From Sphingosinicella sp. BN140058 (GTDB lineage: Bacteria > Pseudomonadota > Alphaproteobacteria > Sphingomonadales > Sphingomonadaceae): 64,000 bases of DNA. Positions 1 to 64,000 of the stretch are shown here, piece by piece. Position 1 is the stretch's first letter, and every line of letters begins with the position of its first letter. The stretch is taken from contig NZ_CP035501.1 in assembly GCF_004135585.1 (NCBI RefSeq), positions 2,033,001 through 2,097,000 of the forward strand, in the 5' to 3' direction. The translations under genes were made by a program, and so were the position numbers. The notes under the pieces were generated by a model that did no database searches, was not told the origin of the DNA, and worked only from the letters and a program-made list of their open reading frames with translations.

Positions 1-1252
1 CCAGCGGATTGTTGAGCTCGTGGCTGACTCCCGCGAGGAGCGATCCCAGCGCCGCCAGTTTCTCGGACTGGTGGAGCGCCTCTCGCGATCGTGCCAGTTC
101 GACCTCGTTGCGCTTGCGATCGGTGATGTCGAGATGAATGCCGCTCAGCGTGTGGACAATTCCATCCTCGCCGCGGATTGCCCGCCCGATCGACTGAACC
201 CATTTGACGTCGCCGTTGGGCCACACCAGCCGATGCTCGAAATTGACCGAATCGTTGGGGAAATCATCGCGATACGGCTTCAGCACGACGTCCCAATCGT
301 CGGGATGGATATATTGCCGCATCATCCTGGCGTTGAGGTTGAGCTCCCGTCCGACCCCCCATAGATCCCGCGAGCGATCCGAATACCAGGTGTCGCCGTT
401 GCGCGGGTCCACCGTCCAGATGCCCAGCTCGGCACCTTCCACGGCCATTTCCAGCTGGTCCCGGGTCCGCGCGAGCGCCTCCTCCGCATCCTTGCGGTCG
501 GTGATGTCGAGATGGATGCCATGCACCGAGACGGCGTTGCCGTCCTCGTCGCGGATCGCGGCGCCGAGCGAGTAGATCCAGCGGATCGATCCGTCGGGGC
601 AGCGAACACGATATTCCGCTTCGACGCGGTCGCGATCCCGGAAGCCGTTGAGATAGGGATCGGAGATCTCGTCCCAATAATCCGGCAGGACCGCGGCCTG
701 GATCACATCCGTGGTCATCTCCGTTTCCGGCGGCAGGCCGTACATCTGCTTCGAGCGATCCGAATACCAGGTGCGCTGCGTCGCGAGCTCGAACGTCCAG
801 GTGCCCAATTTGGCGCCTTCCACCGCAAGCTCCAGCCGGCGGCGCGATTCCTGCAGCGCCTCGTCGTGCGACTGCTCGGGGGAAAGATCGCGCAGGGTGC
901 AGATGAATCTCTTGGCGCCGGCGATCTCGAGCCCGGTGATGGTGACTTCGAGCGGCAAGGTGCCGCCGGCTTTCACCTTCCCTTCGACATGCGCGCGAAT
1001 CGCTCCGGGGGCGCTGCCCTCGTCCTGGATGAAGCGCAGCAAATGCTGCTGCTCGTCCACGCGATCGGGATCGGCAACGATGAAGCTGGTGATGTTCCGC
1101 CCCAGCATTTCGTCGCGCGCATAACCGAATGCCGCTACGGCAGCCGGGTTGAACGCAAGGATCGTCCCGCGCGCATCGATCATCACGATCGCGTTCAATG
1201 AAGATTCGATCACCGTGGCCAGTGCGCACGGCATCTCGACGTCCCGATCCAC
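1..1252 (-). CDS. Multi-PAS sensor histidine kinase, truncated by the window edge
   Basis: Cytoplasmic-type sensor kinase; the catalytic ATPase domain lies outside the window. The start is taken as GTG at 1252 because GGGGGAGAAG lies just upstream; an in-frame ATG is at 1234. Three PAS/PAC units follow one another (about residues 5-120, 125-250 and 255-385). The last two are close duplicates and share the phrases TWYSDRS or TWTFE and GIHLDITDRK. The phospho-acceptor His is near residue 411, in SHELNNPL, the last readable motif. No transmembrane segment or signal peptide is visible, so the input is probably a cytosolic ligand or cofactor (inference). HELNNPL is typical of HWE-unrelated, HisKA-type hybrid or orphan kinases. 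Partner regulator and any receiver domain are not visible. Confidence 0.9.
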   Translation of the reverse strand, partial: MDRDVEMPCALATVIESSLNAIVMIDARGTILAFNPAAVAAFGYARDEMLGRNITSFIVADPDRVDEQQHLLRFIQDEGSAPGAIRAHVEGKVKAGGTLPLEVTITGLEIAGAKRFICTLRDLSPEQSHDEALQESRRRLELAVEGAKLGTWTFELATQRTWYSDRSKQMYGLPPETEMTTDVIQAAVLPDYWDEISDPYLNGFRDRDRVEAEYRVRCPDGSIRWIYSLGAAIRDEDGNAVSVHGIHLDITDRKDAEEALARTRDQLEMAVEGAELGIWTVDPRNGDTWYSDRSRDLWGVGRELNLNARMMRQYIHPDDWDVVLKPYRDDFPNDSVNFEHRLVWPNGDVKWVQSIGRAIRGEDGIVHTLSGIHLDITDRKRNEVELARSREALHQSEKLAALGSLLAGVSHELNNPL

Positions 1253-1426
1253 TTACTTCTCCCCCAAGAAGCGCCTGCGCGGCGTCTATAGCATGCTCCG
1301 TCTCCGGGGGCAGCACCAAGTGTAACAATCGAAACACAAAAGCCGGTTGCGCGGCATGGCGCTGCAACAGGTCGGGCTCAGAGGACCGTCACCAGCCGGA
1401 GAGGCTGCGTCACGAAGGAGAAAGCC

Positions 1427-1546
1427 ATGTACATGTCGCAAAAGGCGAGCCTTCGCCTCCTCCTGGTTGCCGCGGCCATGCTCGGTTGCTGCGCCACCGT
1501 CCTCAGCGGCACCCTGACGGCGCTCAGCCTCGGTGCCGCCGGCTGA
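1427..1546 (+). CDS. 39-residue hydrophobic small protein
   Basis: Short ORF starting at ATG 1427 after a strong AAGGAG at 1415-1420. It reads a basic N terminus (MYMSQKASLR) followed by a long apolar stretch with a CC pair and ends in LGAAG. The form fits either a single-span inner-membrane peptide or an uncleaved signal-like peptide. It is not recognised as a named family. It lies in the gap between the divergent PAS kinase and the beta-barrel gene at 1633, and may share that gene's promoter. The support for coding is the SD and the clean amphipathic layout only, so confidence is moderate. Confidence 0.5.
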   Translation: MYMSQKASLRLLLVAAAMLGCCATVLSGTLTALSLGAAG

Positions 1547-1632
1547 CCAGCCGGGACGGACGGCCCTATCGTCCAGACACACTACAAGACGCTCCGCCGC
1601 CAGAGAGCCGCGGACGTAAAGGGAGTTTCATC

Positions 1633-2199
1633 GTGAAGAAGTATCTCGCCGTTCTCGCCACCGCCACCGCCTTCGGGATTGTCGCCACGCCGGCGTCTGC
1701 CGAAGGGTTCCGCGCGGAAATCCACGGCGGCTGGGACCATGTCTCCGCCGACGACCAGGGCGAGAGCGGGCTCAGCTACGGCATCGGCCTCGGCTACGAC
1801 CTTCCGGTCGGCGAGCGCGCTACCGTCGGCCTCGATCTCAGCGCCGATCTCAGCAGCGTCGACGAGTGCGAGACCAGCGTCCTCCTCGCCAACGATCGCG
1901 CCTGCCTCGACGCCGGCCGCGATCTCGCGGCCGCAGTCCGCGTCGGCTACAAGGTTAGCGATCAAGGCACGCTCTATGCCCTTGCCGGCTACACCAACGC
2001 CCGCGTCAAGTTCGCTTATACGACGCCGGCCGGAGCAACCACCAGCGACGGCGCCAATCTCGACGGCTTCCGCCTCGGTGCCGGTTATCAGCACGATCTC
2101 GGCGAGAAGGTCTATGGCAAGGTCGAGTATCGCTATTCGAATTACGAAGCCGACGTCACCCGCCACCAAGTCCTGTTCGGTGTCGGCGTGAAGTTCTGA
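1633..2199 (+). CDS. Small outer-membrane beta-barrel protein (OmpA/opacity-like)
   Basis: 188-residue protein with a cleavable signal peptide (VKKYLAVLATATAFGIVATPASA) and a mature domain of alternating aromatic/polar strands, ending in a terminal Phe (GVGVKF), the usual C-terminal signal for BAM-assembled barrels. Eight or so strands can be counted, as in the OmpA-like porin family with YADVGYRF-type ends. Start is GTG 1633 behind AAAGGGAG at 1618-1624. Two Cys (CETSV...RACLD) could form a disulfide in a surface loop. Followed by a strong terminator at 2260-2299, so it is the last gene of its transcript. Precise function (porin, adhesin or structural) cannot be told. Confidence 0.85.
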   Translation: MKKYLAVLATATAFGIVATPASAEGFRAEIHGGWDHVSADDQGESGLSYGIGLGYDLPVGERATVGLDLSADLSSVDECETSVLLANDRACLDAGRDLAAAVRVGYKVSDQGTLYALAGYTNARVKFAYTTPAGATTSDGANLDGFRLGAGYQHDLGEKVYGKVEYRYSNYEADVTRHQVLFGVGVKF

Positions 2200-2238
2200 A
2201 GAGCGCGCCGGACCACGGTCCGGCGGCATCGATCTTTT

Positions 2239-2254
2239 CCCGCACGCGTGCGGG
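2239..2254. repeat. Perfect 16-bp palindrome
   Basis: CCCGCACGCGTGCGGG is fully self-complementary and lies just before the intrinsic terminator, after the beta-barrel gene. It may add to transcript 3'-end protection; a protein site is possible but unsupported. Confidence 0.5.
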
Positions 2255-2259
2255 ATGCT

Positions 2260-2299
2260 GCGGCTCCGGCGAACGTCCCCTCGCCGGAGCCGCTTTCTT
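2260..2299 (+). terminator. Rho-independent terminator after the beta-barrel gene
   Basis: A 12-bp perfect stem (GCGGCTCCGGCG at 2260-2271 and CGCCGGAGCCGC at 2282-2293) with a 10-nt loop is followed by TTTCTT. It ends the plus-strand transcript and faces the minus-strand gene at 2317-2454. Confidence 0.85.
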
Positions 2300-2316
2300 G
2301 TGTGTCCGCCAGCCGC

Positions 2317-2454
2317 TCAGCGATGGCCGCCGTGGCCGCTATTCTGGCCACCGGTGCGGCTGTCCTCGTTACGGTTCTCGCGCTGCTTCTTGTCGCCGCC
2401 CTCGTCCTTGTTCTGCCACTGGTCGAAGTCGCCCTTCTTCTTGTTGTCGGTCAT
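2317..2454 (-). CDS. 45-residue hydrophilic hypothetical protein
   Basis: ATG at 2454 is preceded by AAGGAGAGAGACG, a good SD. The product is highly charged and polar (MTDNKKKGDFDQWQNKDEGG... GQNSGHGGHR), without hydrophobic core, Cys or membrane segment, so it is probably intrinsically disordered. It lies 41 bases downstream of the nucleotidyltransferase gene on the same strand and may be the last cistron of that operon. Not recognised beyond resemblance in style to small sphingomonad stress proteins; the resemblance is an impression, not a search result. Confidence 0.6.
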   Translation of the reverse strand: MTDNKKKGDFDQWQNKDEGGDKKQRENRNEDSRTGGQNSGHGGHR

Positions 2455-2495
2455 CGTCTCTCTCCTTCTTGCGGGCGAGAGGCACAACCGGCAGC

Positions 2496-3290
2496 TCAGG
2501 CGTTCGTATCCCTGGCCAGGATCTCCTCGGCAACGCGGTGCGTGCGCGCATTGTCGACATCGATGGCAAGCCGGCCGTCGTCCATCACCAGCGGCCTCAG
2601 CCGTACGCCGAAGCGCCGCGAGAAATGCCGGAACATGCCGTCCACCGTGACAAGCCGGAAGAGATACAGGAACAAAGCGGTGAGGCCGAGCGCCCGCACC
2701 GCGTCCTTCTTGCGCTTGGCGAACTGGCCGCCGTAGCGGAAGCTCTCGGTGGCCGCGAGTGCGCGGTCGCTGCCGAGCCAGAACAGATTGCAGTTCGAAT
2801 AGGCGCCGCCGCGAAAGCGGTAGAAGCGGCGCTGGCCGTCTGGATGGGCGGCCATGATGTCGCCCCGCTCGGCGAGCATGACGATCGTGTCCGCCTGTCC
2901 CTTCGCGCCTTCGGCGACGATCGCCCGCATTCCCTCTGGTGTCATCAGCACGTTGTCTGCGGTGGTGATGAGCAGCGGGAAGCCGGTCACGCGGCTAGCC
3001 GCAACGATGCTGTCGACGATGTGATGCTGCGCCTCGATGACGGTCAGCCGTCCTTGCGCATGCAGTCGGCTGACGCTCGGCTCCTCGGCGATGACCGAGA
3101 AGTCCTCGACGGAGACGAACAGCGGTGCATCTACGAACGTTTCGGCGGCAATGCGCAACACGCGCCCGACCATCGCTTCGCCGCGCACCGGAACCAGCGC
3201 CTTGTGGGTCACTCCCGTCGCGGCGGCGAGCGGATCGAGGGTCGACGACCGCCGGCCGGCGAGAACCAGGATGCTGGGCGGCTGGGTCAC
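2496..3290 (-). CDS. MobA/IspD-like nucleotidyltransferase
   Basis: 264-residue protein of the NTP-transferase (GT-A-like) fold. The N-terminal LAGRR motif with GVTHKALVPVRG follows the sugar-nucleotide pyrophosphorylase pattern LAGG...(K)P, and ITTADNVLM supplies the metal-binding acidic position. GTG 3290 is chosen because it begins one base after the rpoN stop (3292-3294), a translationally coupled arrangement. The C-terminal part has a hydrophobic stretch (GLTALFLYLFRL) and ends in a DGRLAIDVDN segment. A paralogue of similar length and motif order is at 59428-60252. The substrate is unknown; CTP- or GTP-dependent activation of a phospho-polyol is possible. Its place behind lptC-lptA-lptB-rpoN may point to envelope chemistry. 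Confidence 0.8.
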   Translation of the reverse strand: MTQPPSILVLAGRRSSTLDPLAAATGVTHKALVPVRGEAMVGRVLRIAAETFVDAPLFVSVEDFSVIAEEPSVSRLHAQGRLTVIEAQHHIVDSIVAASRVTGFPLLITTADNVLMTPEGMRAIVAEGAKGQADTIVMLAERGDIMAAHPDGQRRFYRFRGGAYSNCNLFWLGSDRALAATESFRYGGQFAKRKKDAVRALGLTALFLYLFRLVTVDGMFRHFSRRFGVRLRPLVMDDGRLAIDVDNARTHRVAEEILARDTNA

Positions 3291-3291
3291 C

Positions 3292-4818
3292 TCAGCGCCA
3301 GCCACTCGCCTGCGGCGGTCGCTCGGCGCCGAGCGCCTTCTGGCGGCGGCGCTGCACCGAGGAGCCGATGCCCACCGCCTCCCGATATTTGGCGACGGTG
3401 CGGCGGGCGATGTCGAACCCTTTCGCACGCAGCAGCTCGACGAGCTGGTCGTCCGACAGGATGGCGTCCGCGCTCTCGGCGGCGATCAGCGCCTTCAAAT
3501 GGCTTTTCACCGCTTCGGCAGAGACCGCATCGCCACCGTCGGCACTCTGAATCCCGCTGGTGAAGAAATATTTCAGTTCGAACAGGCCGCGGTCGCAGGA
3601 GAGGTATTTGTTCGACGTGACCCTGCTTACCGTCGATTCGTGCATTCCGATCGCTTCTGCGATGGTCCGCAACGTCAGCGGTCGCAAATGGGCGACGCCA
3701 TGCCGGAAGAAACCGTCCTGGTGCTTGACGATCTCGGTGGCGACCTTGATGATCGTTCTTGCGCGCTGATCGAGCGCCTTCATCAGCCAGTTGGCGCTGG
3801 CCAAGCATTCGGACAACCAGGCCTTGGACTGCCGATCCTGGGCGCCGTCGGACAATTCGAGATAATAAGCGCGGTTGATCAGCAGCCGCGGCAGCGTGGC
3901 GCCATTGAGCTCGATCGCCCAGCCGCCGCCGCGGCGGCCGACGAACACGTCCGCCACCACCCCTTCGACCCGCTCGCTGTGGCCGAAGCGGCAACCCGGC
4001 TTGGGATCGTAGGCCCGCAGCTCGCGGATCATGTCGCCCAAATCCTCGTCGTCGACTCCGCAGATCCGCCGCAGCGCGCCCAAATTGCCCTTTGCCAGAT
4101 AATCGAGATTGTCGATCAGCCGAGCCATCGCCGGATCGTAGCGATCGGCGTCCTTGGCCTGCAACGCGAGGCATTCGGAAAGTGAGCGCGCCGCCACGCC
4201 CGGCGGGTCGAAGCTCTGGACGATGGCGAGCACCCGCTCGACATCGCCGAGCGGAGCACCGAGCCGATGGGCGATGTCGAGCAACGAGGCGAAAAAATAA
4301 CCAGTTTCCTCGATCTGCTCGATGATCGCCCGTGCGATGAGGAGGTCGCCGCCGGAAAGACGCTCCCCCGCCTGGGCGACCAGATGCTCGTGCAGCGACA
4401 GATCGCCGGTCGCGAAGCTGTCGAAATCCGGCCCATCCCCGATTTCGCCGGAGCCGCCGCCGATCCCGTCGAGACCAAGGCCGCCGTCCATTCCGATCCG
4501 ATCGGCCGAGCTGTCCTGATGCAGATTTTCATCGTTGACGTCGATGTCGAGTGCGGCCTCGCCGCTGCCCGATACGACCAGCTCGTCGACCGTTGCGGGC
4601 TCGTCCCGCTCCGCCGTCGGCGGCTCGGCGGTTTCGCTATCGGGGCCATCGTCCGGACCGGCACTGCTTTCGAGCAGCGGATTCTTGTCGAGTTCCTCGG
4701 CGATGAAGCTCTCGATCTCGAGATTGGACAGCGCCAGCAGGCGAATGGCCTGCTGCAGCTGGGGCGTCATCACCAGCGATTGGCTCTGCCTGAGATCGAG
4801 GCGCGGCCCGAGCGCCAT
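3292..4818 (-). CDS. rpoN: RNA polymerase sigma-54 factor
   Basis: 508-residue alternative sigma factor recognising -24/-12 promoters and requiring AAA+ activators. Region I is Gln-rich (LRQSQSLVMTPQLQQAIRLL), then an acidic region II (about 50-140), the core-binding domain, the HTH, and the RpoN box ARRTVAKYRE at 471-480. A tail of about 20 residues follows the usual RRR end. It starts 2 bases after the lptB stop. In many alphaproteobacteria rpoN is followed by hpf and ptsN; here it is followed directly by a nucleotidyltransferase gene overlapping its stop region. Confidence 0.97.
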   Translation of the reverse strand: MALGPRLDLRQSQSLVMTPQLQQAIRLLALSNLEIESFIAEELDKNPLLESSAGPDDGPDSETAEPPTAERDEPATVDELVVSGSGEAALDIDVNDENLHQDSSADRIGMDGGLGLDGIGGGSGEIGDGPDFDSFATGDLSLHEHLVAQAGERLSGGDLLIARAIIEQIEETGYFFASLLDIAHRLGAPLGDVERVLAIVQSFDPPGVAARSLSECLALQAKDADRYDPAMARLIDNLDYLAKGNLGALRRICGVDDEDLGDMIRELRAYDPKPGCRFGHSERVEGVVADVFVGRRGGGWAIELNGATLPRLLINRAYYLELSDGAQDRQSKAWLSECLASANWLMKALDQRARTIIKVATEIVKHQDGFFRHGVAHLRPLTLRTIAEAIGMHESTVSRVTSNKYLSCDRGLFELKYFFTSGIQSADGGDAVSAEAVKSHLKALIAAESADAILSDDQLVELLRAKGFDIARRTVAKYREAVGIGSSVQRRRQKALGAERPPQASGWR

Positions 4819-4820
4819 GG

Positions 4821-5600
4821 CTACAGCTCGAAGCTCTCGCCGAGATAGAGGCGGCGCACGTTGGGATCGGCGACGAGCGCCTCGGGGCTGCCGGCGAACA
4901 GCACCTGGCCGTCATAGATGATGCAGGCGCGATCGACGATGTCGAGCGTCTCGCGAACATTGTGATCGGTGATCAGCACGCCGATGTCGCGCTTCTTCAA
5001 TTCCTTGACCAGGTCGCGGATGTCCGAGATCGAGATCGGATCGATGCCGGCGAACGGCTCGTCGAGCAGCATGATCGAAGGGTTGGCTGCGAGAGCGCGC
5101 GCGATCTCGCAGCGGCGGCGCTCACCGCCCGACAGCGCCATCGCCGGCGCATCGCGAAGGTGGCCGATGTGGAATTCCTCGAGCAATTGCTCCAGCCGCG
5201 CCCGCCGTTTGGCCTTGTCCTTCTCCGCGACCTCGAGCACCGCCATGATGTTCTGCGCGACGGTAAGGCCGCGGAAAATGGAGGTTTCCTGCGGAAGGTA
5301 GCCGAGGCCGAGAATCGCACGACGATACATCGGCAGCCCGGTGATGTCCTGACCGTCGAGGATGATCCGCCCGCTGTCCGGCCGGACCAGCCCCATAACG
5401 GAATAGAAACAGGTGGTCTTGCCCGCCCCGTTGGGGCCGAGCAGGCCGACCACTTCGCCGCGGTCGACGCCGAGCGACACGTCCTTCAGCACGATCTTGC
5501 GATCGTAGCTCTTCGCGATCGAGACCACGGACAGGCCACGCGACGGATCCGCCGCAAAAGCGGATCCCTCCGGTCGTTCGATCAAGCTGGCGTCGTTCAT
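4821..5600 (-). CDS. lptB: LPS export ABC transporter ATP-binding protein LptB
   Basis: 259-residue cytoplasmic ATPase that powers LptFG-driven extraction of lipopolysaccharide (in sphingomonads, glycosphingolipid or residual LPS-like cargo) from the inner membrane. Walker A is GPNGAGKTT (55-63), signature LSGGERRR, Walker B IMLLDEPFAGIDP and the switch His in ITDHNV. The end YLGESFEL matches the family. An N-terminal extension of about 20 residues precedes the usual start. It is 106 bases after lptA and 2 bases before rpoN, so export and sigma-54 genes are cotranscribed, a widely conserved order. Confidence 0.96.
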   Translation of the reverse strand: MNDASLIERPEGSAFAADPSRGLSVVSIAKSYDRKIVLKDVSLGVDRGEVVGLLGPNGAGKTTCFYSVMGLVRPDSGRIILDGQDITGLPMYRRAILGLGYLPQETSIFRGLTVAQNIMAVLEVAEKDKAKRRARLEQLLEEFHIGHLRDAPAMALSGGERRRCEIARALAANPSIMLLDEPFAGIDPISISDIRDLVKELKKRDIGVLITDHNVRETLDIVDRACIIYDGQVLFAGSPEALVADPNVRRLYLGESFEL

Positions 5601-5706
5601 GAAGATCCCGTGTGTCTCGCAAGGGCTTAAGCCAGTCGCGGCTGCGCCTCAACCGGCAAGGCGTGCGACCGGCCCTCGCCGCCGCCGCTTTTCGCCAAGC
5701 CGTGGC

Positions 5707-6240
5707 TCAGTCGCGTCGCTGCGGAACGGTGAACGTCCCCGTCACCCGTCCCCCTTGCGACTTGACCCCCGCCGGAGCGCCGCCATCCATTACCGCGGTG
5801 CCGTCGCGCAGATTGATGACGAGACGGCCCCCGCTGACGTTGCTGTCGCCGCGGACGAGATGGACGTTGCCGATCAGCGTGATCAGCCGGCTGTTGATGT
5901 CGTAGATGGCGAACTGCCCGGACGCGGTCTCCGACGGGCTCCGCACCGTTACCCCGCCGCTGCCGTCGATCCGCTCGATCTCGATACCGCCGCTGTTCGA
6001 ATAGGCGACGGTAAGGCGGGGCGCGGTGAGCGTGAGCTCGGCCTGCTTGACGACGACGTTGCCGGAAAAGACGGCGCGGTCGGCGCGATCCTGCACTTCG
6101 ATCCGGTCGGCGGCGACGTCGACCGGCGCATTGCTGTTGTGGCCCTTGAGCGCCGAACTCTGGCTGATCGCCGGGACGGCGGCGATCAGGGCGGCAGCGG
6201 TGGCGCCGAAGGCAAGAAGGAACGTCTTCATGCCGGTCAT
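5707..6240 (-). CDS. lptA: LptA/OstA periplasmic bridge protein
   Basis: 177-residue secreted protein with signal peptide (MTGMKTFLLAFGATAAALIAAVPAISQ) and an OstA beta-jellyroll built of repeated strands (VDVAADRIEVQDRADRAVFSG, then VVVKQAELTLTAPRL). It polymerises to bridge LptC and LptD across the periplasm. Start ATG 6240 overlaps the lptC stop by ATGA, indicating coupling; a second in-frame ATG is at 6231. 106 bases separate it from lptB, unusually long for this operon. Confidence 0.93.
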   Translation of the reverse strand: MTGMKTFLLAFGATAAALIAAVPAISQSSALKGHNSNAPVDVAADRIEVQDRADRAVFSGNVVVKQAELTLTAPRLTVAYSNSGGIEIERIDGSGGVTVRSPSETASGQFAIYDINSRLITLIGNVHLVRGDSNVSGGRLVINLRDGTAVMDGGAPAGVKSQGGRVTGTFTVPQRRD

Positions 6241-6875
6241 CTGAGCCCCCCTTGAACGATATGCAAGCGCGCCCTGCCGCTCAGAACCACGGTGCGCGAG
6301 GGCAGATCCGCCTGCATCTGCGCCGCGGTGAAGCGTCCGAGCGGCATCTGTCCCGCGACGCCGCGATTGCCGACGACCTTGTGCTGATTGAGATCGACCT
6401 GGACGTCACGGGTTTCCAGCCGATAGCCATCGGCGGCGGTGACCAGGATCGGGCCGAGCACGTCGACCTTCTGATCGTCCATATTGTAGCGTGCCTTCGG
6501 TGCGGCGATCCGCGCCGGGCCGTCGCTCAGCAGAATTCCCGCAGACATGCCGTCTATGTCGACGATCGGATCCTTGGACGTCGCCTGCAATGCGCGGTTG
6601 GCGTTGACCATGAAGGGCCGGCCCTGATTGTCCTGGCCGCGATATTGCGCCGACTGGACCTTCAGCCGCTCGCCCGCCACGTCGACCTTGTTCTTGTCGA
6701 GCAGAAAGCTGATCTCGCGATCCTTGCTGAGCGGCGAGAGCAGCAGATAAGCGAGCAGCACGCCGATCCCGGCCGGCAGCAGCACCTTCAACGCCTTGAC
6801 CAGGACGTCGTGCAGGCCGCCGGGCGCGGCCCAGCTGCGCTTCACGCCCTTCTCCTGATCACCCGGTGCGGCCAT
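6237..6875 (-). CDS. lptC: LPS export system protein LptC
   Basis: 212-residue bitopic inner-membrane protein. One transmembrane helix lies near residues 30-50 (LKVLLPAGIGVLLAYLLLSPL), followed by the periplasmic jellyroll with DNQGRPFMVNANRA, a typical LptC phrase. ATG 6875 was chosen because the protein then starts just before the basic segment and helix. Longer in-frame extension upstream would run into the RNase D-like gene. The SD is weak (GATCGAAGC), and the gene begins 19 bases after the upstream stop, consistent with a polycistronic message. Confidence 0.92.
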   Translation of the reverse strand: MAAPGDQEKGVKRSWAAPGGLHDVLVKALKVLLPAGIGVLLAYLLLSPLSKDREISFLLDKNKVDVAGERLKVQSAQYRGQDNQGRPFMVNANRALQATSKDPIVDIDGMSAGILLSDGPARIAAPKARYNMDDQKVDVLGPILVTAADGYRLETRDVQVDLNQHKVVGNRGVAGQMPLGRFTAAQMQADLPSRTVVLSGRARLHIVQGGLR

Positions 6876-6894
6876 GGTCTTGCTTCGATCCTGC

Positions 6895-7512
6895 TCAGAT
6901 GTGGGCGAAGATGTCGATTTCCGGCCAACCGGCCAGATCGAGCCGAGCACGATGCGGCAGGAAATCGAAGCACGCCTGGGCGAGCGCGGTCCGCCCCTCG
7001 CGGGCGAGCCGTTCGTCCAGCTTCTCGCGGAGCTGGTGCAGATAGCGTACGTCCGAGGCGGCATATTCCTTCTGCGCATCGGATAGCTCGGGCGCGCCCC
7101 AGTCGGAGGATTGCTGCTGTTTCGAGATTTCGGTGCCGAGCAATTCGCGCACGAGTTCCTTGAGACCGTGCCGGTCGGTGTAGGTCCGGATCAGCCGCGA
7201 TGCCGTCTTGGTGCAATAAACCGGTCCGGCTGTGACACCGAGATACGCCTCCATGATCGCGAGATCGAAACGCGCGAAATGGTACAGCTTGAGCCGGCCG
7301 GGATCGGCGAGGATCGCCTTGAGATTGGGCGCCGAATAGTCGCTCTGCGGCCCGAAACGCACGAGATGCTCGTCGCCCCGGCCATCGGAAATCTGGACCA
7401 CGCACAGCCGGTCGCGGCCGGGGTGGAGCCCCATCGCTTCGGTATCGACGGCAACGGGGCCCTCGGCGAGAACGCCCTCGGGAAGATCTTCTTCGTGGAA
7501 ATGAACAGTCAT
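6895..7512 (-). CDS. rnd: Ribonuclease D-like 3'-5' exonuclease (short form)
   Basis: 205-residue DEDDy exonuclease. Exo I is VDTEAMGL, Exo II is LYHFARFDL and Exo III is YAASDVRYLHQL with the catalytic Tyr. The C-terminal HRDC domains of classical RNase D (about 375 residues) are absent, so this is the single-domain form common in alphaproteobacteria next to the lptC gene. Likely substrates are structured RNA 3' ends; none is shown by sequence. It starts 43 bases after terC ends and is probably the second gene of a terC-rnd-lptCAB-rpoN transcript, or the first if terC terminates separately. Confidence 0.88.
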   Translation of the reverse strand: MTVHFHEEDLPEGVLAEGPVAVDTEAMGLHPGRDRLCVVQISDGRGDEHLVRFGPQSDYSAPNLKAILADPGRLKLYHFARFDLAIMEAYLGVTAGPVYCTKTASRLIRTYTDRHGLKELVRELLGTEISKQQQSSDWGAPELSDAQKEYAASDVRYLHQLREKLDERLAREGRTALAQACFDFLPHRARLDLAGWPEIDIFAHI

Positions 7513-7555
7513 GGGGCCGACTTAGGCGCAAGGCGGCCCCGGCTCAATGCCCGGC

Positions 7556-8374
7556 TTAATGGCGAGTCACGTCCCCGCTCCCGCCTCCGGCCTTCTGGTC
7601 GGCCGCACGCGCCTTGCGGCGACGTGCGAAGATGTTGAGGCTCTCGACGCCGGCCGAGAACGCCATCGCGGCATATATATAGCCCTTCGGCACGTGCACG
7701 CCGAAGCCGTCGGCGATCAGCACCGCGCCGATCATCAGCAGGAAGCCGAGCGCCAGCATCACCACCGTCGGATTGCGATTGATGAAGTTCGCCAGCGGAT
7801 CCGCGGCGACCAGCATGACGGTCACTGCGACCACCACCGCCACCATCATGATCGCGACATGCTCCGTCATGCCCACGGCCGTCAGGATCGAATCGATCGA
7901 GAAGACGATGTCGAGCATCAGGATCTGGACGATCGCGGCGCCGAAGCCGAGTGTCGCCCTGGCCGTGTCGAACACGTCTCCATTGGGTTCCGGATCGACA
8001 TTGTGGTGTATTTCCTTGGTCGCCTTCCAGACCAGGAACAGGCCGCCGGCGATGAGGATCAGATCGCGCCAGGAAAAACTGGTCTCGAATGCGGGCTCGC
8101 CGTGGGCGCCGACCGGCCCGGTGATGCCGAGATCGAACACCGGCGCCTTGAGGCCGACCAGCCAGGCGATCGAGAACAACAGAGCGAGCCGAAGAATCAG
8201 CGCAAGGCTGATTCCGATCTTGCGCGCCTTTTGCCGCTGCGCCTCCGGCAGTTTGTTCGACAGGATCGAGATGAAGATCAGATTGTCTATGCCGAGCACC
8301 ACCTCCATGACGATCAGGGTAACGAGCGCGGCCCATGCGGCCGGATCGGCGAGAAGCGCAGAAATCCCGTCCAT
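7556..8374 (-). CDS. TerC-family integral membrane protein
   Basis: 272-residue polytopic protein with the TerC signature [19 protein letters not shown] near the N terminus and a second conserved acidic helix [16 protein letters not shown]. About seven hydrophobic segments are seen, and a basic, Gly-rich cytoplasmic tail. The family (TerC/Alx/MeeF) exports Mn2+ or helps metalate exported enzymes; the conserved Asp in GIDN and SIDS are likely metal sites. Tellurite resistance should not be assumed. It is divergently oriented to the cold-shock gene with a 239-base gap. Confidence 0.92.
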
Positions 8375-8613
8375 TCTGTTTTCCGTAGCTGCTTTTCCTC
8401 AGCGATCCATGCACGACGGAAGCTGCCCGAGCCAGCCCTTCAGCGCAGAGGCGAAGTTTCAATGCACGGTGAACCGAATCCCCTCGCCCATTGCTGATTT
8501 TTGGGTTATTAGAGACGGCAATGCGCCGAAGACTGGCGCAAAAGGCCTTTGCGCGAGCAGCCCAGCGCGGTGGTTCTGGTGGAGAAGTTGGGCGCTGGAA
8601 AGTATTAGACGGC

Positions 8614-9441
8614 ATGGGTTTTGACAGAGGGCGCCGCGGTGAGCGCGGCGGGCGCGGCAGAGACAAGCGCGACGGCTTCGGCGGCGACGACATTTACGGT
8701 GGTGGCGGCGGCGGCGGCTTCGATGATCGCGGTGGCGGCGGCTATCGCAGCAGCGGTCCCGGTTACGGCGATCGCGGCGGATTCGGCGGCGGCGGCGGCT
8801 TCGGTGATCGCGGCGGCGGTGGCGGCGGCTATCGTGGCGGCGGCGGCGGCGGATTTGGCGGCGGCGGCGGTGGTTTCGGCGGCGGCCGCGGCGGCGGCGG
8901 CATGCCCCCGCAGGTCGTCGGCCAAGGCAAGGGCGTCGTCAAATTCTTCAACGCTCAGAAGGGCTTCGGCTTCGTCGTCCGTGACGATGGCGGCGAGGAC
9001 GTGTTCGTGCACATCTCGGCGGTCGAGCAGGCAGGTCTCACCGGTTTGGCCGACGGCCAGCCGCTCGAGTTCACGCTGGTCGATCGCGGCGGCCGGATCT
9101 CGGCGACCGACCTCAAGATCGAGGGCGAGCCGATGGCGGTCGAAGAGCGCGCACCGCGCGAGCCTCGCGCTGGTCCGGGCGGCGCTGCCGGCGGCTTCGG
9201 CGGCGGCCCGCAGCGTCAGCTGACCGGCGAGAAGGCGCAGGGCACCGTCAAGTTCTTCAACGCGATGAAGGGCTTCGGCTTCATCAGCCGCGACGACGGA
9301 CAGCCCGATGCGTTCGTCCACATTTCGGCCGTCGAGCGTGCCGGCATGAGCAGCCTCAACGAGGGCGACCGGGTCGAGTTCGAACTGGAAGTCGATCGCC
9401 GCGGCAAGACTGCCGCCGTGAACTTGCAGCCGCTCCAGTAA
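8614..9441 (+). CDS. Cold-shock protein with Gly-rich arm and two CSD domains
   Basis: 275-residue nucleic-acid-binding protein. Residues 1-25 are Arg/Gly/Asp rich (DRGRRGERGGRGRDKRD), 26-100 form a low-complexity Gly/Phe/Tyr/Asp tract, and two OB-fold cold-shock domains follow (about 107-175 and 205-275). Each has RNP1 (KGFGFV, KGFGFI) and RNP2 (VFVHIS, AFVHIS). The start ATG 8614 fits the conserved MGFDRGRR opening; an upstream in-frame ATG at 8491 would add 41 atypical residues. A long leader before 8614 would suit post-transcriptional cold control. The RGG-like arm suggests RNA binding or condensate formation (inference). A strong terminator follows at 9464. Confidence 0.92.
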   Translation: MGFDRGRRGERGGRGRDKRDGFGGDDIYGGGGGGGFDDRGGGGYRSSGPGYGDRGGFGGGGGFGDRGGGGGGYRGGGGGGFGGGGGGFGGGRGGGGMPPQVVGQGKGVVKFFNAQKGFGFVVRDDGGEDVFVHISAVEQAGLTGLADGQPLEFTLVDRGGRISATDLKIEGEPMAVEERAPREPRAGPGGAAGGFGGGPQRQLTGEKAQGTVKFFNAMKGFGFISRDDGQPDAFVHISAVERAGMSSLNEGDRVEFELEVDRRGKTAAVNLQPLQ

Positions 9442-9463
9442 GCGGACCTCAGCCTGAACGGTC

Positions 9464-9500
9464 AAGGCCCGGTCACTCGTGCAGTGACCGGGCCTTTTCT
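9464..9500 (+). terminator. Rho-independent terminator after the cold-shock gene
   Basis: A 14-bp stem (AAGGCCCGGTCACT at 9464-9477 with AGTGACCGGGCCTT at 9483-9496) has a 5-nt loop and runs into TTTTCTTT. It is perfect and near symmetric, so it could act for both strands. Confidence 0.9.
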
Positions 9501-9535
9501 TTGCCTGCTCCAGATGCCCCAAGCCTGATCAATTC

Positions 9536-9558
9536 AGGTCGGCGCGTAGCCCCGACCT
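9536..9558. repeat. Inverted repeat downstream of pyrC
   Basis: AGGTCGG at 9536-9542 pairs with CCGACCT at 9552-9558. It lies beyond the pyrC stop on the minus strand without a T tract, so it may be a 3'-end stabilising hairpin rather than a terminator. Nothing else is seen in the 9501-9634 gap. Confidence 0.4.
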
Positions 9559-9634
9559 AGAATGTGGATGAGGCTCTACATCAGGAATGAGGGCGGTCCC
9601 GGAATCAGGCTGATCCAGCTGATATAATCCTGCT

Positions 9635-10681
9635 CTAGGCGGGCCCGACATAGCGCCACGCCAGCGTCTCGCCTGCGTGGAACGGCACCAGGCGGGTATC
9701 GGCGGCCGGAAGGCTGTCGGGAACCGGCGCCGGGGAACGCTCCAGAACGATCCGGTCCTCATTGAGCGGCAAACCGTAGAAGCGCGCGCCATGCTCGGAG
9801 GCGAACGCCTCGAGCCGATCGAGCGCGCCTTCCTCGTCGAAGACCGCGGCGTAGCTTTCGATCGCATAAGGCGCGTTGAAGATCCCGGCGCATCCGCAAC
9901 CGGATTCCTTGCGCTCGACGGCGTGCGGGGCGCTGTCCGTGCCGAGAAAGAATTTGGGAGAGCCCGAGACGGCGGCGCGCCGGACGGCAAGCCGATGCTC
10001 CTCTCGTTTAGCGACAGGCAGGCAATAGAAATGGGGCCGGAGCCCGCCGGCGAAGATCGCATTGCGATTGATATGGAGATGCTGCGGGGTGATCGTCGCC
10101 GCAACGTTCGGTCCGGTCGCTGCCACGAACTCGGCGGCATCCCGGGTGGTGATGTGCTCGAACACCATCTTGAGCGCGGGGAAGTCTCGCAAGAGGGTGG
10201 TGAAGACCCGGTCGATGAAGACCTTTTCCCGATCGAATATATCGACATCGGGATCGGTCACCTCGCCGTGAATCAGAAGCGGCATGCCGATCCGCTGCAT
10301 CGTCTCCAGCGCAGCACGGATGTTGCGGACATCGGTCACGCCATGCGCCGAATTGGTGGTGGCGTTGGCCGGGTACAGCTTGGCGGCGGTGAAGATCCCG
10401 GCAGCATGCCCTGCCTCGATCTCTGCAGGATCGGCATCGTCGGTCAGATAGAGGGTCATCAGCGGAGTGAACGCGGTGCCCGCGGCCGCGGCGCGGATCC
10501 GGTCCCGATAGGCTTGCGCCGCGGCTACCGTGGTGATCGGCGGCGTGAGATTGGGCATCACGATCGCCCGACGGAATTGGCGCGCCGTATAGGCGGTCAC
10601 CGCATCGAGCATGGCGCCGTCGCGCAGATGGACGTGCCAGTCGTCGGGGCGGCGGAGAATGAGTCGCTTCGGATCGGTCAT
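9635..10681 (-). CDS. pyrC: Dihydroorotase, class II
   Basis: 348-residue amidohydrolase that closes carbamoyl-aspartate to dihydroorotate in pyrimidine synthesis. The metal motif DWHVHLRDG (His16, His18), the carbamylated Lys in AAKLYPANATTNS, the IHGEV His, FEHITT and FLGTDSAPH are all present, as expected for the E. coli-like type II enzyme of about 345 residues. It begins back-to-back with ygfZ (50-base divergent gap), so both promoters must be compact. pyrE, another gene of the pathway, is at 36732. Confidence 0.97.
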   Translation of the reverse strand: MTDPKRLILRRPDDWHVHLRDGAMLDAVTAYTARQFRRAIVMPNLTPPITTVAAAQAYRDRIRAAAAGTAFTPLMTLYLTDDADPAEIEAGHAAGIFTAAKLYPANATTNSAHGVTDVRNIRAALETMQRIGMPLLIHGEVTDPDVDIFDREKVFIDRVFTTLLRDFPALKMVFEHITTRDAAEFVAATGPNVAATITPQHLHINRNAIFAGGLRPHFYCLPVAKREEHRLAVRRAAVSGSPKFFLGTDSAPHAVERKESGCGCAGIFNAPYAIESYAAVFDEEGALDRLEAFASEHGARFYGLPLNEDRIVLERSPAPVPDSLPAADTRLVPFHAGETLAWRYVGPA

Positions 10682-10730
10682 GACGGCTGCCCGGCTTCAG
10701 TTTCGGTCGCGCCGTGCCTATCAAGGGAGC

Positions 10731-11444
10731 ATGGCCGCGACCACCCTCATCGACCGCTCGCTCCTCCGCCTGTCGGGCGAGGACCTTTCAGGCTTTCTTC
10801 AGGGCCTCGTCACCAACGACATGACCCGAGTGACGCCGGAGACCCCGTCCTGGGCGGGCCTGCTCACGCCCCAGGGCAAGGCGTTGTTCGATTTCATCCT
10901 GTGGCAGGACGGCGCCGACGTGCTGATCGATTGCGAGGCCGACGCGGCGGTCGAGCTCGCCCGGCGGCTGACGCTGTACCGCCTGCGCCGCAAGATACGG
11001 ATCGAGCCGGAGCCGGCCTTGGCCGTGCATTGGGCGCCCGAGGGCGAAGCGGGCGTCCCGGATCCGCGCCTGGCGGAGCTCGGCCGCCGCTGGCTCGGCC
11101 CCGCCGACGCGCCGGCCGAAGGCTGGCGCGCGCATCGGCTTGCGCTCGGCGTCACCGAAGGCCGGGCGGAGCTCGGCTCCGACAAGACGCTCTGGCTCGA
11201 ATGCAATGCTGCCGAGCTGAACGGCGTCAGCTTCACCAAGGGCTGCTATGTCGGGCAGGAGAATACGGCACGCATGAATTATCGGTCCAAGGTCAATCGC
11301 CGCTTGGTCGTCGTGCCGACCGACGGTGCAGGCGAGCGGACGCGGATCCACTATCCGGACCTCGGCCTGGCGGTCGAGCATCGCCGCATCGATGATCTCG
11401 CCGGCGCGATCATCCCGAACTGGCTTGCCGCCGCATTGACCTGA
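10731..11444 (+). CDS. ygfZ: YgfZ/IBA57 folate-binding Fe-S assembly factor
   Basis: 237-residue GcvT-like protein used in maturation of [4Fe-4S] enzymes. The diagnostic signature FTKGCYVGQENTARM with the conserved Cys lies near residues 168-182, and the N-terminal half has LQGLVTNDMTRV typical of the family. Start ATG 10731 follows AAGGGAGC. It is shorter than E. coli YgfZ (326 residues) but close to other alphaproteobacterial forms (about 235-290). Divergent from pyrC. Confidence 0.9.
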   Translation: MAATTLIDRSLLRLSGEDLSGFLQGLVTNDMTRVTPETPSWAGLLTPQGKALFDFILWQDGADVLIDCEADAAVELARRLTLYRLRRKIRIEPEPALAVHWAPEGEAGVPDPRLAELGRRWLGPADAPAEGWRAHRLALGVTEGRAELGSDKTLWLECNAAELNGVSFTKGCYVGQENTARMNYRSKVNRRLVVVPTDGAGERTRIHYPDLGLAVEHRRIDDLAGAIIPNWLAAALT

Positions 11445-11460
11445 GGCACGTCGCCGAGAA

Positions 11461-11481
11461 ACCCGGAATTCCGGGTGTTTT
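11461..11481 (+). terminator. Short palindromic terminator candidate
   Basis: ACCCGGAATTCCGGGT is a perfect 16-bp palindrome followed by GTTTTC, between ygfZ and the TSUP gene. The effective stem is 6 bp with a 4-nt loop, so it is weak or partial. Confidence 0.5.
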
Positions 11482-11510
11482 CGCGCTCCGTCTGCGGCTA
11501 ACGTCCCGCC

Positions 11511-12422
11511 GTGGATATTTACCTCCCCGTCGCCGGGCTGTCCGTGAATGCGTTGGTGATCATCGCCCTTGGCGGCGTGGTCGGCCTGCTCACCGGAATG
11601 ATCGGCGTCGGCGGAGGCTTTCTGACCACGCCGATCCTGATCTTCTACGGCATTCCGCCGGCGGTCGCGGTCGCCTCTGCGACCACCCAGATCACCGGCA
11701 CCAGCGTCTCCGGCGTGCTCGCCCATCGGCGGCGGAAAGGCGTCGACTATCGCATGGGCGGCGTCATCATCGTCGGCGGCCTGATCGGCGCGTCCGCGGG
11801 CGGCGCGATCTTCCGCCTGCTCCAGCAGCTTGGCCAGATCGATACGGCGATCGCGATCCTCTACGTCGTCCTGCTCGGCAGCATCGGCATATTGATGGCC
11901 AAGGAATCGGGTACCGAACTCGAACTCTTCCGGAAGAAGCAGACGACCAAGCCGGCACGCCGCCACAATCCGCTCATCGCCATGCTGCCGCTGCGGTGGC
12001 GCTTCTACCAATCGGGCCTCTACATCTCGCCTCTCGCGCCGCTGCTGCTCGGCATCGTCGGCGGCATGCTGACGGTCCTGCTCGGCGTCGGCGGCGGCTT
12101 CATCATGGTCCCGGCAATGATCTACATGCTCGGCATGTCGGCTCAGGTGGTGGTCGGCACGTCCCTGCTCCAGATCCTGTTCGTGACCGCCGCGACCACG
12201 CTCATCCACGCCACCACCACCAAGTCCGTCGACATCGTCCTCGCCGGTCTGCTTCTGCTAGGGTCGGTGATCGGCGCCCAGTTCGGGGCCCGGTTCGCGC
12301 AGAAGGTGAAGCCGGAATTGCTGCGCATGTTCCTGGCGATCATCATCCTTGCGGTCGCAGCGCGCATGGCGATCGGCCTCGGCTGGAAGCCCGAGGAAAT
12401 CTATACGGTGCAGCTGCTGTGA
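11511..12422 (+). CDS. TSUP (TauE/SafE) family anion exporter
   Basis: 303-residue inner-membrane protein with about eight hydrophobic helices in two homologous halves. Each half carries the family glycine motif (GMIGVGGGFLTTP near residue 28 and LLGVGGGFIMVP near 186). TSUP proteins move sulfite, sulfonates or related anions; the substrate is not readable. Start is GTG 11511, directly before a hydrophobic N terminus. The stop overlaps the GTG of the next gene (GTGA), so the TIGR02186 protein is almost certainly its partner. Confidence 0.92.
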   Translation: MDIYLPVAGLSVNALVIIALGGVVGLLTGMIGVGGGFLTTPILIFYGIPPAVAVASATTQITGTSVSGVLAHRRRKGVDYRMGGVIIVGGLIGASAGGAIFRLLQQLGQIDTAIAILYVVLLGSIGILMAKESGTELELFRKKQTTKPARRHNPLIAMLPLRWRFYQSGLYISPLAPLLLGIVGGMLTVLLGVGGGFIMVPAMIYMLGMSAQVVVGTSLLQILFVTAATTLIHATTTKSVDIVLAGLLLLGSVIGAQFGARFAQKVKPELLRMFLAIIILAVAARMAIGLGWKPEEIYTVQLL

Positions 12423-13180
12423 GCAGGGTGCGATGCGCCTTGCTTGCCCTGATGCTGCCACTCGTCCTCGGCGCGACCGAACCCAAGCTCGTGCCCGATG
12501 TCTCGCAGAGCCGGATCGACATCCAATATTCGTTCACCGGCGCCGAACTGCTGCTGTTCGGCGCAATCGTCTATCCCGGCGGGCGGCCACCGCGTGAGGG
12601 CGCCGAGATCGTCGTCGTGGTGAAGGGCCCCGTCGAGCCGCTCGTGCTCCGCGAGAAGCAGAAAGTGGCCGGCATCTGGATGAACGTCGAGAGTGCCCGC
12701 TTCCGCTCGGCGCCGTCATTCTACGCGGTCGCCTCGTCGCGCCCGCTGTCCCAGATGGTCGACGAACGCACCGCCGCCATCTACGAACTCGGCCTGCAGA
12801 ATCTGCAATTGTCGCCCGGAACGGGCGCCGCACCGGATGTCCAGCGGCGGTTCGAAGCCGGGCTGATCGATCTGATGCAGCGCCGCCAGCTCTATTTCGA
12901 GGATCCGCGCGGGGTTCAGATCAGCGAAGGCGTTCTCTACCGCGCCCGCGTCAACATTCCGGCCCGGGTGCCCGTCGGCAATTATACGGCGGAGACGTTT
13001 CTGATCCGGGACGGCCGCATCCTCGCCGGTGCCGTGCGGGAGATCCGAATCGAGAAGCTCGGCTTTGAGCGATTCGTAGCGACCGCGGCGGATCGCTGGT
13101 CCTTCACTTACGGGCTCGTCTCGGTCTCGCTTTCCCTCTTCCTCGGCTGGTCCGCCAGCGCCTTCTTCCGACGAAGCTGA
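12419..13180 (+). CDS. TIGR02186 family membrane-anchored periplasmic protein
   Basis: 253-residue protein with an N-terminal signal (RCALLALMLPLVLGA), a periplasmic region rich in beta strands, and a C-terminal helix (FTYGLVSVSLSLFLGWSASAFF) ending in basic residues, so type I topology is likely. Phrases such as SRIDIQYSFTGAELLLFGAI are typical of TIGR02186, which is usually coded right beside a TSUP exporter. Start is GTG 12419 within the GTGA overlap. Probable role is an accessory subunit of the exporter; this rests on gene pairing, not on a tested mechanism. Confidence 0.85.
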   Translation: MSRVRCALLALMLPLVLGATEPKLVPDVSQSRIDIQYSFTGAELLLFGAIVYPGGRPPREGAEIVVVVKGPVEPLVLREKQKVAGIWMNVESARFRSAPSFYAVASSRPLSQMVDERTAAIYELGLQNLQLSPGTGAAPDVQRRFEAGLIDLMQRRQLYFEDPRGVQISEGVLYRARVNIPARVPVGNYTAETFLIRDGRILAGAVREIRIEKLGFERFVATAADRWSFTYGLVSVSLSLFLGWSASAFFRRS

Positions 13181-13379
13181 TCGTGGCCGCGGCATTCCGG
13201 CACACTTCCGGAAGGCAGGAAATCTCTGCGATCGCAGTGACTTGGACTACCGCCGCGAGCTGAGGAGGGACGCGCCGTGGCCGTGCGCGGCAGCGGGAGA
13301 GAAGCCGCCGAAATCAGTTGTTTACCCATTTCGCGGTAGAGCCGCCGCCTGAGACACGGACCGGAGCGCGCCTCACCTT

Positions 13380-15071
13380 ATGACCGACATGATCCAGTTC
13401 CCGAGCTTTCCGCATGCCGATGTCGGCGAGGAAACCGCACCGACTATCCAGCCGATGCCTTCCCCGCGGCGGCAGCAAGGCCCGATCGGCCGAGTCAGCG
13501 AGATCGGCGGCGGCGGCGCCCGCATCGAACTCGACCTCGATCGACTGAACCAGCTTTCGCTCGACTCGGATCCGTCGGTGGCCCTGTCGGGCCAGGTCGG
13601 TGGCCATGTGAAGGTCGAAGTCGCCTCGCGCTGGCTGCTCGCCGCGGTCCGCACGCTCCGCCTCGGCAATGCCGAAAACGCCTCGGTGATCGCTGACGTC
13701 GATTTCCTCGGGGAGGGCGAAGAGCATGATCAGAGCGGCCGGCTGATCAACTTTCGCCGCGGCATCACCGTCTATCCCTCGCCGGGATCGCGCGTTCATC
13801 CCGTCAGCGGCGACGACATGAAGCAGATGTTCGCCGCCGACGAACGCGCCCATATCGAGATCGGCACCGTCTACCCGACCAAGGACGTGCGCGGTGCGCT
13901 CTACGTGGATGCGCTGCTCGGCAAGCATTTCGCCCTGCTGGGCTCCACCGGCACCGGCAAGTCGACGTCGGCGGCGCTGATCATGCATCGCATCTGCGAG
14001 TTGGCCCCCGAGGGGCATATCGTGATGATCGATCCGCACGGCGAATATTCGGCGGCATTCAAATCGACCGGCGAGCTCTACAACGTCGACAATCTCGCCA
14101 TGCCCTACTGGCTGATGAACTTCGAAGAGCATTGCGAGGTGTTCATCACTTCCCAGGGCGCCGAGCGGCAGCGGGACATGGACATCCTCGCCAAGTGCCT
14201 GCTCCTGGCGCGCTCCAAGAATCGCGCGGCCGAGGGCCTCAACAAGCTGACGGTCGATTCGCCGATCCCCTACACCCTGTCGGACCTGACCAGCGCCATC
14301 ACCAACGAGATGGGGCTGCTCAACAAGGCGACCGACACTGCGCCCTACATGCGGCTCAAGGGCAAGATCGACGAGCTCAAGGCCGATCCGCGCTACCAGT
14401 TCATGTTCTCGGGCATGCTGATAGCCGATTCGATGACCACCTTCATCGGCAAGATCTTTCGACTGCCCGCACGCGGCAAGCCGATCTCGATCATCGACGT
14501 TTCCGGCGTTCCGTCCGACATCGTCTCGGTGGTGGTGGCGATGCTGGCCCGGCTCGTCTTCGATTATGCGATCTGGTCTCGCAACGAAGTGCCGCGCCCG
14601 GTTCTGCTGGTCTGCGAAGAAGCGCATCGCTACGTTCCGTCCGACACGTCCAGTGCCGGTCAGGCGGTGCGCAAGATCCTCGAGCGGATCGCCAAGGAAG
14701 GCCGCAAATACGGGGTCGCGCTCGGCCTCATCACCCAGCGTCCGTCGGATCTTGCCGAGGGCGTGCTTTCCCAATGCGGCACGATCATCGCGATGCGCCT
14801 CAACAACGAACGCGACCAGGCCTTCGTCAAGAGCGCCATGCCCGAAGGCGCGCGCGGCTTCCTCGATACGATCCCGGCGCTGCGCAACCGCGAGTGCATC
14901 GTGTGCGGCGAGGGCGTGTCGATTCCGATCCGCGTGTCGTTCGACGATCTTGAGCGGGATCGCCGGCCCGCTTCGTCCGACCCTGCTTTCTCCGAATTGT
15001 GGCGCCAGACCGGCGACGAGGAGGCGATGGTTCAGCGCGTCGTCAAACGCTGGCGCAGCCAAGGCCGCTGA
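13380..15071 (+). CDS. HerA-like (DUF87) P-loop ATPase
   Basis: 563-residue FtsK/HerA superfamily ATPase. After an N-terminal beta-barrel-like domain (about 35-160), Walker A is GSTGTGKSTS (about residue 189-198), Walker B is VLLVCEEAHRYVP with catalytic Glu pair, and an Arg-containing sensor region includes ITQRPSDL. HerA proteins form hexameric DNA translocases acting with NurA nucleases, but no NurA is adjacent here. This length class is a single-gene family widespread in alphaproteobacteria. It stands alone after a 199-base spacer that holds two short palindromes, and is convergent with the following minus-strand lipoprotein gene. Confidence 0.88.
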   Translation: MTDMIQFPSFPHADVGEETAPTIQPMPSPRRQQGPIGRVSEIGGGGARIELDLDRLNQLSLDSDPSVALSGQVGGHVKVEVASRWLLAAVRTLRLGNAENASVIADVDFLGEGEEHDQSGRLINFRRGITVYPSPGSRVHPVSGDDMKQMFAADERAHIEIGTVYPTKDVRGALYVDALLGKHFALLGSTGTGKSTSAALIMHRICELAPEGHIVMIDPHGEYSAAFKSTGELYNVDNLAMPYWLMNFEEHCEVFITSQGAERQRDMDILAKCLLLARSKNRAAEGLNKLTVDSPIPYTLSDLTSAITNEMGLLNKATDTAPYMRLKGKIDELKADPRYQFMFSGMLIADSMTTFIGKIFRLPARGKPISIIDVSGVPSDIVSVVVAMLARLVFDYAIWSRNEVPRPVLLVCEEAHRYVPSDTSSAGQAVRKILERIAKEGRKYGVALGLITQRPSDLAEGVLSQCGTIIAMRLNNERDQAFVKSAMPEGARGFLDTIPALRNRECIVCGEGVSIPIRVSFDDLERDRRPASSDPAFSELWRQTGDEEAMVQRVVKRWRSQGR

Positions 15072-15126
15072 CAAATCTTCACCGAAGCGGAGCCGGCCGC
15101 GCGAACATCCTGGTCCAAGTACGTCG

Positions 15127-15156
15127 AAGGGCCGCCGGGTATTCCCGACGGCCCTT
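15127..15156 (-). terminator. GC-rich hairpin, terminator-like without T tract
   Basis: AAGGGCCGCCGGG (15127-15139) faces CCCGACGGCCCTT (15144-15156). In minus-strand RNA all 13 pairs form, one as a U-G wobble; in plus-strand RNA the same position is a C-A mismatch. The hairpin therefore suits a leftward transcript coming from 15263. No uridine run follows. The rest of 15072-15397 holds the 18-codon ORF, an AT-richer stretch with a T6 run (15341-15348 area) and a 7-bp hairpin at 15368-15385. Confidence 0.5.
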
Positions 15157-15206
15157 GCAGACATGGTCAGCGGCCGGAAGCTCCAGCCCGGAAGACTATG
15201 AAAAGC

Positions 15207-15263
15207 TTACGCTTTCATCCCCCGAACGAGCAGAACCGACCTCACTGCTGAACCATGAGACAT
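15207..15263 (-). CDS. 18-codon ORF with an exceptionally complete Shine-Dalgarno
   Basis: ATG 15263 to TAA 15207 reads MSHGSAVRSVLLVRGMKA. The ATG is preceded, with 7-base spacing after GGAGG, by AAAGGAGGTGATCC, which would pair with the whole single-stranded 3' tail of 16S rRNA. It lies between the lipoprotein gene (same strand, 134 bases upstream) and the convergent HerA-like gene. The peptide is slightly basic with a short apolar core. It could be a true small protein, a regulatory leader peptide, or a ribosome-binding decoy. No downstream gene on the same strand is positioned to be controlled by it. Confidence 0.5.
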   Translation of the reverse strand: MSHGSAVRSVLLVRGMKA

Positions 15264-15264
15264 C

Positions 15265-15278
15265 GGATCACCTCCTTT
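15265..15278 (-). promoter_or_regulatory. Full-length anti-anti-SD ribosome binding site
   Basis: On the minus strand the 14 bases read AAAGGAGGTGATCC, complementary to GGATCACCTCCTTT, the conserved bacterial 16S 3' end. Nearly all other genes here use 4-6 base SDs, so this one stands out and decides the start at 15263. Confidence 0.65.
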
Positions 15279-15397
15279 CGCTTGTTGAGTACGGGGCAAG
15301 GATGAATCATCCCGATTCGCGCCGCAAGTCTTGTATTCATCTTTTTTGACGTTAGACTTTTCGCTTCGTGCCGAAAGCTCGGCACTCCCCCTCAGTC

Positions 15398-15925
15398 TCA
15401 GTTTCGGCAATCCTCGGTCACCCGCGCCGGCTCCGGCCAGGCGGGAATCACGAGTTCGGGAAGGCCCGCGACATCGATTGTGAAGCGGCCGCGGCTGAAC
15501 GCGATCTGATCGAGCAAGGGATCGGTGGCGGGCAAGGTGGCGGTGATGCCCCCAGCGCCGGCAGCCACCGGAAGCGAACGGCTGCCGTAGGAGGTGCGCA
15601 CCACCATCTGGCCCGTACCGGCACCGGACCTGGTGAGCATTACCCGGCGGCCGGCACGATCGCAGCGGACGACGAAAAGCGGATTGGCCGCCGTCGGCCC
15701 GAAGGTCGCGCGGCTGCCGTCGGCGGCGCTGCCATAGGCCCAGTTCCCAGGGGTGAGCGCGAGATCCGACCACGCGCGCGGTGGCGGCGGCGGCACGGCC
15801 GGCGGAGCCAGCGGTGCAGGCGCTTGGGGCCGGGGCGGCGGAGCGGTTTCAGGCTGCGGCTTGGGCACGCAGGCCGCGGCCAACATCGCGGTTCCAAGCG
15901 CCGCCATTCGTCCGATCGTCCGCAT
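15398..15925 (-). CDS. Pro-rich lipoprotein of unknown function
   Basis: 175-residue protein with a lipoprotein signal peptide (MRTIGRMAALGTAMLAAAC, lipobox LAAAC, Cys19). A Pro/Ala-rich spacer (20-50) leads to a folded domain of about 120 residues with WSDLALTPGNWAYG and two Cys (VVRCDRAG and the final EDCRN), which may form a disulfide. Start ATG 15925 is chosen because GGAGAGGATCAAGG lies directly upstream and the signal peptide begins there. The absence of Asp at +2 suggests outer-membrane sorting. No family recognised. Confidence 0.8.
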   Translation of the reverse strand: MRTIGRMAALGTAMLAAACVPKPQPETAPPPRPQAPAPLAPPAVPPPPPRAWSDLALTPGNWAYGSAADGSRATFGPTAANPLFVVRCDRAGRRVMLTRSGAGTGQMVVRTSYGSRSLPVAAGAGGITATLPATDPLLDQIAFSRGRFTIDVAGLPELVIPAWPEPARVTEDCRN

Positions 15926-16110
15926 CCTTGATCCTCTCCGTCCAGCCATGCCGCCGCCACAAGCATGCCGGCGGCGCGGATCCAAGCGAAAAGCCGATGG
16001 CAGGTGCATTTCGAGCGCCGCCTCGGCGCGGCCGAACCGGAATTGCATTCACAGGCTGTTCAAGGGCCGAACCTTATGCAAATCCGCAAGCAAATAGAGA
16101 AACTTGTTCG

Positions 16111-16416
16111 ATGATTCTTCGCGCATCCCTGCTGTTGGCCGTCGCCGTCTCCGGTCTCGCCCCCGGGAGCGCGGATTCGCGCCCGCGCGACCGTGAGCAG
16201 GATGCGGCATTCAGGGCGACGCAGGACGGCAGCTTCGTGCCGCTGCGGCAGATCGAAGCGCGCATTGTGCCCCAGATGCGCGGCTTCACCTACCTCGGCC
16301 CGGAACTGGATCCGTCCGCCGGCCGCTATCGCCTCAAATTCATGCGCGGCCCGCAGGTCGTCTGGATCGACGTCGACGCCCGCACCGGGCAGGTGCTCGG
16401 CAAGTCCGGTTTCTGA
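16111..16416 (+). CDS. Secreted PepSY-type small protein
   Basis: 101-residue protein with signal peptide (MILRASLLLAVAVSGLAPGSADS) and one PepSY-like domain. The region LRQIEARIVPQMRGFTYLG...YRLKFMRGPQVVWIDVDARTGQVLG follows the PepSY consensus of helix, then strands ending in a DA.TG.(I/V)L motif. PepSY proteins in the periplasm inhibit proteases or modulate sensor kinases. It sits 109 bases upstream of a response regulator/kinase pair on the same strand, a common arrangement, so it may be its target or its accessory sensor. Confidence 0.85.
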   Translation: MILRASLLLAVAVSGLAPGSADSRPRDREQDAAFRATQDGSFVPLRQIEARIVPQMRGFTYLGPELDPSAGRYRLKFMRGPQVVWIDVDARTGQVLGKSGF

Positions 16417-16525
16417 TTCCCCTTGGCAAAGGCGCCCTGGCGCAGCATTTCCATTCTTTCGGTGATGAAACCAATTGGCGCTGGCGCTGGTTGGACGGGA
16501 CGGTTGTGCAGGATAGGGGAATGGA

Positions 16526-17191
16526 ATGCGGGTTCTGATCGTCGAGGACGAACCTAATCTGGGACGGCAGCTGCGTGCCACCCTGGAGGGCGCCGGCTAT
16601 GCCGTCGATCTCGCCACCGACGGCGAGGATGGCCATTATCTGGGGTCGACCGAAACCTACGACGCGATCATTCTCGATCTCGGCCTCCCCGAGGTGGACG
16701 GGCTCACCGTTCTCGATCGGTGGCGCAAGGACGGCATGGTGGTTCCGGTTCTGGTGCTGACCGCGCGCGACAGCTGGTCGGACAAGGTTGCCGGCCTCGA
16801 CGCCGGCGCAGACGATTATCTCGCCAAACCCTTTCAGACCGAAGAACTGATCGCGCGCCTCAGGGCGCTGATCCGCCGCGCTTCGGGCAACGCCTCGTCG
16901 GAGCTGACCGCCGGTGACGTGCGGCTCGACACCCGATCGGGCAAGGTGACGTTGAACGGCGAGCCGGTGAAGCTCACCGCGCAGGAGTATAAATTGCTCT
17001 CCTACCTGATGCACCACAAGGGCAAGGTCGTCTCCCGCACCGAGCTGATCGAGCATATCTACGATCAGGATTTCGATCGGGATTCGAACACGATCGAGGT
17101 GTTCGTCACCCGCATCCGCAAGAAGCTCGGCCCCGACGTGATCACCACCATCCGCGGCCTCGGCTACTCGCTGGAAGAGCCGATCGGCTGA
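16526..17191 (+). CDS. OmpR/PhoP-family response regulator
   Basis: 221-residue DNA-binding regulator. The receiver domain has the acidic pocket VEDE (Asp8/Glu9), phospho-acceptor Asp51 in ILDLGLPEVDG, Thr79 and Lys101 in DYLAKPF. The C-terminal winged helix (about 125-220) has the TAQEYKLLSYLM start and the DSNTIEVFVTRIRKKL recognition region. It is the partner of the kinase at 17247, 55 bases downstream. Motif order resembles PhoP/QseB types; the regulon cannot be told from the window. Confidence 0.95.
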   Translation: MRVLIVEDEPNLGRQLRATLEGAGYAVDLATDGEDGHYLGSTETYDAIILDLGLPEVDGLTVLDRWRKDGMVVPVLVLTARDSWSDKVAGLDAGADDYLAKPFQTEELIARLRALIRRASGNASSELTAGDVRLDTRSGKVTLNGEPVKLTAQEYKLLSYLMHHKGKVVSRTELIEHIYDQDFDRDSNTIEVFVTRIRKKLGPDVITTIRGLGYSLEEPIG

Positions 17192-17246
17192 GCTTGTCCG
17201 GCGACTGCCTTTCGCCGCGCGCGCGATCGCACCGCAGGAGCTGCCT

Positions 17247-18653
17247 GTGCTGAGCTGGCGCACGTTCAAGAACAAGGCCTCCGGCGGCACCGGATCTCTG
17301 ACGCGGCGGATGATCGTCGTGTCCGCGATCTGGATCCTGCTGCTGCTCGGCGTCGGCGGTTACGCGCTCGACCGCGTGCTCACCCGGGAACTCACCCGCT
17401 CGTTCGACGGCGGGCTCGAATATTCGCTGAATGCGCTGATTGCGTCGGCTGAGATCGGGCCCGACGGCGAGGCCTATCTCAACCGGCCGCCCGCCGACCA
17501 GCGCTTCATCGAGCCCAATTCCGGTTTGTATTTCCAGATCAGCGTCGCCGGCGGCAAGGCCGCGACCGGCGCCGCCGGCAATGTCGATCTCGATTTCCCG
17601 TCGCGCTCGCTCTGGGACCGCCGGCTGCAGGTGAGCAGCCGCCACAATGATTTCGATGTCCACGTCTACAACAGCCAGGAATTCCCGGACGAAACGCTGC
17701 GCATCGTCGAGCGCGACGTGCGCATCCCGGGGTCTGCCCTCCGCTGGCGGTTCCAGGTCGCGCAGAACCGGGAGATCCTCGACGATCAGATCGACGAACT
17801 GCGCAAGACATTGGTCCGCGCCTTCGGCGTGCTCGGCTTCGGCCTGCTCGTGCTCGCCGCGCTTCAGGCGGTCTACGGGCTATGGCCCCTGCGCCGCGTG
17901 CGGCAGGCGATCGTCGCGATTCGCTCCGGCGAGCGCTCGCGGATCGACGAGCGCTTCCCGCGAGAGATCGAGCCGCTCAAGGACGAGCTGAACGCCTTGC
18001 TCGCGCATAACGAGCAGCAGGCGGAAGAAGCGAGGACCCACGCCGGCAATCTCGCCCATGCGCTCAAGACTCCGCTCACCGTCATCACCAATGCGGCAAC
18101 GGCGGGCAGTACCGACCTGCCGGAAACGGTGTGCCGCGAGGCGACGACGATGCGTCGCCAGGTCGATCACCACCTCGCCCGCGCCCGTGCGATCGGCCGC
18201 CGATCGAGCACGCAGGCCCGCTCCGACGTCTGGCCCGCTTTGGTCTCGGTCGAACGGGCGGTGAGCAGGCTGTATGAAAATGTGACGATCGATCTCGCCG
18301 GCGACAAGAAGGCGGCGGTTCGGGTCGAACGTCAGGATCTCGACGAGATGCTCGGCAACCTGATCGAGAATGCCGCCAAATATGGCGGCGGCCGGGTCTT
18401 CGTGACGGTGAAGACGACGCCCAAATGCGTCGAGGTCGAAGTCGAAGACGACGGCACCGGGATCCCGGAGGCGGAACGGGTCTCGATCTTCGCGCGCGGC
18501 GCGCGGCTGGACACCGGCAAGCCCGGCACCGGCCTCGGCCTCGCGATCGTTCGCGATGTCGCCGAAATCTACGGCGGCGGTATCGCGCTCGAGGAAAGCG
18601 AGGATCTGGGCGGCCTGCTCGCGCGGCTGAAACTGCCGCTCTGCGCGGCGTAA
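17247..18653 (+). CDS. Sensor histidine kinase, PhoQ/EnvZ-like
   Basis: 468-residue inner-membrane kinase. Transmembrane helices lie near 22-45 and 190-214, bounding a periplasmic sensor domain of about 145 residues. A HAMP-like linker follows, then the H-box with phospho-acceptor His271 (AHALKTPLTVI). The N box is NLIENAAKYG, and G boxes are EDDGTGIPEAE and GTGLGLAI. HALKTPL is the variant seen in PhoQ-type kinases. Start GTG 17247 has AGGAG at 17236-17240. It forms a two-gene operon with the regulator; the upstream PepSY gene may feed into signalling. Confidence 0.94.
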   Translation: MLSWRTFKNKASGGTGSLTRRMIVVSAIWILLLLGVGGYALDRVLTRELTRSFDGGLEYSLNALIASAEIGPDGEAYLNRPPADQRFIEPNSGLYFQISVAGGKAATGAAGNVDLDFPSRSLWDRRLQVSSRHNDFDVHVYNSQEFPDETLRIVERDVRIPGSALRWRFQVAQNREILDDQIDELRKTLVRAFGVLGFGLLVLAALQAVYGLWPLRRVRQAIVAIRSGERSRIDERFPREIEPLKDELNALLAHNEQQAEEARTHAGNLAHALKTPLTVITNAATAGSTDLPETVCREATTMRRQVDHHLARARAIGRRSSTQARSDVWPALVSVERAVSRLYENVTIDLAGDKKAAVRVERQDLDEMLGNLIENAAKYGGGRVFVTVKTTPKCVEVEVEDDGTGIPEAERVSIFARGARLDTGKPGTGLGLAIVRDVAEIYGGGIALEESEDLGGLLARLKLPLCAA

Positions 18654-18727
18654 CGGCCCGCCTGCCCGGCCATCACTTTCACCCCAGCAGCCTTGCCTTT
18701 TGCGAAGGCAGCGCGCACATCGCGCGC

Positions 18728-19741
18728 GTGAGCGCCACCGTCCATCCCATCGGTTCCGCACGCGCCCCGTCGCTCGATCCGATGATCCAGCTGGTCGCCG
18801 CGGACCTCCATCACGTCAACAGCGTCATCCTCGACCGGATGCAGAGCGACGTCTCCCTCATTCCAGAGCTTGCCGGTCATCTGATCGCCGGCGGCGGCAA
18901 GCGGATGCGGCCGATGCTGACTCTCGCCTGCGCCAGGCTGCTGGACTATGGCGGTGCCCGCCACCACAAGCTCGCCGCCGCCGTGGAGTTCATCCATACC
19001 GCCACCCTGCTCCACGACGATGTCGTCGACGGTTCGGGCCTGCGCCGCGGCCGCCGCACCGCCAACATCATCTGGGGCAACCCGGCCAGCGTGCTGGTCG
19101 GCGACTTTCTGTTCTCGCGCAGCTTCGAACTGATGGTGGAGGACGGCAGCCTCAAGGTGCTGCGGATCCTGTCGCGCGCTTCCAACGTGATCGCGGAAGG
19201 CGAGGTCAACCAGCTCACCGCCCAGCGCCGCGTCGAGACCGGCGAAGACCAGTATCTCGAGATCATCAGCGCCAAGACCGCCGCTTTGTTCGCCGCCGCG
19301 TGCCGGATCGCGGCGGTCGTCGCCGAGCGCGATGAAGCGGCCGAGCAGGCGCTCGACAGCTATGGCCGCAATCTCGGCATCGCCTTTCAGCTGATCGACG
19401 ACGCGATCGACTACGTCTCCGACGCGGAGACGATGGGCAAGGGCGTCGGCGACGATTTCCGCGACGGCAAGATCACCCTGCCGGTGATCCTGGCCTTTGC
19501 GCGCGGCGACGAGGACGAGCGCCGCTTCTGGCGGGCAGCGATGGAAGGAAGCCGCACCAGCGACGAGGATCTCGCCCATGCGACCGGCTTGCTGCACCGG
19601 CACCGCGCCATCGAGGACAGCATCGCTCGGGCGCGGACCTATGGTCAGCGCGCGATCGACGCGCTTGGCCCGTTCCCGAACGGCAGCGCCAAGGCGGCTC
19701 TGGTCGAAGCGGTCGAGTTCGCGATCTCCCGCGCCTACTGA
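18728..19741 (+). CDS. ispB: All-trans long-chain polyprenyl diphosphate synthase
   Basis: 337-residue prenyltransferase building the octa- to decaprenyl side chain of ubiquinone. The first Asp-rich motif is HDDVVD and the second is LIDDAIDYV, with GGGKRMRPML and GEVNQL as further family signatures. The simple DDxxD first motif (no two-residue insert) and the length near 335 mark a long-chain enzyme, unlike the short-chain ispA at 57885. Start GTG 18728 (VSATVHPI) gives the usual length. Chain length (8, 9 or 10 units) is not readable; Q10 is usual in sphingomonads. Confidence 0.93.
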   Translation: MSATVHPIGSARAPSLDPMIQLVAADLHHVNSVILDRMQSDVSLIPELAGHLIAGGGKRMRPMLTLACARLLDYGGARHHKLAAAVEFIHTATLLHDDVVDGSGLRRGRRTANIIWGNPASVLVGDFLFSRSFELMVEDGSLKVLRILSRASNVIAEGEVNQLTAQRRVETGEDQYLEIISAKTAALFAAACRIAAVVAERDEAAEQALDSYGRNLGIAFQLIDDAIDYVSDAETMGKGVGDDFRDGKITLPVILAFARGDEDERRFWRAAMEGSRTSDEDLAHATGLLHRHRAIEDSIARARTYGQRAIDALGPFPNGSAKAALVEAVEFAISRAY

Positions 19742-19764
19742 CCGCACGGCGCGGCTCCAGACTC

Positions 19765-19800
19765 AAGAAAACGGCCCCGCCGCGACGCGCGGCGGGGCCG
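19765..19800 (-). terminator. Rho-independent terminator for the 19830 gene
   Basis: A 13-bp perfect stem (19772-19784 with 19788-19800) and a 3-nt loop is followed on the minus strand by TTTTCTT. It lies 29 bases beyond the stop of the small minus-strand gene and also separates it from ispB. Confidence 0.9.
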
Positions 19801-19829
19801 AAACCGCATCCGATCGCCGGAATCGAAGC

Positions 19830-20150
19830 TTAGTCGACGAATTTGGCCGGCGCCGGGTCGCTGGCCGGAAAAGTCTCGTCGATCGCTTCGTCGGTGGCGC
19901 TCCACCGCTCCGGCGGATCCCGCATCGAGTCCGCGCCTGCATCGCGGGCGGCACCGGAATGGCCGACCACGCCCTCCGCGCCGTCTCCCGCCAGCGCAGC
20001 GCTGCCCGCGCGGTGCAGCGGCCGGGTGCCGCCGCCCCAAAGCGTCGCAAGCCCGCCGCGGCTGCGGACGAGTTGCACCGCATAATAGCCAAGACCGGCA
20101 GCGGCGGCCGCAGCCACGCCGACGATCGTACGATTACGGCTCCACGCCAT
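19830..20150 (-). CDS. Small membrane protein with DEAIDETFPASDP tail
   Basis: 106-residue protein with one N-terminal membrane helix ([21 protein letters not shown]) and a hydrophilic remainder. Near the C terminus it has WSATDEAIDETFPASDPAP, a motif I recognise as recurrent in small sphingomonad proteins of unknown function. Start ATG 20150 follows GGGAGG, which decides it over a TTG two codons upstream. Divergent from pncC. Function unknown; the tail motif is usually terminal and conserved, hinting at a protein-interaction or processing signal. Confidence 0.8.
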   Translation of the reverse strand: MAWSRNRTIVGVAAAAAAGLGYYAVQLVRSRGGLATLWGGGTRPLHRAGSAALAGDGAEGVVGHSGAARDAGADSMRDPPERWSATDEAIDETFPASDPAPAKFVD

Positions 20151-20353
20151 GCTCAAACCTCCCTGTCAAAATCGGGGATCGCGTTCTCCGCGCCCCCAAA
20201 TGTCCGCTTGCTGCATCAATGCCGCATTGCTGGCAAGACGCACGCCCGCGGGCGAAATCAAGTTCGAAGCCAGCAAGTGACTCCATCCTTGCTGCCGGGA
20301 ACATTCGGGCCGAGCGCCGGGTTCCCTGTGCCAAACGACCCGGCGAGGACGCC

Positions 20354-20850
20354 TTGAACGACACCGAGACCCTTTCTCCGCTCCTGCCGAACGAAACCGA
20401 GGAGGCCACAAGGCGCCTGCTTGCCAAGGCCTGCGAGCGCGATCTGATGTTCGCCACCGCCGAAAGCTGCACCGGCGGGATGCTCGCGTCCCTCCTCACC
20501 GACGTGAAAGGCGTCGCCCATGCCTTCGATCGCGGCTTCGTCACCTACACCAACGAAGCCAAGGCGGAGATGCTCGGCGTGCCGATCGCCCTGATCGACG
20601 ACAAGGGCGCCGTCTCGAAAGAGGTGGCGATCGCCATGGCCGAAGGCGCGCTGACGCGCTCGCGCGCCAACATCGCTCTGTCGATCACCGGCTTTGCCGA
20701 CTTCGGCGATGAACCGGGCCTGGTTCATTTCGGCTGCGCCCGGGCCGGACGCACCACCCTCCACCGCGAGGAGCATTTCGGCCCCGGCGGCCGCGGTGCT
20801 ACACGCGTCAAATGCATGCAAACGGCAATTGAAATGATGACGGAGATGCT

Positions 20851-20854
<4 letters not shown>
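20354..20854 (+). CDS. pncC: CinA C-terminal family nicotinamide-nucleotide amidase
   Basis: 166-residue single-domain CinA/PncC protein that deamidates NMN to nicotinate mononucleotide for NAD salvage. The signature TAESCTGGMLASLLT with catalytic Ser/Cys region is near residues 35-50, followed by GVPIALIDDKGAVSKEVA. The start is inferred as TTG 20354 with GAGGACGCC upstream, as no suitably placed ATG exists; an ATG at 20219 would add 45 implausible residues. The stop overlaps the GTG start of nadE (GTGA), which strongly supports an NAD-metabolism operon. Confidence 0.85.
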
Positions 20855-22914
<2,060 letters not shown>

Positions 22915-22992
22915 TCCGCGCGTCGATTCGGGTACGGCGCCGAAACGGTCCAGCTTAGAGCTGATGCAAATCAACGTGAATCATGCTGCACT

Positions 22993-23007
22993 GCAGGAAC
23001 TTCCTGC
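22993..23007. promoter_or_regulatory. Palindromic operator candidate upstream of the GT-UGM fusion
   Basis: GCAGGAACTTCCTGC is a perfect inverted repeat around a central C, 50 bases before the TTG start at 23057. The position suits an operator or mRNA leader hairpin. No regulator is identified. Confidence 0.4.
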
Positions 23008-23056
23008 GGTGGAGGCACGTTGTTGAAGGTGTCCAGAAACTAAGGGGAATCCTTCG

Positions 23057-25417
23057 TTGATCACCTTGTCCACCGCCTCCAAGCTGGGGCAGAGCCAGTC
23101 CGCGCCCCAGATCGCCGATACCCACACGCTGATCTGCTTTTCTCATCTGCGGTGGAACTTCGTCTTTCAACGACCTCAGCATCTTATGAGTCGATTCGCG
23201 GCGGATCGTCGCGTCATTTACTGGGAAGAACCCGAAGTCGCCGCCGAAGGCTGCGAGCCTGCGCTCGGCGTCCGCACCTGCGCCGAAACCGGCGTCATCG
23301 TGGTCACGCCCTCCTTGCCTGAAACGCTCGATGAATCTGGACGCACCGCGGCGCTCAAGACCCTGCTGAACGGCTATCTGGCCGGCGAGCAGGGCCCGTT
23401 CGTTCGCTGGTATTATACGCCGATGATGCTGCCTTTCTCGCGGCACGTGGAATCGATCTGCACCGTCTATGATTGCATGGACGAGCTTGCCAACTTCCGC
23501 TTCGCGCCGCCGCAGTTGCTGACCCTCGAGCAGGAGCTGATCGACGCCGCCGATGTCGTCTTCACCGGCGGCTACAGCCTCTACGAGGCGAAGAAGGACC
23601 GTCACGCCAACATCCATCCCTTCCCGTCCAGCGTCGACCGGGCCCATTTCGCCCGCGCCCGCGCGATGGACGCCAGCCCCGACGATCAGGCGCCGATCGG
23701 CCGCCCGCGCCTCGGCTTCTACGGCGTCATCGACGAGCGCATGAACCTCGATCTGATCGCCGCCGTCGCGGACAGCCATCCCGAATGGTCGATCGTGATG
23801 GTCGGACCGGTCGTGAAGATCGATCCCGCCGACCTGCCGCTGCGCGCCAACATCCATTATGTCGGCGGCAAATCGTACGAGGAGCTCCCGGTCTATCTCG
23901 GCGGCTGGGACGTCGCCCTGATGCCGTTCGCGATCAACGAATCGACCAAGTTCATCTCGCCGACCAAGACTCCGGAATATCTGGCCGGCGGCCGGCCGGT
24001 GGTCTCGACGCCGATCACCGACGTGATCCGCCACTATAGCGATCTCGAGGCCGTCTTCATTGCCGACGGCACCGAAGCCTTCATCCAGGCTTGCGAGAAG
24101 GCGCTCGATCTGTCGCGCACCGAAGGCGAGTGGCTCGCCGAGGTCGATGCGAAGCTCGCCAACATCAGCTGGGACACGACCTATGCCCGAATGGCCGGCC
24201 TGGTCCGCGAAGCGATCAAGGTGCCGACCGCCGGCCCCAACATCGTCAAGGCGCATACCCGCAAGAAATACGACTATCTGGTCGTCGGTGCGGGCTTCGC
24301 CGGATCGGTGCTGGCCGAGCGGCTCGCCAGCCAGCACGACGCCAAGGTGCTCGTCATCGACAAGCGCCCGCATATCGCCGGCAACGCCTACGACCATCTC
24401 GACGAGGCCGGCCTGCTGATCCACCAATACGGCCCGCACATCTTCCACGCCAATTCGGACGAGATCGTCGACTATCTGTCGAAGTTCACGGCGTGGCGCC
24501 CCTACGAGCACAAGGTGCTCGCCGAAGTGCGCGGCAAGCTGGTGCCGATCCCGATCAACCGCACCACCTTGAACGCCTTGTTCGATCTCGATCTCAAGAC
24601 CGACGAGGACGCTGCGGCCTATCTCGCCTCGCGAGCGGAGCCGGTGGCGGAAATCAAGACTTCGGAAGACGTGGTGATCTCGGCCGTCGGTCGCGAGCTC
24701 TACGAGCTCTTCTTCCAGGGCTATACCCGCAAGCAGTGGGGCATCGATCCGAGCGGCCTCGACAAGGCGGTGACGGCGCGGATCCCCACCCGGACCAACA
24801 CCGACGACCGCTATTTCGGCGACAAGCATCAGATCATGCCGAAGGACGGGTATACCGCGATGTTCAACCGGATGCTGGAGCATCCGAACATCGATGTCCT
24901 GCTCTCGACCGATTACAAGGACATCATGAGCGAGGTCGATGCCGGCCACATCGTCTTCACCGGTCCGATCGACGAGTTCTTCGACTTCCGTTACGGCAAA
25001 TTGCCCTATCGGAGCCTGCGTTTCGAGCACAAGATCCTCGACCAGGAGGAGTTCCAGCCGGTCGCGGTGGTGAACTACCCGAACCCGCAGGTGCCCTATA
25101 CCCGGATTACCGAGTACAAGTATCTGACCGGGCAGGAGCACGAGAAGACGAGCATCACCTACGAATATCCGAGCGCGGAGGGCGATCCCTATTATCCGAT
25201 CCCGCGGCCGGAGAATCAGGAGCTGTTCAAGAAGTACGAAGCGCTTGCGGACGCGACCCCGAACGTGACGTTCGTCGGCCGTCTCGCGACATACCGCTAC
25301 TACAATATGGATCAGGTCGTCGGGCAGGCGCTTTCCGCCTTCCGCAAGATCGACGCCAGGCGGCAGGCCGCCAAGGCCGCCAACGAAGGCTCGATCTGGA
25401 CCGAAGCCGCCGAATAA
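23057..25417 (+). CDS. Glycosyltransferase-UDP-galactopyranose mutase fusion
   Basis: 786-residue fusion. Residues 1-395 form a GT-B-type glycosyltransferase (opening CFSHLRWNFVFQRPQHLMSRF, then ESTKFISPTKTPEYLAGGRPVV as nucleotide-sugar site). From about 404 the flavoenzyme UDP-galactopyranose mutase starts with KYDYLVVGAGFAGSVLAERL (FAD GxGxxG), YGPHIFHAN, FFQGYTRKQWG and the C-terminal GRLATYRYYNMDQVVGQAL, all family hallmarks. Mutase makes UDP-galactofuranose. Start TTG 23057 follows AAGGGG. The linker is in one frame with no stop. The fused transferase may use the Galf donor directly (inference). Terminator at 25440. No neighbouring polysaccharide export genes are seen. Confidence 0.92.
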   Translation: MITLSTASKLGQSQSAPQIADTHTLICFSHLRWNFVFQRPQHLMSRFAADRRVIYWEEPEVAAEGCEPALGVRTCAETGVIVVTPSLPETLDESGRTAALKTLLNGYLAGEQGPFVRWYYTPMMLPFSRHVESICTVYDCMDELANFRFAPPQLLTLEQELIDAADVVFTGGYSLYEAKKDRHANIHPFPSSVDRAHFARARAMDASPDDQAPIGRPRLGFYGVIDERMNLDLIAAVADSHPEWSIVMVGPVVKIDPADLPLRANIHYVGGKSYEELPVYLGGWDVALMPFAINESTKFISPTKTPEYLAGGRPVVSTPITDVIRHYSDLEAVFIADGTEAFIQACEKALDLSRTEGEWLAEVDAKLANISWDTTYARMAGLVREAIKVPTAGPNIVKAHTRKKYDYLVVGAGFAGSVLAERLASQHDAKVLVIDKRPHIAGNAYDHLDEAGLLIHQYGPHIFHANSDEIVDYLSKFTAWRPYEHKVLAEVRGKLVPIPINRTTLNALFDLDLKTDEDAAAYLASRAEPVAEIKTSEDVVISAVGRELYELFFQGYTRKQWGIDPSGLDKAVTARIPTRTNTDDRYFGDKHQIMPKDGYTAMFNRMLEHPNIDVLLSTDYKDIMSEVDAGHIVFTGPIDEFFDFRYGKLPYRSLRFEHKILDQEEFQPVAVVNYPNPQVPYTRITEYKYLTGQEHEKTSITYEYPSAEGDPYYPIPRPENQELFKKYEALADATPNVTFVGRLATYRYYNMDQVVGQALSAFRKIDARRQAAKAANEGSIWTEAAE

Positions 25418-25439
25418 GGCGGTCGATCGAAGGACACGG

Positions 25440-25470
25440 AAGGGCCCGCGCGAGCGGGCCCTTTTCGTTT
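25440..25470 (+). terminator. Rho-independent terminator after the GT-UGM fusion
   Basis: A 10-bp stem (AAGGGCCCGC, GCGGGCCCTT) with loop GCGA, a stable GNRA-type tetraloop, is followed by TTCGTTT. Confidence 0.9.
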
Positions 25471-25504
25471 GTGCCCGGAGTGCGGAGCCGAACCTTTCCG
25501 GGCG

Positions 25505-25810
25505 TCATACGAACTTCGGGATGGGTCCGAGCTGGGGCGTGGTGTCGCCGCCGAGATCGAGAAAGACCTCGTCCACATAGCACCACCCCCAGCCTTCGGG
25601 CGGGTCATAGCCCTCGATGATCGGGTGGTGGCTCTGGTGGAAGTGCGCGGTCGCATGCTTGTTCGGCGATTGATCGCAGCAGCCGACATGGCCGCACGAC
25701 CGGCAGATCCGCAGATGCACCCACCAGTCGCCGGTCGTCAGGCACTCTTCGCAGCCGCGCGCACTGGGCGTGACCTTGTTGATCGTGGTCACGTGCCTGC
25801 ATCCCGCCAT
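25505..25810 (-). CDS. UBP-type zinc-finger protein
   Basis: 101-residue protein composed almost wholly of a ZnF-UBP domain. The order CRHV...CEEC...WVHLRICRSCGHVGCCD...KHATAHFHQSHHP reproduces the Cys/His pattern of the eukaryotic USP/HDAC6 ubiquitin-binding finger. Start ATG 25810 follows GGAGG; an ATG further upstream at 25864 lacks an SD. Bacterial stand-alone versions are known but their ligand is not; they may bind a free C-terminal Gly-Gly. It ends 36 bases past the opposing terminator and starts 58 bases after the alkaline phosphatase stop, so both may share a transcript. Confidence 0.9.
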   Translation of the reverse strand: MAGCRHVTTINKVTPSARGCEECLTTGDWWVHLRICRSCGHVGCCDQSPNKHATAHFHQSHHPIIEGYDPPEGWGWCYVDEVFLDLGGDTTPQLGPIPKFV

Positions 25811-25868
25811 CACATCCTCCGCTCGTCGCCGACGCTGAATCGCCCCGCCTGCCGGAAGAGGCAACCGC

Positions 25869-27008
25869 TTATTCGTCGCGCGTCCAACCCAATGCGCGCA
25901 GCATCACGTCGAACAGGCGGGTGTTGGGAAAAAAGCCGCGAACCTGTTCTGCACCTGGTCCGGACGCCGCCGCAATGACCTCCTCGCCGGTATGGGTATC
26001 GTCGACCGAGATGATCTCGTTGCTCGCGGCGGTGACCCCGGGCTTGGCTGCTTCACGCGCAAATTGCTCTGCAAGCGGCGTTTCCCGGCTGCCCCCGCCC
26101 ATGCGGAGCCCGAAGCTGTGATCGGCGGTGAACAGGATCAATGTGTCCTTGCCGGCGGAGGCGCTAATCCGGCGGATCATGTCGTCCATCTCGACGACGT
26201 GGCGCAGGCCCTTATGCGGATCGTCGGTGTGCATGTCCCACTCGACCATCAGGAAGTAGCCCTTCGGGTTGCGGGCGAGCGCCTGGAGCGTCGCCTCCAC
26301 CGCAGGGATCGGCGCAAAATCCGAATCCCGCAGGATTGCGGCACGATCGGTGCCCCGAACGGCCGCGGGATCGTCACCAAAACGATAGCCCGCCGCGGTG
26401 AACGCCTTCTCCGCCGTGGTCCCGCGCCCGGCAAAGGCCTCGGACGCATCCGCCCGGCCACGCCCGATCAGGATGTCGACTCCGTTCCCGAAGCGCGGCG
26501 CCAGCAGCTGACGGAAGATCTCGTCCTTGTCCTTGCGCGCCGCGACGTGCGCGTAGCAGGCGGCTGGTGTCGCATCCCAGATCGGCATGTTGGTGACGAT
26601 GCCCGTCGAAAGGCCGCGCTGCTCGGCATATTCCATCAGCGTCTTGACCGGAACCACCGCTCCGCCGGACGGCGAAGGCACTACCGACACCATGGCGTTG
26701 TCGGTCTTGTGGCCGGTCATGATCGCCGTCATTCCCGCGGCCGAGTCCGTCACCCACTGATTCCGCGCGGACGTGTCGGACAGGCCGACATTGGGCATGG
26801 ACTGGATGAACAACGATTGCGGGCGGTCATGCGCCATGATCCCGGCGGCGCTGAGCGTCGGCACACCCCCGGCATCGCCCAGAAACACGATCACGTTGCG
26901 GGCGGTCTGCGCCTGCGCCGCAGCACCGGCGAGCGATGCGCCACCCGCGAGCAGCCCCCGGAGCACGGCGCTGCGCGCGCGCGAACTCTTCCTGCAACTT
27001 CCACTCAC
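25869..27008 (-). CDS. Alkaline phosphatase, PhoA family, secreted
   Basis: 379-residue metallo-phosphomonoesterase. After a signal region (SAVLRGLLAGGASLAGAAAQAQ, Arg pair upstream compatible with Tat) it has metal ligand Asp in FLGDAGG, nucleophile Ser in VTDSAAGMTAIMTG, EWDMHTDD, FTADHS and the late His in DDTHTGEEV. These match the PhoA superfamily order. Start is GTG 27008, with GGGAGCAAGCGA before it. It releases phosphate from organic esters in the periplasm. A Pho box was not seen. It lies between two sugar-enzyme fusions. Confidence 0.9.
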   Translation of the reverse strand: MSGSCRKSSRARSAVLRGLLAGGASLAGAAAQAQTARNVIVFLGDAGGVPTLSAAGIMAHDRPQSLFIQSMPNVGLSDTSARNQWVTDSAAGMTAIMTGHKTDNAMVSVVPSPSGGAVVPVKTLMEYAEQRGLSTGIVTNMPIWDATPAACYAHVAARKDKDEIFRQLLAPRFGNGVDILIGRGRADASEAFAGRGTTAEKAFTAAGYRFGDDPAAVRGTDRAAILRDSDFAPIPAVEATLQALARNPKGYFLMVEWDMHTDDPHKGLRHVVEMDDMIRRISASAGKDTLILFTADHSFGLRMGGGSRETPLAEQFAREAAKPGVTAASNEIISVDDTHTGEEVIAAASGPGAEQVRGFFPNTRLFDVMLRALGWTRDE

Positions 27009-27203
27009 TCGCTTGCTCCCTCGTATCACGCGCCCGGATCCGGTGATGCCGCTGCGTCGCTTCCGCCTTCTGGCAAAAACGCGGCGAGCGGCCAACGCCC
27101 GATCGCGTTGCCCTAGGAGCCTGGGTTTACACTTCCGTGACGATGTGCGGACCTCAAGCCAGGGCGCGGACCGGCAGACCCCGACCGGCGCGTCGGCGGC
27201 GGC

Positions 27204-29447
27204 CTATTCCGCGGCGAGGTCGATCGCGACGAGTTCGTCGTCGGGCTCGATCTGGATCAGCATCTCCGGGGGCAGCGCCGGGCGCGCGAGGTCCGGATGG
27301 TTGGCGACGGCGCGGACATAATCGTCGATCGCCTCGTCGAGCGCGCGCAGCGTGCCGCCCCGTTCGCTGGCGAGGACGTTGAGACCCGGCTCGACGTCAG
27401 CTTGGAGCGGCACCACCAGGCCCGTATCGAGCCCGGCCCGATCGGCCACGCGGCGCGCGAATTCGTACCAGCTGACCTGCCCTTCGTTGGCGACGTGCCA
27501 GATGCCGCTCGCGCCGTCGATCAGCAAATCGAGCACGGCATGGCAGAGGTCGGGGACGTAGGTCGGTGACACCTGGGTCCGTTCGCAGGCCCTGAAGGCC
27601 TCGCCGTTCGACAGTGCGCGCAGTGCGTGCCAGGCGAAATTGTACCGGTCCCAGGGGCCGAAGAAGGCGCTGGTACGAACGATCAGCGCGTCCGGCATCG
27701 CCGCCAGCACCCGCGCCTCGGCCGCGGCCTTGGACAGGCCGTAGACGCAGGCGGGTTTGGGAGCGTCGCTTTCGACGTACGGCCGATCCGTCTGCCCATC
27801 GAAGACCAGATCGGACGAGAAGGTGACGTAAGGGATGCCTGCGGCGGCGCAGGCGCGGGCGAGCTTTTCGGCACCGTCGGTGTTGGCGGCGACGCAGGCA
27901 TCCTGCTCTCGCTCCGCATCTGCGACTCGCACGAAGCCGGCGGTGTTGATGACCGCCCAGGGCTTGTGGTGGGCGAGTGCCGCCGCGATCGAACGCTCGT
28001 CCGTGATGTCGAGCGCGGCGCGATCGGTGAGACAGAATGACAGTGCCCGGTGCTCGCAGGACCTAGCGAAGGCGTTGCCGAGCGTTCCGGTTGCGCCGGT
28101 GATCAGGAGCTTGCGGCCGCCCCAATCCATCGGATCGCAGCAGCCGCTCCAGGGATAGAGGCGCGGCGGCCGGCGCCACCAGCCCGGGCTGTCGAGCACC
28201 GGATGGTCGAAGTCCCGGCCGTGCCCGATGGCCCGCGCCGCCTCTGCGACGATGGTCGGCCGCGGCGTGCCGGTACGGGCGTCGAACACGCCTGGATCGT
28301 AGAAGCCGCGGCGCTGGGCGAGCAGGAATCGCCAGTCGACATTGCCGAACATAGACCAGAGGGTCACTGCGCGCAGGTCCACCCCTTCGGACTGGAGCTG
28401 CTTGGCGCCGTTCCAGACCTCGACGAACCAGCGCAACTGCTCGTCGCGGAAGCAGCCGTGATGGACTTCGGTGATCGCCATCGGCAGCCGGTAACGCTCC
28501 CACGCTTCCCGAAGGCGCGCGACGATGCCGGTGTCGCCATCAAGCTGTTGCACCCGCACCGCCTCGGCATCCACGTATCGGTCGCGGCCGTTGCCGCCGA
28601 CTTCGTGGCCGGGGTAGAGTTCGATCCGATCGTCGAGAAATCGCTCGCTGGTCAGATAATGGTTGATGCCGATGATGTCCGGCTTCGCGTCCAGCGATGC
28701 GAACGCATCGATCTCCGCCTCGGTCACGCCCGCCTTCAATAGATGGGAGCGCATCGGATGGCCGGCATCGACCATGCCGCATTGCAGATCGAGGCTGAGC
28801 CAGCGTCGCTCGTTCTCGAAGGCGGCCTGGTAGGCGAGCTTCTCCGTCGAGTAGCATTTGCCGAGGTCCTCGGTCTGGACCAGCCTGGCGTGTGGAATGG
28901 CGGCGCGAATCGCGCGCATCGCCGCCGCGGTGCCTTTGCATTCGTTGACCAACGCCCGCAGGAATGCGTCATGATCGTGCGTATGCGGGTACCAATGGCC
29001 GTACAGGGCCGAGAAGCGCGCCGTGGTCAGCGGTTCGTTGACCGGGGTCCACTGCTCGATCCACGGGTAACGCTCGGCCGCTTTGGCTGCGAAGGCGGCG
29101 AGCTTCTCCGGAAATGCCGGGTCTAGAAGCTCCGTATACCTCGGTCCGGAACCGTGATGGGTTAGCCCGCCGATCACGTCGATATTGCGCGCGCGCAGCA
29201 TCTCGAGACGCTCGTCGGTCCAGCGCCAGTCGCAGCGGTCGAGGCTTTCGGGTGCGATCGCTTCCCAGAGGATCGGATAGCGGACGGTGGTCACGCCCAG
29301 ATCCGCAATCCGTTCGATATCTTCCGGTCGATCGAAGTGACCGGTCTCCACCGTCTGATCGCGATACTCGTCGCCGAGCCGGACGATCGTGCATTCGACG
29401 CCTCCCCAGAGCTGCAGCGGAGGCGCAGTGCGTTCGTCTTGAGTCAT
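27204..29447 (-). CDS. GH1-like glycosidase / RmlD-like reductase fusion
   Basis: 747-residue fusion. Residues 10-410 form a TIM barrel resembling glycoside hydrolase family 1, with possible acid/base Glu138 in WTPVNEPL and nucleophile Glu327 in AITEVHHG. From residue 443 a Rossmann domain of the dTDP-4-dehydrorhamnose reductase type starts: GGRKLLITGATGTLGNAF, catalytic Tyr569-Lys573 in VYGLSKAAA. No signal peptide, so it acts in the cytosol, which is odd for a glycosidase; the barrel may have a synthetic or regulatory role. Family members of this architecture exist in alphaproteobacteria near sugar-nucleotide genes. Divergent from the PilZ gene. Substrate unknown. Confidence 0.88.
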   Translation of the reverse strand: MTQDERTAPPLQLWGGVECTIVRLGDEYRDQTVETGHFDRPEDIERIADLGVTTVRYPILWEAIAPESLDRCDWRWTDERLEMLRARNIDVIGGLTHHGSGPRYTELLDPAFPEKLAAFAAKAAERYPWIEQWTPVNEPLTTARFSALYGHWYPHTHDHDAFLRALVNECKGTAAAMRAIRAAIPHARLVQTEDLGKCYSTEKLAYQAAFENERRWLSLDLQCGMVDAGHPMRSHLLKAGVTEAEIDAFASLDAKPDIIGINHYLTSERFLDDRIELYPGHEVGGNGRDRYVDAEAVRVQQLDGDTGIVARLREAWERYRLPMAITEVHHGCFRDEQLRWFVEVWNGAKQLQSEGVDLRAVTLWSMFGNVDWRFLLAQRRGFYDPGVFDARTGTPRPTIVAEAARAIGHGRDFDHPVLDSPGWWRRPPRLYPWSGCCDPMDWGGRKLLITGATGTLGNAFARSCEHRALSFCLTDRAALDITDERSIAAALAHHKPWAVINTAGFVRVADAEREQDACVAANTDGAEKLARACAAAGIPYVTFSSDLVFDGQTDRPYVESDAPKPACVYGLSKAAAEARVLAAMPDALIVRTSAFFGPWDRYNFAWHALRALSNGEAFRACERTQVSPTYVPDLCHAVLDLLIDGASGIWHVANEGQVSWYEFARRVADRAGLDTGLVVPLQADVEPGLNVLASERGGTLRALDEAIDDYVRAVANHPDLARPALPPEMLIQIEPDDELVAIDLAAE

Positions 29448-29709
29448 CCTGATTTCGGTCTCGCAATGAACGATACCGTCACGAACCCGCCGCCGAGAGC
29501 GGCGGTTCCCGCAAATCGCGACTCGCTGATACAGATTAGCGAAAATATGGACCTAAGAATGGAATAGTGGCTGTCGGTCAGCCGCGCCCAAAGCTGGAGC
29601 GCCGACGCTTCAACCGCCATCGCGCGATCTCCGCTGCAGGCGGCATCGCGCTAAACTTTCGGTAAACTCTTTATGGCACTGCTGCGCTGTCTCTGGGGAG
29701 GGAGTAAAG

Positions 29710-30018
29710 ATGGCGTTTGGCGGGATGGCAGCGGAAACCGGAACCTTCCAGGATCCTTGGGCGGACCGGCGCGGCGAGGCGCGCCTCGCCGACCTCGTCG
29801 ACACCGCGCTTCTGCACTTTCGCGGCAAGCCCTACCGCGTGCCGGGTCTCAACATCTCTTCACGCGGCGCGATGATCGAATGCCCGCTCGACACAAGACT
29901 TGGCGAGCCGGTTCTCGTCGAGTTCGACCAATGCAGTCGCATGCACGCCTTCGTCCGCTGGAGCCGTGAGGGGCGCATCGGCCTCAATTTTGGCCACGAA
30001 TTGGTCCTCGGCAGCTAA
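29710..30018 (+). CDS. PilZ-domain protein
   Basis: 102-residue single PilZ domain, the c-di-GMP receptor fold. The RxxxR element lies in DRRGEAR (about residues 19-25) and the (D/N)xSxxG element in LNISSRGAMIE (about 46-56); Asn replaces the usual Asp. VRWSREGRIGLNF closes the barrel. Start ATG 29710 has a very strong GGGAGGGAG. Many sphingomonads have several such proteins; whether this one binds c-di-GMP is uncertain given the Asn and the early arginines. The 29448-29709 gap contains the divergent promoters and a TAAACT direct repeat at 29653-29669. Confidence 0.85.
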   Translation: MAFGGMAAETGTFQDPWADRRGEARLADLVDTALLHFRGKPYRVPGLNISSRGAMIECPLDTRLGEPVLVEFDQCSRMHAFVRWSREGRIGLNFGHELVLGS

Positions 30019-30021
30019 GCC

Positions 30022-30654
30022 TCAGCGCCCGCCTTCGGGCTTCCCATCCGCTACGCTCGGCGGCAGAGCCACGGCGCTCTGCTGACGCTTGCGCAACGCC
30101 AGCACGTAGATCACGCCCGCAGCGAGCGCGAAGAAAAACCATTGCAGCGCGTAGAAGAAATGGTTGTTCGGCAGGTCGGATGGCAACCCTGCCTGGCTGG
30201 GCGGCAGACCGGCGGGCGCATTGGACGCAACCAGCCGAATGCGGTGCTCCCGATCCGGAACGATGACGCCTTCGACCGACCCGCCCTTCCAGGCGGGCGC
30301 CTTACCCGCCTTCGACCAGCCGACATCGACCTCCATTCCGGGCCCTTCCGCCCCGCCGGTGCGGCACGAGGCGATGTGGCTCCAGCCTGGCTGATCCTGA
30401 AGGTTGCGCCCGGCAATGGCGCGCCACGCCGTTGGCTCCAGGCAAAAGCCGGTCGCGCGCCGGTAGAGCAAGGACTCGTCCTTGGCGGCCGCAAGGCCCG
30501 GCCAGGCGATTGCCGGCTTTCCGCGATTGGCGTCGAGCTGCGCGATCAGACCGTTCTTCCATTGCGCGCGCTGCAGCTGCCAGACGCCGAGGGCGGTCAT
30601 GGCCGCGATCGCGGCAGCGACGATGAGGGTTGGAAGGATTGGCCAGCGCATCAT
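30022..30654 (-). CDS. SURF1-family cytochrome oxidase assembly protein
   Basis: 210-residue inner-membrane protein with two helices (about 7-25 and 168-188) flanking a periplasmic domain, as in SURF1. Motifs GVWQLQRAQWK at the N terminus and PNNHFFYALQWFFFAL at the C terminus are diagnostic. It helps heme a insertion into subunit I. The ATG overlaps the DUF983 stop (ATGA), and it is the last cistron of the oxidase operon. It ends 3 bases from the PilZ stop on the opposite strand. Confidence 0.93.
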   Translation of the reverse strand: MMRWPILPTLIVAAAIAAMTALGVWQLQRAQWKNGLIAQLDANRGKPAIAWPGLAAAKDESLLYRRATGFCLEPTAWRAIAGRNLQDQPGWSHIASCRTGGAEGPGMEVDVGWSKAGKAPAWKGGSVEGVIVPDREHRIRLVASNAPAGLPPSQAGLPSDLPNNHFFYALQWFFFALAAGVIYVLALRKRQQSAVALPPSVADGKPEGGR

Positions 30655-31022
30655 TCGTCCACGATCTGCCCCTCACGGGCGCGGTGCCGGTATTCGAGTG
30701 CCAGCAGAAACCCTTTGGCGACGCGAAGGGATCCGACGACGAGCACGGCGGTGAGCGGGAGCCACAGCAGGACGTGGACCCAGAATGGCGGGCTCGCGCC
30801 AAGCTCGAGTGCGATCGCGAGCCCGGTCACGATTGCGCCGACGATCAGTACCAGGAACGCGGCCGGGCCATCGCCGACGTTGAATGCGCCGAAGTCGAGG
30901 CCGCAGGCTCGGCATGTCGGTGCGAAGCGGACTGCGCCCTGATAGAGGGTTCTGGCGCCGCAGCGTGGACACAGGCCCAGCAGCCCTGATCGAAGCGGGC
31001 TCGGCTCACCGCTCACCGCCAT
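30651..31022 (-). CDS. DUF983 zinc-ribbon membrane protein
   Basis: 123-residue protein with an N-terminal zinc ribbon (LCPRCGARTLY...CRACGLDFG) and two C-terminal membrane helices (about 50-72 and 77-100). DUF983 is regularly found between ctaE and surf1 in alphaproteobacteria. Start ATG 31022 follows GGAGG. The role in oxidase biogenesis is inferred from its constant neighbourhood. Confidence 0.9.
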   Translation of the reverse strand: MAVSGEPSPLRSGLLGLCPRCGARTLYQGAVRFAPTCRACGLDFGAFNVGDGPAAFLVLIVGAIVTGLAIALELGASPPFWVHVLLWLPLTAVLVVGSLRVAKGFLLALEYRHRAREGQIVDE

Positions 31023-31039
31023 CACGGACCTCCGCTCCA

Positions 31040-31072
31040 ACGAAGAAGGGGAGCGATCGCCGCTCCCCTTTC
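31040..31072 (-). terminator. Hairpin after ctaE
   Basis: AAGGGGAGCG and CGCTCCCCTT (31061-31070 and 31046-31055, 10-bp stem) lie directly after the ctaE stop on the minus strand, followed by CTTCG rather than a clean T run. It probably attenuates rather than fully stops transcription into DUF983-surf1. Confidence 0.7.
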
Positions 31073-31077
31073 GCGTC

Positions 31078-31893
31078 TCAATGCAGCGGAGCGCCCCAGC
31101 CGCCCCACACATAGATGCAGATGAACAGGAACAGCCACACCACGTCGACGAAGTGCCAGTACCAGGCGGCGGCTTCGAAGCCGAAATGCTGGCGAGGCGT
31201 GAAGTCGCCCTTGTAGGCGCGGATCAGGCAGACGATCAGGAAGATCGTCCCGACGATGACGTGGAAGCCGTGGAAGCCCGTCGCCATGAAGAAGGCGGAG
31301 GTGTAGATGTTGTCGGCGAAGCCGAACGGCGCATGCGCATATTCGTAGGCCTGAATCGAGCTGAACACGAGGCCGAGCAGGATCGTCGCCCAGAGGCCCT
31401 TCTTCAGGCCCTCGCGATCGCCGTGGATCAGCGAATGGTGTGCCCAGGTCACCGTCGTGCCCGAGCAGAGCAGGATCAGGGTGTTGAGCAGCGGAAAGCC
31501 GAACGGATCGAGCACGTGCATGCCCTTGGGCGGCCACACGCCGCCGATCGATTCGACCGCCGAGGGAAAGAGCGAGGCATTGAACCAGGCCCAGAACCAG
31601 GCGACGAAGAACATCACTTCCGACGCGATGAACAGGATCATGCCGTAGCGCAGGTGGAGCTGGACGATCGGCGTATGATCGCCGGCATGCGCCTCGCGGA
31701 TCACGTCGGCCCACCAGCTGAACATCGTGAACAGGACCGCGATCAACCCGGCGAAGAAGACGTAGCCGCCGAAGGCGTAGTCGTGCATCCACATCACCGC
31801 GCCGACGGCCATCGCCATTGCGGAGAAGGAGCCCACGAAGGGCCAGATGCTCGGCGGCAGAATATGATAGGGGTGGTTCTTCGCTCCGGCCAT
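31078..31893 (-). CDS. ctaE: Cytochrome c oxidase subunit III
   Basis: 271-residue, seven-helix subunit of the aa3 oxidase. Family phrases [28 protein letters not shown] (conserved Glu for lipid/proton uptake), and [13 protein letters not shown] are present. Start ATG 31893 gives the common [11 protein letters not shown] opening. A 103-base gap separates it from ctaG upstream. Confidence 0.97.
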
Positions 31894-31996
31894 CGTTCGG
31901 CTTTCCCTCTGTCGCGCCGGCCCTGACCGGCATCCTTCCTGACGTGTCGCTCCGCCGAGGCAGGACGCCGCGGCAGCGGTTGCGGTTCCTCTAGCC

Positions 31997-32548
31997 TCAG
32001 CCTTTCGGCTGGTCCACCGGGTAAAAAGTGTAGGACAGAGTGATCTCGCTGACATCCTTGGCATCCGGATCCTGCAGGATCTTCGGATCGACGTAGAACA
32101 CCACCGGCATCCGGACCTCCTCGCCCGCCTTCAGCGTCTGCTCGGTGAAGCAGAAGCATTGTATCTTGCTGAAATATTTGCCGGCCCAAGTGGGGGTAAC
32201 GTTGAACGAGGCGGAGCCGGTGATCGGCACCGCGGACAGGTTCTTGGCTGTGTAGAAAGCGATCTCGCGTTCGCCGATCGACACGATTTCGGTCTGCTGG
32301 ACCGGCTTGAAATGCCACGGCAAGGTCGGCGCGACGTTCGCATCGAATCGGACCGAGACCTGCTTGTCGCCCACCTTCCCTGGGGCGTCGCCGGTTGCCC
32401 GCATTGTCGTGCCGTCAAAGCCGGTCACCTGGCAGAAGATCCGGTACAGCGGCACGCTGGCGAAGGCGAGGCCCACCATCGCGGCCACGACCAGGAAGGC
32501 CACCGCCGCGGTGCGCGTGTTTCGCCGCGGATCGGCAATCACGGTCAT
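31997..32548 (-). CDS. ctaG: Copper chaperone CtaG (Cox11)
   Basis: 183-residue membrane-anchored chaperone delivering copper to the CuB site. One N-terminal helix ([20 protein letters not shown]) is followed by a periplasmic domain with [17 protein letters not shown] and the copper-binding [12 protein letters not shown]. The ATG overlaps the stop of the upstream 44-residue protein (ATGA). Confidence 0.97.
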
Positions 32549-32679
32549 TTGCCGGTCATCCGCACGATGGTGATGCCGTAGATCAACACGACGAACGCAC
32601 CAAGAAGGAGCGCCATCAGTAGCGCCCGGCTCTTCTGCCGGCGGCGGATCTCGGTCAGACGGTCTTCTTTCAAGGTCAT
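32545..32679 (-). CDS. 44-residue membrane protein between ctaB and ctaG (CoxF-like position)
   Basis: Short gene overlapping ctaB at its start (ATGA, 32676-32679) and ctaG at its end (ATGA, 32545-32548). The product has a charged N terminus ([18 protein letters not shown]) and one membrane helix ([21 protein letters not shown]). Tight coupling on both sides makes it a real gene. Rhizobia carry a similarly sized protein, called CoxF, at this place; the match is by position and type, not by alignment. Confidence 0.85.
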
Positions 32680-33596
32680 GCAAGGATCCAGCGATCAAGG
32701 ACGAGCGCGCCGAAAATGGCGAACAGGTACAGGACGGAATAGGCGAACAACTGCTTCTCCGGCTTCATGCCGGCCGGATCGGTCGCCTGGTTGAACAGCA
32801 CCCGCAGCGCCAACACGAAGAAGGCGACGCTGAGCAGGCTTGCGGCAATGCCGTAGATTGCACCCGAGAGGCCGAGCGGCCATGGCGCCACCGCGGCAGC
32901 CGCCATCGGCAAGGTGTAGAGCGCGATCTGCTGGCGCGTTACCTTGGGTCCGGAAACAACCGGCAACATCGGCACGCCGGCCGCCGCGTAGTCCGAGCGG
33001 ACGAACAGCGACAGCGCCCAGAAATGCGGCGGGGTCCACAGGAAGATCAGGGTGAAGAGCAGGATCGGGAGCAGCGTGATGTCGCCCGTCACCGCGGCCC
33101 AGCCGATAACCGGCGGAAACGCTCCGGCGGCACCGCCGATGACGATGTTCTGCGGCGTGCGGCGCTTCAGCCAGACGGTGTAGACGAGCACGTAGAACAG
33201 GATCGAGACCGCGAGCACTGCCGCCGCCAGCCAGTTGGTGGCGAACCCCATCAGGATCACCGAGAAAAAACTCAGCCCGACTCCGAAATGCAGCGCGGAC
33301 TGGCGATCCATCCGCCCCGCCGGCAGCGGCCGCGAAGCGGTTCGCTTCATCAGCGCGTCGAGATCGGCTTCGTACCACATGTTGAGCGCGGCCGCCGCTC
33401 CGGCGCCGAGCGCGATGCACAGGATCGCGGTGAAGCCGAGGATCGGGTGGATGTGCACGGGCGCCACGAGCAGCCCGCACAGGCCGGTGAAGACCACCAG
33501 GGTCATCACGCGCGGCTTGGTCAGCGCGAGGAGATCGCGCCACTCGGCGGGCAGAGCTTGATCGGTGTCGAGCACGGTAGCTGTCATGTCAGTCAC
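32676..33596 (-). CDS. ctaB: Protoheme IX farnesyltransferase (heme O synthase)
   Basis: 306-residue UbiA-superfamily enzyme adding farnesyl to heme B on the way to heme A. The Asp-rich motif [19 protein letters not shown] (about 72-90) and second motif [12 protein letters not shown] are present, with about nine helices. It needs farnesyl diphosphate, which ispA at 57885 makes. It starts 101 bases after ctaD; no ctaA (heme A synthase) is in the window. Confidence 0.96.
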
Positions 33597-33697
33597 TTCG
33601 GTGGGGCGCCAGCCCCTCTATGCACTTGGGGGGCGGGCCGTCGGCGGAAACCCGCGCGACGCCCCAGCCCCCCTGTTTATGTCCCCACGGCGTGAGG

Positions 33698-35359
33698 TCA
33701 GTCGATCTTCGGAAGAGTCTCGAACTGGTGGAACGGTGGCGGGCTCGACAGCGTCCATTCCAGAGTCGTCGCACCTTCGCCCCAGGGATTCCCTTCCGCC
33801 TTCCGGCCCGCCGCGAGCGAGTAGAAGATGTTGATGAAGAAGGGGATCATCCCCGCCGCCATGATCATGTAGCCGATCGTCGCGACGTGGTTCCAATGGG
33901 CATAGGCATCCGTGTAATCCGGCACACGGCGCTGCATGCCCTGCATGCCGAGGAAGTGCATCGGGAAGAACATCACGTTCACGCCGATGAAAAAGATCCA
34001 GAAGTGGGCCTGGCCCAGGATTTCCGAATACATCTTACCGAACATCTTCGGGAACCAGTAATACCAGGCCGCGAAGAGGGCGAACACGGCGCCGAGCGAC
34101 AGCACGTAGTGGAAGTGGGCCACCACGTAATAGGTGTCGTGGACGTTGTTGTCGACGCCGCCGTTGGCGAGGACGACGCCGGTGACGCCGCCGACGGTGA
34201 ACATGAAGATGAAGCCGATCGCCCACATCATCGGCGTCTCGAAGCTGATCGAACCACCCCACATCGTCGCGATCCACGAGAAGATCTTGATGCCGGTGGG
34301 CACCGCGATCACCATCGTTGCCGCGGTGAAGTACATCTTGGTGTTCACGTCCATGCCGACGGTGAACATGTGGTGGGCCCACACGACGAAGCCGATCACG
34401 CCGATCGCGACCATGGCATAGGCCATGCCGAGATAGCCGAACACCGGCTTGCGGCTGAAGGTGGCGATGATGTGGCTGACCATGCCGAAGCCCGGCAGGA
34501 TCATGATGTACACCTCCGGATGGCCGAAGAACCAGAAGAGGTGCTGGTACAGGATCGGATCGCCGCCGCCCGACGCGTCGAAGAAGTGCGTTCCGAAATT
34601 ACGATCGGTGAGCAACATGGTGATCGCGCCGGCGAGAACCGGGAGCGACAGCAGCAGCAGGAAGGCGGTGACAAGCACCGACCAGACGAACAGCGGCATC
34701 TTGTGCAGGGTCATGCCCGGCGCGCGCATGTTGAAGATGGTGGTGATGAAATTGATCGCGCCGAGGATCGACGACGCACCCGCGAGGTGGAGCGCGAAGA
34801 TCGCCATGTCCACCGCGGGACCCGAGGAGCCCGAGGTCGACAGCGGCGCATAGGCGGTCCAGCCGATACCGGCGCCATTGCCGAGCCCGCCCGGCACGAA
34901 GGCCGAGCCGAGCAGCAGCAGGAAGGCAGGGACGATGAGCCAGAAGCTGATGTTGTTCATCCGCGGGAAGGCCATGTCCGGTGCCCCGATCATGATCGGA
35001 ACGAACCAGTTGCCGAAGCCGCCGATCATCGCCGGCATCACCATGAAGAAGACCATGATCAGGCCGTGGGCGGTGATCAGCACGTTCCAGAGATACGCCG
35101 CCTCGTCGATATTGCCGCCGGCCCATTTCGGCAGGACCTGCAGGCCCGGCTCCATCAGCTCGGCGCGCATGATGCCCGAGATGGTGCCGCCGATGATCCC
35201 CGCGATGATCGCGAAGATCAGATAGAGCGTGCCGATGTCCTTGTGGTTCGTCGACATGAACCAGCGCGCGAAGAAGCCGGGCTTGTGATCGGCGTCATGG
35301 TGCGCGCCATGCGCCTCATGCGTCTGGAAGTGAGTCGCATTTGCGGTCGTATCGGTCAT
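33698..35359 (-). CDS. ctaD: Cytochrome c oxidase subunit I
   Basis: 553-residue catalytic subunit of aa3-type heme-copper oxidase with twelve helices. [17 protein letters not shown] holds the His-Tyr crosslink and CuB ligand; further ligands lie in [16 protein letters not shown]. Lys/Asp proton channel elements typical of A1-type oxidases (GHPEVY with Glu) are seen. Start ATG 35359 is one base from the ctaC stop. Ends in [10 protein letters not shown], as usual. Confidence 0.98.
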
Positions 35360-35360
35360 G

Positions 35361-36560
35361 TCAGTTTCCGCGCTTGGATTCGGTGGCGCCCTGCGTCGAG
35401 ACGGCTGGCGTCCCCGTGGCAGGATTGAGACCGGTCGGTTCCGGGCTGGTTTCGGTCGCGCTGCCGCCGCCGGTCGGGACCGGCCCTGCCGCTGCCGCTG
35501 CCGCCGCCGGATTGGTCACCGGCGACGTCGCCGTCTCGTCGCCCGACTTGGCCTGGGCCGCACCGGGCATGGTGCCGCCCTTCGAGGCCACCCAGGCGGC
35601 GAACTGCGCGGGGGTCACGACCTCGACGGCGATCGGCATGTAGGCGTGGCGTGCACCGCAAAGCTCGAAGCACTGGCCGTAGTAGACGCCTGGGCGATCG
35701 GTCTTGAACCAGGTTTCGTTGAGCCGGCCCGGGACCGCGTCGATCTTCGCCCAGAAGGCCGGAACGCCCCACGAGTGGATCACGTCGGCCGAGGTGACGA
35801 TCATCTTCACCGTCGCACCGACCGGGACGACCATCCGCTCATCGACCGCGAGCAGGCGCGGCTCGCCGCGCTTCTTGGCATCCTCGTCCTTCAAGACGTT
35901 GGACACGATCTCGAAGTCGCCATTGTCCGGATAGGTGTAGGTCCAATACCATTGGTTGCCGGTCGCCTTGATCGTCAGATCGGCCTTGGGCGGCGAATAT
36001 TGGTGGGCGAGCAGCCGGATCGACGGCACCGCGATCGCCACCAGGATCAGCACCGGCACCAGCGTCCACGCGATTTCGAGCACCGTGTTGTGAGTCGTGC
36101 GCGAGGGCACCGGATTCGCGCTGCGGCGGAAACGGACCACCACGTAAAGCAGCAGCAGCAGCACGAACACCGAGATGACGGTGATCAGCGGCAGCAGGAT
36201 GTAATTGTGGAAGCTCGACGCTTCCTCGCCGATCGGCGTCACCTGCGGCTGAAAACCCAGCTCGCCGGTCGGCTGGCCGACGGTTGCGTCGGGCAGGGTC
36301 CGGGTGACGGAGCTGCTCAGCACGGAGGCGTTGGACGGCTCCTCGCTGCTGGTGTTGGCGAGGCTGATCTCGGAAGGCTGCGCGGGCGCGGCCTGCGAAT
36401 TGGCGCTGACCGCGTCGATGGGCTGCTGGGCAGGCGCTGCCGCGGCCGCGGCCGGCGCAGCCGTCGGTGCTGGCGCCGCCGGCGCCTGCTGGGCGAAGGC
36501 GCTTGCCGGTGCCATGCCGAAGGCGGCGGCAACGGCGAAAAGCTTGAGCGAAGTCTTCAT
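35361..36560 (-). CDS. ctaC: Cytochrome c oxidase subunit II
   Basis: 399-residue subunit with signal peptide ([23 protein letters not shown]), an Ala/Pro/Gln-rich segment (24-90), two membrane helices (about 118-143 and 160-182) and the CuA domain. The ligands are His in [11 protein letters not shown] and [13 protein letters not shown] (Cys-x3-Cys-x3-His). A further 60-residue Ala/Gly/Thr tail extends past the cupredoxin fold, making the protein about 100 residues longer than average. It is the first gene of the operon; the 170-base gap to pyrE must hold both divergent promoters. Confidence 0.97.
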
Positions 36561-36731
36561 CTAAACCCCTTGAACCCTCCGAGCGGAGCGGGACGGATTC
36601 GCCGCCGGAGCGCGCGAATTGTGGCGGCTTATAGGCAGGGATGTTACGCGCCTCAAGGCTCTTGGCGCGGGTTGATGAAGCGAGGAGCGGGGCCTATCAG
36701 GCGGACAGCCAACGAAAAAGCGCGGGAGCCG

Positions 36732-37316
36732 ATGACTCAGGACGAGATACTGGAGGAGTTCCGCGCTGCGGACGCTCTGCTCGAGGGGCATTTCGTCCTC
36801 TCCTCCGGGCTGCACAGCCCGCGCTACCTGCAATGCGCGAGGGTGCTGATGGATCCCTCGCGCGCCTCGCGGCTCGCGTCCGCGCTCGCCCGCAGCCTGC
36901 CGATCGAGATCAAGTCGCAGATATCGATGGTGGTTTCGCCGGCGATGGGCGGCGTGATCATTGGCCACGAAATGGGCCGTTCGCTTGGGCTCGAGGCCGT
37001 GTTCGTGGAGCGCCCGACCGGCACGTTCGAGCTGCGCCGCGGCTTCCGCCTCAAGGCCGGCCAGAAGGTGCTGCTGGTGGAGGACGTGGTCACCACAGGC
37101 CTCAGCTCGCGCGAGGCGATGAAGGCCGTCGAGACGGCCGGCGGGCAGGTGATCGCCGCCGCCGCGCTGGTCGACCGCTCGAACGGCCTTGCCGATCTCG
37201 GCATACCCTTCTTTCCGCTGATCCGGATCGACGTTCCGAGCTACGAGCCCGGCGCAGTGCCCGAGGAACTCGCCGCGATTCCGGTCGAGAAGCCGGGGAG
37301 CCGCAAGGCAGCGTGA
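36732..37316 (+). CDS. pyrE: Orotate phosphoribosyltransferase
   Basis: 194-residue enzyme making orotidine 5'-phosphate. The PRPP loop [17 protein letters not shown] (about 117-133) is typical. ATG 36732 with GGGAG upstream. Its stop overlaps the GTG of pdxJ (GTGA). The order pyrE-pdxJ-acpS-lepB is usual in sphingomonads. Confidence 0.96.
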
Positions 37317-38044
37317 GCGGCCCGCTCCGCCTCGGGGTCAATATCGACCATGTCGCGACGATCCGGAACGCGCGCGGCGGCGATCATCCGGATCCGGTCC
37401 GCGCCGCTTTTGCCGCCGCCGCGGCCGGCGCGGATGGCATCACCGCCCATCTTCGCGAGGATCGCCGCCACATCCGCGACGAGGATATCAGCGCGCTGAT
37501 GGAGCGCCTCGAAGTGCCGCTCAATCTCGAGATGGCGGCAACCGAGGAGATGCTGGCGATCGCCCTGCGGCATCGGCCCCATGCGGTCTGCATCGTGCCC
37601 GAGAAACGCGAGGAACGGACCACCGAGGGCGGGCTCGATGCCGCGGGGCAGGACAATCATCTGGCGCCGATGATCGCCCGCCTGACCGAGGCAGGCATCC
37701 GCGTCAGCCTGTTCATCGAGCCCGACGCGCGCCAGATCGATGCCGCCATTCGACTGAAGGCGCCCGTCGTCGAGTTCCACACCGGCCTCTACGCCCATCT
37801 CGAAGGCGAGGATCGCGCCGTGGAGCTGCGCCGGATCGCCGATGCCGCCGCGCTTGCCTCCAAGAACGGGATCGAGCCCCATGCCGGGCACGGGCTCACC
37901 TTCGACAACGTCGTGCCGATCGCCGCGATCCCGCAGATTCGCGAACTCAACATCGGCCACTTCCTGATCGGCGAAGCCATCTTCACCGGCCTCGGCGAAA
38001 GCGTCTCCCGAATGCGTGCCCTGATGGCGGAAGCGCGCGAATGA
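37313..38044 (+). CDS. pdxJ: Pyridoxine 5'-phosphate synthase
   Basis: 243-residue TIM barrel condensing 1-deoxyxylulose 5-phosphate with aminoacetone phosphate to [20 protein letters not shown] at the N terminus and [13 protein letters not shown] (catalytic His) are diagnostic, as is [11 protein letters not shown]. Start is GTG 37313 in the overlap with pyrE. It is followed by a 156-bp palindromic element before acpS. Confidence 0.97.
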
Positions 38045-38063
38045 GGGTGGAGAATGCGCAACA

Positions 38064-38219
38064 TCTCCCTCTCCCCTCGTGGGAGAGGGGTTGGGAAGAG
38101 GGGAAGCGGCCGGTGCGGCTCGACGCCGGTCCGGGCGCTTCAGGGGCCGCCTCAGCGGCATCGGGCCGCTTCGGCGGCCGCCCCCTCTTGCTGCCCTCTG
38201 CCGCAAGAGGAGAGGGAGA
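38064..38219. repeat. Intergenic palindromic repeat element between pdxJ and acpS
   Basis: The element is bounded by inverted ends: TCTCCCTCTCC at 38064-38074 and GGAGAGGGAGA at 38209-38219. Inside are a 9-bp hairpin (CCCTCTCCC 38067-38075, GGGAGAGGG 38081-38089) and an 8-bp inverted repeat (CCTCTTGC 38184-38191, GCAAGAGG 38203-38210). The sequence between is GC-rich without coding potential. It looks like a mobile REP/RPE-like palindromic unit. Its right end places AGGAGAGGGAG just ahead of acpS. Confidence 0.7.
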
Positions 38220-38243
38220 AAATTGCCGATTGGGCCTGGCCGC

Positions 38244-38663
38244 ATGACGATCATCGGCATCGGCTCCGATCTCTGCAACATCGAACGGATCCAGAATTCG
38301 CTCGATCGCTTCGGCGAGCGGTTCGTCAACCGCGTGTTCACCGACAAGGAGCGGCAGAAGGCGGAGAGCCGGCCGTTCACCAAGGCAGGCACTTACGCCA
38401 AAAGGTTCGCCGCCAAGGAAGCCTTCTCCAAGGCGGTCGGCACGGGCTTCAAACGCGGCGTGTTCATGCGCGATATAGGTGTCGTGAACCAACCTTCCGG
38501 CGCCCCGACGCTGGAGCTTACCGGCGGCGCCAAAGCGAGGCTTGACGCAATGACACCCGAAGGCCACTTCGCACAGATCCATTTGACGATGACGGACGAT
38601 CATCCGTTCGCCCAGGCGTTCGTCATCATCACTGCCAGTCCGATTTCGAGGAGCGAAGGGTGA
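38244..38663 (+). CDS. acpS: Holo-[acyl-carrier-protein] synthase
   Basis: 139-residue phosphopantetheinyl transferase activating ACP. Metal-binding Asp in [13 protein letters not shown] and Glu in [14 protein letters not shown] are present. ATG 38244 gives the standard MTIIGIGSD opening but has a weak SD. An in-frame TTG at 38224 lies right after AGGAGAGGGAGAAAA, the edge of the repeat element, and would add six residues. The stop overlaps lepB's GTG. Confidence 0.95.
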
Positions 38664-39565
38664 GCAGCAGCGACCCCGCATTTGCCATGACCGACGAGAG
38701 ACAGCCGACGGCGACAGAGGCGCCCGCCACCGCTCCCGCCAAGAAGGAGGGCACCGATTGGTGGGCCGAGTTCAAGGCGATCTTCTGGCTGGTTCTCGCC
38801 GTGCTGGCGATCCACAGCTTCATCGCCAAGCCTTTCTACATCCCGTCGGAATCGATGATGCCGGGGCTGCTCAAGGGCGATCGGCTGGTAGTCACCAAAT
38901 ATCCGTACGGCTGGTCCTGGGTGTCGCCGAGCTTCCACATCCTGCCCCAGATGCACGGCAGGCTGTTCGGGCGCATGCCGACGCCGGGCGACGTCGTCAT
39001 CCTGACGCCGCCGGGCGCCACGTCCGATTACATCAAGCGGGTGATCGCGGTCCCCGGCGACACCGTCGAGATGGTCGCCGGTCAGCTCTACATCAACGGC
39101 AAGCCGGTGAAGCGGGAGCGCCGCCCGCCGATGCGCGTGCCGGTCGATGCCAACGTGCCCTGCGTGTTCGGCGAGGCCCAGGATTTCCGGGTGCAAGGCG
39201 ATGACGGCAAGCTCTACTGCGAAGTGCCGGTGGTGCGCGAGACCTTGGCCAATGGTCGCTCGTTCGACACGATCGATCTCGGCTACAATCCCATGGTCGA
39301 CGACGTTCCCAAGATCACCATCCCCGAAGACCATGTCTGGGTGATGGGCGACAATCGCGACAAGTCGGCCGACAGCCGCGTCCCGGTTGCGGAGCAGGGC
39401 TTCGGCGGACCCGCGGCCTGGGAAAATATCGGCGGCCGCGCCGAGTTCATCACCTTCTCGCTCGACGGCACCACCCAATATCTGAACCCGATCAGCTGGT
39501 TCACGGCATTGCGGAGCGGCCGCGCTGGCACGTCGCTCCGCCCCGCGGAAGGCAAGGCACAATGA
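38660..39565 (+). CDS. lepB: Signal peptidase I
   Basis: 301-residue membrane-bound Ser-Lys protease removing signal peptides. Catalytic Ser65 in [10 protein letters not shown] and Lys126 in [12 protein letters not shown]; box E is [13 protein letters not shown]. One membrane helix near 40-55. GTG 38660 overlaps the acpS stop (GTGA); an ATG at 38687 is an alternative. Overlaps the following transporter gene by ATGA. The frequent neighbours rnc and era are not present here. Confidence 0.95.
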
Positions 39566-40620
39566 GCGACGGGCCCGGTGGTCACGTCGAGCAACCGGGC
39601 CCGACGGAACTTCGCGATCCCCTGATCAGGCAGGAGATGAAGCGTGCCGGCGTCTGGTTCGGCATGGGCCTGGCGATACTCGGCGTCATTTTCCTCGCCC
39701 AACCCCTGCTGCTGATCTTCGCCGGCATCGTGCTTGCCTCGATGCTCGACGGCGGCACCCGTCTGCTCGGCCGGGTGCTGCCGATCGGACGCGGCTGGCG
39801 GCTGACCATCGTCACGCTCGCCGCCGTCGCTTTCATCATCTGGACTTGCTACTTCGCCGGCAGTTCGCTGATGGGCGAAGCGGAGCGCCTTCGTGAGGCG
39901 ATTACTCTGCAGGCGAATCGCGTGCTTGCCTGGGGACACTCGCTCGGCGTGATGCAGGGCGGTGCCAAGATCGACCAGCTGAGCGGCCAGTTGATGGGCA
40001 CGCTCGGCCGCCTCGGTTCGGCGGTGAGCAGCGCGCTCGGCGCGATCACCAGCTTCGTCATGATCCTGGTGATCGGCATCTTCGTCGCGGTAGAGCCGCG
40101 GCTCTACCAGCGCGGCTTCGCCTGGATGCTGCCGCTGCGCTCTCGCGACAGCTTCTATACCACGGCCGCGACCATGGGCTTCACCTTGCGCCGGCTGATG
40201 GCGGGGCGTCTGGTCGGCATGGCGGTGGAAGGCGTCGGCACCTGGCTGCTGCTGATGGTCGGCGGCGTGCCGATGGCCGCCTTGCTCGGCATCCTCACCG
40301 GCCTGCTCGCCTTCATCCCCAATATCGGGGCGATCGTTTCGGGCGCCCTGATCGTGCTGGCCGGCTTCAGCGTCTCCATGAATGCCGGCCTTTGGGCGAT
40401 CGCAGTCTACCTCATCGTGCAGCTCGTCGACGGCTATCTGATCGTGCCGTACGTCGCGCGCAGGACGGTCGATCTCGCCCCGGCCCTTGTCCTCGGCGCC
40501 CAGCTTCTGCTCGGCGCGTTGTTCGGGCTCATGGGCCTGGCCCTGGCCGACCCGATCGTCGCGATGATCAAGGTCGCGCTCGAGCGCCACTCGGAAGAGA
40601 AATCCGACAGGGAATCCTGA
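39562..40620 (+). CDS. AI-2E family transporter (PerM/YdiK-like)
   Basis: 352-residue polytopic membrane protein with about eight helices in the 2-3-3 arrangement of the AI-2E exporter (UPF0118) family. Conserved features are the GVPMAALLGILTGLLAFIPNIGA segment and QLVDGYLIVPYVARR. Substrate is unknown; members move small molecules or Na+/H+. Its ATG overlaps the lepB stop, which puts it in the pyrE-pdxJ-acpS-lepB transcript. The 40621-40823 gap after it shows nothing clear. Confidence 0.9.
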   Translation: MSDGPGGHVEQPGPTELRDPLIRQEMKRAGVWFGMGLAILGVIFLAQPLLLIFAGIVLASMLDGGTRLLGRVLPIGRGWRLTIVTLAAVAFIIWTCYFAGSSLMGEAERLREAITLQANRVLAWGHSLGVMQGGAKIDQLSGQLMGTLGRLGSAVSSALGAITSFVMILVIGIFVAVEPRLYQRGFAWMLPLRSRDSFYTTAATMGFTLRRLMAGRLVGMAVEGVGTWLLLMVGGVPMAALLGILTGLLAFIPNIGAIVSGALIVLAGFSVSMNAGLWAIAVYLIVQLVDGYLIVPYVARRTVDLAPALVLGAQLLLGALFGLMGLALADPIVAMIKVALERHSEEKSDRES

Positions 40621-40823
40621 TCGTGAACCGGATCTCGTGAGGCGGGTCAGGCCACGGCCTCATCGCGCGACGGCGCTAATCATCTAGGCTGGAGCGTTCA
40701 TCCGACCTGCGATTCGACCCGGTTCAAAGGATTACCGGCCGAGTCGTGGCGGCCGAGGAACGCCTGCCTCGGCGGTCAGCGGACGGGCGTATCTGGGGCG
40801 CCCGGTGGGCACCCCATCCGCCG

Positions 40824-41399
40824 TCACTCGCCGCCGGGGCCGCCCGGCATGCCTCCACCGGGCGCGCCGCCACCGCCTGGGGCGCCGCCCTGCATCTGCT
40901 GCATCTGCTGCTGCATCATCATCTGGCGGACCGTTGCCTCCGGCAGGAACTCGAGCAACTCCACATCGAACTCGAGCGTCGAGTTCGGCGGGATCGCGCC
41001 CTGCCCTTCGCTGCCGTAGCCAAGCTCGGGCGGGATGCGGAACTGATATTTGGCGCCCTTGCGCATCAGCTTGAGGCCTTCTGTGAAGCCCTTGACGAGC
41101 GCGCCGTCGGCGAGTGGCATCGGCGTCGGCTGGCGGCCCTCATTGCTGTCGAAAATCGTGCCGTCGGACAGTCGACCGGTATAAATGACCAACGCGATGT
41201 CTGTGGAGGTCGGGCTTGCGCCCTCGCCTTCTTTGATGACCCGGTACTGGAGGCCCGAAGCCGTTTTCTGGAGAACCTGGTGCGCGGTCCCCGCCCAGGC
41301 CACTCCGGCCGCGAGCAGCGACAGCAGGATCAGCCCGAGCCAGAGCTTCAGGACCGAGCCCTTCCGGATCGGACGGAGCGGAACGGCGGTGACCGACAT
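40824..41399 (-). CDS. FKBP-type peptidyl-prolyl isomerase, membrane anchored
   Basis: 191-residue protein. A single helix (about 17-37, LWLGLILLSLLAAGVAWAG) exports and probably anchors it. The FKBP domain (about 48-152) has SGLQYRVIKEGEG, VIYTGRLSDGTIFDS and IPPELGYGSEGQGAIPPNS. A tail of Gln/Met followed by Gly/Pro repeats ends the protein. It assists periplasmic folding. It lies downstream of rpsU but a strong terminator stands between. Confidence 0.92.
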   Translation of the reverse strand: MSVTAVPLRPIRKGSVLKLWLGLILLSLLAAGVAWAGTAHQVLQKTASGLQYRVIKEGEGASPTSTDIALVIYTGRLSDGTIFDSNEGRQPTPMPLADGALVKGFTEGLKLMRKGAKYQFRIPPELGYGSEGQGAIPPNSTLEFDVELLEFLPEATVRQMMMQQQMQQMQGGAPGGGGAPGGGMPGGPGGE

Positions 41400-41417
41400 G
41401 ACGATTCCCTCGAAAAT

Positions 41418-41504
41418 GAAAAAAGGGGCGGCGGTGGAAGGTCGTCGTGCCCGGCACGACGGAGAGCTGCCGCGCAGCTCTCACCTACCCACTATCGCCG
41501 CCCC
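41418..41504 (-). terminator. Branched (three-way junction) terminator after rpsU
   Basis: On the minus strand an outer stem (9 bp GGGGCGGCG/CGCCGCCCC plus 4 bp GTGG/CCAC, separated by a 3-nt bulge, arms 41489-41504 and 41425-41437) encloses two perfect hairpins, 41462-41482 (9 bp) and 41443-41461 (8 bp). The outer stem ends directly in six T. The position right after rpsU supports an intrinsic terminator with an unusual fold. Confidence 0.85.
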
Positions 41505-41548
41505 TGATCTTGGCAAGCCTGCAATCGGCAGCCCGGGCTGAGCCGGAC

Positions 41549-41755
41549 TTAACGAACGCCGTCGCGCTCGGCCCGCTTGCGCTCGAGCTTGCGCGCCCGG
41601 CGAATCGCAGCGGCACGCTCGCGCGCGCGCTTCTCGGACGGCTTCTCGTAGTGACGACGCAGCTTCATCTCGCGATAGACGCCTTCACGCTGCAGCTTCT
41701 TCTTGAGGGCGCGCAGCGCCTGGTCGACATTGTTGTCGCGAACGAGGATTTGCAT
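41549..41755 (-). CDS. rpsU: 30S ribosomal protein S21
   Basis: 68-residue basic ribosomal protein opening with [20 protein letters not shown] and ending in the Arg/Lys-rich [16 protein letters not shown]. Length and motifs match alphaproteobacterial S21. S21 levels can tune initiation on SD-poor mRNAs. It is monocistronic in appearance, with a strong terminator, and the 41756-41968 gap carries its promoter (AT-rich patch around 41826-41842). Confidence 0.96.
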
Positions 41756-41968
41756 AAGCGGTCGTCACTCTCCGTTAAATGGGTCAAGGCGGCGGCCCTC
41801 AACGACGCGCCTCCAGATCAAGCCATCAAAGCATTAAATAAGGTTCGCCGCAGGACATAGCCTGCGCCGCACGGGCCGCCCGTTACCAGCGGGGCCGCCC
41901 GATTTCAAGCTTCGATTCCAGGCGCAACCCCTTGATAAGAGAGTCGGACCGCTCCGGAAAGCGCCCGA

Positions 41969-42784
41969 TCAGGGATCGAGATCCTCGAATCGGGCCGCGG
42001 ACCTGGCGAGCCGCGCCTCGAGCGCGACTCCAAGATCGGCGCTGACGAGGGCGCCTGCATTCCACATCGCGACATGGCGCAGCCCGTCCTCCACCGTCCG
42101 TCCGCGACTGTAATTGAGGCTCATCTTGGCGCCGGCGACGGCGAGCGGCGATTTCTCGGCAATCGTCCGGGCCATATCGAGCGCAGCGGCGAGCACCGAG
42201 TCGCGGCTCTCGCAGAGCCGGTTGACGAGGCCGAGCCGCGCTGCCTCGGCCGCTTCCACGCGCCGGCCGGTATAGACGAGTTCCCGCACGATGCCGTGCG
42301 GGATGAGATGGCCCAGGCGCTGCAGCGTGCCGAGATCGGCGGTGATCGCGACGTCTACTTCGGCAATCGCGAAATAGGCGTCGGCCGATGCGAGGCGGAT
42401 GTCGCAGGCGCTGGCGAGGTCCACACCGGCGCCGATGCAACCGCCATGCACGGCCGCGATCACCGGCGGCCGCGCCGCTTCGATGGCGCTGAACGCATCC
42501 TGCAGGCGCTGAATATCGCGCAGCCGCCTTTCGGTGCCGCGGCCATGATCGCCGCCATGGCCGAACTGGGTAATCGCGTATTGAAGGTCGATGCCGGCGG
42601 TGAAATGACGTCCCTCGCCCGAAAGCACGATCGCACGCACCGTGGCATCGCTGCCGAGGCTGCGGAAGGTCTCGCCGATCGCCGTGAACATGGCCTCGTC
42701 CATGGCGTTCATCTTGTCGCCGCGTGCCAGTTCGACCGCGGCGACCCCGCCCTGCCGATCGACCCGGATCCTTTCGCTTCCCAT
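41969..42784 (-). CDS. Crotonase; delta3,5-delta2,4-dienoyl-CoA isomerase-like
   Basis: 271-residue enoyl-CoA hydratase/isomerase family protein. Oxyanion-hole segments are RHFTAGIDL and HGGCIGAGVDLASACDIR. Acidic residues in AEVDVAITADLGTLQRL match the Glu/Asp pair of ECH1-type dienoyl-CoA isomerases, which handle unsaturated fatty acids with odd-numbered double bonds. Hydratase activity is less likely. Divergent from the [2Fe-2S] gene with only 29 bases between starts. Confidence 0.88.
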   Translation of the reverse strand: MGSERIRVDRQGGVAAVELARGDKMNAMDEAMFTAIGETFRSLGSDATVRAIVLSGEGRHFTAGIDLQYAITQFGHGGDHGRGTERRLRDIQRLQDAFSAIEAARPPVIAAVHGGCIGAGVDLASACDIRLASADAYFAIAEVDVAITADLGTLQRLGHLIPHGIVRELVYTGRRVEAAEAARLGLVNRLCESRDSVLAAALDMARTIAEKSPLAVAGAKMSLNYSRGRTVEDGLRHVAMWNAGALVSADLGVALEARLARSAARFEDLDP

Positions 42785-42813
42785 CGCCTGCTCTCTCCCG
42801 TTAAGAGCCTGTC

Positions 42814-43371
42814 ATGACGCGCTTCACGGTGAACGGCCAGCCCATCGAATACCGGCTGGATCCGGACACGCCCCTGCTCTGGGCGCTGCGCGACGCTTCC
42901 AATCTCACCGGAACCAAATATGGCTGCGGCACCGGCCAGTGCGGGGCCTGCACCGTGCATGTCGACGGCCGCGCGGTGCGCAGCTGTCAGATGCCGATCG
43001 GACGACTGGAAGGCAGCTTCGTCACCACCATCGAAGCCTTGTCGCCCGATCGTTCGCACCCGATCCAGCAGGCCTGGGTTGCCGAGTCGGTGCCCCAATG
43101 CGGCTTCTGCCAGCCGGGAATGATCATGGCCGCCGCCGCGTTGCTCGAGCAGAATGGCGCGCCGAGCGACGCCGACATCGACGCGGCGATCACCAACCTC
43201 TGCCCGTGCGGGACCTATCCCAGGATCCGCGAGGCGATTCGCAGGGCGGCGCGGGTGCGCGGCGGCCAGGAACAGATTTCGGCGGCACCGCCGCCCGACA
43301 TCGATCCCTGCGACGCCGCGCGCCGGGTGCCGGCGCTCGATGCCGGCGGTGCCCCGGCACGGCGGCGGTAG
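42814..43371 (+). CDS. Orphan [2Fe-2S] small subunit of a xanthine-oxidase-type hydroxylase
   Basis: 185-residue protein with two [2Fe-2S] sites: plant-ferredoxin-type Cys38, Cys43, Cys46 and Cys58, and the all-helical site Cys96, Cys99, Cys130 and Cys132 ([18 protein letters not shown]). The best family match is the IorA/aldehyde dehydrogenase small subunit, which passes electrons from a molybdopterin large subunit. No large subunit is next to it; the following gene is RcnB-like. A 45-residue Pro/Ala/Arg tail is unusual. It may work with a partner coded elsewhere. Confidence 0.88.
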
Positions 43372-43477
43372 CTTTCGGAACGTTGTCGAACCGGTTCAGC
43401 CACGGCTCATCGACATTGCGGCACAAGTCGTCATTATCGCAGGGCGGCTTTTCGCCGGGCGGAGACAGGAGTGTTCG

Positions 43478-44335
43478 ATGCGTAAGGCATTGATCGGATT
43501 GGTGATGTCGGCAACGGTGCTTACCCCCGTGGCCGCGGAAGCGCAAAATCACGGCGGCAGCCGGGCCGAGCGCATCCAGCAACGTTACGAGCGGCAGGGC
43601 GAGCGCAATCAGGCACGCGTCGAGGCCCGGCAGCAACGGCAGGCGGTCCGCCAGGAACGTCAGGACGTGCGGCAGCAGCGCGTCGAAGCGCCTCGGCAGG
43701 CGCCGGTGCAGGTGCAGGGCAACCAGGGCGTCGACCAGCGCTCGGCGTCCAACTGGCAGAGCGGAGAGCGGCGGCGTGGCGAAGGGGGCGCCCGGCGCGA
43801 GGCCTATCGTCAGCGGATCGACGCGACTCGCGAAGCGTCGCAGCGCAGCGCGGAAGGTCTGGATCCCCGCTATCAGCGGCAGGCGGCGCGGAACCAGCAG
43901 CGCTACGAGGAGCGGCTTCGCGACCAGCGCCGCGACCGCCGCGACGATCGCCGCGATTGGCGCAACGACCGCCGGGACGACCGCCGGGGTTGGCAGAACG
44001 ACCGCGGGGATTATCGGCAGGCGCAGCGTTGGGACCGCCAGTGGCGCAACGATCGGCGGTACGATTGGCAGAATTATCGCTACGCCCACCGCGATCTCTA
44101 CCGGATCGGACGCTATTACTCGCCCTATCGTGATCACAGCTACAGCCGTCTGTCGATCGGCTTCTCGCTCGGCTCCGGCTTCTACGGCGATCGCTACTGG
44201 ATCAGCGATCCCTGGCAGTATCGCTTGCCGCCGGCTTATGCCGGCACGCGCTGGGTCCGCTATTATGACGACGTGCTGCTCGTCGACATGTATACCGGCG
44301 AGGTGATCGACGCGATCTACGACTTCTTCTGGTAA
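43478..44335 (+). CDS. RcnB-family periplasmic protein with long Arg/Gln coiled region
   Basis: 285-residue protein with signal peptide (MRKALIGLVMSATVLTPVAAEA). Residues 25-200 are a low-complexity Arg/Gln/Asp region with repeated RDDRRDWRNDRR-like units. The C-terminal 60 residues match the RcnB domain: WISDPWQYRLPPAYAGTRWVRYYDDVLLVD then GEVIDAIYDFFW. RcnB proteins are linked to nickel/cobalt homeostasis, but most alphaproteobacterial members are uncharacterised. ATG 43478 with AGGAG upstream. Terminator at 44364. Confidence 0.86.
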   Translation: MRKALIGLVMSATVLTPVAAEAQNHGGSRAERIQQRYERQGERNQARVEARQQRQAVRQERQDVRQQRVEAPRQAPVQVQGNQGVDQRSASNWQSGERRRGEGGARREAYRQRIDATREASQRSAEGLDPRYQRQAARNQQRYEERLRDQRRDRRDDRRDWRNDRRDDRRGWQNDRGDYRQAQRWDRQWRNDRRYDWQNYRYAHRDLYRIGRYYSPYRDHSYSRLSIGFSLGSGFYGDRYWISDPWQYRLPPAYAGTRWVRYYDDVLLVDMYTGEVIDAIYDFFW

Positions 44336-44363
44336 GCGGTCACGCCGCAGATCGAAGGATCGG

Positions 44364-44394
44364 AAGCCCGGGGCGCATGCGCTCCGGGCTTTTC
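44364..44394 (+). terminator. Rho-independent terminator after the RcnB-like gene
   Basis: AAGCCCGG (44364-44371) pairs with CCGGGCTT (44384-44391), the loop contains a further CGCATGCG palindrome, and TTTTC follows. Confidence 0.85.
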
Positions 44395-44448
44395 GCTTGC
44401 CAGCGCCGGGCGGCGCCAGCATGAAAAGAGCGTTTCCGGAGGGTCTTG

Positions 44449-45714
44449 ATGCGCTTTCTCGCTTTCGCCGCCGCCTGCCTGATCGCCTCGCCCGCTGCGG
44501 CCGAGATCCTCGTGATCCATGCCGGCCATCTGCTTTCGGATCCGGCGCGCGCCGTCGCCGGACCTTCCACGATCACCGTCGCGGACGGCCGGATCACAGC
44601 GATCGATGCGGGGCTGACGCCGCCGCCGGCCGGTGCCCGCCTGATCGATCTTTCGTCCAAGACGGTGCTGCCGGGCCTCATCGACACCCATGTCCATCTC
44701 TCCGGTGATCCCGGATCCGATTATCGCGACGAAGCGGTCAACAGCGACGAATATGCGACCCTGGTCGGGGCCAGGAACGCGCGGATCACCGCGCTGGCCG
44801 GCTTCACCACAGTCCGGGATCTCGGATCGCCGCCGCTGGTCGGCTTCGCCTTGCGCCGCGCAACCGCGGAAGGTGCCATCCCAGGCCCGCGGATCGTGTC
44901 GTCGGGGCCTGCCATCTCGACCATCGGCGGCCATGGTGACGTTTCCGGGTTCCGGCCCGAAGTGGTCGCGGTGCTGGGCGCGAACAACACCTGCACCGGT
45001 CCGGAGCAATGCGCCGCCCGCGTGCGCGAATTCTCCCGGGCCGGCGCCGACCTGATCAAGATCACTGCAACCGGCGGCGTCCTGTCCCAGCAGGCGCGCG
45101 GCCTCGGCCAGCATTTCACCGACGCCGAGATGAAGGCGATCGTCGACACCGCCCACGGCCTTGGCCTCAAGGTGGCCGCGCATGCCCACAGCGCCCGCGG
45201 CATCGAGGCCGCCGCCCGCGCCGGCGTCGATTCGATCGAGCACGGCACCTTCGCCGATGCCAAGGCGATCCAGGCGATGAAGACCGGCGGCGCGACATTG
45301 GTGCCGACCCTGATGGCGTTCACCGGCATTCGTGAGCGGCTCGGCAAGGGCGTCTACACGCCGGCGGTCGAGGCCAAGGTCCGCGAGACGCTGAGCGAAG
45401 TCGGCAAGGCGGCGCGCGCGGCGCGGGCCGCCGGCGTGCCGGTGGTGTTCGGCACCGACGCGGCGGTGTTCGAACATGGCCGCAACGCTCAGGAGTTCGG
45501 CCTTTTGGTCGATCAGGCCGGGATGAGCCCGGCCGAGGCGATCGCGTCCGCGACCACGGGGGCGGCGCGGTTGCTCGGCATGGACAACGAGATCGGGCGG
45601 ATCGCGCCGGGCTATTCGGCGGACATCATCGCGGTGAGCGGCGATCCGCTCCGCGACGTGCATGCGCTGGAGAGGGTGGACTTCGTGATGGTGAGAGGAC
45701 GGACGATCCAATGA
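44449..45714 (+). CDS. Secreted metal-dependent amidohydrolase (prolidase/imidazolonepropionase-like)
   Basis: 421-residue protein with signal peptide (MRFLAFAAACLIASPAAA). The amidohydrolase barrel has HxH in LIDTHVHLSGDP, Lys in ADLIKITATGG, His in VAAHAHSARG and DSIEHGT, and Asp in VFGTDAAVFEHG. These fit the Sgx9260/Xaa-Pro or Xaa-Arg dipeptidase group (Caulobacter-type) of periplasmic enzymes. ATG 44449 follows GGAGGG. Its stop overlaps the next gene's ATG (ATGA). Confidence 0.9.
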   Translation: MRFLAFAAACLIASPAAAEILVIHAGHLLSDPARAVAGPSTITVADGRITAIDAGLTPPPAGARLIDLSSKTVLPGLIDTHVHLSGDPGSDYRDEAVNSDEYATLVGARNARITALAGFTTVRDLGSPPLVGFALRRATAEGAIPGPRIVSSGPAISTIGGHGDVSGFRPEVVAVLGANNTCTGPEQCAARVREFSRAGADLIKITATGGVLSQQARGLGQHFTDAEMKAIVDTAHGLGLKVAAHAHSARGIEAAARAGVDSIEHGTFADAKAIQAMKTGGATLVPTLMAFTGIRERLGKGVYTPAVEAKVRETLSEVGKAARAARAAGVPVVFGTDAAVFEHGRNAQEFGLLVDQAGMSPAEAIASATTGAARLLGMDNEIGRIAPGYSADIIAVSGDPLRDVHALERVDFVMVRGRTIQ

Positions 45715-46391
45715 ACAGCGTGGTTGGAGATCCCTACGCGCTCTATCGGATGCAGATCGGCGCGTGGGTGAAGGATCGGATGAAGCGGACCGCCAACGTC
45801 CTCCAGATCCCGGCGAAGGGCCTCGACATCTTCGTCGTGCGCGATCTGCTGACCCGCAGCGAGTGCGAGCAGGTGATGAAGCTGATCGACAAGGATCGCA
45901 TTCCCTCGGGCCTGCTCTCCCCGAGCGGCGATCCGGAATTCCGCACCAGCGAGAGCTGTCATCTGAGGATGAGCGATCCGATCAACGTGCAGGTGCAGAA
46001 CAAGATCAATCATCTCACCGGCATCCAGCCTGCGCATGGGGAGACCATCCAGGGGCAGCGCTACGCGCCCGGCCAGCAGTTCAAGCCGCACAACGATTAT
46101 TTCCATCCCGGCACCGATTATTGGGACGACATGCAGCTGAGCGGCGGCCAGCGCACCTGGACGGCAATGGTATTCCTGAACGACGTCGAAGCCGGCGGCC
46201 AGACCTGGTTCCCGGACGCCAACGTCCGGGTCACGCCCCGCCAGGGCAATCTGCTGCTGTGGAACAACATGGACGAATACGGGCAACCGAATCCCTATTC
46301 GCTGCACAGCGGCATGCCGGTCGAGGCGGGCGTCAAATATGTGATCACCAAATGGTATCGCGAGCGTCCATGGACGCCGCTGCCCGCCTGA
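45711..46391 (+). CDS. 2OG-Fe(II) oxygenase, prolyl 4-hydroxylase type
   Basis: 226-residue dioxygenase. The iron triad is His127-x-Asp129 (FKPHNDYFHP) and His199 (YSLHSGMPVEAG), with Lys209 binding 2-oxoglutarate. The domain belongs to the P4Hc family that hydroxylates peptidyl proline. Translationally coupled to the amidohydrolase upstream; a joint function in proline-containing peptides is an inference. No signal peptide, so the two products act in different compartments. Confidence 0.9.
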   Translation: MNSVVGDPYALYRMQIGAWVKDRMKRTANVLQIPAKGLDIFVVRDLLTRSECEQVMKLIDKDRIPSGLLSPSGDPEFRTSESCHLRMSDPINVQVQNKINHLTGIQPAHGETIQGQRYAPGQQFKPHNDYFHPGTDYWDDMQLSGGQRTWTAMVFLNDVEAGGQTWFPDANVRVTPRQGNLLLWNNMDEYGQPNPYSLHSGMPVEAGVKYVITKWYRERPWTPLPA

Positions 46392-46404
46392 GCGCGGGAG
46401 CAGA

Positions 46405-47085
46405 TCAGCTCTCGCCGTCGATCTCCGGCGCTTCGTCGAGATATTTCGGAGTCTCCGGTGCGCGAAGCTTGGCCAGGGTGACGATCGCCGCCAGGGCAAG
46501 CCCGGCTTCCCAGATGAAGAACGCGATTGCCGCCGAAGCCGCGTGCAGCGCCGTCGACCATTGGTAACGCCGCGTGAGTCTGCCGACATAAGCAGGATCG
46601 AGCCGGTCGTCGATGTCGCGGGTCGCGCAACCGGTTCGCCACTTGAGCAACCAGGCCAGCGACAGCGCAGCCAGCGCGACCACATAGAAGATCGCGCCGG
46701 CTTCCCGGGAGCCGGGATCACTCAAGCGCTCGGCAAACGCGCGCGTGGGAAATGCTATGAAGGCGATGATTGCAAGGAACAGCAGCGTCGCGAGCAGAAA
46801 ATGATGCCCGGTGGTACGGTAGATGGCGCCTGAAAAATGGTGGTGCACCCAATAGATGCCGATCACCAGCACCGAGAGAAGATAAGCCAGATAAGCGGGC
46901 CACAGCGTCAACAGCTCGTTGGCGAAATCCGGCCCGGCTTCGGGAAGCTTGATCTCCAGCAGCGGCAGCGTGAAGGCGATCGCGAACACCGCGTCTGCGA
47001 AAATCTCCATCCGCTGCGTTCCGCGCACGGCCCCTTCGCCGGGATGCTCGTCGAGCCGCGGCGTATCTTTATTGTCCTTGGTCAC
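46405..47085 (-). CDS. TMEM175-family putative cation channel
   Basis: 226-residue membrane protein with six helices. The TMEM175 (DUF1211) signature in helix 1 reads RMEIFADAVFAIAFTLPLLEIKLP, matching the RxxxFSDAVFAIAxTL filter consensus with Ala for Ser. Bacterial members are K+-conducting tetramers with weak selectivity. Acidic tail (LDEAPEIDGES). Convergent with the dioxygenase gene (13-base gap). Confidence 0.9.
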   Translation of the reverse strand: MTKDNKDTPRLDEHPGEGAVRGTQRMEIFADAVFAIAFTLPLLEIKLPEAGPDFANELLTLWPAYLAYLLSVLVIGIYWVHHHFSGAIYRTTGHHFLLATLLFLAIIAFIAFPTRAFAERLSDPGSREAGAIFYVVALAALSLAWLLKWRTGCATRDIDDRLDPAYVGRLTRRYQWSTALHAASAAIAFFIWEAGLALAAIVTLAKLRAPETPKYLDEAPEIDGES

Positions 47086-47237
47086 GATCGATCCTCCTGG
47101 GCGGCGTTCGGCCAGGCTAGGCGAGAACGAGGACGATGGCGATCCTGAGCGTGAAAGCCGCCTCCGCGCCGAAGGGATGCGGTATCAACGGGCGTTTCCT
47201 GGCTCGAGAGCGGCTCAGGCGCAGAGCACAAGCTGCG

Positions 47238-47729
47238 TCAGTCGGTTGCACCCATATAGGCGCCGTTCAAGTAGAGGAGCGGATCGACTTCTTCGCGGGC
47301 GATCGCGTCCTCGACGACGCCGATGAAAATGCTGTGGGTGCCGAAGGGATGATGATCGATCCGGCGGCACACGATCGAGGCCTGGGCGTCGATCAGCCGC
47401 GGCGGGCGCTCGCAATCCATCGTCCAGCCGGAGACGAAGCGCAGGCCGTGCTGCCGGCGATCGGCGAACATCTGGGCGATGTCGACCTGATCGCGGTGCA
47501 GGACGTTGACGCAGAAATGCGAGACGTCCTCCATCGAGCTGTGCATCGCCGCGAACCGGTTGATACAGACCAGCAGGCTGGGCGGATCCATCGCAAGCGA
47601 CGACATTGCGGTCGCGGTGATCCCCATCGGCTCGCCGCCGACGCAGATCGTGATCACGTTCACGGTTGACGCCACCCGGCGCATCGCCGCCCGGAAGCCG
47701 TCGGTCACGTGAAGATCGGTTTCGCTCAT
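47238..47729 (-). CDS. Flavin reductase-like FMN-binding protein
   Basis: 163-residue split-barrel flavoprotein of the HpaC/flavin reductase family. FRAAMRRVASTVNVITI, GITATAMSSLAMDPPSLLVCIN and DHHPFGTHSIFIGVV are standard motifs for FMN binding and NAD(P)H-linked reduction that feeds a two-component monooxygenase. No monooxygenase is nearby. Start ATG 47729 has GGGGAAGGCG before it; an ATG at 47741 is possible. Confidence 0.9.
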   Translation of the reverse strand: MSETDLHVTDGFRAAMRRVASTVNVITICVGGEPMGITATAMSSLAMDPPSLLVCINRFAAMHSSMEDVSHFCVNVLHRDQVDIAQMFADRRQHGLRFVSGWTMDCERPPRLIDAQASIVCRRIDHHPFGTHSIFIGVVEDAIAREEVDPLLYLNGAYMGATD

Positions 47730-47946
47730 CGCCTTCCCCATGGCGTCTGCCGCCGTCGCTGGCAATCCGCGATCCGTAGCCACGCATTTCGGGATCGCAG
47801 CGGAAGCCGGCAAGGCTCTGGATTTCCGAGGTCTTTGCGCCCGCCGCCCCCTCCCCGCCCCGGCAGCAGCAGAGACAAACGTCGGATTTCACTGGAAAAT
47901 CTTTGGATATCCGCTAGCATCACGGCCGGGAGGCGACAGGGGGAAC

Positions 47947-48585
47947 ATGATCGAGCTTCTGACGGCACCGGCGAATCTGCCATTCTCGGTGGCATTGATC
48001 GTGATGCTGCTGATCGGCCTCATTGAAGCGATCGGGCTCGGCGCGCATGCCGTCCACATCGATCTTCACCTCGATACCCATATCGATGGTTTCGATCCCC
48101 TTGCCTGGCTCGGCATCGGCCGGATCCCGTTGCTGATGGTGATCATCGTCTTTCTCGCCATCTTCGGCCTGGCGGGGCTGACGCTACAGCAACTGGCCTC
48201 CGAACTGGCCGGCGCACCTTTGTCGCCATGGATCGCCGGTTTGGCGGCCGCCGTCGCAGCTTTGCCGCTCACCGGTTTCGGCGCGCGCGGCCTCGCCCGC
48301 ATCCTGCCCCAGGACGAGACCACTGCCGTGAGCCTCGACACTCTCGTCGGCAAGCGCGGCGAGATCACGATCGGCACCGCCCGCCGTGGCAGCCCCGCGC
48401 AGGCGCGGGTGCGCGACGTCCACGGCCAGGTCCATTACGTTATGGTCGAGCCGCACGAGGAAGCCCATCCGCTCGCCGCCGGCGACGCCATCCTCCTCGC
48501 CCGCCGCGAGGGCCACATTTTCATCGCACTGGGGCGGGCCGACGGCCTCGACCCGCTCATCCACGAACAACTGAAGGTAGGTTGA
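47947..48585 (+). CDS. YqiJ-family membrane protein (NfeD/OB-fold)
   Basis: 212-residue inner-membrane protein with three to four helices in the first 130 residues and a C-terminal OB-fold (about 135-210; LVGKRGEITIGTARRGSPAQARVRD). YqiJ is coded ahead of the flotillin YqiK in many bacteria and is needed for its placement or turnover. ATG 47947 follows GGGGGAAC. Ends 2 bases before the yqiK start. Confidence 0.88.
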   Translation: MIELLTAPANLPFSVALIVMLLIGLIEAIGLGAHAVHIDLHLDTHIDGFDPLAWLGIGRIPLLMVIIVFLAIFGLAGLTLQQLASELAGAPLSPWIAGLAAAVAALPLTGFGARGLARILPQDETTAVSLDTLVGKRGEITIGTARRGSPAQARVRDVHGQVHYVMVEPHEEAHPLAAGDAILLARREGHIFIALGRADGLDPLIHEQLKVG

Positions 48586-48587
48586 CG

Positions 48588-50279
48588 ATGTTCACCGGAA
48601 TGAATGGCCTCATCCAGTTGGCGATCTATGCCGGCGCCATCCTTGTGGTGGCGCTGACGATCGGGCTCATGATCACACGCCTCTACAAGCGTGCGACCAA
48701 GGAGATCGGCTTCGTCCGCACCGGCTTCGGCGGCGAGAAGGTGGTGATCAACGGCGGCGCTCTCGTGCTGCCGGTTCTCCACGAGACGATGCCGGTCAAC
48801 CTCAACACCGTCCGCCTCGCCGTCGAGCGCAAGAATAACGACGCGCTGATCACCCTCGATCGCCTGCGCATCGACGTGAAGGCCGAATTCTACGTTCGCG
48901 TCCGCCCGGACAGCGAGAGCATCGCCATCGCGGCCCAGACGCTCGGCCTGCGCACGATGCAGCCCGAAAGTCTGAAGGAGCTGATCGAGGGCAAGTTCGT
49001 CGACGCTCTGCGCTCCGTCGCCGCGGGCATGACGATGGCCCAGCTGCACGAGCAGCGCGCCGATTTCGTTCAGAAGGTGCAGCAGGTTTCGGCCGCCGAT
49101 CTGGCGATGAACGGCCTCGAGCTCGAATCGGTGTCGCTGACCGGCCTCGACCAGACCTCGATCGAGCATTTCAACGCCAACAATGCGTTCGATGCCGAGG
49201 GCCTCACCAAGCTCACCGAGCAGATCGAGCTGCGCAAGAAGGCGCGCAACGACATCGAGCAGGAAACCCGGGTGCAGATCGAAGCGAAGAATTTCGACGC
49301 CCAGCGTCGCAGCCTCGAGATCGCCCGCGACGCCGAATTCGCGCGGCTGGAACAGGAGCGCGAGGTCGAAGTGCGGCGCGCCGCCCAGTCTGCCGAAGTT
49401 GCGCAGGAGCAGTCGCTGCGCCAGCGTGAAGCCGAGGAAGCGCGGATCGCCGCCAAGCAGCAGGTCGACAGCGCCCAGATCCAGGCCAACCGTCTCGTTG
49501 AGCAGGCCAAGATCGCGCAGACCCAGGCGCTCGAGATCGCCCGCCAGGAACAGCAAATCGCAGTCCAGAACAAGAGCCGCGAGGAAAGCCAGGCCAAGGC
49601 GGAGGCCGACAAGGCGCGCGCCGCCGCGGTCGCGGCCGAGGAGCAGGTCGGCACGGCGCGCGAAACCGAGATCGCCGAACGGCAGAAGAAGATCGAACTG
49701 ATCGACGCGGCGCGCGAGGCCGAGCGGGCGGCGATCGGCATCCGCGTCAAGGCCGATGCCGACAAGCAGGCCGCCGCCGACCGCGCCGAAGCCCTTCGTC
49801 TCGCCGCCGAAGGCGAGGCGGAAGCGGAAAAGCTCAAGGCGGAGGCCGCCCGCGTCCGCTTCGAAGTCGAAGCGGCCGGACAGCGTGCGATCAACGAGGC
49901 GGCGAACCTGCTCTCGTCCGATCAGGTATCGCTGCAGGCGAAGGTTGCCCTGCTCAAGGTGCTCCCGGAAATTGTCCGGGAAGCCGCCAAGCCTATGGAA
50001 GCAATCGACAGCATCAAGATCGTCCAGGTCGATGGCCTGACCGGGAGCGCCGGCGCGGGCGGACTGGCCGGCGGCGCGGCTGGCGGGGACAGCAGCAACC
50101 TTGCCTCGTCCGCGGTCGCCGCGGCGCTCCGCTACCGTGCGCAGGCACCGATCGTCGACGGCCTGATGAAGGAATTGGGCTTCGACGGATCGACGCTGGA
50201 GAATCTGGTCGCCGGCGCCAAGGATCCGGGCTCGGCCGAGGTGCCTCTGGTCGCAGTGCCGGTCGCCCCGAAGGATTGA
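48588..50279 (+). CDS. Flotillin-family protein YqiK
   Basis: 563-residue SPFH protein. N-terminal hairpin/helix (about 8-30), SPFH domain with FGGEKVVINGGALVLPVLHE, and a long Ala/Glu-rich coiled coil (about 215-450; many EIAR, EAEKLK repeats). A Gly-rich stretch (about 485-500) precedes a short C-terminal domain. Flotillins scaffold membrane microdomains. Paired with YqiJ in one operon. Confidence 0.93.
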   Translation: MFTGMNGLIQLAIYAGAILVVALTIGLMITRLYKRATKEIGFVRTGFGGEKVVINGGALVLPVLHETMPVNLNTVRLAVERKNNDALITLDRLRIDVKAEFYVRVRPDSESIAIAAQTLGLRTMQPESLKELIEGKFVDALRSVAAGMTMAQLHEQRADFVQKVQQVSAADLAMNGLELESVSLTGLDQTSIEHFNANNAFDAEGLTKLTEQIELRKKARNDIEQETRVQIEAKNFDAQRRSLEIARDAEFARLEQEREVEVRRAAQSAEVAQEQSLRQREAEEARIAAKQQVDSAQIQANRLVEQAKIAQTQALEIARQEQQIAVQNKSREESQAKAEADKARAAAVAAEEQVGTARETEIAERQKKIELIDAAREAERAAIGIRVKADADKQAAADRAEALRLAAEGEAEAEKLKAEAARVRFEVEAAGQRAINEAANLLSSDQVSLQAKVALLKVLPEIVREAAKPMEAIDSIKIVQVDGLTGSAGAGGLAGGAAGGDSSNLASSAVAAALRYRAQAPIVDGLMKELGFDGSTLENLVAGAKDPGSAEVPLVAVPVAPKD

Positions 50280-50324
50280 ACGGACGATGCGCATCGCGCC
50301 GCGGGGTGGGGTGCGCATCGCCGC

Positions 50325-51539
50325 ATGTCGAAAAGGCGGAACCGCGCCGCCCGTCCGGCGCTGCGCAACGCAATGAGCACAATTCACCGCCTCAACCACG
50401 CGCTCGAACGCGCCTGGGCGCGGGGCCTGCTGCCCGAGCCGCCATTTGAGCGGGCGCTTGCGCGCTGGTCTGCGGAGGGCGATCCGAGCTGGACGGAGCC
50501 GCTCGCGATCCTGGTCCAAAGCCTGATCGAGGAAGCCGATCTCAATCCGCTCGGGCGGACCATGGCTTATGGCCAGATTGCGCGGGCGGTGGCCGCCCGC
50601 CGCCGCGCGGACGCGCTGTGGCGAACACGATTCGAGATCGCTGATATCCGGATCGAGGCGCCGATCGTCATCCTCGGCCAGATGCGGTCGGGGACGACTC
50701 GGGTCCACCGGCTGCTCGCCTGCGACCCGCGCTTTCGCTTCACCCGCTTCTATGAGACGATGGCACCGGTGCCGCCGCGCGGCCCCGATCTCCGGCCGCT
50801 CGCCGCCGCGGCCGGCCTGCGTTTCGTCCACCATCTCAATCCGGATCTGAAGGCGGTCCATCCCACCACCGCGGCAGCACCGGAGGAGGAATTCGGCCTA
50901 TTCAGCCCCTCCATCCACGGCGCCCAGTTCGAGGCGCAATGGCGGGTCCCGAGCTTCACCCGCTGGTGGGAACAAGTCGACCGCCGGCCGGTCTACGCGA
51001 CGTTCGGCAAGCTGATGAAGATCCTTGCCTGGTCGCGGGCCGGCAGCGGACCGTGGCTGATGAAAGCGCCGCAATTCATGGAGGATCTCGATCTGCTCCT
51101 CGAGCAATTCCCGGATGCACGGCTGATCTGCCTGGATCGCGACCCGGCCGAAGTCGCAGGCTCGTCGGCCTCGCTCGTCTGGAACCAGATGAAGGTCCAG
51201 TCCGATTCGGCAGATGCCGCGTGGATCGGCGCCGAATGGCTGCGCAAGACTGCGCGGCGAGCGGATCGGTCAGCCGCCGTACGTGCCGCTCGCCCCGACG
51301 TGCCCCAGATCGAGATCAGCTTCGACGCGATGAACCAGGACTGGCGCGGCGCCGTCGCGCGCATCTACGACTTCCTCGACCTGCCGCTGACATCCGCGGT
51401 CGAAGCCGCGATGGCGCGCTATCTCGCAGAGGCGGAGCGCAGCGGCTTTCGCGGCCATCGCTACAGCCTCGCCGACTTCGGCCTCGATGCAGAAAGCGTG
51501 CGCAATGTGGTTGGGGCGAGCGCCGCTTACGCGCTATAG
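50325..51539 (+). CDS. Sulfotransferase-family protein
   Basis: 404-residue P-loop protein. The PAPS 5'-phosphosulfate loop is ILGQMRSGTTRVHRLLA (about 120-136), and the 3'-phosphate region is LICLDRDPAEVAGSSASL. The family includes bacterial enzymes acting on lipids or glycans; no substrate can be given. Start ATG 50325 or ATG 50373; the earlier begins a basic segment. Ends 7 bases before crtZ, so it may be cotranscribed with it. Confidence 0.88.
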   Translation: MSKRRNRAARPALRNAMSTIHRLNHALERAWARGLLPEPPFERALARWSAEGDPSWTEPLAILVQSLIEEADLNPLGRTMAYGQIARAVAARRRADALWRTRFEIADIRIEAPIVILGQMRSGTTRVHRLLACDPRFRFTRFYETMAPVPPRGPDLRPLAAAAGLRFVHHLNPDLKAVHPTTAAAPEEEFGLFSPSIHGAQFEAQWRVPSFTRWWEQVDRRPVYATFGKLMKILAWSRAGSGPWLMKAPQFMEDLDLLLEQFPDARLICLDRDPAEVAGSSASLVWNQMKVQSDSADAAWIGAEWLRKTARRADRSAAVRAARPDVPQIEISFDAMNQDWRGAVARIYDFLDLPLTSAVEAAMARYLAEAERSGFRGHRYSLADFGLDAESVRNVVGASAAYAL

Positions 51540-51546
51540 CCCGCGC

Positions 51547-52044
51547 ATGTCCTGGTATGTCGGTTTGCTGCTCTTCCTCGCCACCGTCGCGGCGATGGAG
51601 GGCGTCGCCTATGGCGCGCACCGCTGGATCATGCACGGGCCCGGTTGGTTCCTGCATCGAAGCCACCACCGGCCGCGTACCGGCGCCTTCGAAGCGAACG
51701 ATCTTTATGCCGTGATCTTCGCCCTGCCCTCGATCACCCTGATCTTCGGCGGCGTCAATCTCGGCTGGGGCGCCTGGGCGATCTGGGTCGGCGCCGGCAT
51801 CGCCGCTTACGGCGCCATCTATTTCGGCTTCCACGACGTCATCGTCCACCGCCGGCTCGCGCACCGCTACCTGCCCAAGTCCGACTATATGAAGCGGATC
51901 ATCCAGGCGCACCGGCTGCATCACGTTACCGAGAGCCGCGAGGATTCGGTCAGTTTCGGCTTCCTGATCGCCCCCCGGCCCGAGGCGCTCAAGGCCGAGT
52001 TGAAGAAGCGCGGCCATGCCGGGGTAAGGGCACCGCGGGCCTAG
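51547..52044 (+). CDS. crtZ: Beta-carotene 3-hydroxylase
   Basis: 165-residue di-iron membrane hydroxylase adding 3- and 3'-hydroxyls to beta-carotene to give zeaxanthin. The four His clusters are present: HRWIMHG, HRSHH, FHDVIVHRR and HRLHH. ATG 51547 gives the usual MSWYVGLLLF opening. Converges on crtB with a palindromic spacer. Confidence 0.95.
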   Translation: MSWYVGLLLFLATVAAMEGVAYGAHRWIMHGPGWFLHRSHHRPRTGAFEANDLYAVIFALPSITLIFGGVNLGWGAWAIWVGAGIAAYGAIYFGFHDVIVHRRLAHRYLPKSDYMKRIIQAHRLHHVTESREDSVSFGFLIAPRPEALKAELKKRGHAGVRAPRA

Positions 52045-52046
52045 CC

Positions 52047-52073
52047 ATCTCCCCCTTCAGGGAAGAGGGGGAT
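52047..52073. terminator. Hairpin between convergent crtZ and crtB
   Basis: CCCCCTTC and GAAGAGGGGG (52051-52058, 52062-52071) pair with a one-base bulge in the gap between the two stops. It could serve as a bidirectional end structure; no T tract. It resembles the CT/GA-rich arms of the repeat at 38064. Confidence 0.5.
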
Positions 52074-53005
52074 CAGCGTGGCCGGGTCCAGAGGTCCTCG
52101 CGCTCGACCGAATCCCCGCTGCCCGATGCTTTCACCAGCGCCAGCCCCACCGATGCCAGCTTGCGGCGCTTGCGGATAATCACCCGACTGTCGAGCGCAG
52201 CCGCGCCGCGCTGGGCAACCTTGCGGCCGATCGCCCCATAGATCGAGGCTGCGGCGAGCACCGCCCAGCGGGCGCGGAACGGAAGGCGTGGGGCACCGGC
52301 GCGCCCGGAAAGCTCGTATCGTTCGGACAAGGCGGCGAGGCGCCCGGCGATCATGGCGACCCTGTCGCGATGCGCCGGCGAGGCGAGATCGCCCGGCTTC
52401 AGGCCGGCTTCGGCCAGCCATTCGGCGGGGATGTAGCAGCGCCCGTTCTCGCAATCCTCGGTGATGTCCCGGGCGATGTTGGCGAGCTGGAACGCGATGC
52501 CGAGATCGGAGGCTCGGTCGAGGGTCAGCTCGTCGTCCGGCGCCACCCCCATCACCACCGCCATCATGCAGCCGACCGCACCGGCGACGTGAAAGCAATA
52601 GCGCAGCAGATCGCGTTCGTTGGCCGGCCGCCAGCCCGCAGCATCGAGCGCGAAGCCGTCGAGATGGGCGCGAATGAAGGCGTGGGGGATCGCGCATTCG
52701 GCGGCGACTACGGCGAGCGCGTCGAACGGTGGATCGCCGACCGTCTCGCCCGCCAGAGCCCGGTCGGTCGCGTCCGCAATGCCGCGAAACGCCTGCTCAG
52801 GCTCGGCGACCGGGCGGCTGTCATGGCCCAGCGTCTGGCCATCGGTGCGGTCGTCGCAGGCACGGCACCAGGCGTAGAGCAGCCAGGCCCGCTCGCGCGT
52901 CTCGCGATCGAACAATCGGCTCGCCAGCCGAAAGGATTTCGAGCCGCGGCCGATGATCGCCGCAGCCTCCGCCACCAAGGCGGCGCGCTCAGGCGGCGAG
53001 ATCAT
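52073..53005 (-). CDS. crtB: Phytoene synthase
   Basis: 310-residue head-to-head prenyltransferase joining two geranylgeranyl diphosphates. Asp-rich motifs appear as YAWCRACDDRTDG and LANIARDITEDCENGRCYIP. Start ATG 53005 overlaps the end of crtI by 17 bases. Last gene of crtY-crtI-crtB. Confidence 0.96.
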   Translation of the reverse strand: MISPPERAALVAEAAAIIGRGSKSFRLASRLFDRETRERAWLLYAWCRACDDRTDGQTLGHDSRPVAEPEQAFRGIADATDRALAGETVGDPPFDALAVVAAECAIPHAFIRAHLDGFALDAAGWRPANERDLLRYCFHVAGAVGCMMAVVMGVAPDDELTLDRASDLGIAFQLANIARDITEDCENGRCYIPAEWLAEAGLKPGDLASPAHRDRVAMIAGRLAALSERYELSGRAGAPRLPFRARWAVLAAASIYGAIGRKVAQRGAAALDSRVIIRKRRKLASVGLALVKASGSGDSVEREDLWTRPR

Positions 53006-54467
53006 CGAGCATCAGCCCGGCCGTCGCCTTGGCGCTGCCGACCACGCCGGGTATCCCGGCCCCGGGATGGGTGCCGGCGCCGACGAAATAGAGATTGCGG
53101 ATGACGTCGTCGCGATTGTGAACCCGGAAGAAGGCGCTCTGGGTGAGCAGCGGCTCGAGGCTGAAAGCCGAGCCGAGATGAGCGCCGAGATCGCTCTCGA
53201 AGTCCTTCGGCGTGTAATGGAAGCAGGTCTCGATCGCGGCGCGCACGCCCGGCAGCGCGCGCGCCTCGACGATCTCGAGGATGCGGTCGCGGTAGCGGGG
53301 GCCCTCTACCGCCCAGTCGACATCATGGTTGCCGAGATGCGGCACCGGCGCCAGCGCGTAGAAGGTCGAGCAACCCGCCGGAGCCATTTCGGGATCGGTC
53401 GCGGTCGGATGATGCAGATAGAGCGAGGGATCGTCGGCGAGACGCCCCTTGCCGTAAATGTCTCCGAGCAGGCCCTGATAGCGGGGCCCGAACAGGATCG
53501 AATGGTGCGGCACCTCGGGCCATTTGCCGCGCGCGCCGAAATGGACGACGAACAACGAGGGCGAGAAGCGCTTGCGGCGCAGCCGCGCGGCGGCAGTGCG
53601 GCCGCGCTTGTTGTCGCCGAGCAGATCGTAGGTCGCGACCACGTCCCCGTTCGAAGCGATGCCGTCGAACCGCTCTTCCCAGCCGCTGCGGGTCCGGATC
53701 GACGTCGCCGCAGCGCCGCTCGCGGTGATCGCCTCCACCGGATCGGCGAGGCGGAGGGTGCCGCCGAGCCGCTCGAACAGGCGCACCATGCCCGCGATCA
53801 GCGCATTGGTGCCGCCTTTGGCGAACCACACGCCGCCATCGCGCTCCAGCTTGTGGATCAGGGCATAGATGGCGCTGGTCGTCATCGGGTTGCCGCCGAC
53901 GAGGAGCGTGTGAAAGGACAAGGCCTGCCGCAATTTCTCGTTGCGAACGAAGGTCGACACCATCGCATAGACCGAGCGCCACGCCTGGTAGCGCGCCAGC
54001 GCCGGCGCCGCCCGCAGCATCGACCGGAAATCGAGGAAAGGCACCGCCCCCAATTTCTCATAGCCTTCGCGGTATACGCCGGCCGAATAATCGAGGAACC
54101 GCCGATAGCCGGCGACGTCCGCCGGATCGAGCGCCTCGATCTGGGCGAGCAAGGCAGGGTCGTCGTTGGAATAATCGAAGATGCTGCCGTCGGGCCAGGA
54201 CAGGCGATAGAAGGGACTGACCGGCACCAGATCGACGTCTGCCGCGATGTCGCTGCCCGACAAAGCCCACAATTCCTGCAGGCAGGCGGGATCGGTGATC
54301 ACGGTCGGCCCGGCATCGAACGTGTAACCGTCCCGGTTCCAGACGTAGGCGCGTCCGCCGGGCTTGTCCCGCGCTTCGACGATGGTGGTGGCGATCCCGG
54401 CCGATTGCAGTCGGATCGCCAGTGCAAGACCGCCGAAACCGGCGCCGATGACGGCAGCGCGTTTCAT
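52989..54467 (-). CDS. crtI: Phytoene desaturase (lycopene-forming)
   Basis: 492-residue FAD enzyme performing four desaturations to lycopene. N-terminal dinucleotide site AAVIGAGFGGLALAIRL and the C-terminal bacterial-type phytoene dehydrogenase signature near NLYFVGAGTHPGAGIPGV are both intact. The ATG overlaps the crtY stop (ATGA). Confidence 0.97.
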   Translation of the reverse strand: MKRAAVIGAGFGGLALAIRLQSAGIATTIVEARDKPGGRAYVWNRDGYTFDAGPTVITDPACLQELWALSGSDIAADVDLVPVSPFYRLSWPDGSIFDYSNDDPALLAQIEALDPADVAGYRRFLDYSAGVYREGYEKLGAVPFLDFRSMLRAAPALARYQAWRSVYAMVSTFVRNEKLRQALSFHTLLVGGNPMTTSAIYALIHKLERDGGVWFAKGGTNALIAGMVRLFERLGGTLRLADPVEAITASGAAATSIRTRSGWEERFDGIASNGDVVATYDLLGDNKRGRTAAARLRRKRFSPSLFVVHFGARGKWPEVPHHSILFGPRYQGLLGDIYGKGRLADDPSLYLHHPTATDPEMAPAGCSTFYALAPVPHLGNHDVDWAVEGPRYRDRILEIVEARALPGVRAAIETCFHYTPKDFESDLGAHLGSAFSLEPLLTQSAFFRVHNRDDVIRNLYFVGAGTHPGAGIPGVVGSAKATAGLMLDDLAA

Positions 54468-55624
54468 GCGGTCGTCTGTCCTTCCTTGTTGGCAAGGGCC
54501 GAAATGGCCTTGCCGATCCTGACCGGCGGTTTCCCGCTCAAAATGCGGGCTTTGTCGACCAGGGTCGTCTGCGCCGCATAGAAGCGTTCGACCACCGACG
54601 CATCCAGACGGTAAAAGTGCTCAAGCACACGATAGCGTTCCGGTCCGGGCGCCGCCCGGAACAGCATACGGTTGAGCAGCCGATAGAAGCCCCGTGCACC
54701 CCAGAGCCGCTCCGCCTCGCGGCGGAACACGGCGTGGAGCGCGGCGCTGCCGAGGTCGATCTGGCGCGAAAGCAGCAGCGCGTTGCGCGCCGCGTCGGGG
54801 AGCGAATAGCCGGTGGTGGGGTGGAAGAAACCGCCGCGTAGCCCGAGCCGCGCCACCGGCGGGCCGTCCCACAGGCGCTCGACGCGTCCGCCCATCGCCA
54901 CCGGCAGCACGCCATGCTCCTCGCGGACGGTCTCCGCGCGCCCCCATCCCTGCGCGTCGACATAGGCGTCGATACGAATGCCGAGTTCGGCCAGGTCGAA
55001 GTCGGCGCTGAGCCGGTAATAGGTGTCCTCGACCAGCATGTCGGTTGCGGAAAACGGCAGGCAGTAGACGAAGCGATAGCCGTCTCGCTGATCGACCGTG
55101 GCGTCCATGATGATCGGCCGCGCGAGCCCGTGCGGCCGCGCGAAGCGCAGCTCCCGGCCGAGGAAATATTGCCAGCCGAGATCGAGCGCCGAGAGATCGG
55201 ACGGGCCCCGCGCGTCGATCACGCCATCGGCTTCCAGCCTCTCGCCGGTGACGAGGGTGACCGCATCGGGCGCGACCTCGGCGATTCGCGCACCGAGGCG
55301 GAAGCGGTCGGCGGGCAGCGCCGCGCGCACCGCCGCGTCCAGCCGCTCCGAGCTGACGCTGTTATAGCCGCTCTCGAGCACCCGCCGGCGGCGAGGAAAG
55401 CGGATTTCGTGGCTGTCCCAATAAGCGGCGCGAAGCGGCTCCACGAGCGGCCGTGCGGCCGCATCGAGATCGGCGTCGAAATAGGACCAGGTGTGATTGC
55501 CGCCGAAGCGGTCGGCGCCCTCGAGCAGCAACAGCTCGACGTCGGAACGCCGCCCCGCCAGGGCAAGCGCCGCGAGGCAGCCGGAAAGACCGCCACCGGC
55601 GATGATCAGTCTCTTCCCTGCCAT
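54464..55624 (-). CDS. crtY: Lycopene beta-cyclase
   Basis: 386-residue flavoprotein that closes both ends of lycopene to beta-carotene. FAD site KRLIIAGGGLSGCLAALAL, and VEDTYY, LPVAMGG and GLRGGFFHPTTGYSLP mark the CrtY type. First gene of the crtYIB operon; the 57-base gap to the divergent hydroxylase at 55682 must contain both promoters. Confidence 0.96.
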   Translation of the reverse strand: MAGKRLIIAGGGLSGCLAALALAGRRSDVELLLLEGADRFGGNHTWSYFDADLDAAARPLVEPLRAAYWDSHEIRFPRRRRVLESGYNSVSSERLDAAVRAALPADRFRLGARIAEVAPDAVTLVTGERLEADGVIDARGPSDLSALDLGWQYFLGRELRFARPHGLARPIIMDATVDQRDGYRFVYCLPFSATDMLVEDTYYRLSADFDLAELGIRIDAYVDAQGWGRAETVREEHGVLPVAMGGRVERLWDGPPVARLGLRGGFFHPTTGYSLPDAARNALLLSRQIDLGSAALHAVFRREAERLWGARGFYRLLNRMLFRAAPGPERYRVLEHFYRLDASVVERFYAAQTTLVDKARILSGKPPVRIGKAISALANKEGQTTA

Positions 55625-55681
55625 GGCCTAGCCATAGGCAAGCTGGTCGCGCGGCGCCATCGGTTCGTGTAAGGCCCGGCA

Positions 55682-56500
55682 ATGGCGCTTCCTGTTCCCC
55701 TGTTGACTGCGATGCTGGCGATGACCGCGATCGTCGCGTTCCGCTACGCCGCCGTCAGCGGCGCGTTCGCCTGGCTGACCGAGCGGCGCGCGCCCGGCCT
55801 TTATGCGGGACGCGGAGGGCAGATCCGCAAGGAGATCGGCTGGTCCCTGGCGAGCGCCGCAATCTACGGTCTGCCGGCCGGGCTGCTCGCCTGGGGATGG
55901 CAGGCGCGCGGATGGACACGCATCTACTCGAACGCTTCGGACTATCCACTCTGGTGGTTGCCCGCTTCCGTGCTCCTGTACCTGCTGCTCCACGACACCT
56001 GGTTCTACTGGACCCATCGCTGGATGCACCGGCCCCGGCCGTTCAAGATCGCCCACGCCGTCCACCATGCCAGCCGTCCGCCCACCGCCTGGGCGGCGAT
56101 GAGCTTCCACCCGGTCGAGGCGCTCACCGGCGCTGTGGTCATTCCGGGTCTCGTACTTTTCATCCCGATCCATTATGGTGCGTTGCTCGTCGTTCTTTCG
56201 GTGATGACGGTGATGGGGGTCACCAATCACATGGGCTGGGAGATGTTTCCCGACCGGCTCGTGCGGGGTCCCGCGGGGAAGTGGCTGATCACGGCTTCGC
56301 ATCACGAGCGGCATCACCGCGCGTACAGGTGTAATTATGGGCTTTATTTTCGCTTTTGGGATCGGCTTTGCGGGACGGACGACGGCCTCGGCACGTTCGC
56401 TGCGCACCCGCGCGCTGGCGGCGCTGCTGCTGGCGCCGATGCTGAGCGGGGCGGCGGCGCCGAGCGAGGCGGAACTCGACATCGCGCTGACGCTGCGTAA
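55682..56500 (+). CDS. Sterol desaturase/fatty acid hydroxylase superfamily protein
   Basis: 272-residue di-iron membrane protein with four to five helices. His clusters are HDTWFYWTHRWMHR, HAVHHASRPP, FHPVE and SHHERHHRAYRCNYG. The recognised domain ends near residue 235 (FRFWDRLCGTD). The last 40 residues are a Gly/Ala/Arg run that lies over the start of the DUF2141 gene in another frame. Divergent to crtY, so a carotenoid substrate such as ring 2-hydroxylation is possible, but lipid hydroxylation fits as well. Confidence 0.85.
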   Translation: MALPVPLLTAMLAMTAIVAFRYAAVSGAFAWLTERRAPGLYAGRGGQIRKEIGWSLASAAIYGLPAGLLAWGWQARGWTRIYSNASDYPLWWLPASVLLYLLLHDTWFYWTHRWMHRPRPFKIAHAVHHASRPPTAWAAMSFHPVEALTGAVVIPGLVLFIPIHYGALLVVLSVMTVMGVTNHMGWEMFPDRLVRGPAGKWLITASHHERHHRAYRCNYGLYFRFWDRLCGTDDGLGTFAAHPRAGGAAAGADAERGGGAERGGTRHRADAA

Positions 56501-56837
56501 CGCCAACGGTCTCGTTCGCCTGTGCCTGACCGGGCGACCGGCCAATTTCCCGGCCGATTGCAAGGCCGATCCCAATGCGGTGCGAAAGACGGTCGCGGCG
56601 GCTCGGACGCTGACGGTGCGCATCCCCGGCGTCGCCCCCGGCACCTACGGCCTGTCCTTGATCCATGACGAGAATGGCAACGGCAAGCTCGACAAGATCG
56701 GTCCGGTGCCGACCGAAGGGTTCGGCTTTTCCCGCAATCCGGGGATCCGCTTCGGACCGCCGGCCTTCAAGGATGTAAGCTTCTCCGTGGGCGGCGGAAA
56801 AACCGTTCAGACGGTGCGGGTCCGCTACCTTCTTTAG
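56337..56837 (+). CDS. DUF2141 periplasmic protein
   Basis: 166-residue product with a DUF2141 domain from about residue 45: ELDIALTLRNANGLVRLCL, then GLSLIHDENGNGKLDKIG and PTEGFGFSRNP, typical of the family. Before it is an apolar signal-like segment (ALAALLLAPMLSGAAA). The only good upstream start is ATG 56337, which overlaps the preceding gene by 164 bases. Either the overlap is real or an indel has fused the gene ends. Role unknown; the family often lies beside carotenoid or lipid genes. Confidence 0.8.
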   Translation: MGFIFAFGIGFAGRTTASARSLRTRALAALLLAPMLSGAAAPSEAELDIALTLRNANGLVRLCLTGRPANFPADCKADPNAVRKTVAAARTLTVRIPGVAPGTYGLSLIHDENGNGKLDKIGPVPTEGFGFSRNPGIRFGPPAFKDVSFSVGGGKTVQTVRVRYLL

Positions 56838-56904
56838 CCTAGGTGGACCGCAGCGCCGACACAGGATAGCCTCGCTGACTGGTGGGGCCGAGGAGAGAGC
56901 GTTG

Positions 56905-57888
56905 ATGGTCCAGGCCCCAGCCCCGATGGGCGACGTGCAGCTTCGGCCTGCGCCGCGGCCGCCGCTTCGGGTGGTGCTGGCGGCGCCCCGCGGTTTCTGC
57001 GCCGGCGTACGCCGGGCGATCGATGCGGTCACCCAGGCGATCGACCATCATGGCGCCCCGGTCTACGTGCGGCGCGCGATCGTCCACAATCTTGCCGTCG
57101 TGCGTGAACTCGAGGCGCGGGGGGCGATCTTCGTGCAGGAGGTCGACGAGGTTCCCCCCGGAGCAGTGCTGATCCTCTCCGCACACGGCGTGACGCCAGG
57201 CATCGCCCAGGCCGCCGAGCAGGGAGGACGCCGGGTGATCGACGCGACCTGCCCGTTGGTCGCCAAGGTGCACCGGGAAGTCGTTCGCCACCACCGCGAC
57301 GGCCGGCACGTCATCCTGATCGGCCATGCCGACCATCCCGAAATCGAGGGCACGCTCGGTCAGTTGCCGCCCGGCGCCGCCGACGTGATCGCCTCCTCCA
57401 GCGAGATCGACGCCCTCGACATTCCGCCGGCCGGCAAGGTCGCCTTCGCCGTGCAGACCACCTTTTCGGTCGACGAGGCGGACGGCATTGCCGCCGCGCT
57501 CGGTGCCCGCTTTGCCGATCTCGCCGGCCCGAGCGGCAGCGACATCTGCTACGCGACGACCAACCGCCAGGCCGCCTTGCGCGCGATCGCCCCATCGGTG
57601 GACGCGATCATCGTCGTCGGCGAAAGCTTCTCTTCCAACGCCAACCGCCTTGCCGAGGTCGCCGCCGCGCAAGGCTGCGAATCGGTTCAGCTCGTCGCCG
57701 GCCCGGAGGAACTCGACTGGAGCGCGGTAGAGGGTCGCGCGTCGATCGGTGTGACCGCGGCCGCCTCGACTCCGGAAAGCTCGGTGTCGGCCGTGCTCGA
57801 CGGGCTGCGGGCGCGCTTCGATCTTGCCATCGAGGAAATCGGCAGCCCGATCGAGAGCGCCCATTTCCGTCCGGTGCGTGTCGCATGA
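56905..57888 (+). CDS. ispH: 4-hydroxy-3-methylbut-2-enyl diphosphate reductase
   Basis: 327-residue [4Fe-4S] enzyme, last step of the MEP pathway, giving IPP and DMAPP. Cluster Cys lie in PRGFCAGV, DATCPLV and DICYATTNRQ. ATG 56905 (or TTG 56902) has GAGGAGAG upstream. The stop overlaps the ispA start (ATGA), so precursor supply genes are coupled beside the crt genes. Confidence 0.97.
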   Translation: MVQAPAPMGDVQLRPAPRPPLRVVLAAPRGFCAGVRRAIDAVTQAIDHHGAPVYVRRAIVHNLAVVRELEARGAIFVQEVDEVPPGAVLILSAHGVTPGIAQAAEQGGRRVIDATCPLVAKVHREVVRHHRDGRHVILIGHADHPEIEGTLGQLPPGAADVIASSSEIDALDIPPAGKVAFAVQTTFSVDEADGIAAALGARFADLAGPSGSDICYATTNRQAALRAIAPSVDAIIVVGESFSSNANRLAEVAAAQGCESVQLVAGPEELDWSAVEGRASIGVTAAASTPESSVSAVLDGLRARFDLAIEEIGSPIESAHFRPVRVA

Positions 57889-58799
57889 CGACGCTCACCC
57901 TCAGCCATGACGAAGGCCTGCTGGCGCCCTCGCTCCGCCGGATCGCCGACGAAATGGACCGTGCGTTCGATCGGCTGCTGGCGGAACCCGCCGACGGCCG
58001 GGCGCGGCTCTACCAGGCGATGCGCCACGCCGCGATCGGCGGCGGCAAGCGGCTGCGGCCCCTGCTCGTGATCGCGGCCGCCGAGCTGTTCGGGGTTCCG
58101 CGGCCGCGCGCCTTCATCGCCGGGCTGGCGGTCGAATGCATTCATGTCCACTCGCTGATCCACGACGATCTGCCGTGCATGGACGATGACGATCTCCGCC
58201 GCGGCAAAGCCACCGTGCACCGAGCCTTCGACGAGGCGACGGCGGTGCTGGCCGGCGATTCGCTTCATGCACTCGCCTTCGAGCTGCTCGCCGACCGAGG
58301 GCTGCATCCCGATCCCGCGGTGCGGGTGGAGCTCGCGGTGTCGCTGGCGCGCAGCGCCGGTGCCTCGGGCATGGCAGGCGGACAGATGCTCGATCTTCTG
58401 CCCGAACCGTCCATCGGCGATTTCGAAGCGATCGCCCGTCTCCAGCGGTTGAAGACCGGTGCGCTGATCGGCTGGTGTCTCGATGCCGGCGCAGCGCTCG
58501 GTGAGGCGAGCGAGGAGGCGCGGCGCAGCCTGCGCGGCTATGCACGCTGCATCGGCCTCGCCTTCCAGATCGCCGACGATCTGCTCGATGTCGAGGGGTG
58601 CGAAAAGACGGCGGGCAAGCGGCTGCGCAAGGACGATGCCGCCGGCAAGCCGACTTTCGTCTCGCTGCTTGGCGCGCCCGCCGCGCGCGCGCAGGCCCAA
58701 TTGCTGTCGACCCAGGCGATTGACCATCTCGCCGATTTCGGCGCGCGCGCAGAGCTGCTCCGCGCGGTCGCCCGGTTTACCGTCGACCGCGACCGCTAA
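57885..58799 (+). CDS. ispA: Short-chain prenyl diphosphate synthase (farnesyl type)
   Basis: 304-residue prenyltransferase. First Asp-rich motif HDDLPCMDDDD with the two-residue insertion of type II bacterial enzymes; second is FQIADDLLDVEG. VECIHVHSLIHDD resembles E. coli IspA closely, so farnesyl diphosphate is the likely product. No separate crtE is in the window; geranylgeranyl diphosphate could be made here or elsewhere. Confidence 0.93.
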   Translation: MTTLTLSHDEGLLAPSLRRIADEMDRAFDRLLAEPADGRARLYQAMRHAAIGGGKRLRPLLVIAAAELFGVPRPRAFIAGLAVECIHVHSLIHDDLPCMDDDDLRRGKATVHRAFDEATAVLAGDSLHALAFELLADRGLHPDPAVRVELAVSLARSAGASGMAGGQMLDLLPEPSIGDFEAIARLQRLKTGALIGWCLDAGAALGEASEEARRSLRGYARCIGLAFQIADDLLDVEGCEKTAGKRLRKDDAAGKPTFVSLLGAPAARAQAQLLSTQAIDHLADFGARAELLRAVARFTVDRDR

Positions 58800-58806
58800 G
58801 GGCGGT

Positions 58807-59418
58807 CTACAGCCCCGCTTCCACCGCGAGGCGGACGGCGTCGGCCGAGGTGGCCGCGTTCAGCCGCACCAGCAGGGCGGCACGGTGCATCTTGACCGTC
58901 TTCTCGTTGATGCCGAGCGCGGCCGCGATCTGCTTGTTGCGCAGACCGAGCGCCATCTGCTGGAGCACCTCGCGCTGCCGCTCGGTGAGTGCGGTGAGCC
59001 GACCGCGCGCAGCTTCGGCACGCGCGATCGCGTCGCGGGCGTCGGCGTCGGTGACGTCCATCTGCGAGCCGATGAAATAGGCAAGCCGCCCCTCGTCGTC
59101 GAACAAGGGCGCGACCATGACGGCGTTGCGAAACGCCGTCCCGTCGCGGCGATAGTTGAGCAGTTCGGTCATCACCGGCTTCGCATCGCGAATCGCGTCA
59201 CGCATCGCCTGCAGCGGAGCCTCTTCCGTGCCGGGCCCGGCGAGGATCCTGCAGTTGCGGCCGATCAGCTCGTCCTGCGAATAACCGGTGAGCGTCTCGA
59301 ACGCGGAGTTGACCGCGCGGATCGGATTGTCCGGCAGGCGGGGATCGGTGACGATTGCGGCAATCGGACTGAGGCGGATCGAGGCGAACAGCGCCTCTTC
59401 GTCGTCGGCAACGGGCAT
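58807..59418 (-). CDS. LOV-HTH blue-light transcription factor (EL222-like)
   Basis: 203-residue regulator. The LOV domain (about 12-125) has the flavin-adduct Cys56 in GRNCRILAG, FMN-contact Asn88 and Asn98 in LLNYRRDGTAFRNAV and Gln119 in YFIGSQMDVT, all expected of a photoactive LOV. A linker helix leads to a LuxR-type HTH (about 144-203; LTERQREVLQQMALGLRNKQ, EKTVKMHRAAL). This is the architecture of EL222 of Erythrobacter litoralis, whose dimer binds DNA after blue light. It starts 9 bases downstream of the nucleotidyltransferase gene and ends 7 bases from ispA's stop on the other strand. Confidence 0.95.
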   Translation of the reverse strand: MPVADDEEALFASIRLSPIAAIVTDPRLPDNPIRAVNSAFETLTGYSQDELIGRNCRILAGPGTEEAPLQAMRDAIRDAKPVMTELLNYRRDGTAFRNAVMVAPLFDDEGRLAYFIGSQMDVTDADARDAIARAEAARGRLTALTERQREVLQQMALGLRNKQIAAALGINEKTVKMHRAALLVRLNAATSADAVRLAVEAGL

Positions 59419-59427
59419 GGAGCTCCT

Positions 59428-60252
59428 TTAGCCTGCGCTTGTGCCGGTTGACAAACCGCGCCCTTGCGCCGGTTCGCGTGCGGCAACAATGCTTTGGACG
59501 AGCGCCAGATCCGCAGGCTTGTCGACATCGATCGCCGCCTCCGCGAATGGCAACCGCACGGGCTTGAGATCGAGCCCGAGCGACCGTCCGGCCCTGGCGG
59601 CGGCCTTGGGCAGGGAGATCGTGCGGGTGAAGGCACGCAGGAACAGCATCGGCCCGAAAAAGGTGAGGAGCTTAAGCGCCTTTTTCCGCTCCTTCTCGAC
59701 GCGTCCCCAGAAATCCAGGGTCGCGCGGCCGGCCGGGGTGGCCAGCGCGAACAGGTTCGCACCGGAAAAATGCCCGTCGGAGAATTTGAGCCAGGTCCGC
59801 TTCGTCTCGGGGTAGGCCGCTTCCACCGTGGTCCGGTCCGCCACCGCGAACGCCACGTCCGCGCCCGCCGCGCCGGCGAGGAATGTCTCGACCATGTCGA
59901 CGGACAGCAAGGCATGGTCGGCGGTGGCGATCAGCACCGGCCAGGGCGCGACGTCGCCGCCCGCAATCGCCGCGATGCTCGCGGAGATGCCGTCACCCGC
60001 CGGGGCGGTGCGGATTCGTGCCGAGTCTCCGATCCACGGCGCGATATCGGCGAGCAGGGCGTCGGGCGACTGGGCGAGAATGACGATCCGCGCGACGGAG
60101 GGGCAATCGAGCAAGGTCGCCGCCACTCTTGCGAGCATCGGCACGCCGCCGACCGGGATCAGCGCCTTGGCGCGGACATTCTGGCTCGCCGCAAAGGCGG
60201 ACTCGCCGGGCCTTTCCCCCGCCAGAACGATCGCCGTCCAATCCGATGCCAC
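59428..60252 (-). CDS. MobA-like nucleotidyltransferase (paralogue)
   Basis: 274-residue NTP transferase. Nucleotide loop WTAIVLAGERPGE, then KALIPVGGVPML, metal Asp in IATADHALL, and GANLFALATPAGRATLDFW. It shares order and several phrases (KAL.PV.G..M, the TADN/TADH motif, NLF and a KKA hydrophobic LF..R segment) with the gene at 2496-3290. Start is set at GTG 60252, since a longer form would overlap the divergent gene at 60357. Cotranscribed with the LOV-HTH gene. With the LicC-like, HIT and CDP-alcohol transferase genes it suggests head-group activation. Confidence 0.82.
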   Translation of the reverse strand: MASDWTAIVLAGERPGESAFAASQNVRAKALIPVGGVPMLARVAATLLDCPSVARIVILAQSPDALLADIAPWIGDSARIRTAPAGDGISASIAAIAGGDVAPWPVLIATADHALLSVDMVETFLAGAAGADVAFAVADRTTVEAAYPETKRTWLKFSDGHFSGANLFALATPAGRATLDFWGRVEKERKKALKLLTFFGPMLFLRAFTRTISLPKAAARAGRSLGLDLKPVRLPFAEAAIDVDKPADLALVQSIVAAREPAQGRGLSTGTSAG

Positions 60253-60356
60253 CAAGCCCAACTGCCTTCCCGTCACGAAGTGATCGTAAAAATGACGCAA
60301 TTGGCTGCACAAGCACGCAAGTTGCGGTAGCGCAACGCATCTTTCCGGACTTGGAC

Positions 60357-61109
60357 ATGTCGATTTCAAAAGCTGTCATCCTCAGCGCGGGCAAAGGCTC
60401 GCGCCTTCTGCCGCTCACCGCGGACCTGCCGAAGTGCCTCATCGATCTCGCCGGCAAGAGCCTGCTGGAATGGCAGCTCGACGTCCTCCAGGGGGCCGGC
60501 GTCTCCGATATCGTCGTCGTGACCGGCTTCCGCGACCATCTCGTCGATGCCGTTGCCGCCAAGCGCACCGGCGTGCGCACCCTCTTCAACCCCTTCTACC
60601 ATGTCGCCGACAATCTCGGATCGGTGTGGATGGCGCGGGAGGAATTTGCCGGCGACGTGCTGCTGCTCAACGGCGACACTTTGGTGTCGGCCGCGCTTGC
60701 CGAGCGCGTCGTCACTGCGCGGACCGGGCCGATCGCGGTCACCGTCGACGAGAAGGACAGCTACGATTCGGACGACATGAAGGTGCTTCGCGACGGCGAT
60801 CGTCTGCGGCGGATCGGCAAGGCGCTGGAGCCGGGCGAGTATAATGCCGAATCGATCGGCTTCCTCGCCTTCCGCGGCGAAGGCGGCGGCGCCTTCATTC
60901 GCCAGGTCGAGGCGATGATGCGCACGCCCGACGGCACCCGCCGCTGGTACCTGCGCGCGATCGACGAACTCGCTCGCGCCGGCGCCGACGTTCGCACTGT
61001 CTCGATCCACGGCGAAGAATGGCAGGAAGTCGATTTCCCGGAGGATGTCGTCAAGGCCGCGGCTCTGACCGCACGCTGGGCGCTCGCCGAGAAGCAGGCC
61101 GCCGCTTAA
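60357..61109 (+). CDS. LicC-like sugar/choline-phosphate nucleotidyltransferase
   Basis: 250-residue protein of the nucleotidyltransferase family that activates phosphocholine, phosphoinositol or sugar phosphates. Signature KAVILSAGKGSRLLPLTADLPKCLIDLAGKSLL, metal-binding LLLNGDTLV and the late EEWQEVDFPEDV Asp. The GSRL(x)PLT...PK(C)L pattern is that of LicC/IPCT. Overlaps the HIT gene stop by 4 bases (convergent). Likely product is a CDP-alcohol used by the phosphatidyltransferase at 61549 (inference). Confidence 0.85.
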   Translation: MSISKAVILSAGKGSRLLPLTADLPKCLIDLAGKSLLEWQLDVLQGAGVSDIVVVTGFRDHLVDAVAAKRTGVRTLFNPFYHVADNLGSVWMAREEFAGDVLLLNGDTLVSAALAERVVTARTGPIAVTVDEKDSYDSDDMKVLRDGDRLRRIGKALEPGEYNAESIGFLAFRGEGGGAFIRQVEAMMRTPDGTRRWYLRAIDELARAGADVRTVSIHGEEWQEVDFPEDVVKAAALTARWALAEKQAAA

Positions 61110-61537
61110 CCGGGCCAGGCTTGGCGGAGCCAGCCGACCAAGTCTGCGATCTGCCCCGAATCGAGATCCACGGCGTCGCCGAGGGCGGGAGCCTTCGGCC
61201 AGCCGGCATCGGCAATGGCGATGCCGCAGGCAGAGCGCTCCCCCGCATAACGGGGGATGACGTGGAAGTGGACGTGCGGATCCACCATCATCAGCATCAG
61301 ATAGTTGATCTTGTCATAGGCGACGGCCGCGCCGAGCGCGGCTTCGATGTCGGAAATCGTGCGCTGCATTTCGGCGAACGCCGCGGCGGGCAGGTCGGAG
61401 AAGGCGGTCGCCTCTCCCTTGGCGGCGAGCACCAGGCTGCCGAGGGTTGGCTGAGAGGGCCTGAGCAGCACCACCCAATGATCGTATTCGGCGACGAGCG
61501 TGCCGGGGTGGCCGAAGCGGTCGATGGTCGCATTCAT
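61106..61537 (-). CDS. HIT-family hydrolase/transferase
   Basis: 143-residue protein with the catalytic HIT motif HVHFHVIPRY (His-x-His-x-His). Other residues such as LRPSQPTLGSLVLAAKGE fit the GalT/Ap4A-type branch. It may hydrolyse dinucleoside polyphosphates or nucleotidyl intermediates. Start ATG 61537 is 11 bases after the phosphatidyltransferase stop, so they form one transcript. Confidence 0.9.
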   Translation of the reverse strand: MNATIDRFGHPGTLVAEYDHWVVLLRPSQPTLGSLVLAAKGEATAFSDLPAAAFAEMQRTISDIEAALGAAVAYDKINYLMLMMVDPHVHFHVIPRYAGERSACGIAIADAGWPKAPALGDAVDLDSGQIADLVGWLRQAWPG

Positions 61538-61548
61538 GGCTATTGTCC

Positions 61549-62652
61549 TCAGGCGAGCCAGGAGGTCACCGGCCGCCCGCGTGCGTCCGCCGCGAGCGCC
61601 TGAACCAGCTGGGCGGCGTGCACGACGAGCGAGATCAGCGTCCACGCCGCCACCGCGATCAGGCCCCAGTCCGGCCGCCCGACGGCGAGGAAGGCGAGCA
61701 GGATCACCATGTTCGGATTGCGCCGCGCGGTGATCAGCCGGAACCAGCTGTCGAAGCGCCGCCAGACGTGGATGTGCATCTTGTAGCGGCGCATGAAGAT
61801 GCCTTCGATCACCCGCTGGACCACATATCCCCCGATGATCGCCAGGAGCACCCAGGCGAAGGTTTCGCCGGCAAGCGGCCGGCCATAGGCATGAAGGCCG
61901 ACGCCCCAGGCCCACCACCAGAAAGGCGGATGGACGAGATCGATGCCATGATCGAAGATGTTGCCCAGCGGCGACGAGGTGATCGTGCAGCGGGCGAGCT
62001 TGCCGTCGACGGTGTCTAGCACCATGAAGCCGAGCCCGACCGCGAGCCCGGTCCAATAATAGCCCTCGAAGAACAGGAAGGTCGCGGCGATGCAGAGCAA
62101 GGCGCCGACCGCGGTCACCTGGTTGGGCGTGATCCCGAAGCGGGCCGCCCAGCGGGTGAGCACCAGCGCCCATTCCGGCCAGAGATATTTGGTGAGCAGA
62201 TCGGTCACGCCCTTGTAGGCGCCGAAATAGCTGGCGCGCTCAAGGGCCGGAACCGTTTCCGGCGTCAGGCGGCCGAGAAACGGCTTCTCGCGCTTGCGCA
62301 ACGCCTCGTTGCCGAGGCTGCCCAGATCTTCATAGGCGATCACGGTCAGGGCGCCGGCAGCAAGCGCCTCGCCATGGCCCATCGCGTAGGTGACGGCGAG
62401 ACGGGCATCGAGATCCTCGACATGGGCGAGAACCGGTACGCCGCCGAGGGTCAGCACGTGATCCGGGCGCTCGGCCATCCAGCGCAGCCACGCCGGATCC
62501 CAGACGAAATCGAGATTGGCGACCAGCGGGCCGCCGCCGGCGCCGGATGCGAAGTCGACATCCTGCGCCGCCGCGATCCGGGCCAGCCGCTCGCGCGGGG
62601 TCAGGCCCCAGAGCCGCGTTCGATTGGTCCCCGCCGGGAGAACGGCATTCAT
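61549..62652 (-). CDS. CDP-alcohol phosphatidyltransferase with N-terminal domain
   Basis: 367-residue membrane enzyme. The family signature D-x2-D-G-x2-A-R-x8-G-x3-D-x3-D is complete (LDTVDGKLAR...GNIFDHGID, about residues 213-238) among six helices. The first 150 residues are soluble and include ALTVIAYEDLGSLGNEALRKREKPFLGRLTPE, which resembles the linker between nucleotidyltransferase and transferase parts of IPCT-DIPPS enzymes, so it may be a decayed transferase domain. Start ATG 62652 has GAAGGA at a usable distance. Probable role: transfer of a phospho-alcohol head group to a lipid. Confidence 0.86.
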   Translation of the reverse strand: MNAVLPAGTNRTRLWGLTPRERLARIAAAQDVDFASGAGGGPLVANLDFVWDPAWLRWMAERPDHVLTLGGVPVLAHVEDLDARLAVTYAMGHGEALAAGALTVIAYEDLGSLGNEALRKREKPFLGRLTPETVPALERASYFGAYKGVTDLLTKYLWPEWALVLTRWAARFGITPNQVTAVGALLCIAATFLFFEGYYWTGLAVGLGFMVLDTVDGKLARCTITSSPLGNIFDHGIDLVHPPFWWWAWGVGLHAYGRPLAGETFAWVLLAIIGGYVVQRVIEGIFMRRYKMHIHVWRRFDSWFRLITARRNPNMVILLAFLAVGRPDWGLIAVAAWTLISLVVHAAQLVQALAADARGRPVTSWLA

Positions 62653-62707
62653 TCTTTGCATTCCTTCGAGACTAGGCTTCGATGCGGCTACGGCGCATCG
62701 GTGACAA

Positions 62708-64000
62708 TCAGAAGAGATCGGCGGCAACACCCTGACAAAGGCTGCCGTTCAACACCGCCTCCTTCGCCCAGGCGAGATCGTCGGCGAAATAGCGATCGGC
62801 CGCATAATGCGGCACGTTGGTCCGGATCGCGGCGCGCACCGCCTCCAGCTGGGGTGAGGTCTTGAGCGGCGCGTGGAAATCGATTCCCTGGGTCGCCGTC
62901 AGCAGCTCGATGCCGATCACCCCGGCGGCGTTGCCGGCGATCCGGCGCGCCTTGGTCGCGGCATGGGTCGCCATCGAGACATGATCTTCCTGATTGGCCG
63001 AAGTCGGTATCGAATCGACGCTTGCCGGAAAGGCCAGGCTCTTATTCTCCGAGACGAGCGCCGCTGCGGAGACCTGGGCGATCATGAAACCCGAATTGAC
63101 GCCGCTGTCGCGCACCAGGAACGGCGGCAGGCCGCTCATCTTCGGGTCAACCAGCACCGCCGTGCGGCGCTCCGAGATCGATCCGGTCTCGCACAGCGCC
63201 ATCGTCAGGATGTCCGCGGCGAAGGCAACCGGCTGGGCGTGGAAATTGCCGCCCGAGAGCGCTTCGTCGCCTTCTGCGAACACGACCGGATTGTCGGTGA
63301 CCGCATTGGCCTCGATCTCCAGCGTGCGCGCGGCATTGCCGATCAGGTCGAGACAGGCGCCCATCACCTGGGGCTGGCAACGGAAGCTGTAGGGATCCTG
63401 CACGCGCGGACAGTCTTCGTGGCTGTGGCGGATCTCGCTGCCGTCGAGCAGGCGCTTCAGCGCCGATGCGACGGCGATCTGGCCCGGCTGCCCGCGGGCG
63501 GCGTGGATCCGCGGGTCGAAGGCCGCATCGGTGCCTTTGAGGGCATCGACCGAGAGCGCGCCGCCGACGAGCGCGGACGCGAACACGCGTTCCGCCGTGA
63601 ACAAGGTGTCTAGCGCAATCGCGGTCGAAACCTGGGTGCCGTTGATCAGGGCCAGCCCCTCCTTCGGGCCGAGCACAAGGGGCGCCAGTCCGAGCCGCGC
63701 CAGCGCATCGCCGGCCGCAAGCGTTTCGCCGGCAAGGATGATCCTTCCCTCGCCGAGCAGGGCCGCGCTCATATGGGCGAGCGGTGCGAGATCGCCGGAC
63801 GCGCCCACCGAACCCTGGCTCGGGATCAGCGGCAATGCATCCGCCTGAAGCAAGGCCAGCAGCCGCTCGACGACCACGCGCCGCACGCCGGAATGGCCGC
63901 GGCCGAGGCCGATCGCCTTCAGCGCGATCACCAGGCGCACCACCTCGGGCGACAGCGCATCGCCGAGGCCGCAACTGTGCGAGAGGATCAGGTTGCGCTG
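62708..64000 (-). CDS. hutH: Histidine ammonia-lyase, 5' end outside the window
   Basis: 431 codons of the C-terminal part are visible; about 70-80 N-terminal residues lie beyond 64000. The MIO cofactor tripeptide Ala-Ser-Gly sits in [30 protein letters not shown] and [14 protein letters not shown] are HutH-typical. It deaminates histidine to urocanate. 55 bases separate it from the next gene on the same strand. Confidence 0.96.

Follow-up and report, generated by a model that had tools for sequence, protein, structure and literature searches.

A gene for an EL222-type LOV-HTH protein, a putative blue-light transcription factor, lies between isoprenoid and carotenoid genes on one side and a nucleotidyltransferase gene on the other, and it is of interest which of these neighbours it controls. 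A sequence-only reading of this locus had suggested that light could set either isoprenoid flow or head-group synthesis. We examined the 64-kb stretch of DNA that carries the gene (the window; G000:C1:2033001-2097000, from a genome of 6.07 Mb in 2 contigs) together with related loci (L) and genomes (G) from the same genus and family. Our best explanation is that the LOV-HTH protein controls ispH2, a second ispH gene, in one direction or the other and through presumed binding of a site upstream of it, to which we assign a probability of about two in three.

A domain search of the LOV-HTH protein returned PAS_9 (E 9e-17) and the GerE/LuxR HTH (PF00196, E 4e-17). Its homology to EL222 spans both domains, the N-terminal LOV and the C-terminal LuxR/GerE HTH, and the top solved-structure matches are EL222 itself (8a5r and 3p7n, E ~1e-65, alignment over residues 13-203), with identity at 55% (105 of 191 aligned positions). 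The description of the protein as an EL222-like LOV-HTH is thus borne out. The residues named for it, Cys56, Asn88, Asn98 and Gln119, are present as described and are invariant in all 68 of 68 aligned rows. EL222 and the window protein also share the recognition-helix string EKTVKMHR, which occurs exactly in 39 of the 68 rows. We consider it nearly certain that this is a sensor protein and, by analogy with EL222, it would be expected to bind flavin and respond to light. In a tree of the 68 LOV-HTH proteins, nine of the 11 isp/crt-linked rows group in one 21-row set (support 97/97), apart from EL222; the other 12 rows of this set, L035 among these, have no isp/crt link, and the remaining two linked rows (L059 and L088) fall elsewhere. 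The LOV-HTH protein of locus L068 (G219) is identical to EL222 over the aligned part. The window genome encodes a second LOV-HTH protein, 61% identical (G000:C1:5024965-5025558, L040), near genes for a UvdE-type UV endonuclease and a 2-hydroxyacid dehydrogenase.

The gene order over positions 51487-59418 is crtZ-like (+), crtB-like, crtI and crtY (-), FA_hydroxylase-type, DUF2141, ispH2 and ispA2 (+), then LOV-HTH (-), with ispA2 and the LOV-HTH gene tail to tail and 7 bp between their stop codons (Table 1). The distances claimed from the LOV-HTH gene to ispH-ispA and to the crt genes were correct. The identification of the cluster as crtYIB/crtZ held in part: crtY and crtI score over their model cut-offs, whereas the crtB-like gene falls below the CrtB cut-off and the crtZ candidate matches only as an FA_hydroxylase-type protein. 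A DUF2141 gene was present in 17 of 21 isp/crt-linked loci, with or without LOV-HTH.

Table 1. Features of the locus in window coordinates, with the basis of each assignment.
Feature	Position	Strand	Basis or remark
Short FA_hydroxylase-type protein, crtZ-like	51487-52044	+	PF04116; crtZ label from position and size, no CrtZ model
crtB-like phytoene synthase	52073-53005	-	SQS_PSY; best model CrtB, score below its cut-off
crtI, phytoene desaturase family	52989-54467	-	Above model cut-off
crtY, lycopene beta-cyclase	54464-55624	-	Above model cut-off
FA_hydroxylase-type protein, crt cluster	55682-56500	+	Domain match
DUF2141 protein, frequent neighbour 5' of ispH2	56337-56837	+	Domain match
Candidate LOV-HTH operator CTTTAGCCTAGGTGGA	56832-56847	+	Overlaps DUF2141 stop TAG 56835-56837; upstream of ispH2
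Putative -10 element GATAGC	56865-56870	+	Inferred from spacing
ispH2, second, crt-linked HMBPP reductase paralogue	56902-57888	+	ATG alternative at 56905
ispA2, second, crt-linked prenyl diphosphate synthase	57885-58799	+	FPP synthase subfamily model; possible GGPP synthase
LOV-HTH (EL222-type) putative blue-light transcription factor, 203 aa	58807-59418	-	ORF, domain and structure matches
MobA-like nucleotidyltransferase; probable first cistron, followed by LOV-HTH, in three loci of this lineage	59428-60252	-	NTP_transf_3, PF12804, E 4e-12

Each isp gene has another copy in the window genome, an ispH at C1:5667474 (46% identical to ispH2) and an ispA at C1:1064998 (64% identical to ispA2). 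The product of ispH2 carries a LYTB domain (PF02401, E 9e-83) and separates from four canonical rows in the tree with support 100/100; its C117 and C216 are invariant and C33 is conserved in at least 90% of 10 rows, and we take these to be the three cluster ligands. At E <= 1e-95, ispH2 was found in 14 of 397 family genomes; further copies came from the LOV-HTH loci of genus genomes G001, G011, G014, G019 and G020, and a partial copy from G091.

IspA2 passes the NCBIfam FPP synthase subfamily model (293 vs 275) and fails the CrtE equivalog model NF045685 (238 bits vs a cut-off of 460). Five residues before the first Asp-rich motif it has His in place of Tyr; the crt-cluster IspA copies listed carry His or Gln at this position, and the canonical L051 (G000) and L050 (G017) carry Tyr. 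Replacement of Tyr81 by His in a Bacillus FPP synthase reportedly gave GGPP; a literature search for Y81H in prenyl synthases returned no paper. The residue affects chain length in related enzymes: the Y90A variant of a fungal FPP synthase acts as an FPP/GGPP synthase (PMC11048977), and S88Y converts a GGPP synthase to FPP synthesis (PMC7261888). Neither His nor Gln is a small residue, and both differ from the variants described there. The presence of His or Gln for Tyr at the chain-length position suggests that IspA2 may make GGPP, which on balance we slightly favour as its product, and we word this as a prediction because the NCBIfam CrtE model is not passed.

We analysed how far the association of these genes extends. 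LOV-HTH genes (E <= 1e-40) were present in 12 of 26 genus genomes, at 15 places in total, around which at most 20 kb was read except in the 64-kb window; across the family, 49 of the 199 genomes sampled had LOV-HTH, with 52 loci outside the window genome. An ispH lies in the LOV-HTH locus at six of the 15 genus loci (the window, L034, L036, L037, L038 and L039), five of which also contain ispA and at least one crt gene, and at four of the 52 other family loci (L054, L056, L059 and L067). Family locus L088 combines LOV-HTH with crt genes and an ispA, and L098 and L102 have solely a 40-41% crtI match. Wherever ispA2 and LOV-HTH are adjacent (the window, L034, L036, L037, L039 and L056) the two genes are convergent, their stop codons being no more than 20 bp apart in five of the six loci and separated by ~155 bp in L034. 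No crtB, crtI or crtY lies in the stretches read around ispH2 and LOV-HTH in L054 and L067 (20 and 15.4 kb), and the firm link of LOV-HTH is therefore to ispH2 rather than to the crt genes. Since ten ispH2 clusters have no LOV-HTH nearby, the sensor is dispensable for the pathway. Missing neighbours mean little at L037, L042, L044, L047, L071, L104 and L105, which are short contigs or lie near contig ends; at G278, G309, G339 and G379 the absence of LOV-HTH applies to the 20 kb read, and a genome-wide search at E <= 1e-40 gave no LOV-HTH match in G017, G003, G021, G032, G081 and G104.

Three loci near crt genes encode an IspH-IspA fusion of 623-629 residues (LYTB plus polyprenyl_synt; L141 of G104, 9034-10917; L142 of G032, 8601-10469; L143 of G081, 8523-10409). 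Beside the fused gene of G104 lies an HTH-only ORF without a LOV domain (L141, 8647-8985), 48-68% like the HTHs of LOV-HTH proteins in the rows listed, which is possibly the remnant of a lost light sensor. In G339, a LOV histidine kinase gene (L245, 18304-19443) lies ~1 kb from a crtZ-like gene, in a 20-kb stretch with no LOV-HTH.

Comparison of the DNA upstream of ispH2 revealed a block that begins in the last DUF2141 codons and reads CTTTAGCCTAGGTGGACC in the window and L034, CTTTAGTCTAGGTGGATC in L036, CTTTAGTCCATGTGGCTC in L037, CTTTAGGCCATGTGGATT in L039, CTTTAGTCCATGTGGACG in L054 and CTTTAGGCCATGTGGAGC in L067, with a weak version in L056. The element that it defines, CTTTAGNCYAKGTGGM, lies just upstream of ispH2 in seven of the ten loci where LOV-HTH and ispH2 are adjacent or close and in none of the ten without LOV-HTH in the stretch read (p ~0.0015, Fisher's test); the element was discovered in the first group, so that neither this co-occurrence nor the family-wide count is an independent test. 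We scored the sites with a matrix from which L034, a near copy of the window, was excluded, as it was from the column counts; its leave-one-out form also excludes L056. The seven sites gave leave-one-out scores of 21.9-27.2, reached by 0 of 200 shuffles per locus. The three loci counted as LOV-linked without the element scored 8.1 (L056), 6.6 (L145) and -3.2 (L038, from a genome that is 68% complete and with an ispH match that lacks the N-terminus). The full element is absent at the ten ispH2 loci without LOV-HTH (L140-L143 and L244-L249), where scores did not exceed 6.1, and the canonical ispH promoter of the window genome scored 2.8. Further downstream, a TA at offset 35-36 marks the sole positions again common to seven of seven compared sequences (L034 left out, L056 included), and this fixed offset suggests a -10 box.

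The exact CTTTAGNCYAKGTGGM pattern was found in four of 397 genomes, once in each. Three of these sites are at ispH2 beside LOV-HTH (G000, G210 and G101), and the fourth, in G189, lies in an 11-kb stretch that contains no probed gene. The window genome has no exact match other than the ispH2 site, and four further sites differ by two mismatches. The pattern is not enriched by number, since the reversed control gave 20 matches vs 5 in the window genome and ~27 vs 4 across the 397 genomes, and when one mismatch is allowed, matches are spread across 57 of 199 genomes. The weight of the element lies in its location, not its number. Within the window, four matches occur at up to three mismatches (1.08 expected; 3 of 100 shuffles reach four), the ispH2 site alone being exact. 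A matrix scan of the window and L034-L105 gave 25.1-28.9 for the seven ispH2 sites and 18.7 for L056 with a matrix that contained these sites; at a threshold of 9.5 the scan gave 133 matches vs 113 for the reversed control (best control 18.6), and the weaker matches mean nothing. No consistent element-like site was present in the DNA upstream of crtY, crtZ, crtB, FA_hydroxylase, LOV-HTH or NTPu. The isolated weaker sites there were matched by none of 60 shuffles for crtZ of L036 and crtY of L039, by one for crtY of L036 and by two for LOV-HTH of L034.

Coding constraint on the end of DUF2141 is a less likely cause of the element, as conservation continues past the stop codon and DUF2141 ends differ with LOV-HTH linkage. 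Six compared LOV-linked genes (L034 not counted) end in CTT-TAG, and the six readable genes without LOV-HTH (L140, L142, L244, L245, L246 and L248) have different endings, TAG being the stop codon in one of them too.

The EL222 operator C120 is given as TAGGTAGCCTTTAGTCCATG in PMC10521638. The sites of L054 and L037 share 13 and 12 nucleotides with it, respectively, and the upstream regions of the other five no more than 8. The window site differs from the published EL222 consensus RGNCYWWRGNCY by at least two mismatches; AGCCT and GGACC, its half-sites, are 4 nucleotides apart vs 2 in the consensus. A strict consensus scan of the window gave four exact sites (each on both strands), about the number estimated from base composition, and is uninformative alone. 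Taken with the recurrent linkage to ispH2, the conserved candidate operator before this gene supports the suggested connection to isoprenoid flow.

These observations can be assembled into a mechanism. Light would generate a flavin-Cys56 adduct in the LOV-HTH protein, and the adduct would free the HTH and allow dimerisation and DNA binding, as in EL222, for which dark-state occlusion of the HTH and light-driven dimerisation and binding are described in PMC4844311 and PMC4428443. The LOV-HTH dimer would then occupy positions 56832-56847, alongside the -35 region of the promoter that ispH2 and ispA2 share, with activation as the most likely outcome. IspH catalyses the last step to IPP and DMAPP. 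IspH2 would provide extra IPP/DMAPP, from which IspA2, lacking the canonical Tyr, may make FPP/GGPP for the adjacent crtB-crtI-crtY pathway; a dedicated ispH copy and a prenyl synthase raised together would thereby feed phytoene synthesis. Carotenoids protect against light, and a light-driven supply of their precursors would therefore be coherent. We entertain, at somewhat less than even odds, the fuller proposal that the two genes form a private late-MEP/GGPP module and a natural target of the EL222 class, in which light gates carbon entry at the second IspH and an FPP-to-GGPP-shifted synthase, not at the crt genes.

Should the LOV-HTH protein control ispH2, activation is our presumed direction, by about 2:1 over repression. 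The same site would also serve a light-bound protein that blocks the ispH2 promoter, an outcome contained within control of ispH2 that we regard as unlikely. The element is close to or over the expected -35 position, which fits repression, as does the repression described for an EL222 operator that sits between -35 and -10 (PMC9614035). Activation is favoured by the location of the EL222-like half, a short way upstream of the inferred -35; if transcription starts ~7 bp after the -10 element, this half would be centred near -42, where LuxR-type activators bind. Against repression also stands the induction of carotenoid production by light in LitR/CarH systems (PMC9758184).

In a second alternative, the element belongs to the core promoter or is bound by a different regulator, the LOV-HTH gene being carried along in the cluster and its product acting elsewhere. 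Its right end, GTGGACG after the DUF2141 stop, is kept in three loci without LOV-HTH (L244, L245 and L246), and this part may therefore be promoter, or a remnant. The absence of the element from three LOV-linked loci and the failure of the window site to match the strict EL222 consensus point the same way. We nevertheless consider this alternative improbable, given that the full element is missing from all ten ispH2 loci without LOV-HTH and that 12-13 nucleotides of C120 recur in two orthologous sites. The history of the element is compatible with more than one course. In the ispH2 tree the element-bearing rows are interspersed with rows without LOV-HTH and need five changes, forming one group in 0% of 200 bootstrap trees; the well-supported branches are compatible with a single origin, and an old element lost together with LOV-HTH fits too.

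There remains the nucleotidyltransferase. The gene order claimed for it and LOV-HTH is real, and the gap of 9 bp between the nucleotidyltransferase end and the LOV-HTH ATG makes co-transcription plausible. The two nearest relatives (L034 and L035) retain the pairing, which was seen in none of the loci beyond, whereas the isp linkage reaches further. The nucleotidyltransferase is also more widespread, occurring in 123 of 199 genomes at E <= 1e-25, vs 49 of 199 for LOV-HTH at E <= 1e-40. We rejected it as the LOV-HTH partner on this distribution: despite adjacency and probable co-transcription in three loci, it is very improbable that LOV-HTH targets the nucleotidyltransferase/CDP-alcohol phosphotransferase block, the pair being limited to 3 of 15 genus loci (missing in 12) and 0 of 52 other family loci, the same NTP-transferase/HIT/CDP-alcohol block with nucleotidyltransferase existing without LOV-HTH in L053, and no operator-like site being found upstream of the nucleotidyltransferase in the window or L034. 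Control of head-group synthesis by light thus went unsupported. The divergent nucleotidyltransferase/NTP-transferase promoter region (60253-60356) contains an inverted repeat, GTTGCG-N4-CGCAAC, which by eye is also present in L034 and L035 and was not seen in L053, a locus without LOV-HTH. A second MobA-like nucleotidyltransferase paralogue, 33% identical and with one in-frame TGA in the matched stretch, lies at 2484-3272.

Flavin-binding LOV-HTH proteins and light-induced carotenogenesis are already known. EL222 of Erythrobacter litoralis HTCC2594 resembles the window protein in domain order, adduct residues, EKTVKMHR and, possibly, a related operator; the window protein differs in belonging to the separate, well-supported 21-row set, and the locus of the EL222-identical protein (L068), unlike the window, has no probed isp/crt genes in its 20-kb stretch. 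One review gives DNA binding as the sole role of EL222 (PMC4844311), and a high-affinity EL222 site was obtained by ChIP-seq and SELEX (Rivera-Cancel 2012, as cited in PMC4428443). The B12-dependent LitR/CarH systems likewise induce carotenoid production by light, in non-phototrophs, as outlined in PMC9758184; LitR/CarH is a B12-binding MerR-type regulator, whereas the window encodes a predicted flavin protein with its candidate site before ispH2 and not before the crt genes. LOV proteins also control pigment or neighbouring genes in Dinoroseobacter shibae (LdaP) and Pseudomonas mendocina (PmSB-LOV/PmlR2), as described in PMC10890935 and PMC9758184; these act through a separate DNA-binding partner (PpsR and PmlR2, respectively), whereas in the window LOV and HTH are in one protein. 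Searches of the open-licence PMC literature turned up no paper that connects an EL222-class regulator with ispH or carotenoid genes, and Rivera-Cancel 2012 may name native EL222 targets. What is new here is the conserved element before ispH2 and its co-occurrence with LOV-HTH.

Although EL222 is a popular optogenetic tool, the literature consulted here names no physiological target for it. The elements upstream of ispH2 would offer native operator variants. A conserved element near the LOV-HTH gene and before specific metabolic genes would constitute a directly testable natural target for this class of regulators, and suggests that light could set the supply of precursors rather than the pigment enzymes.
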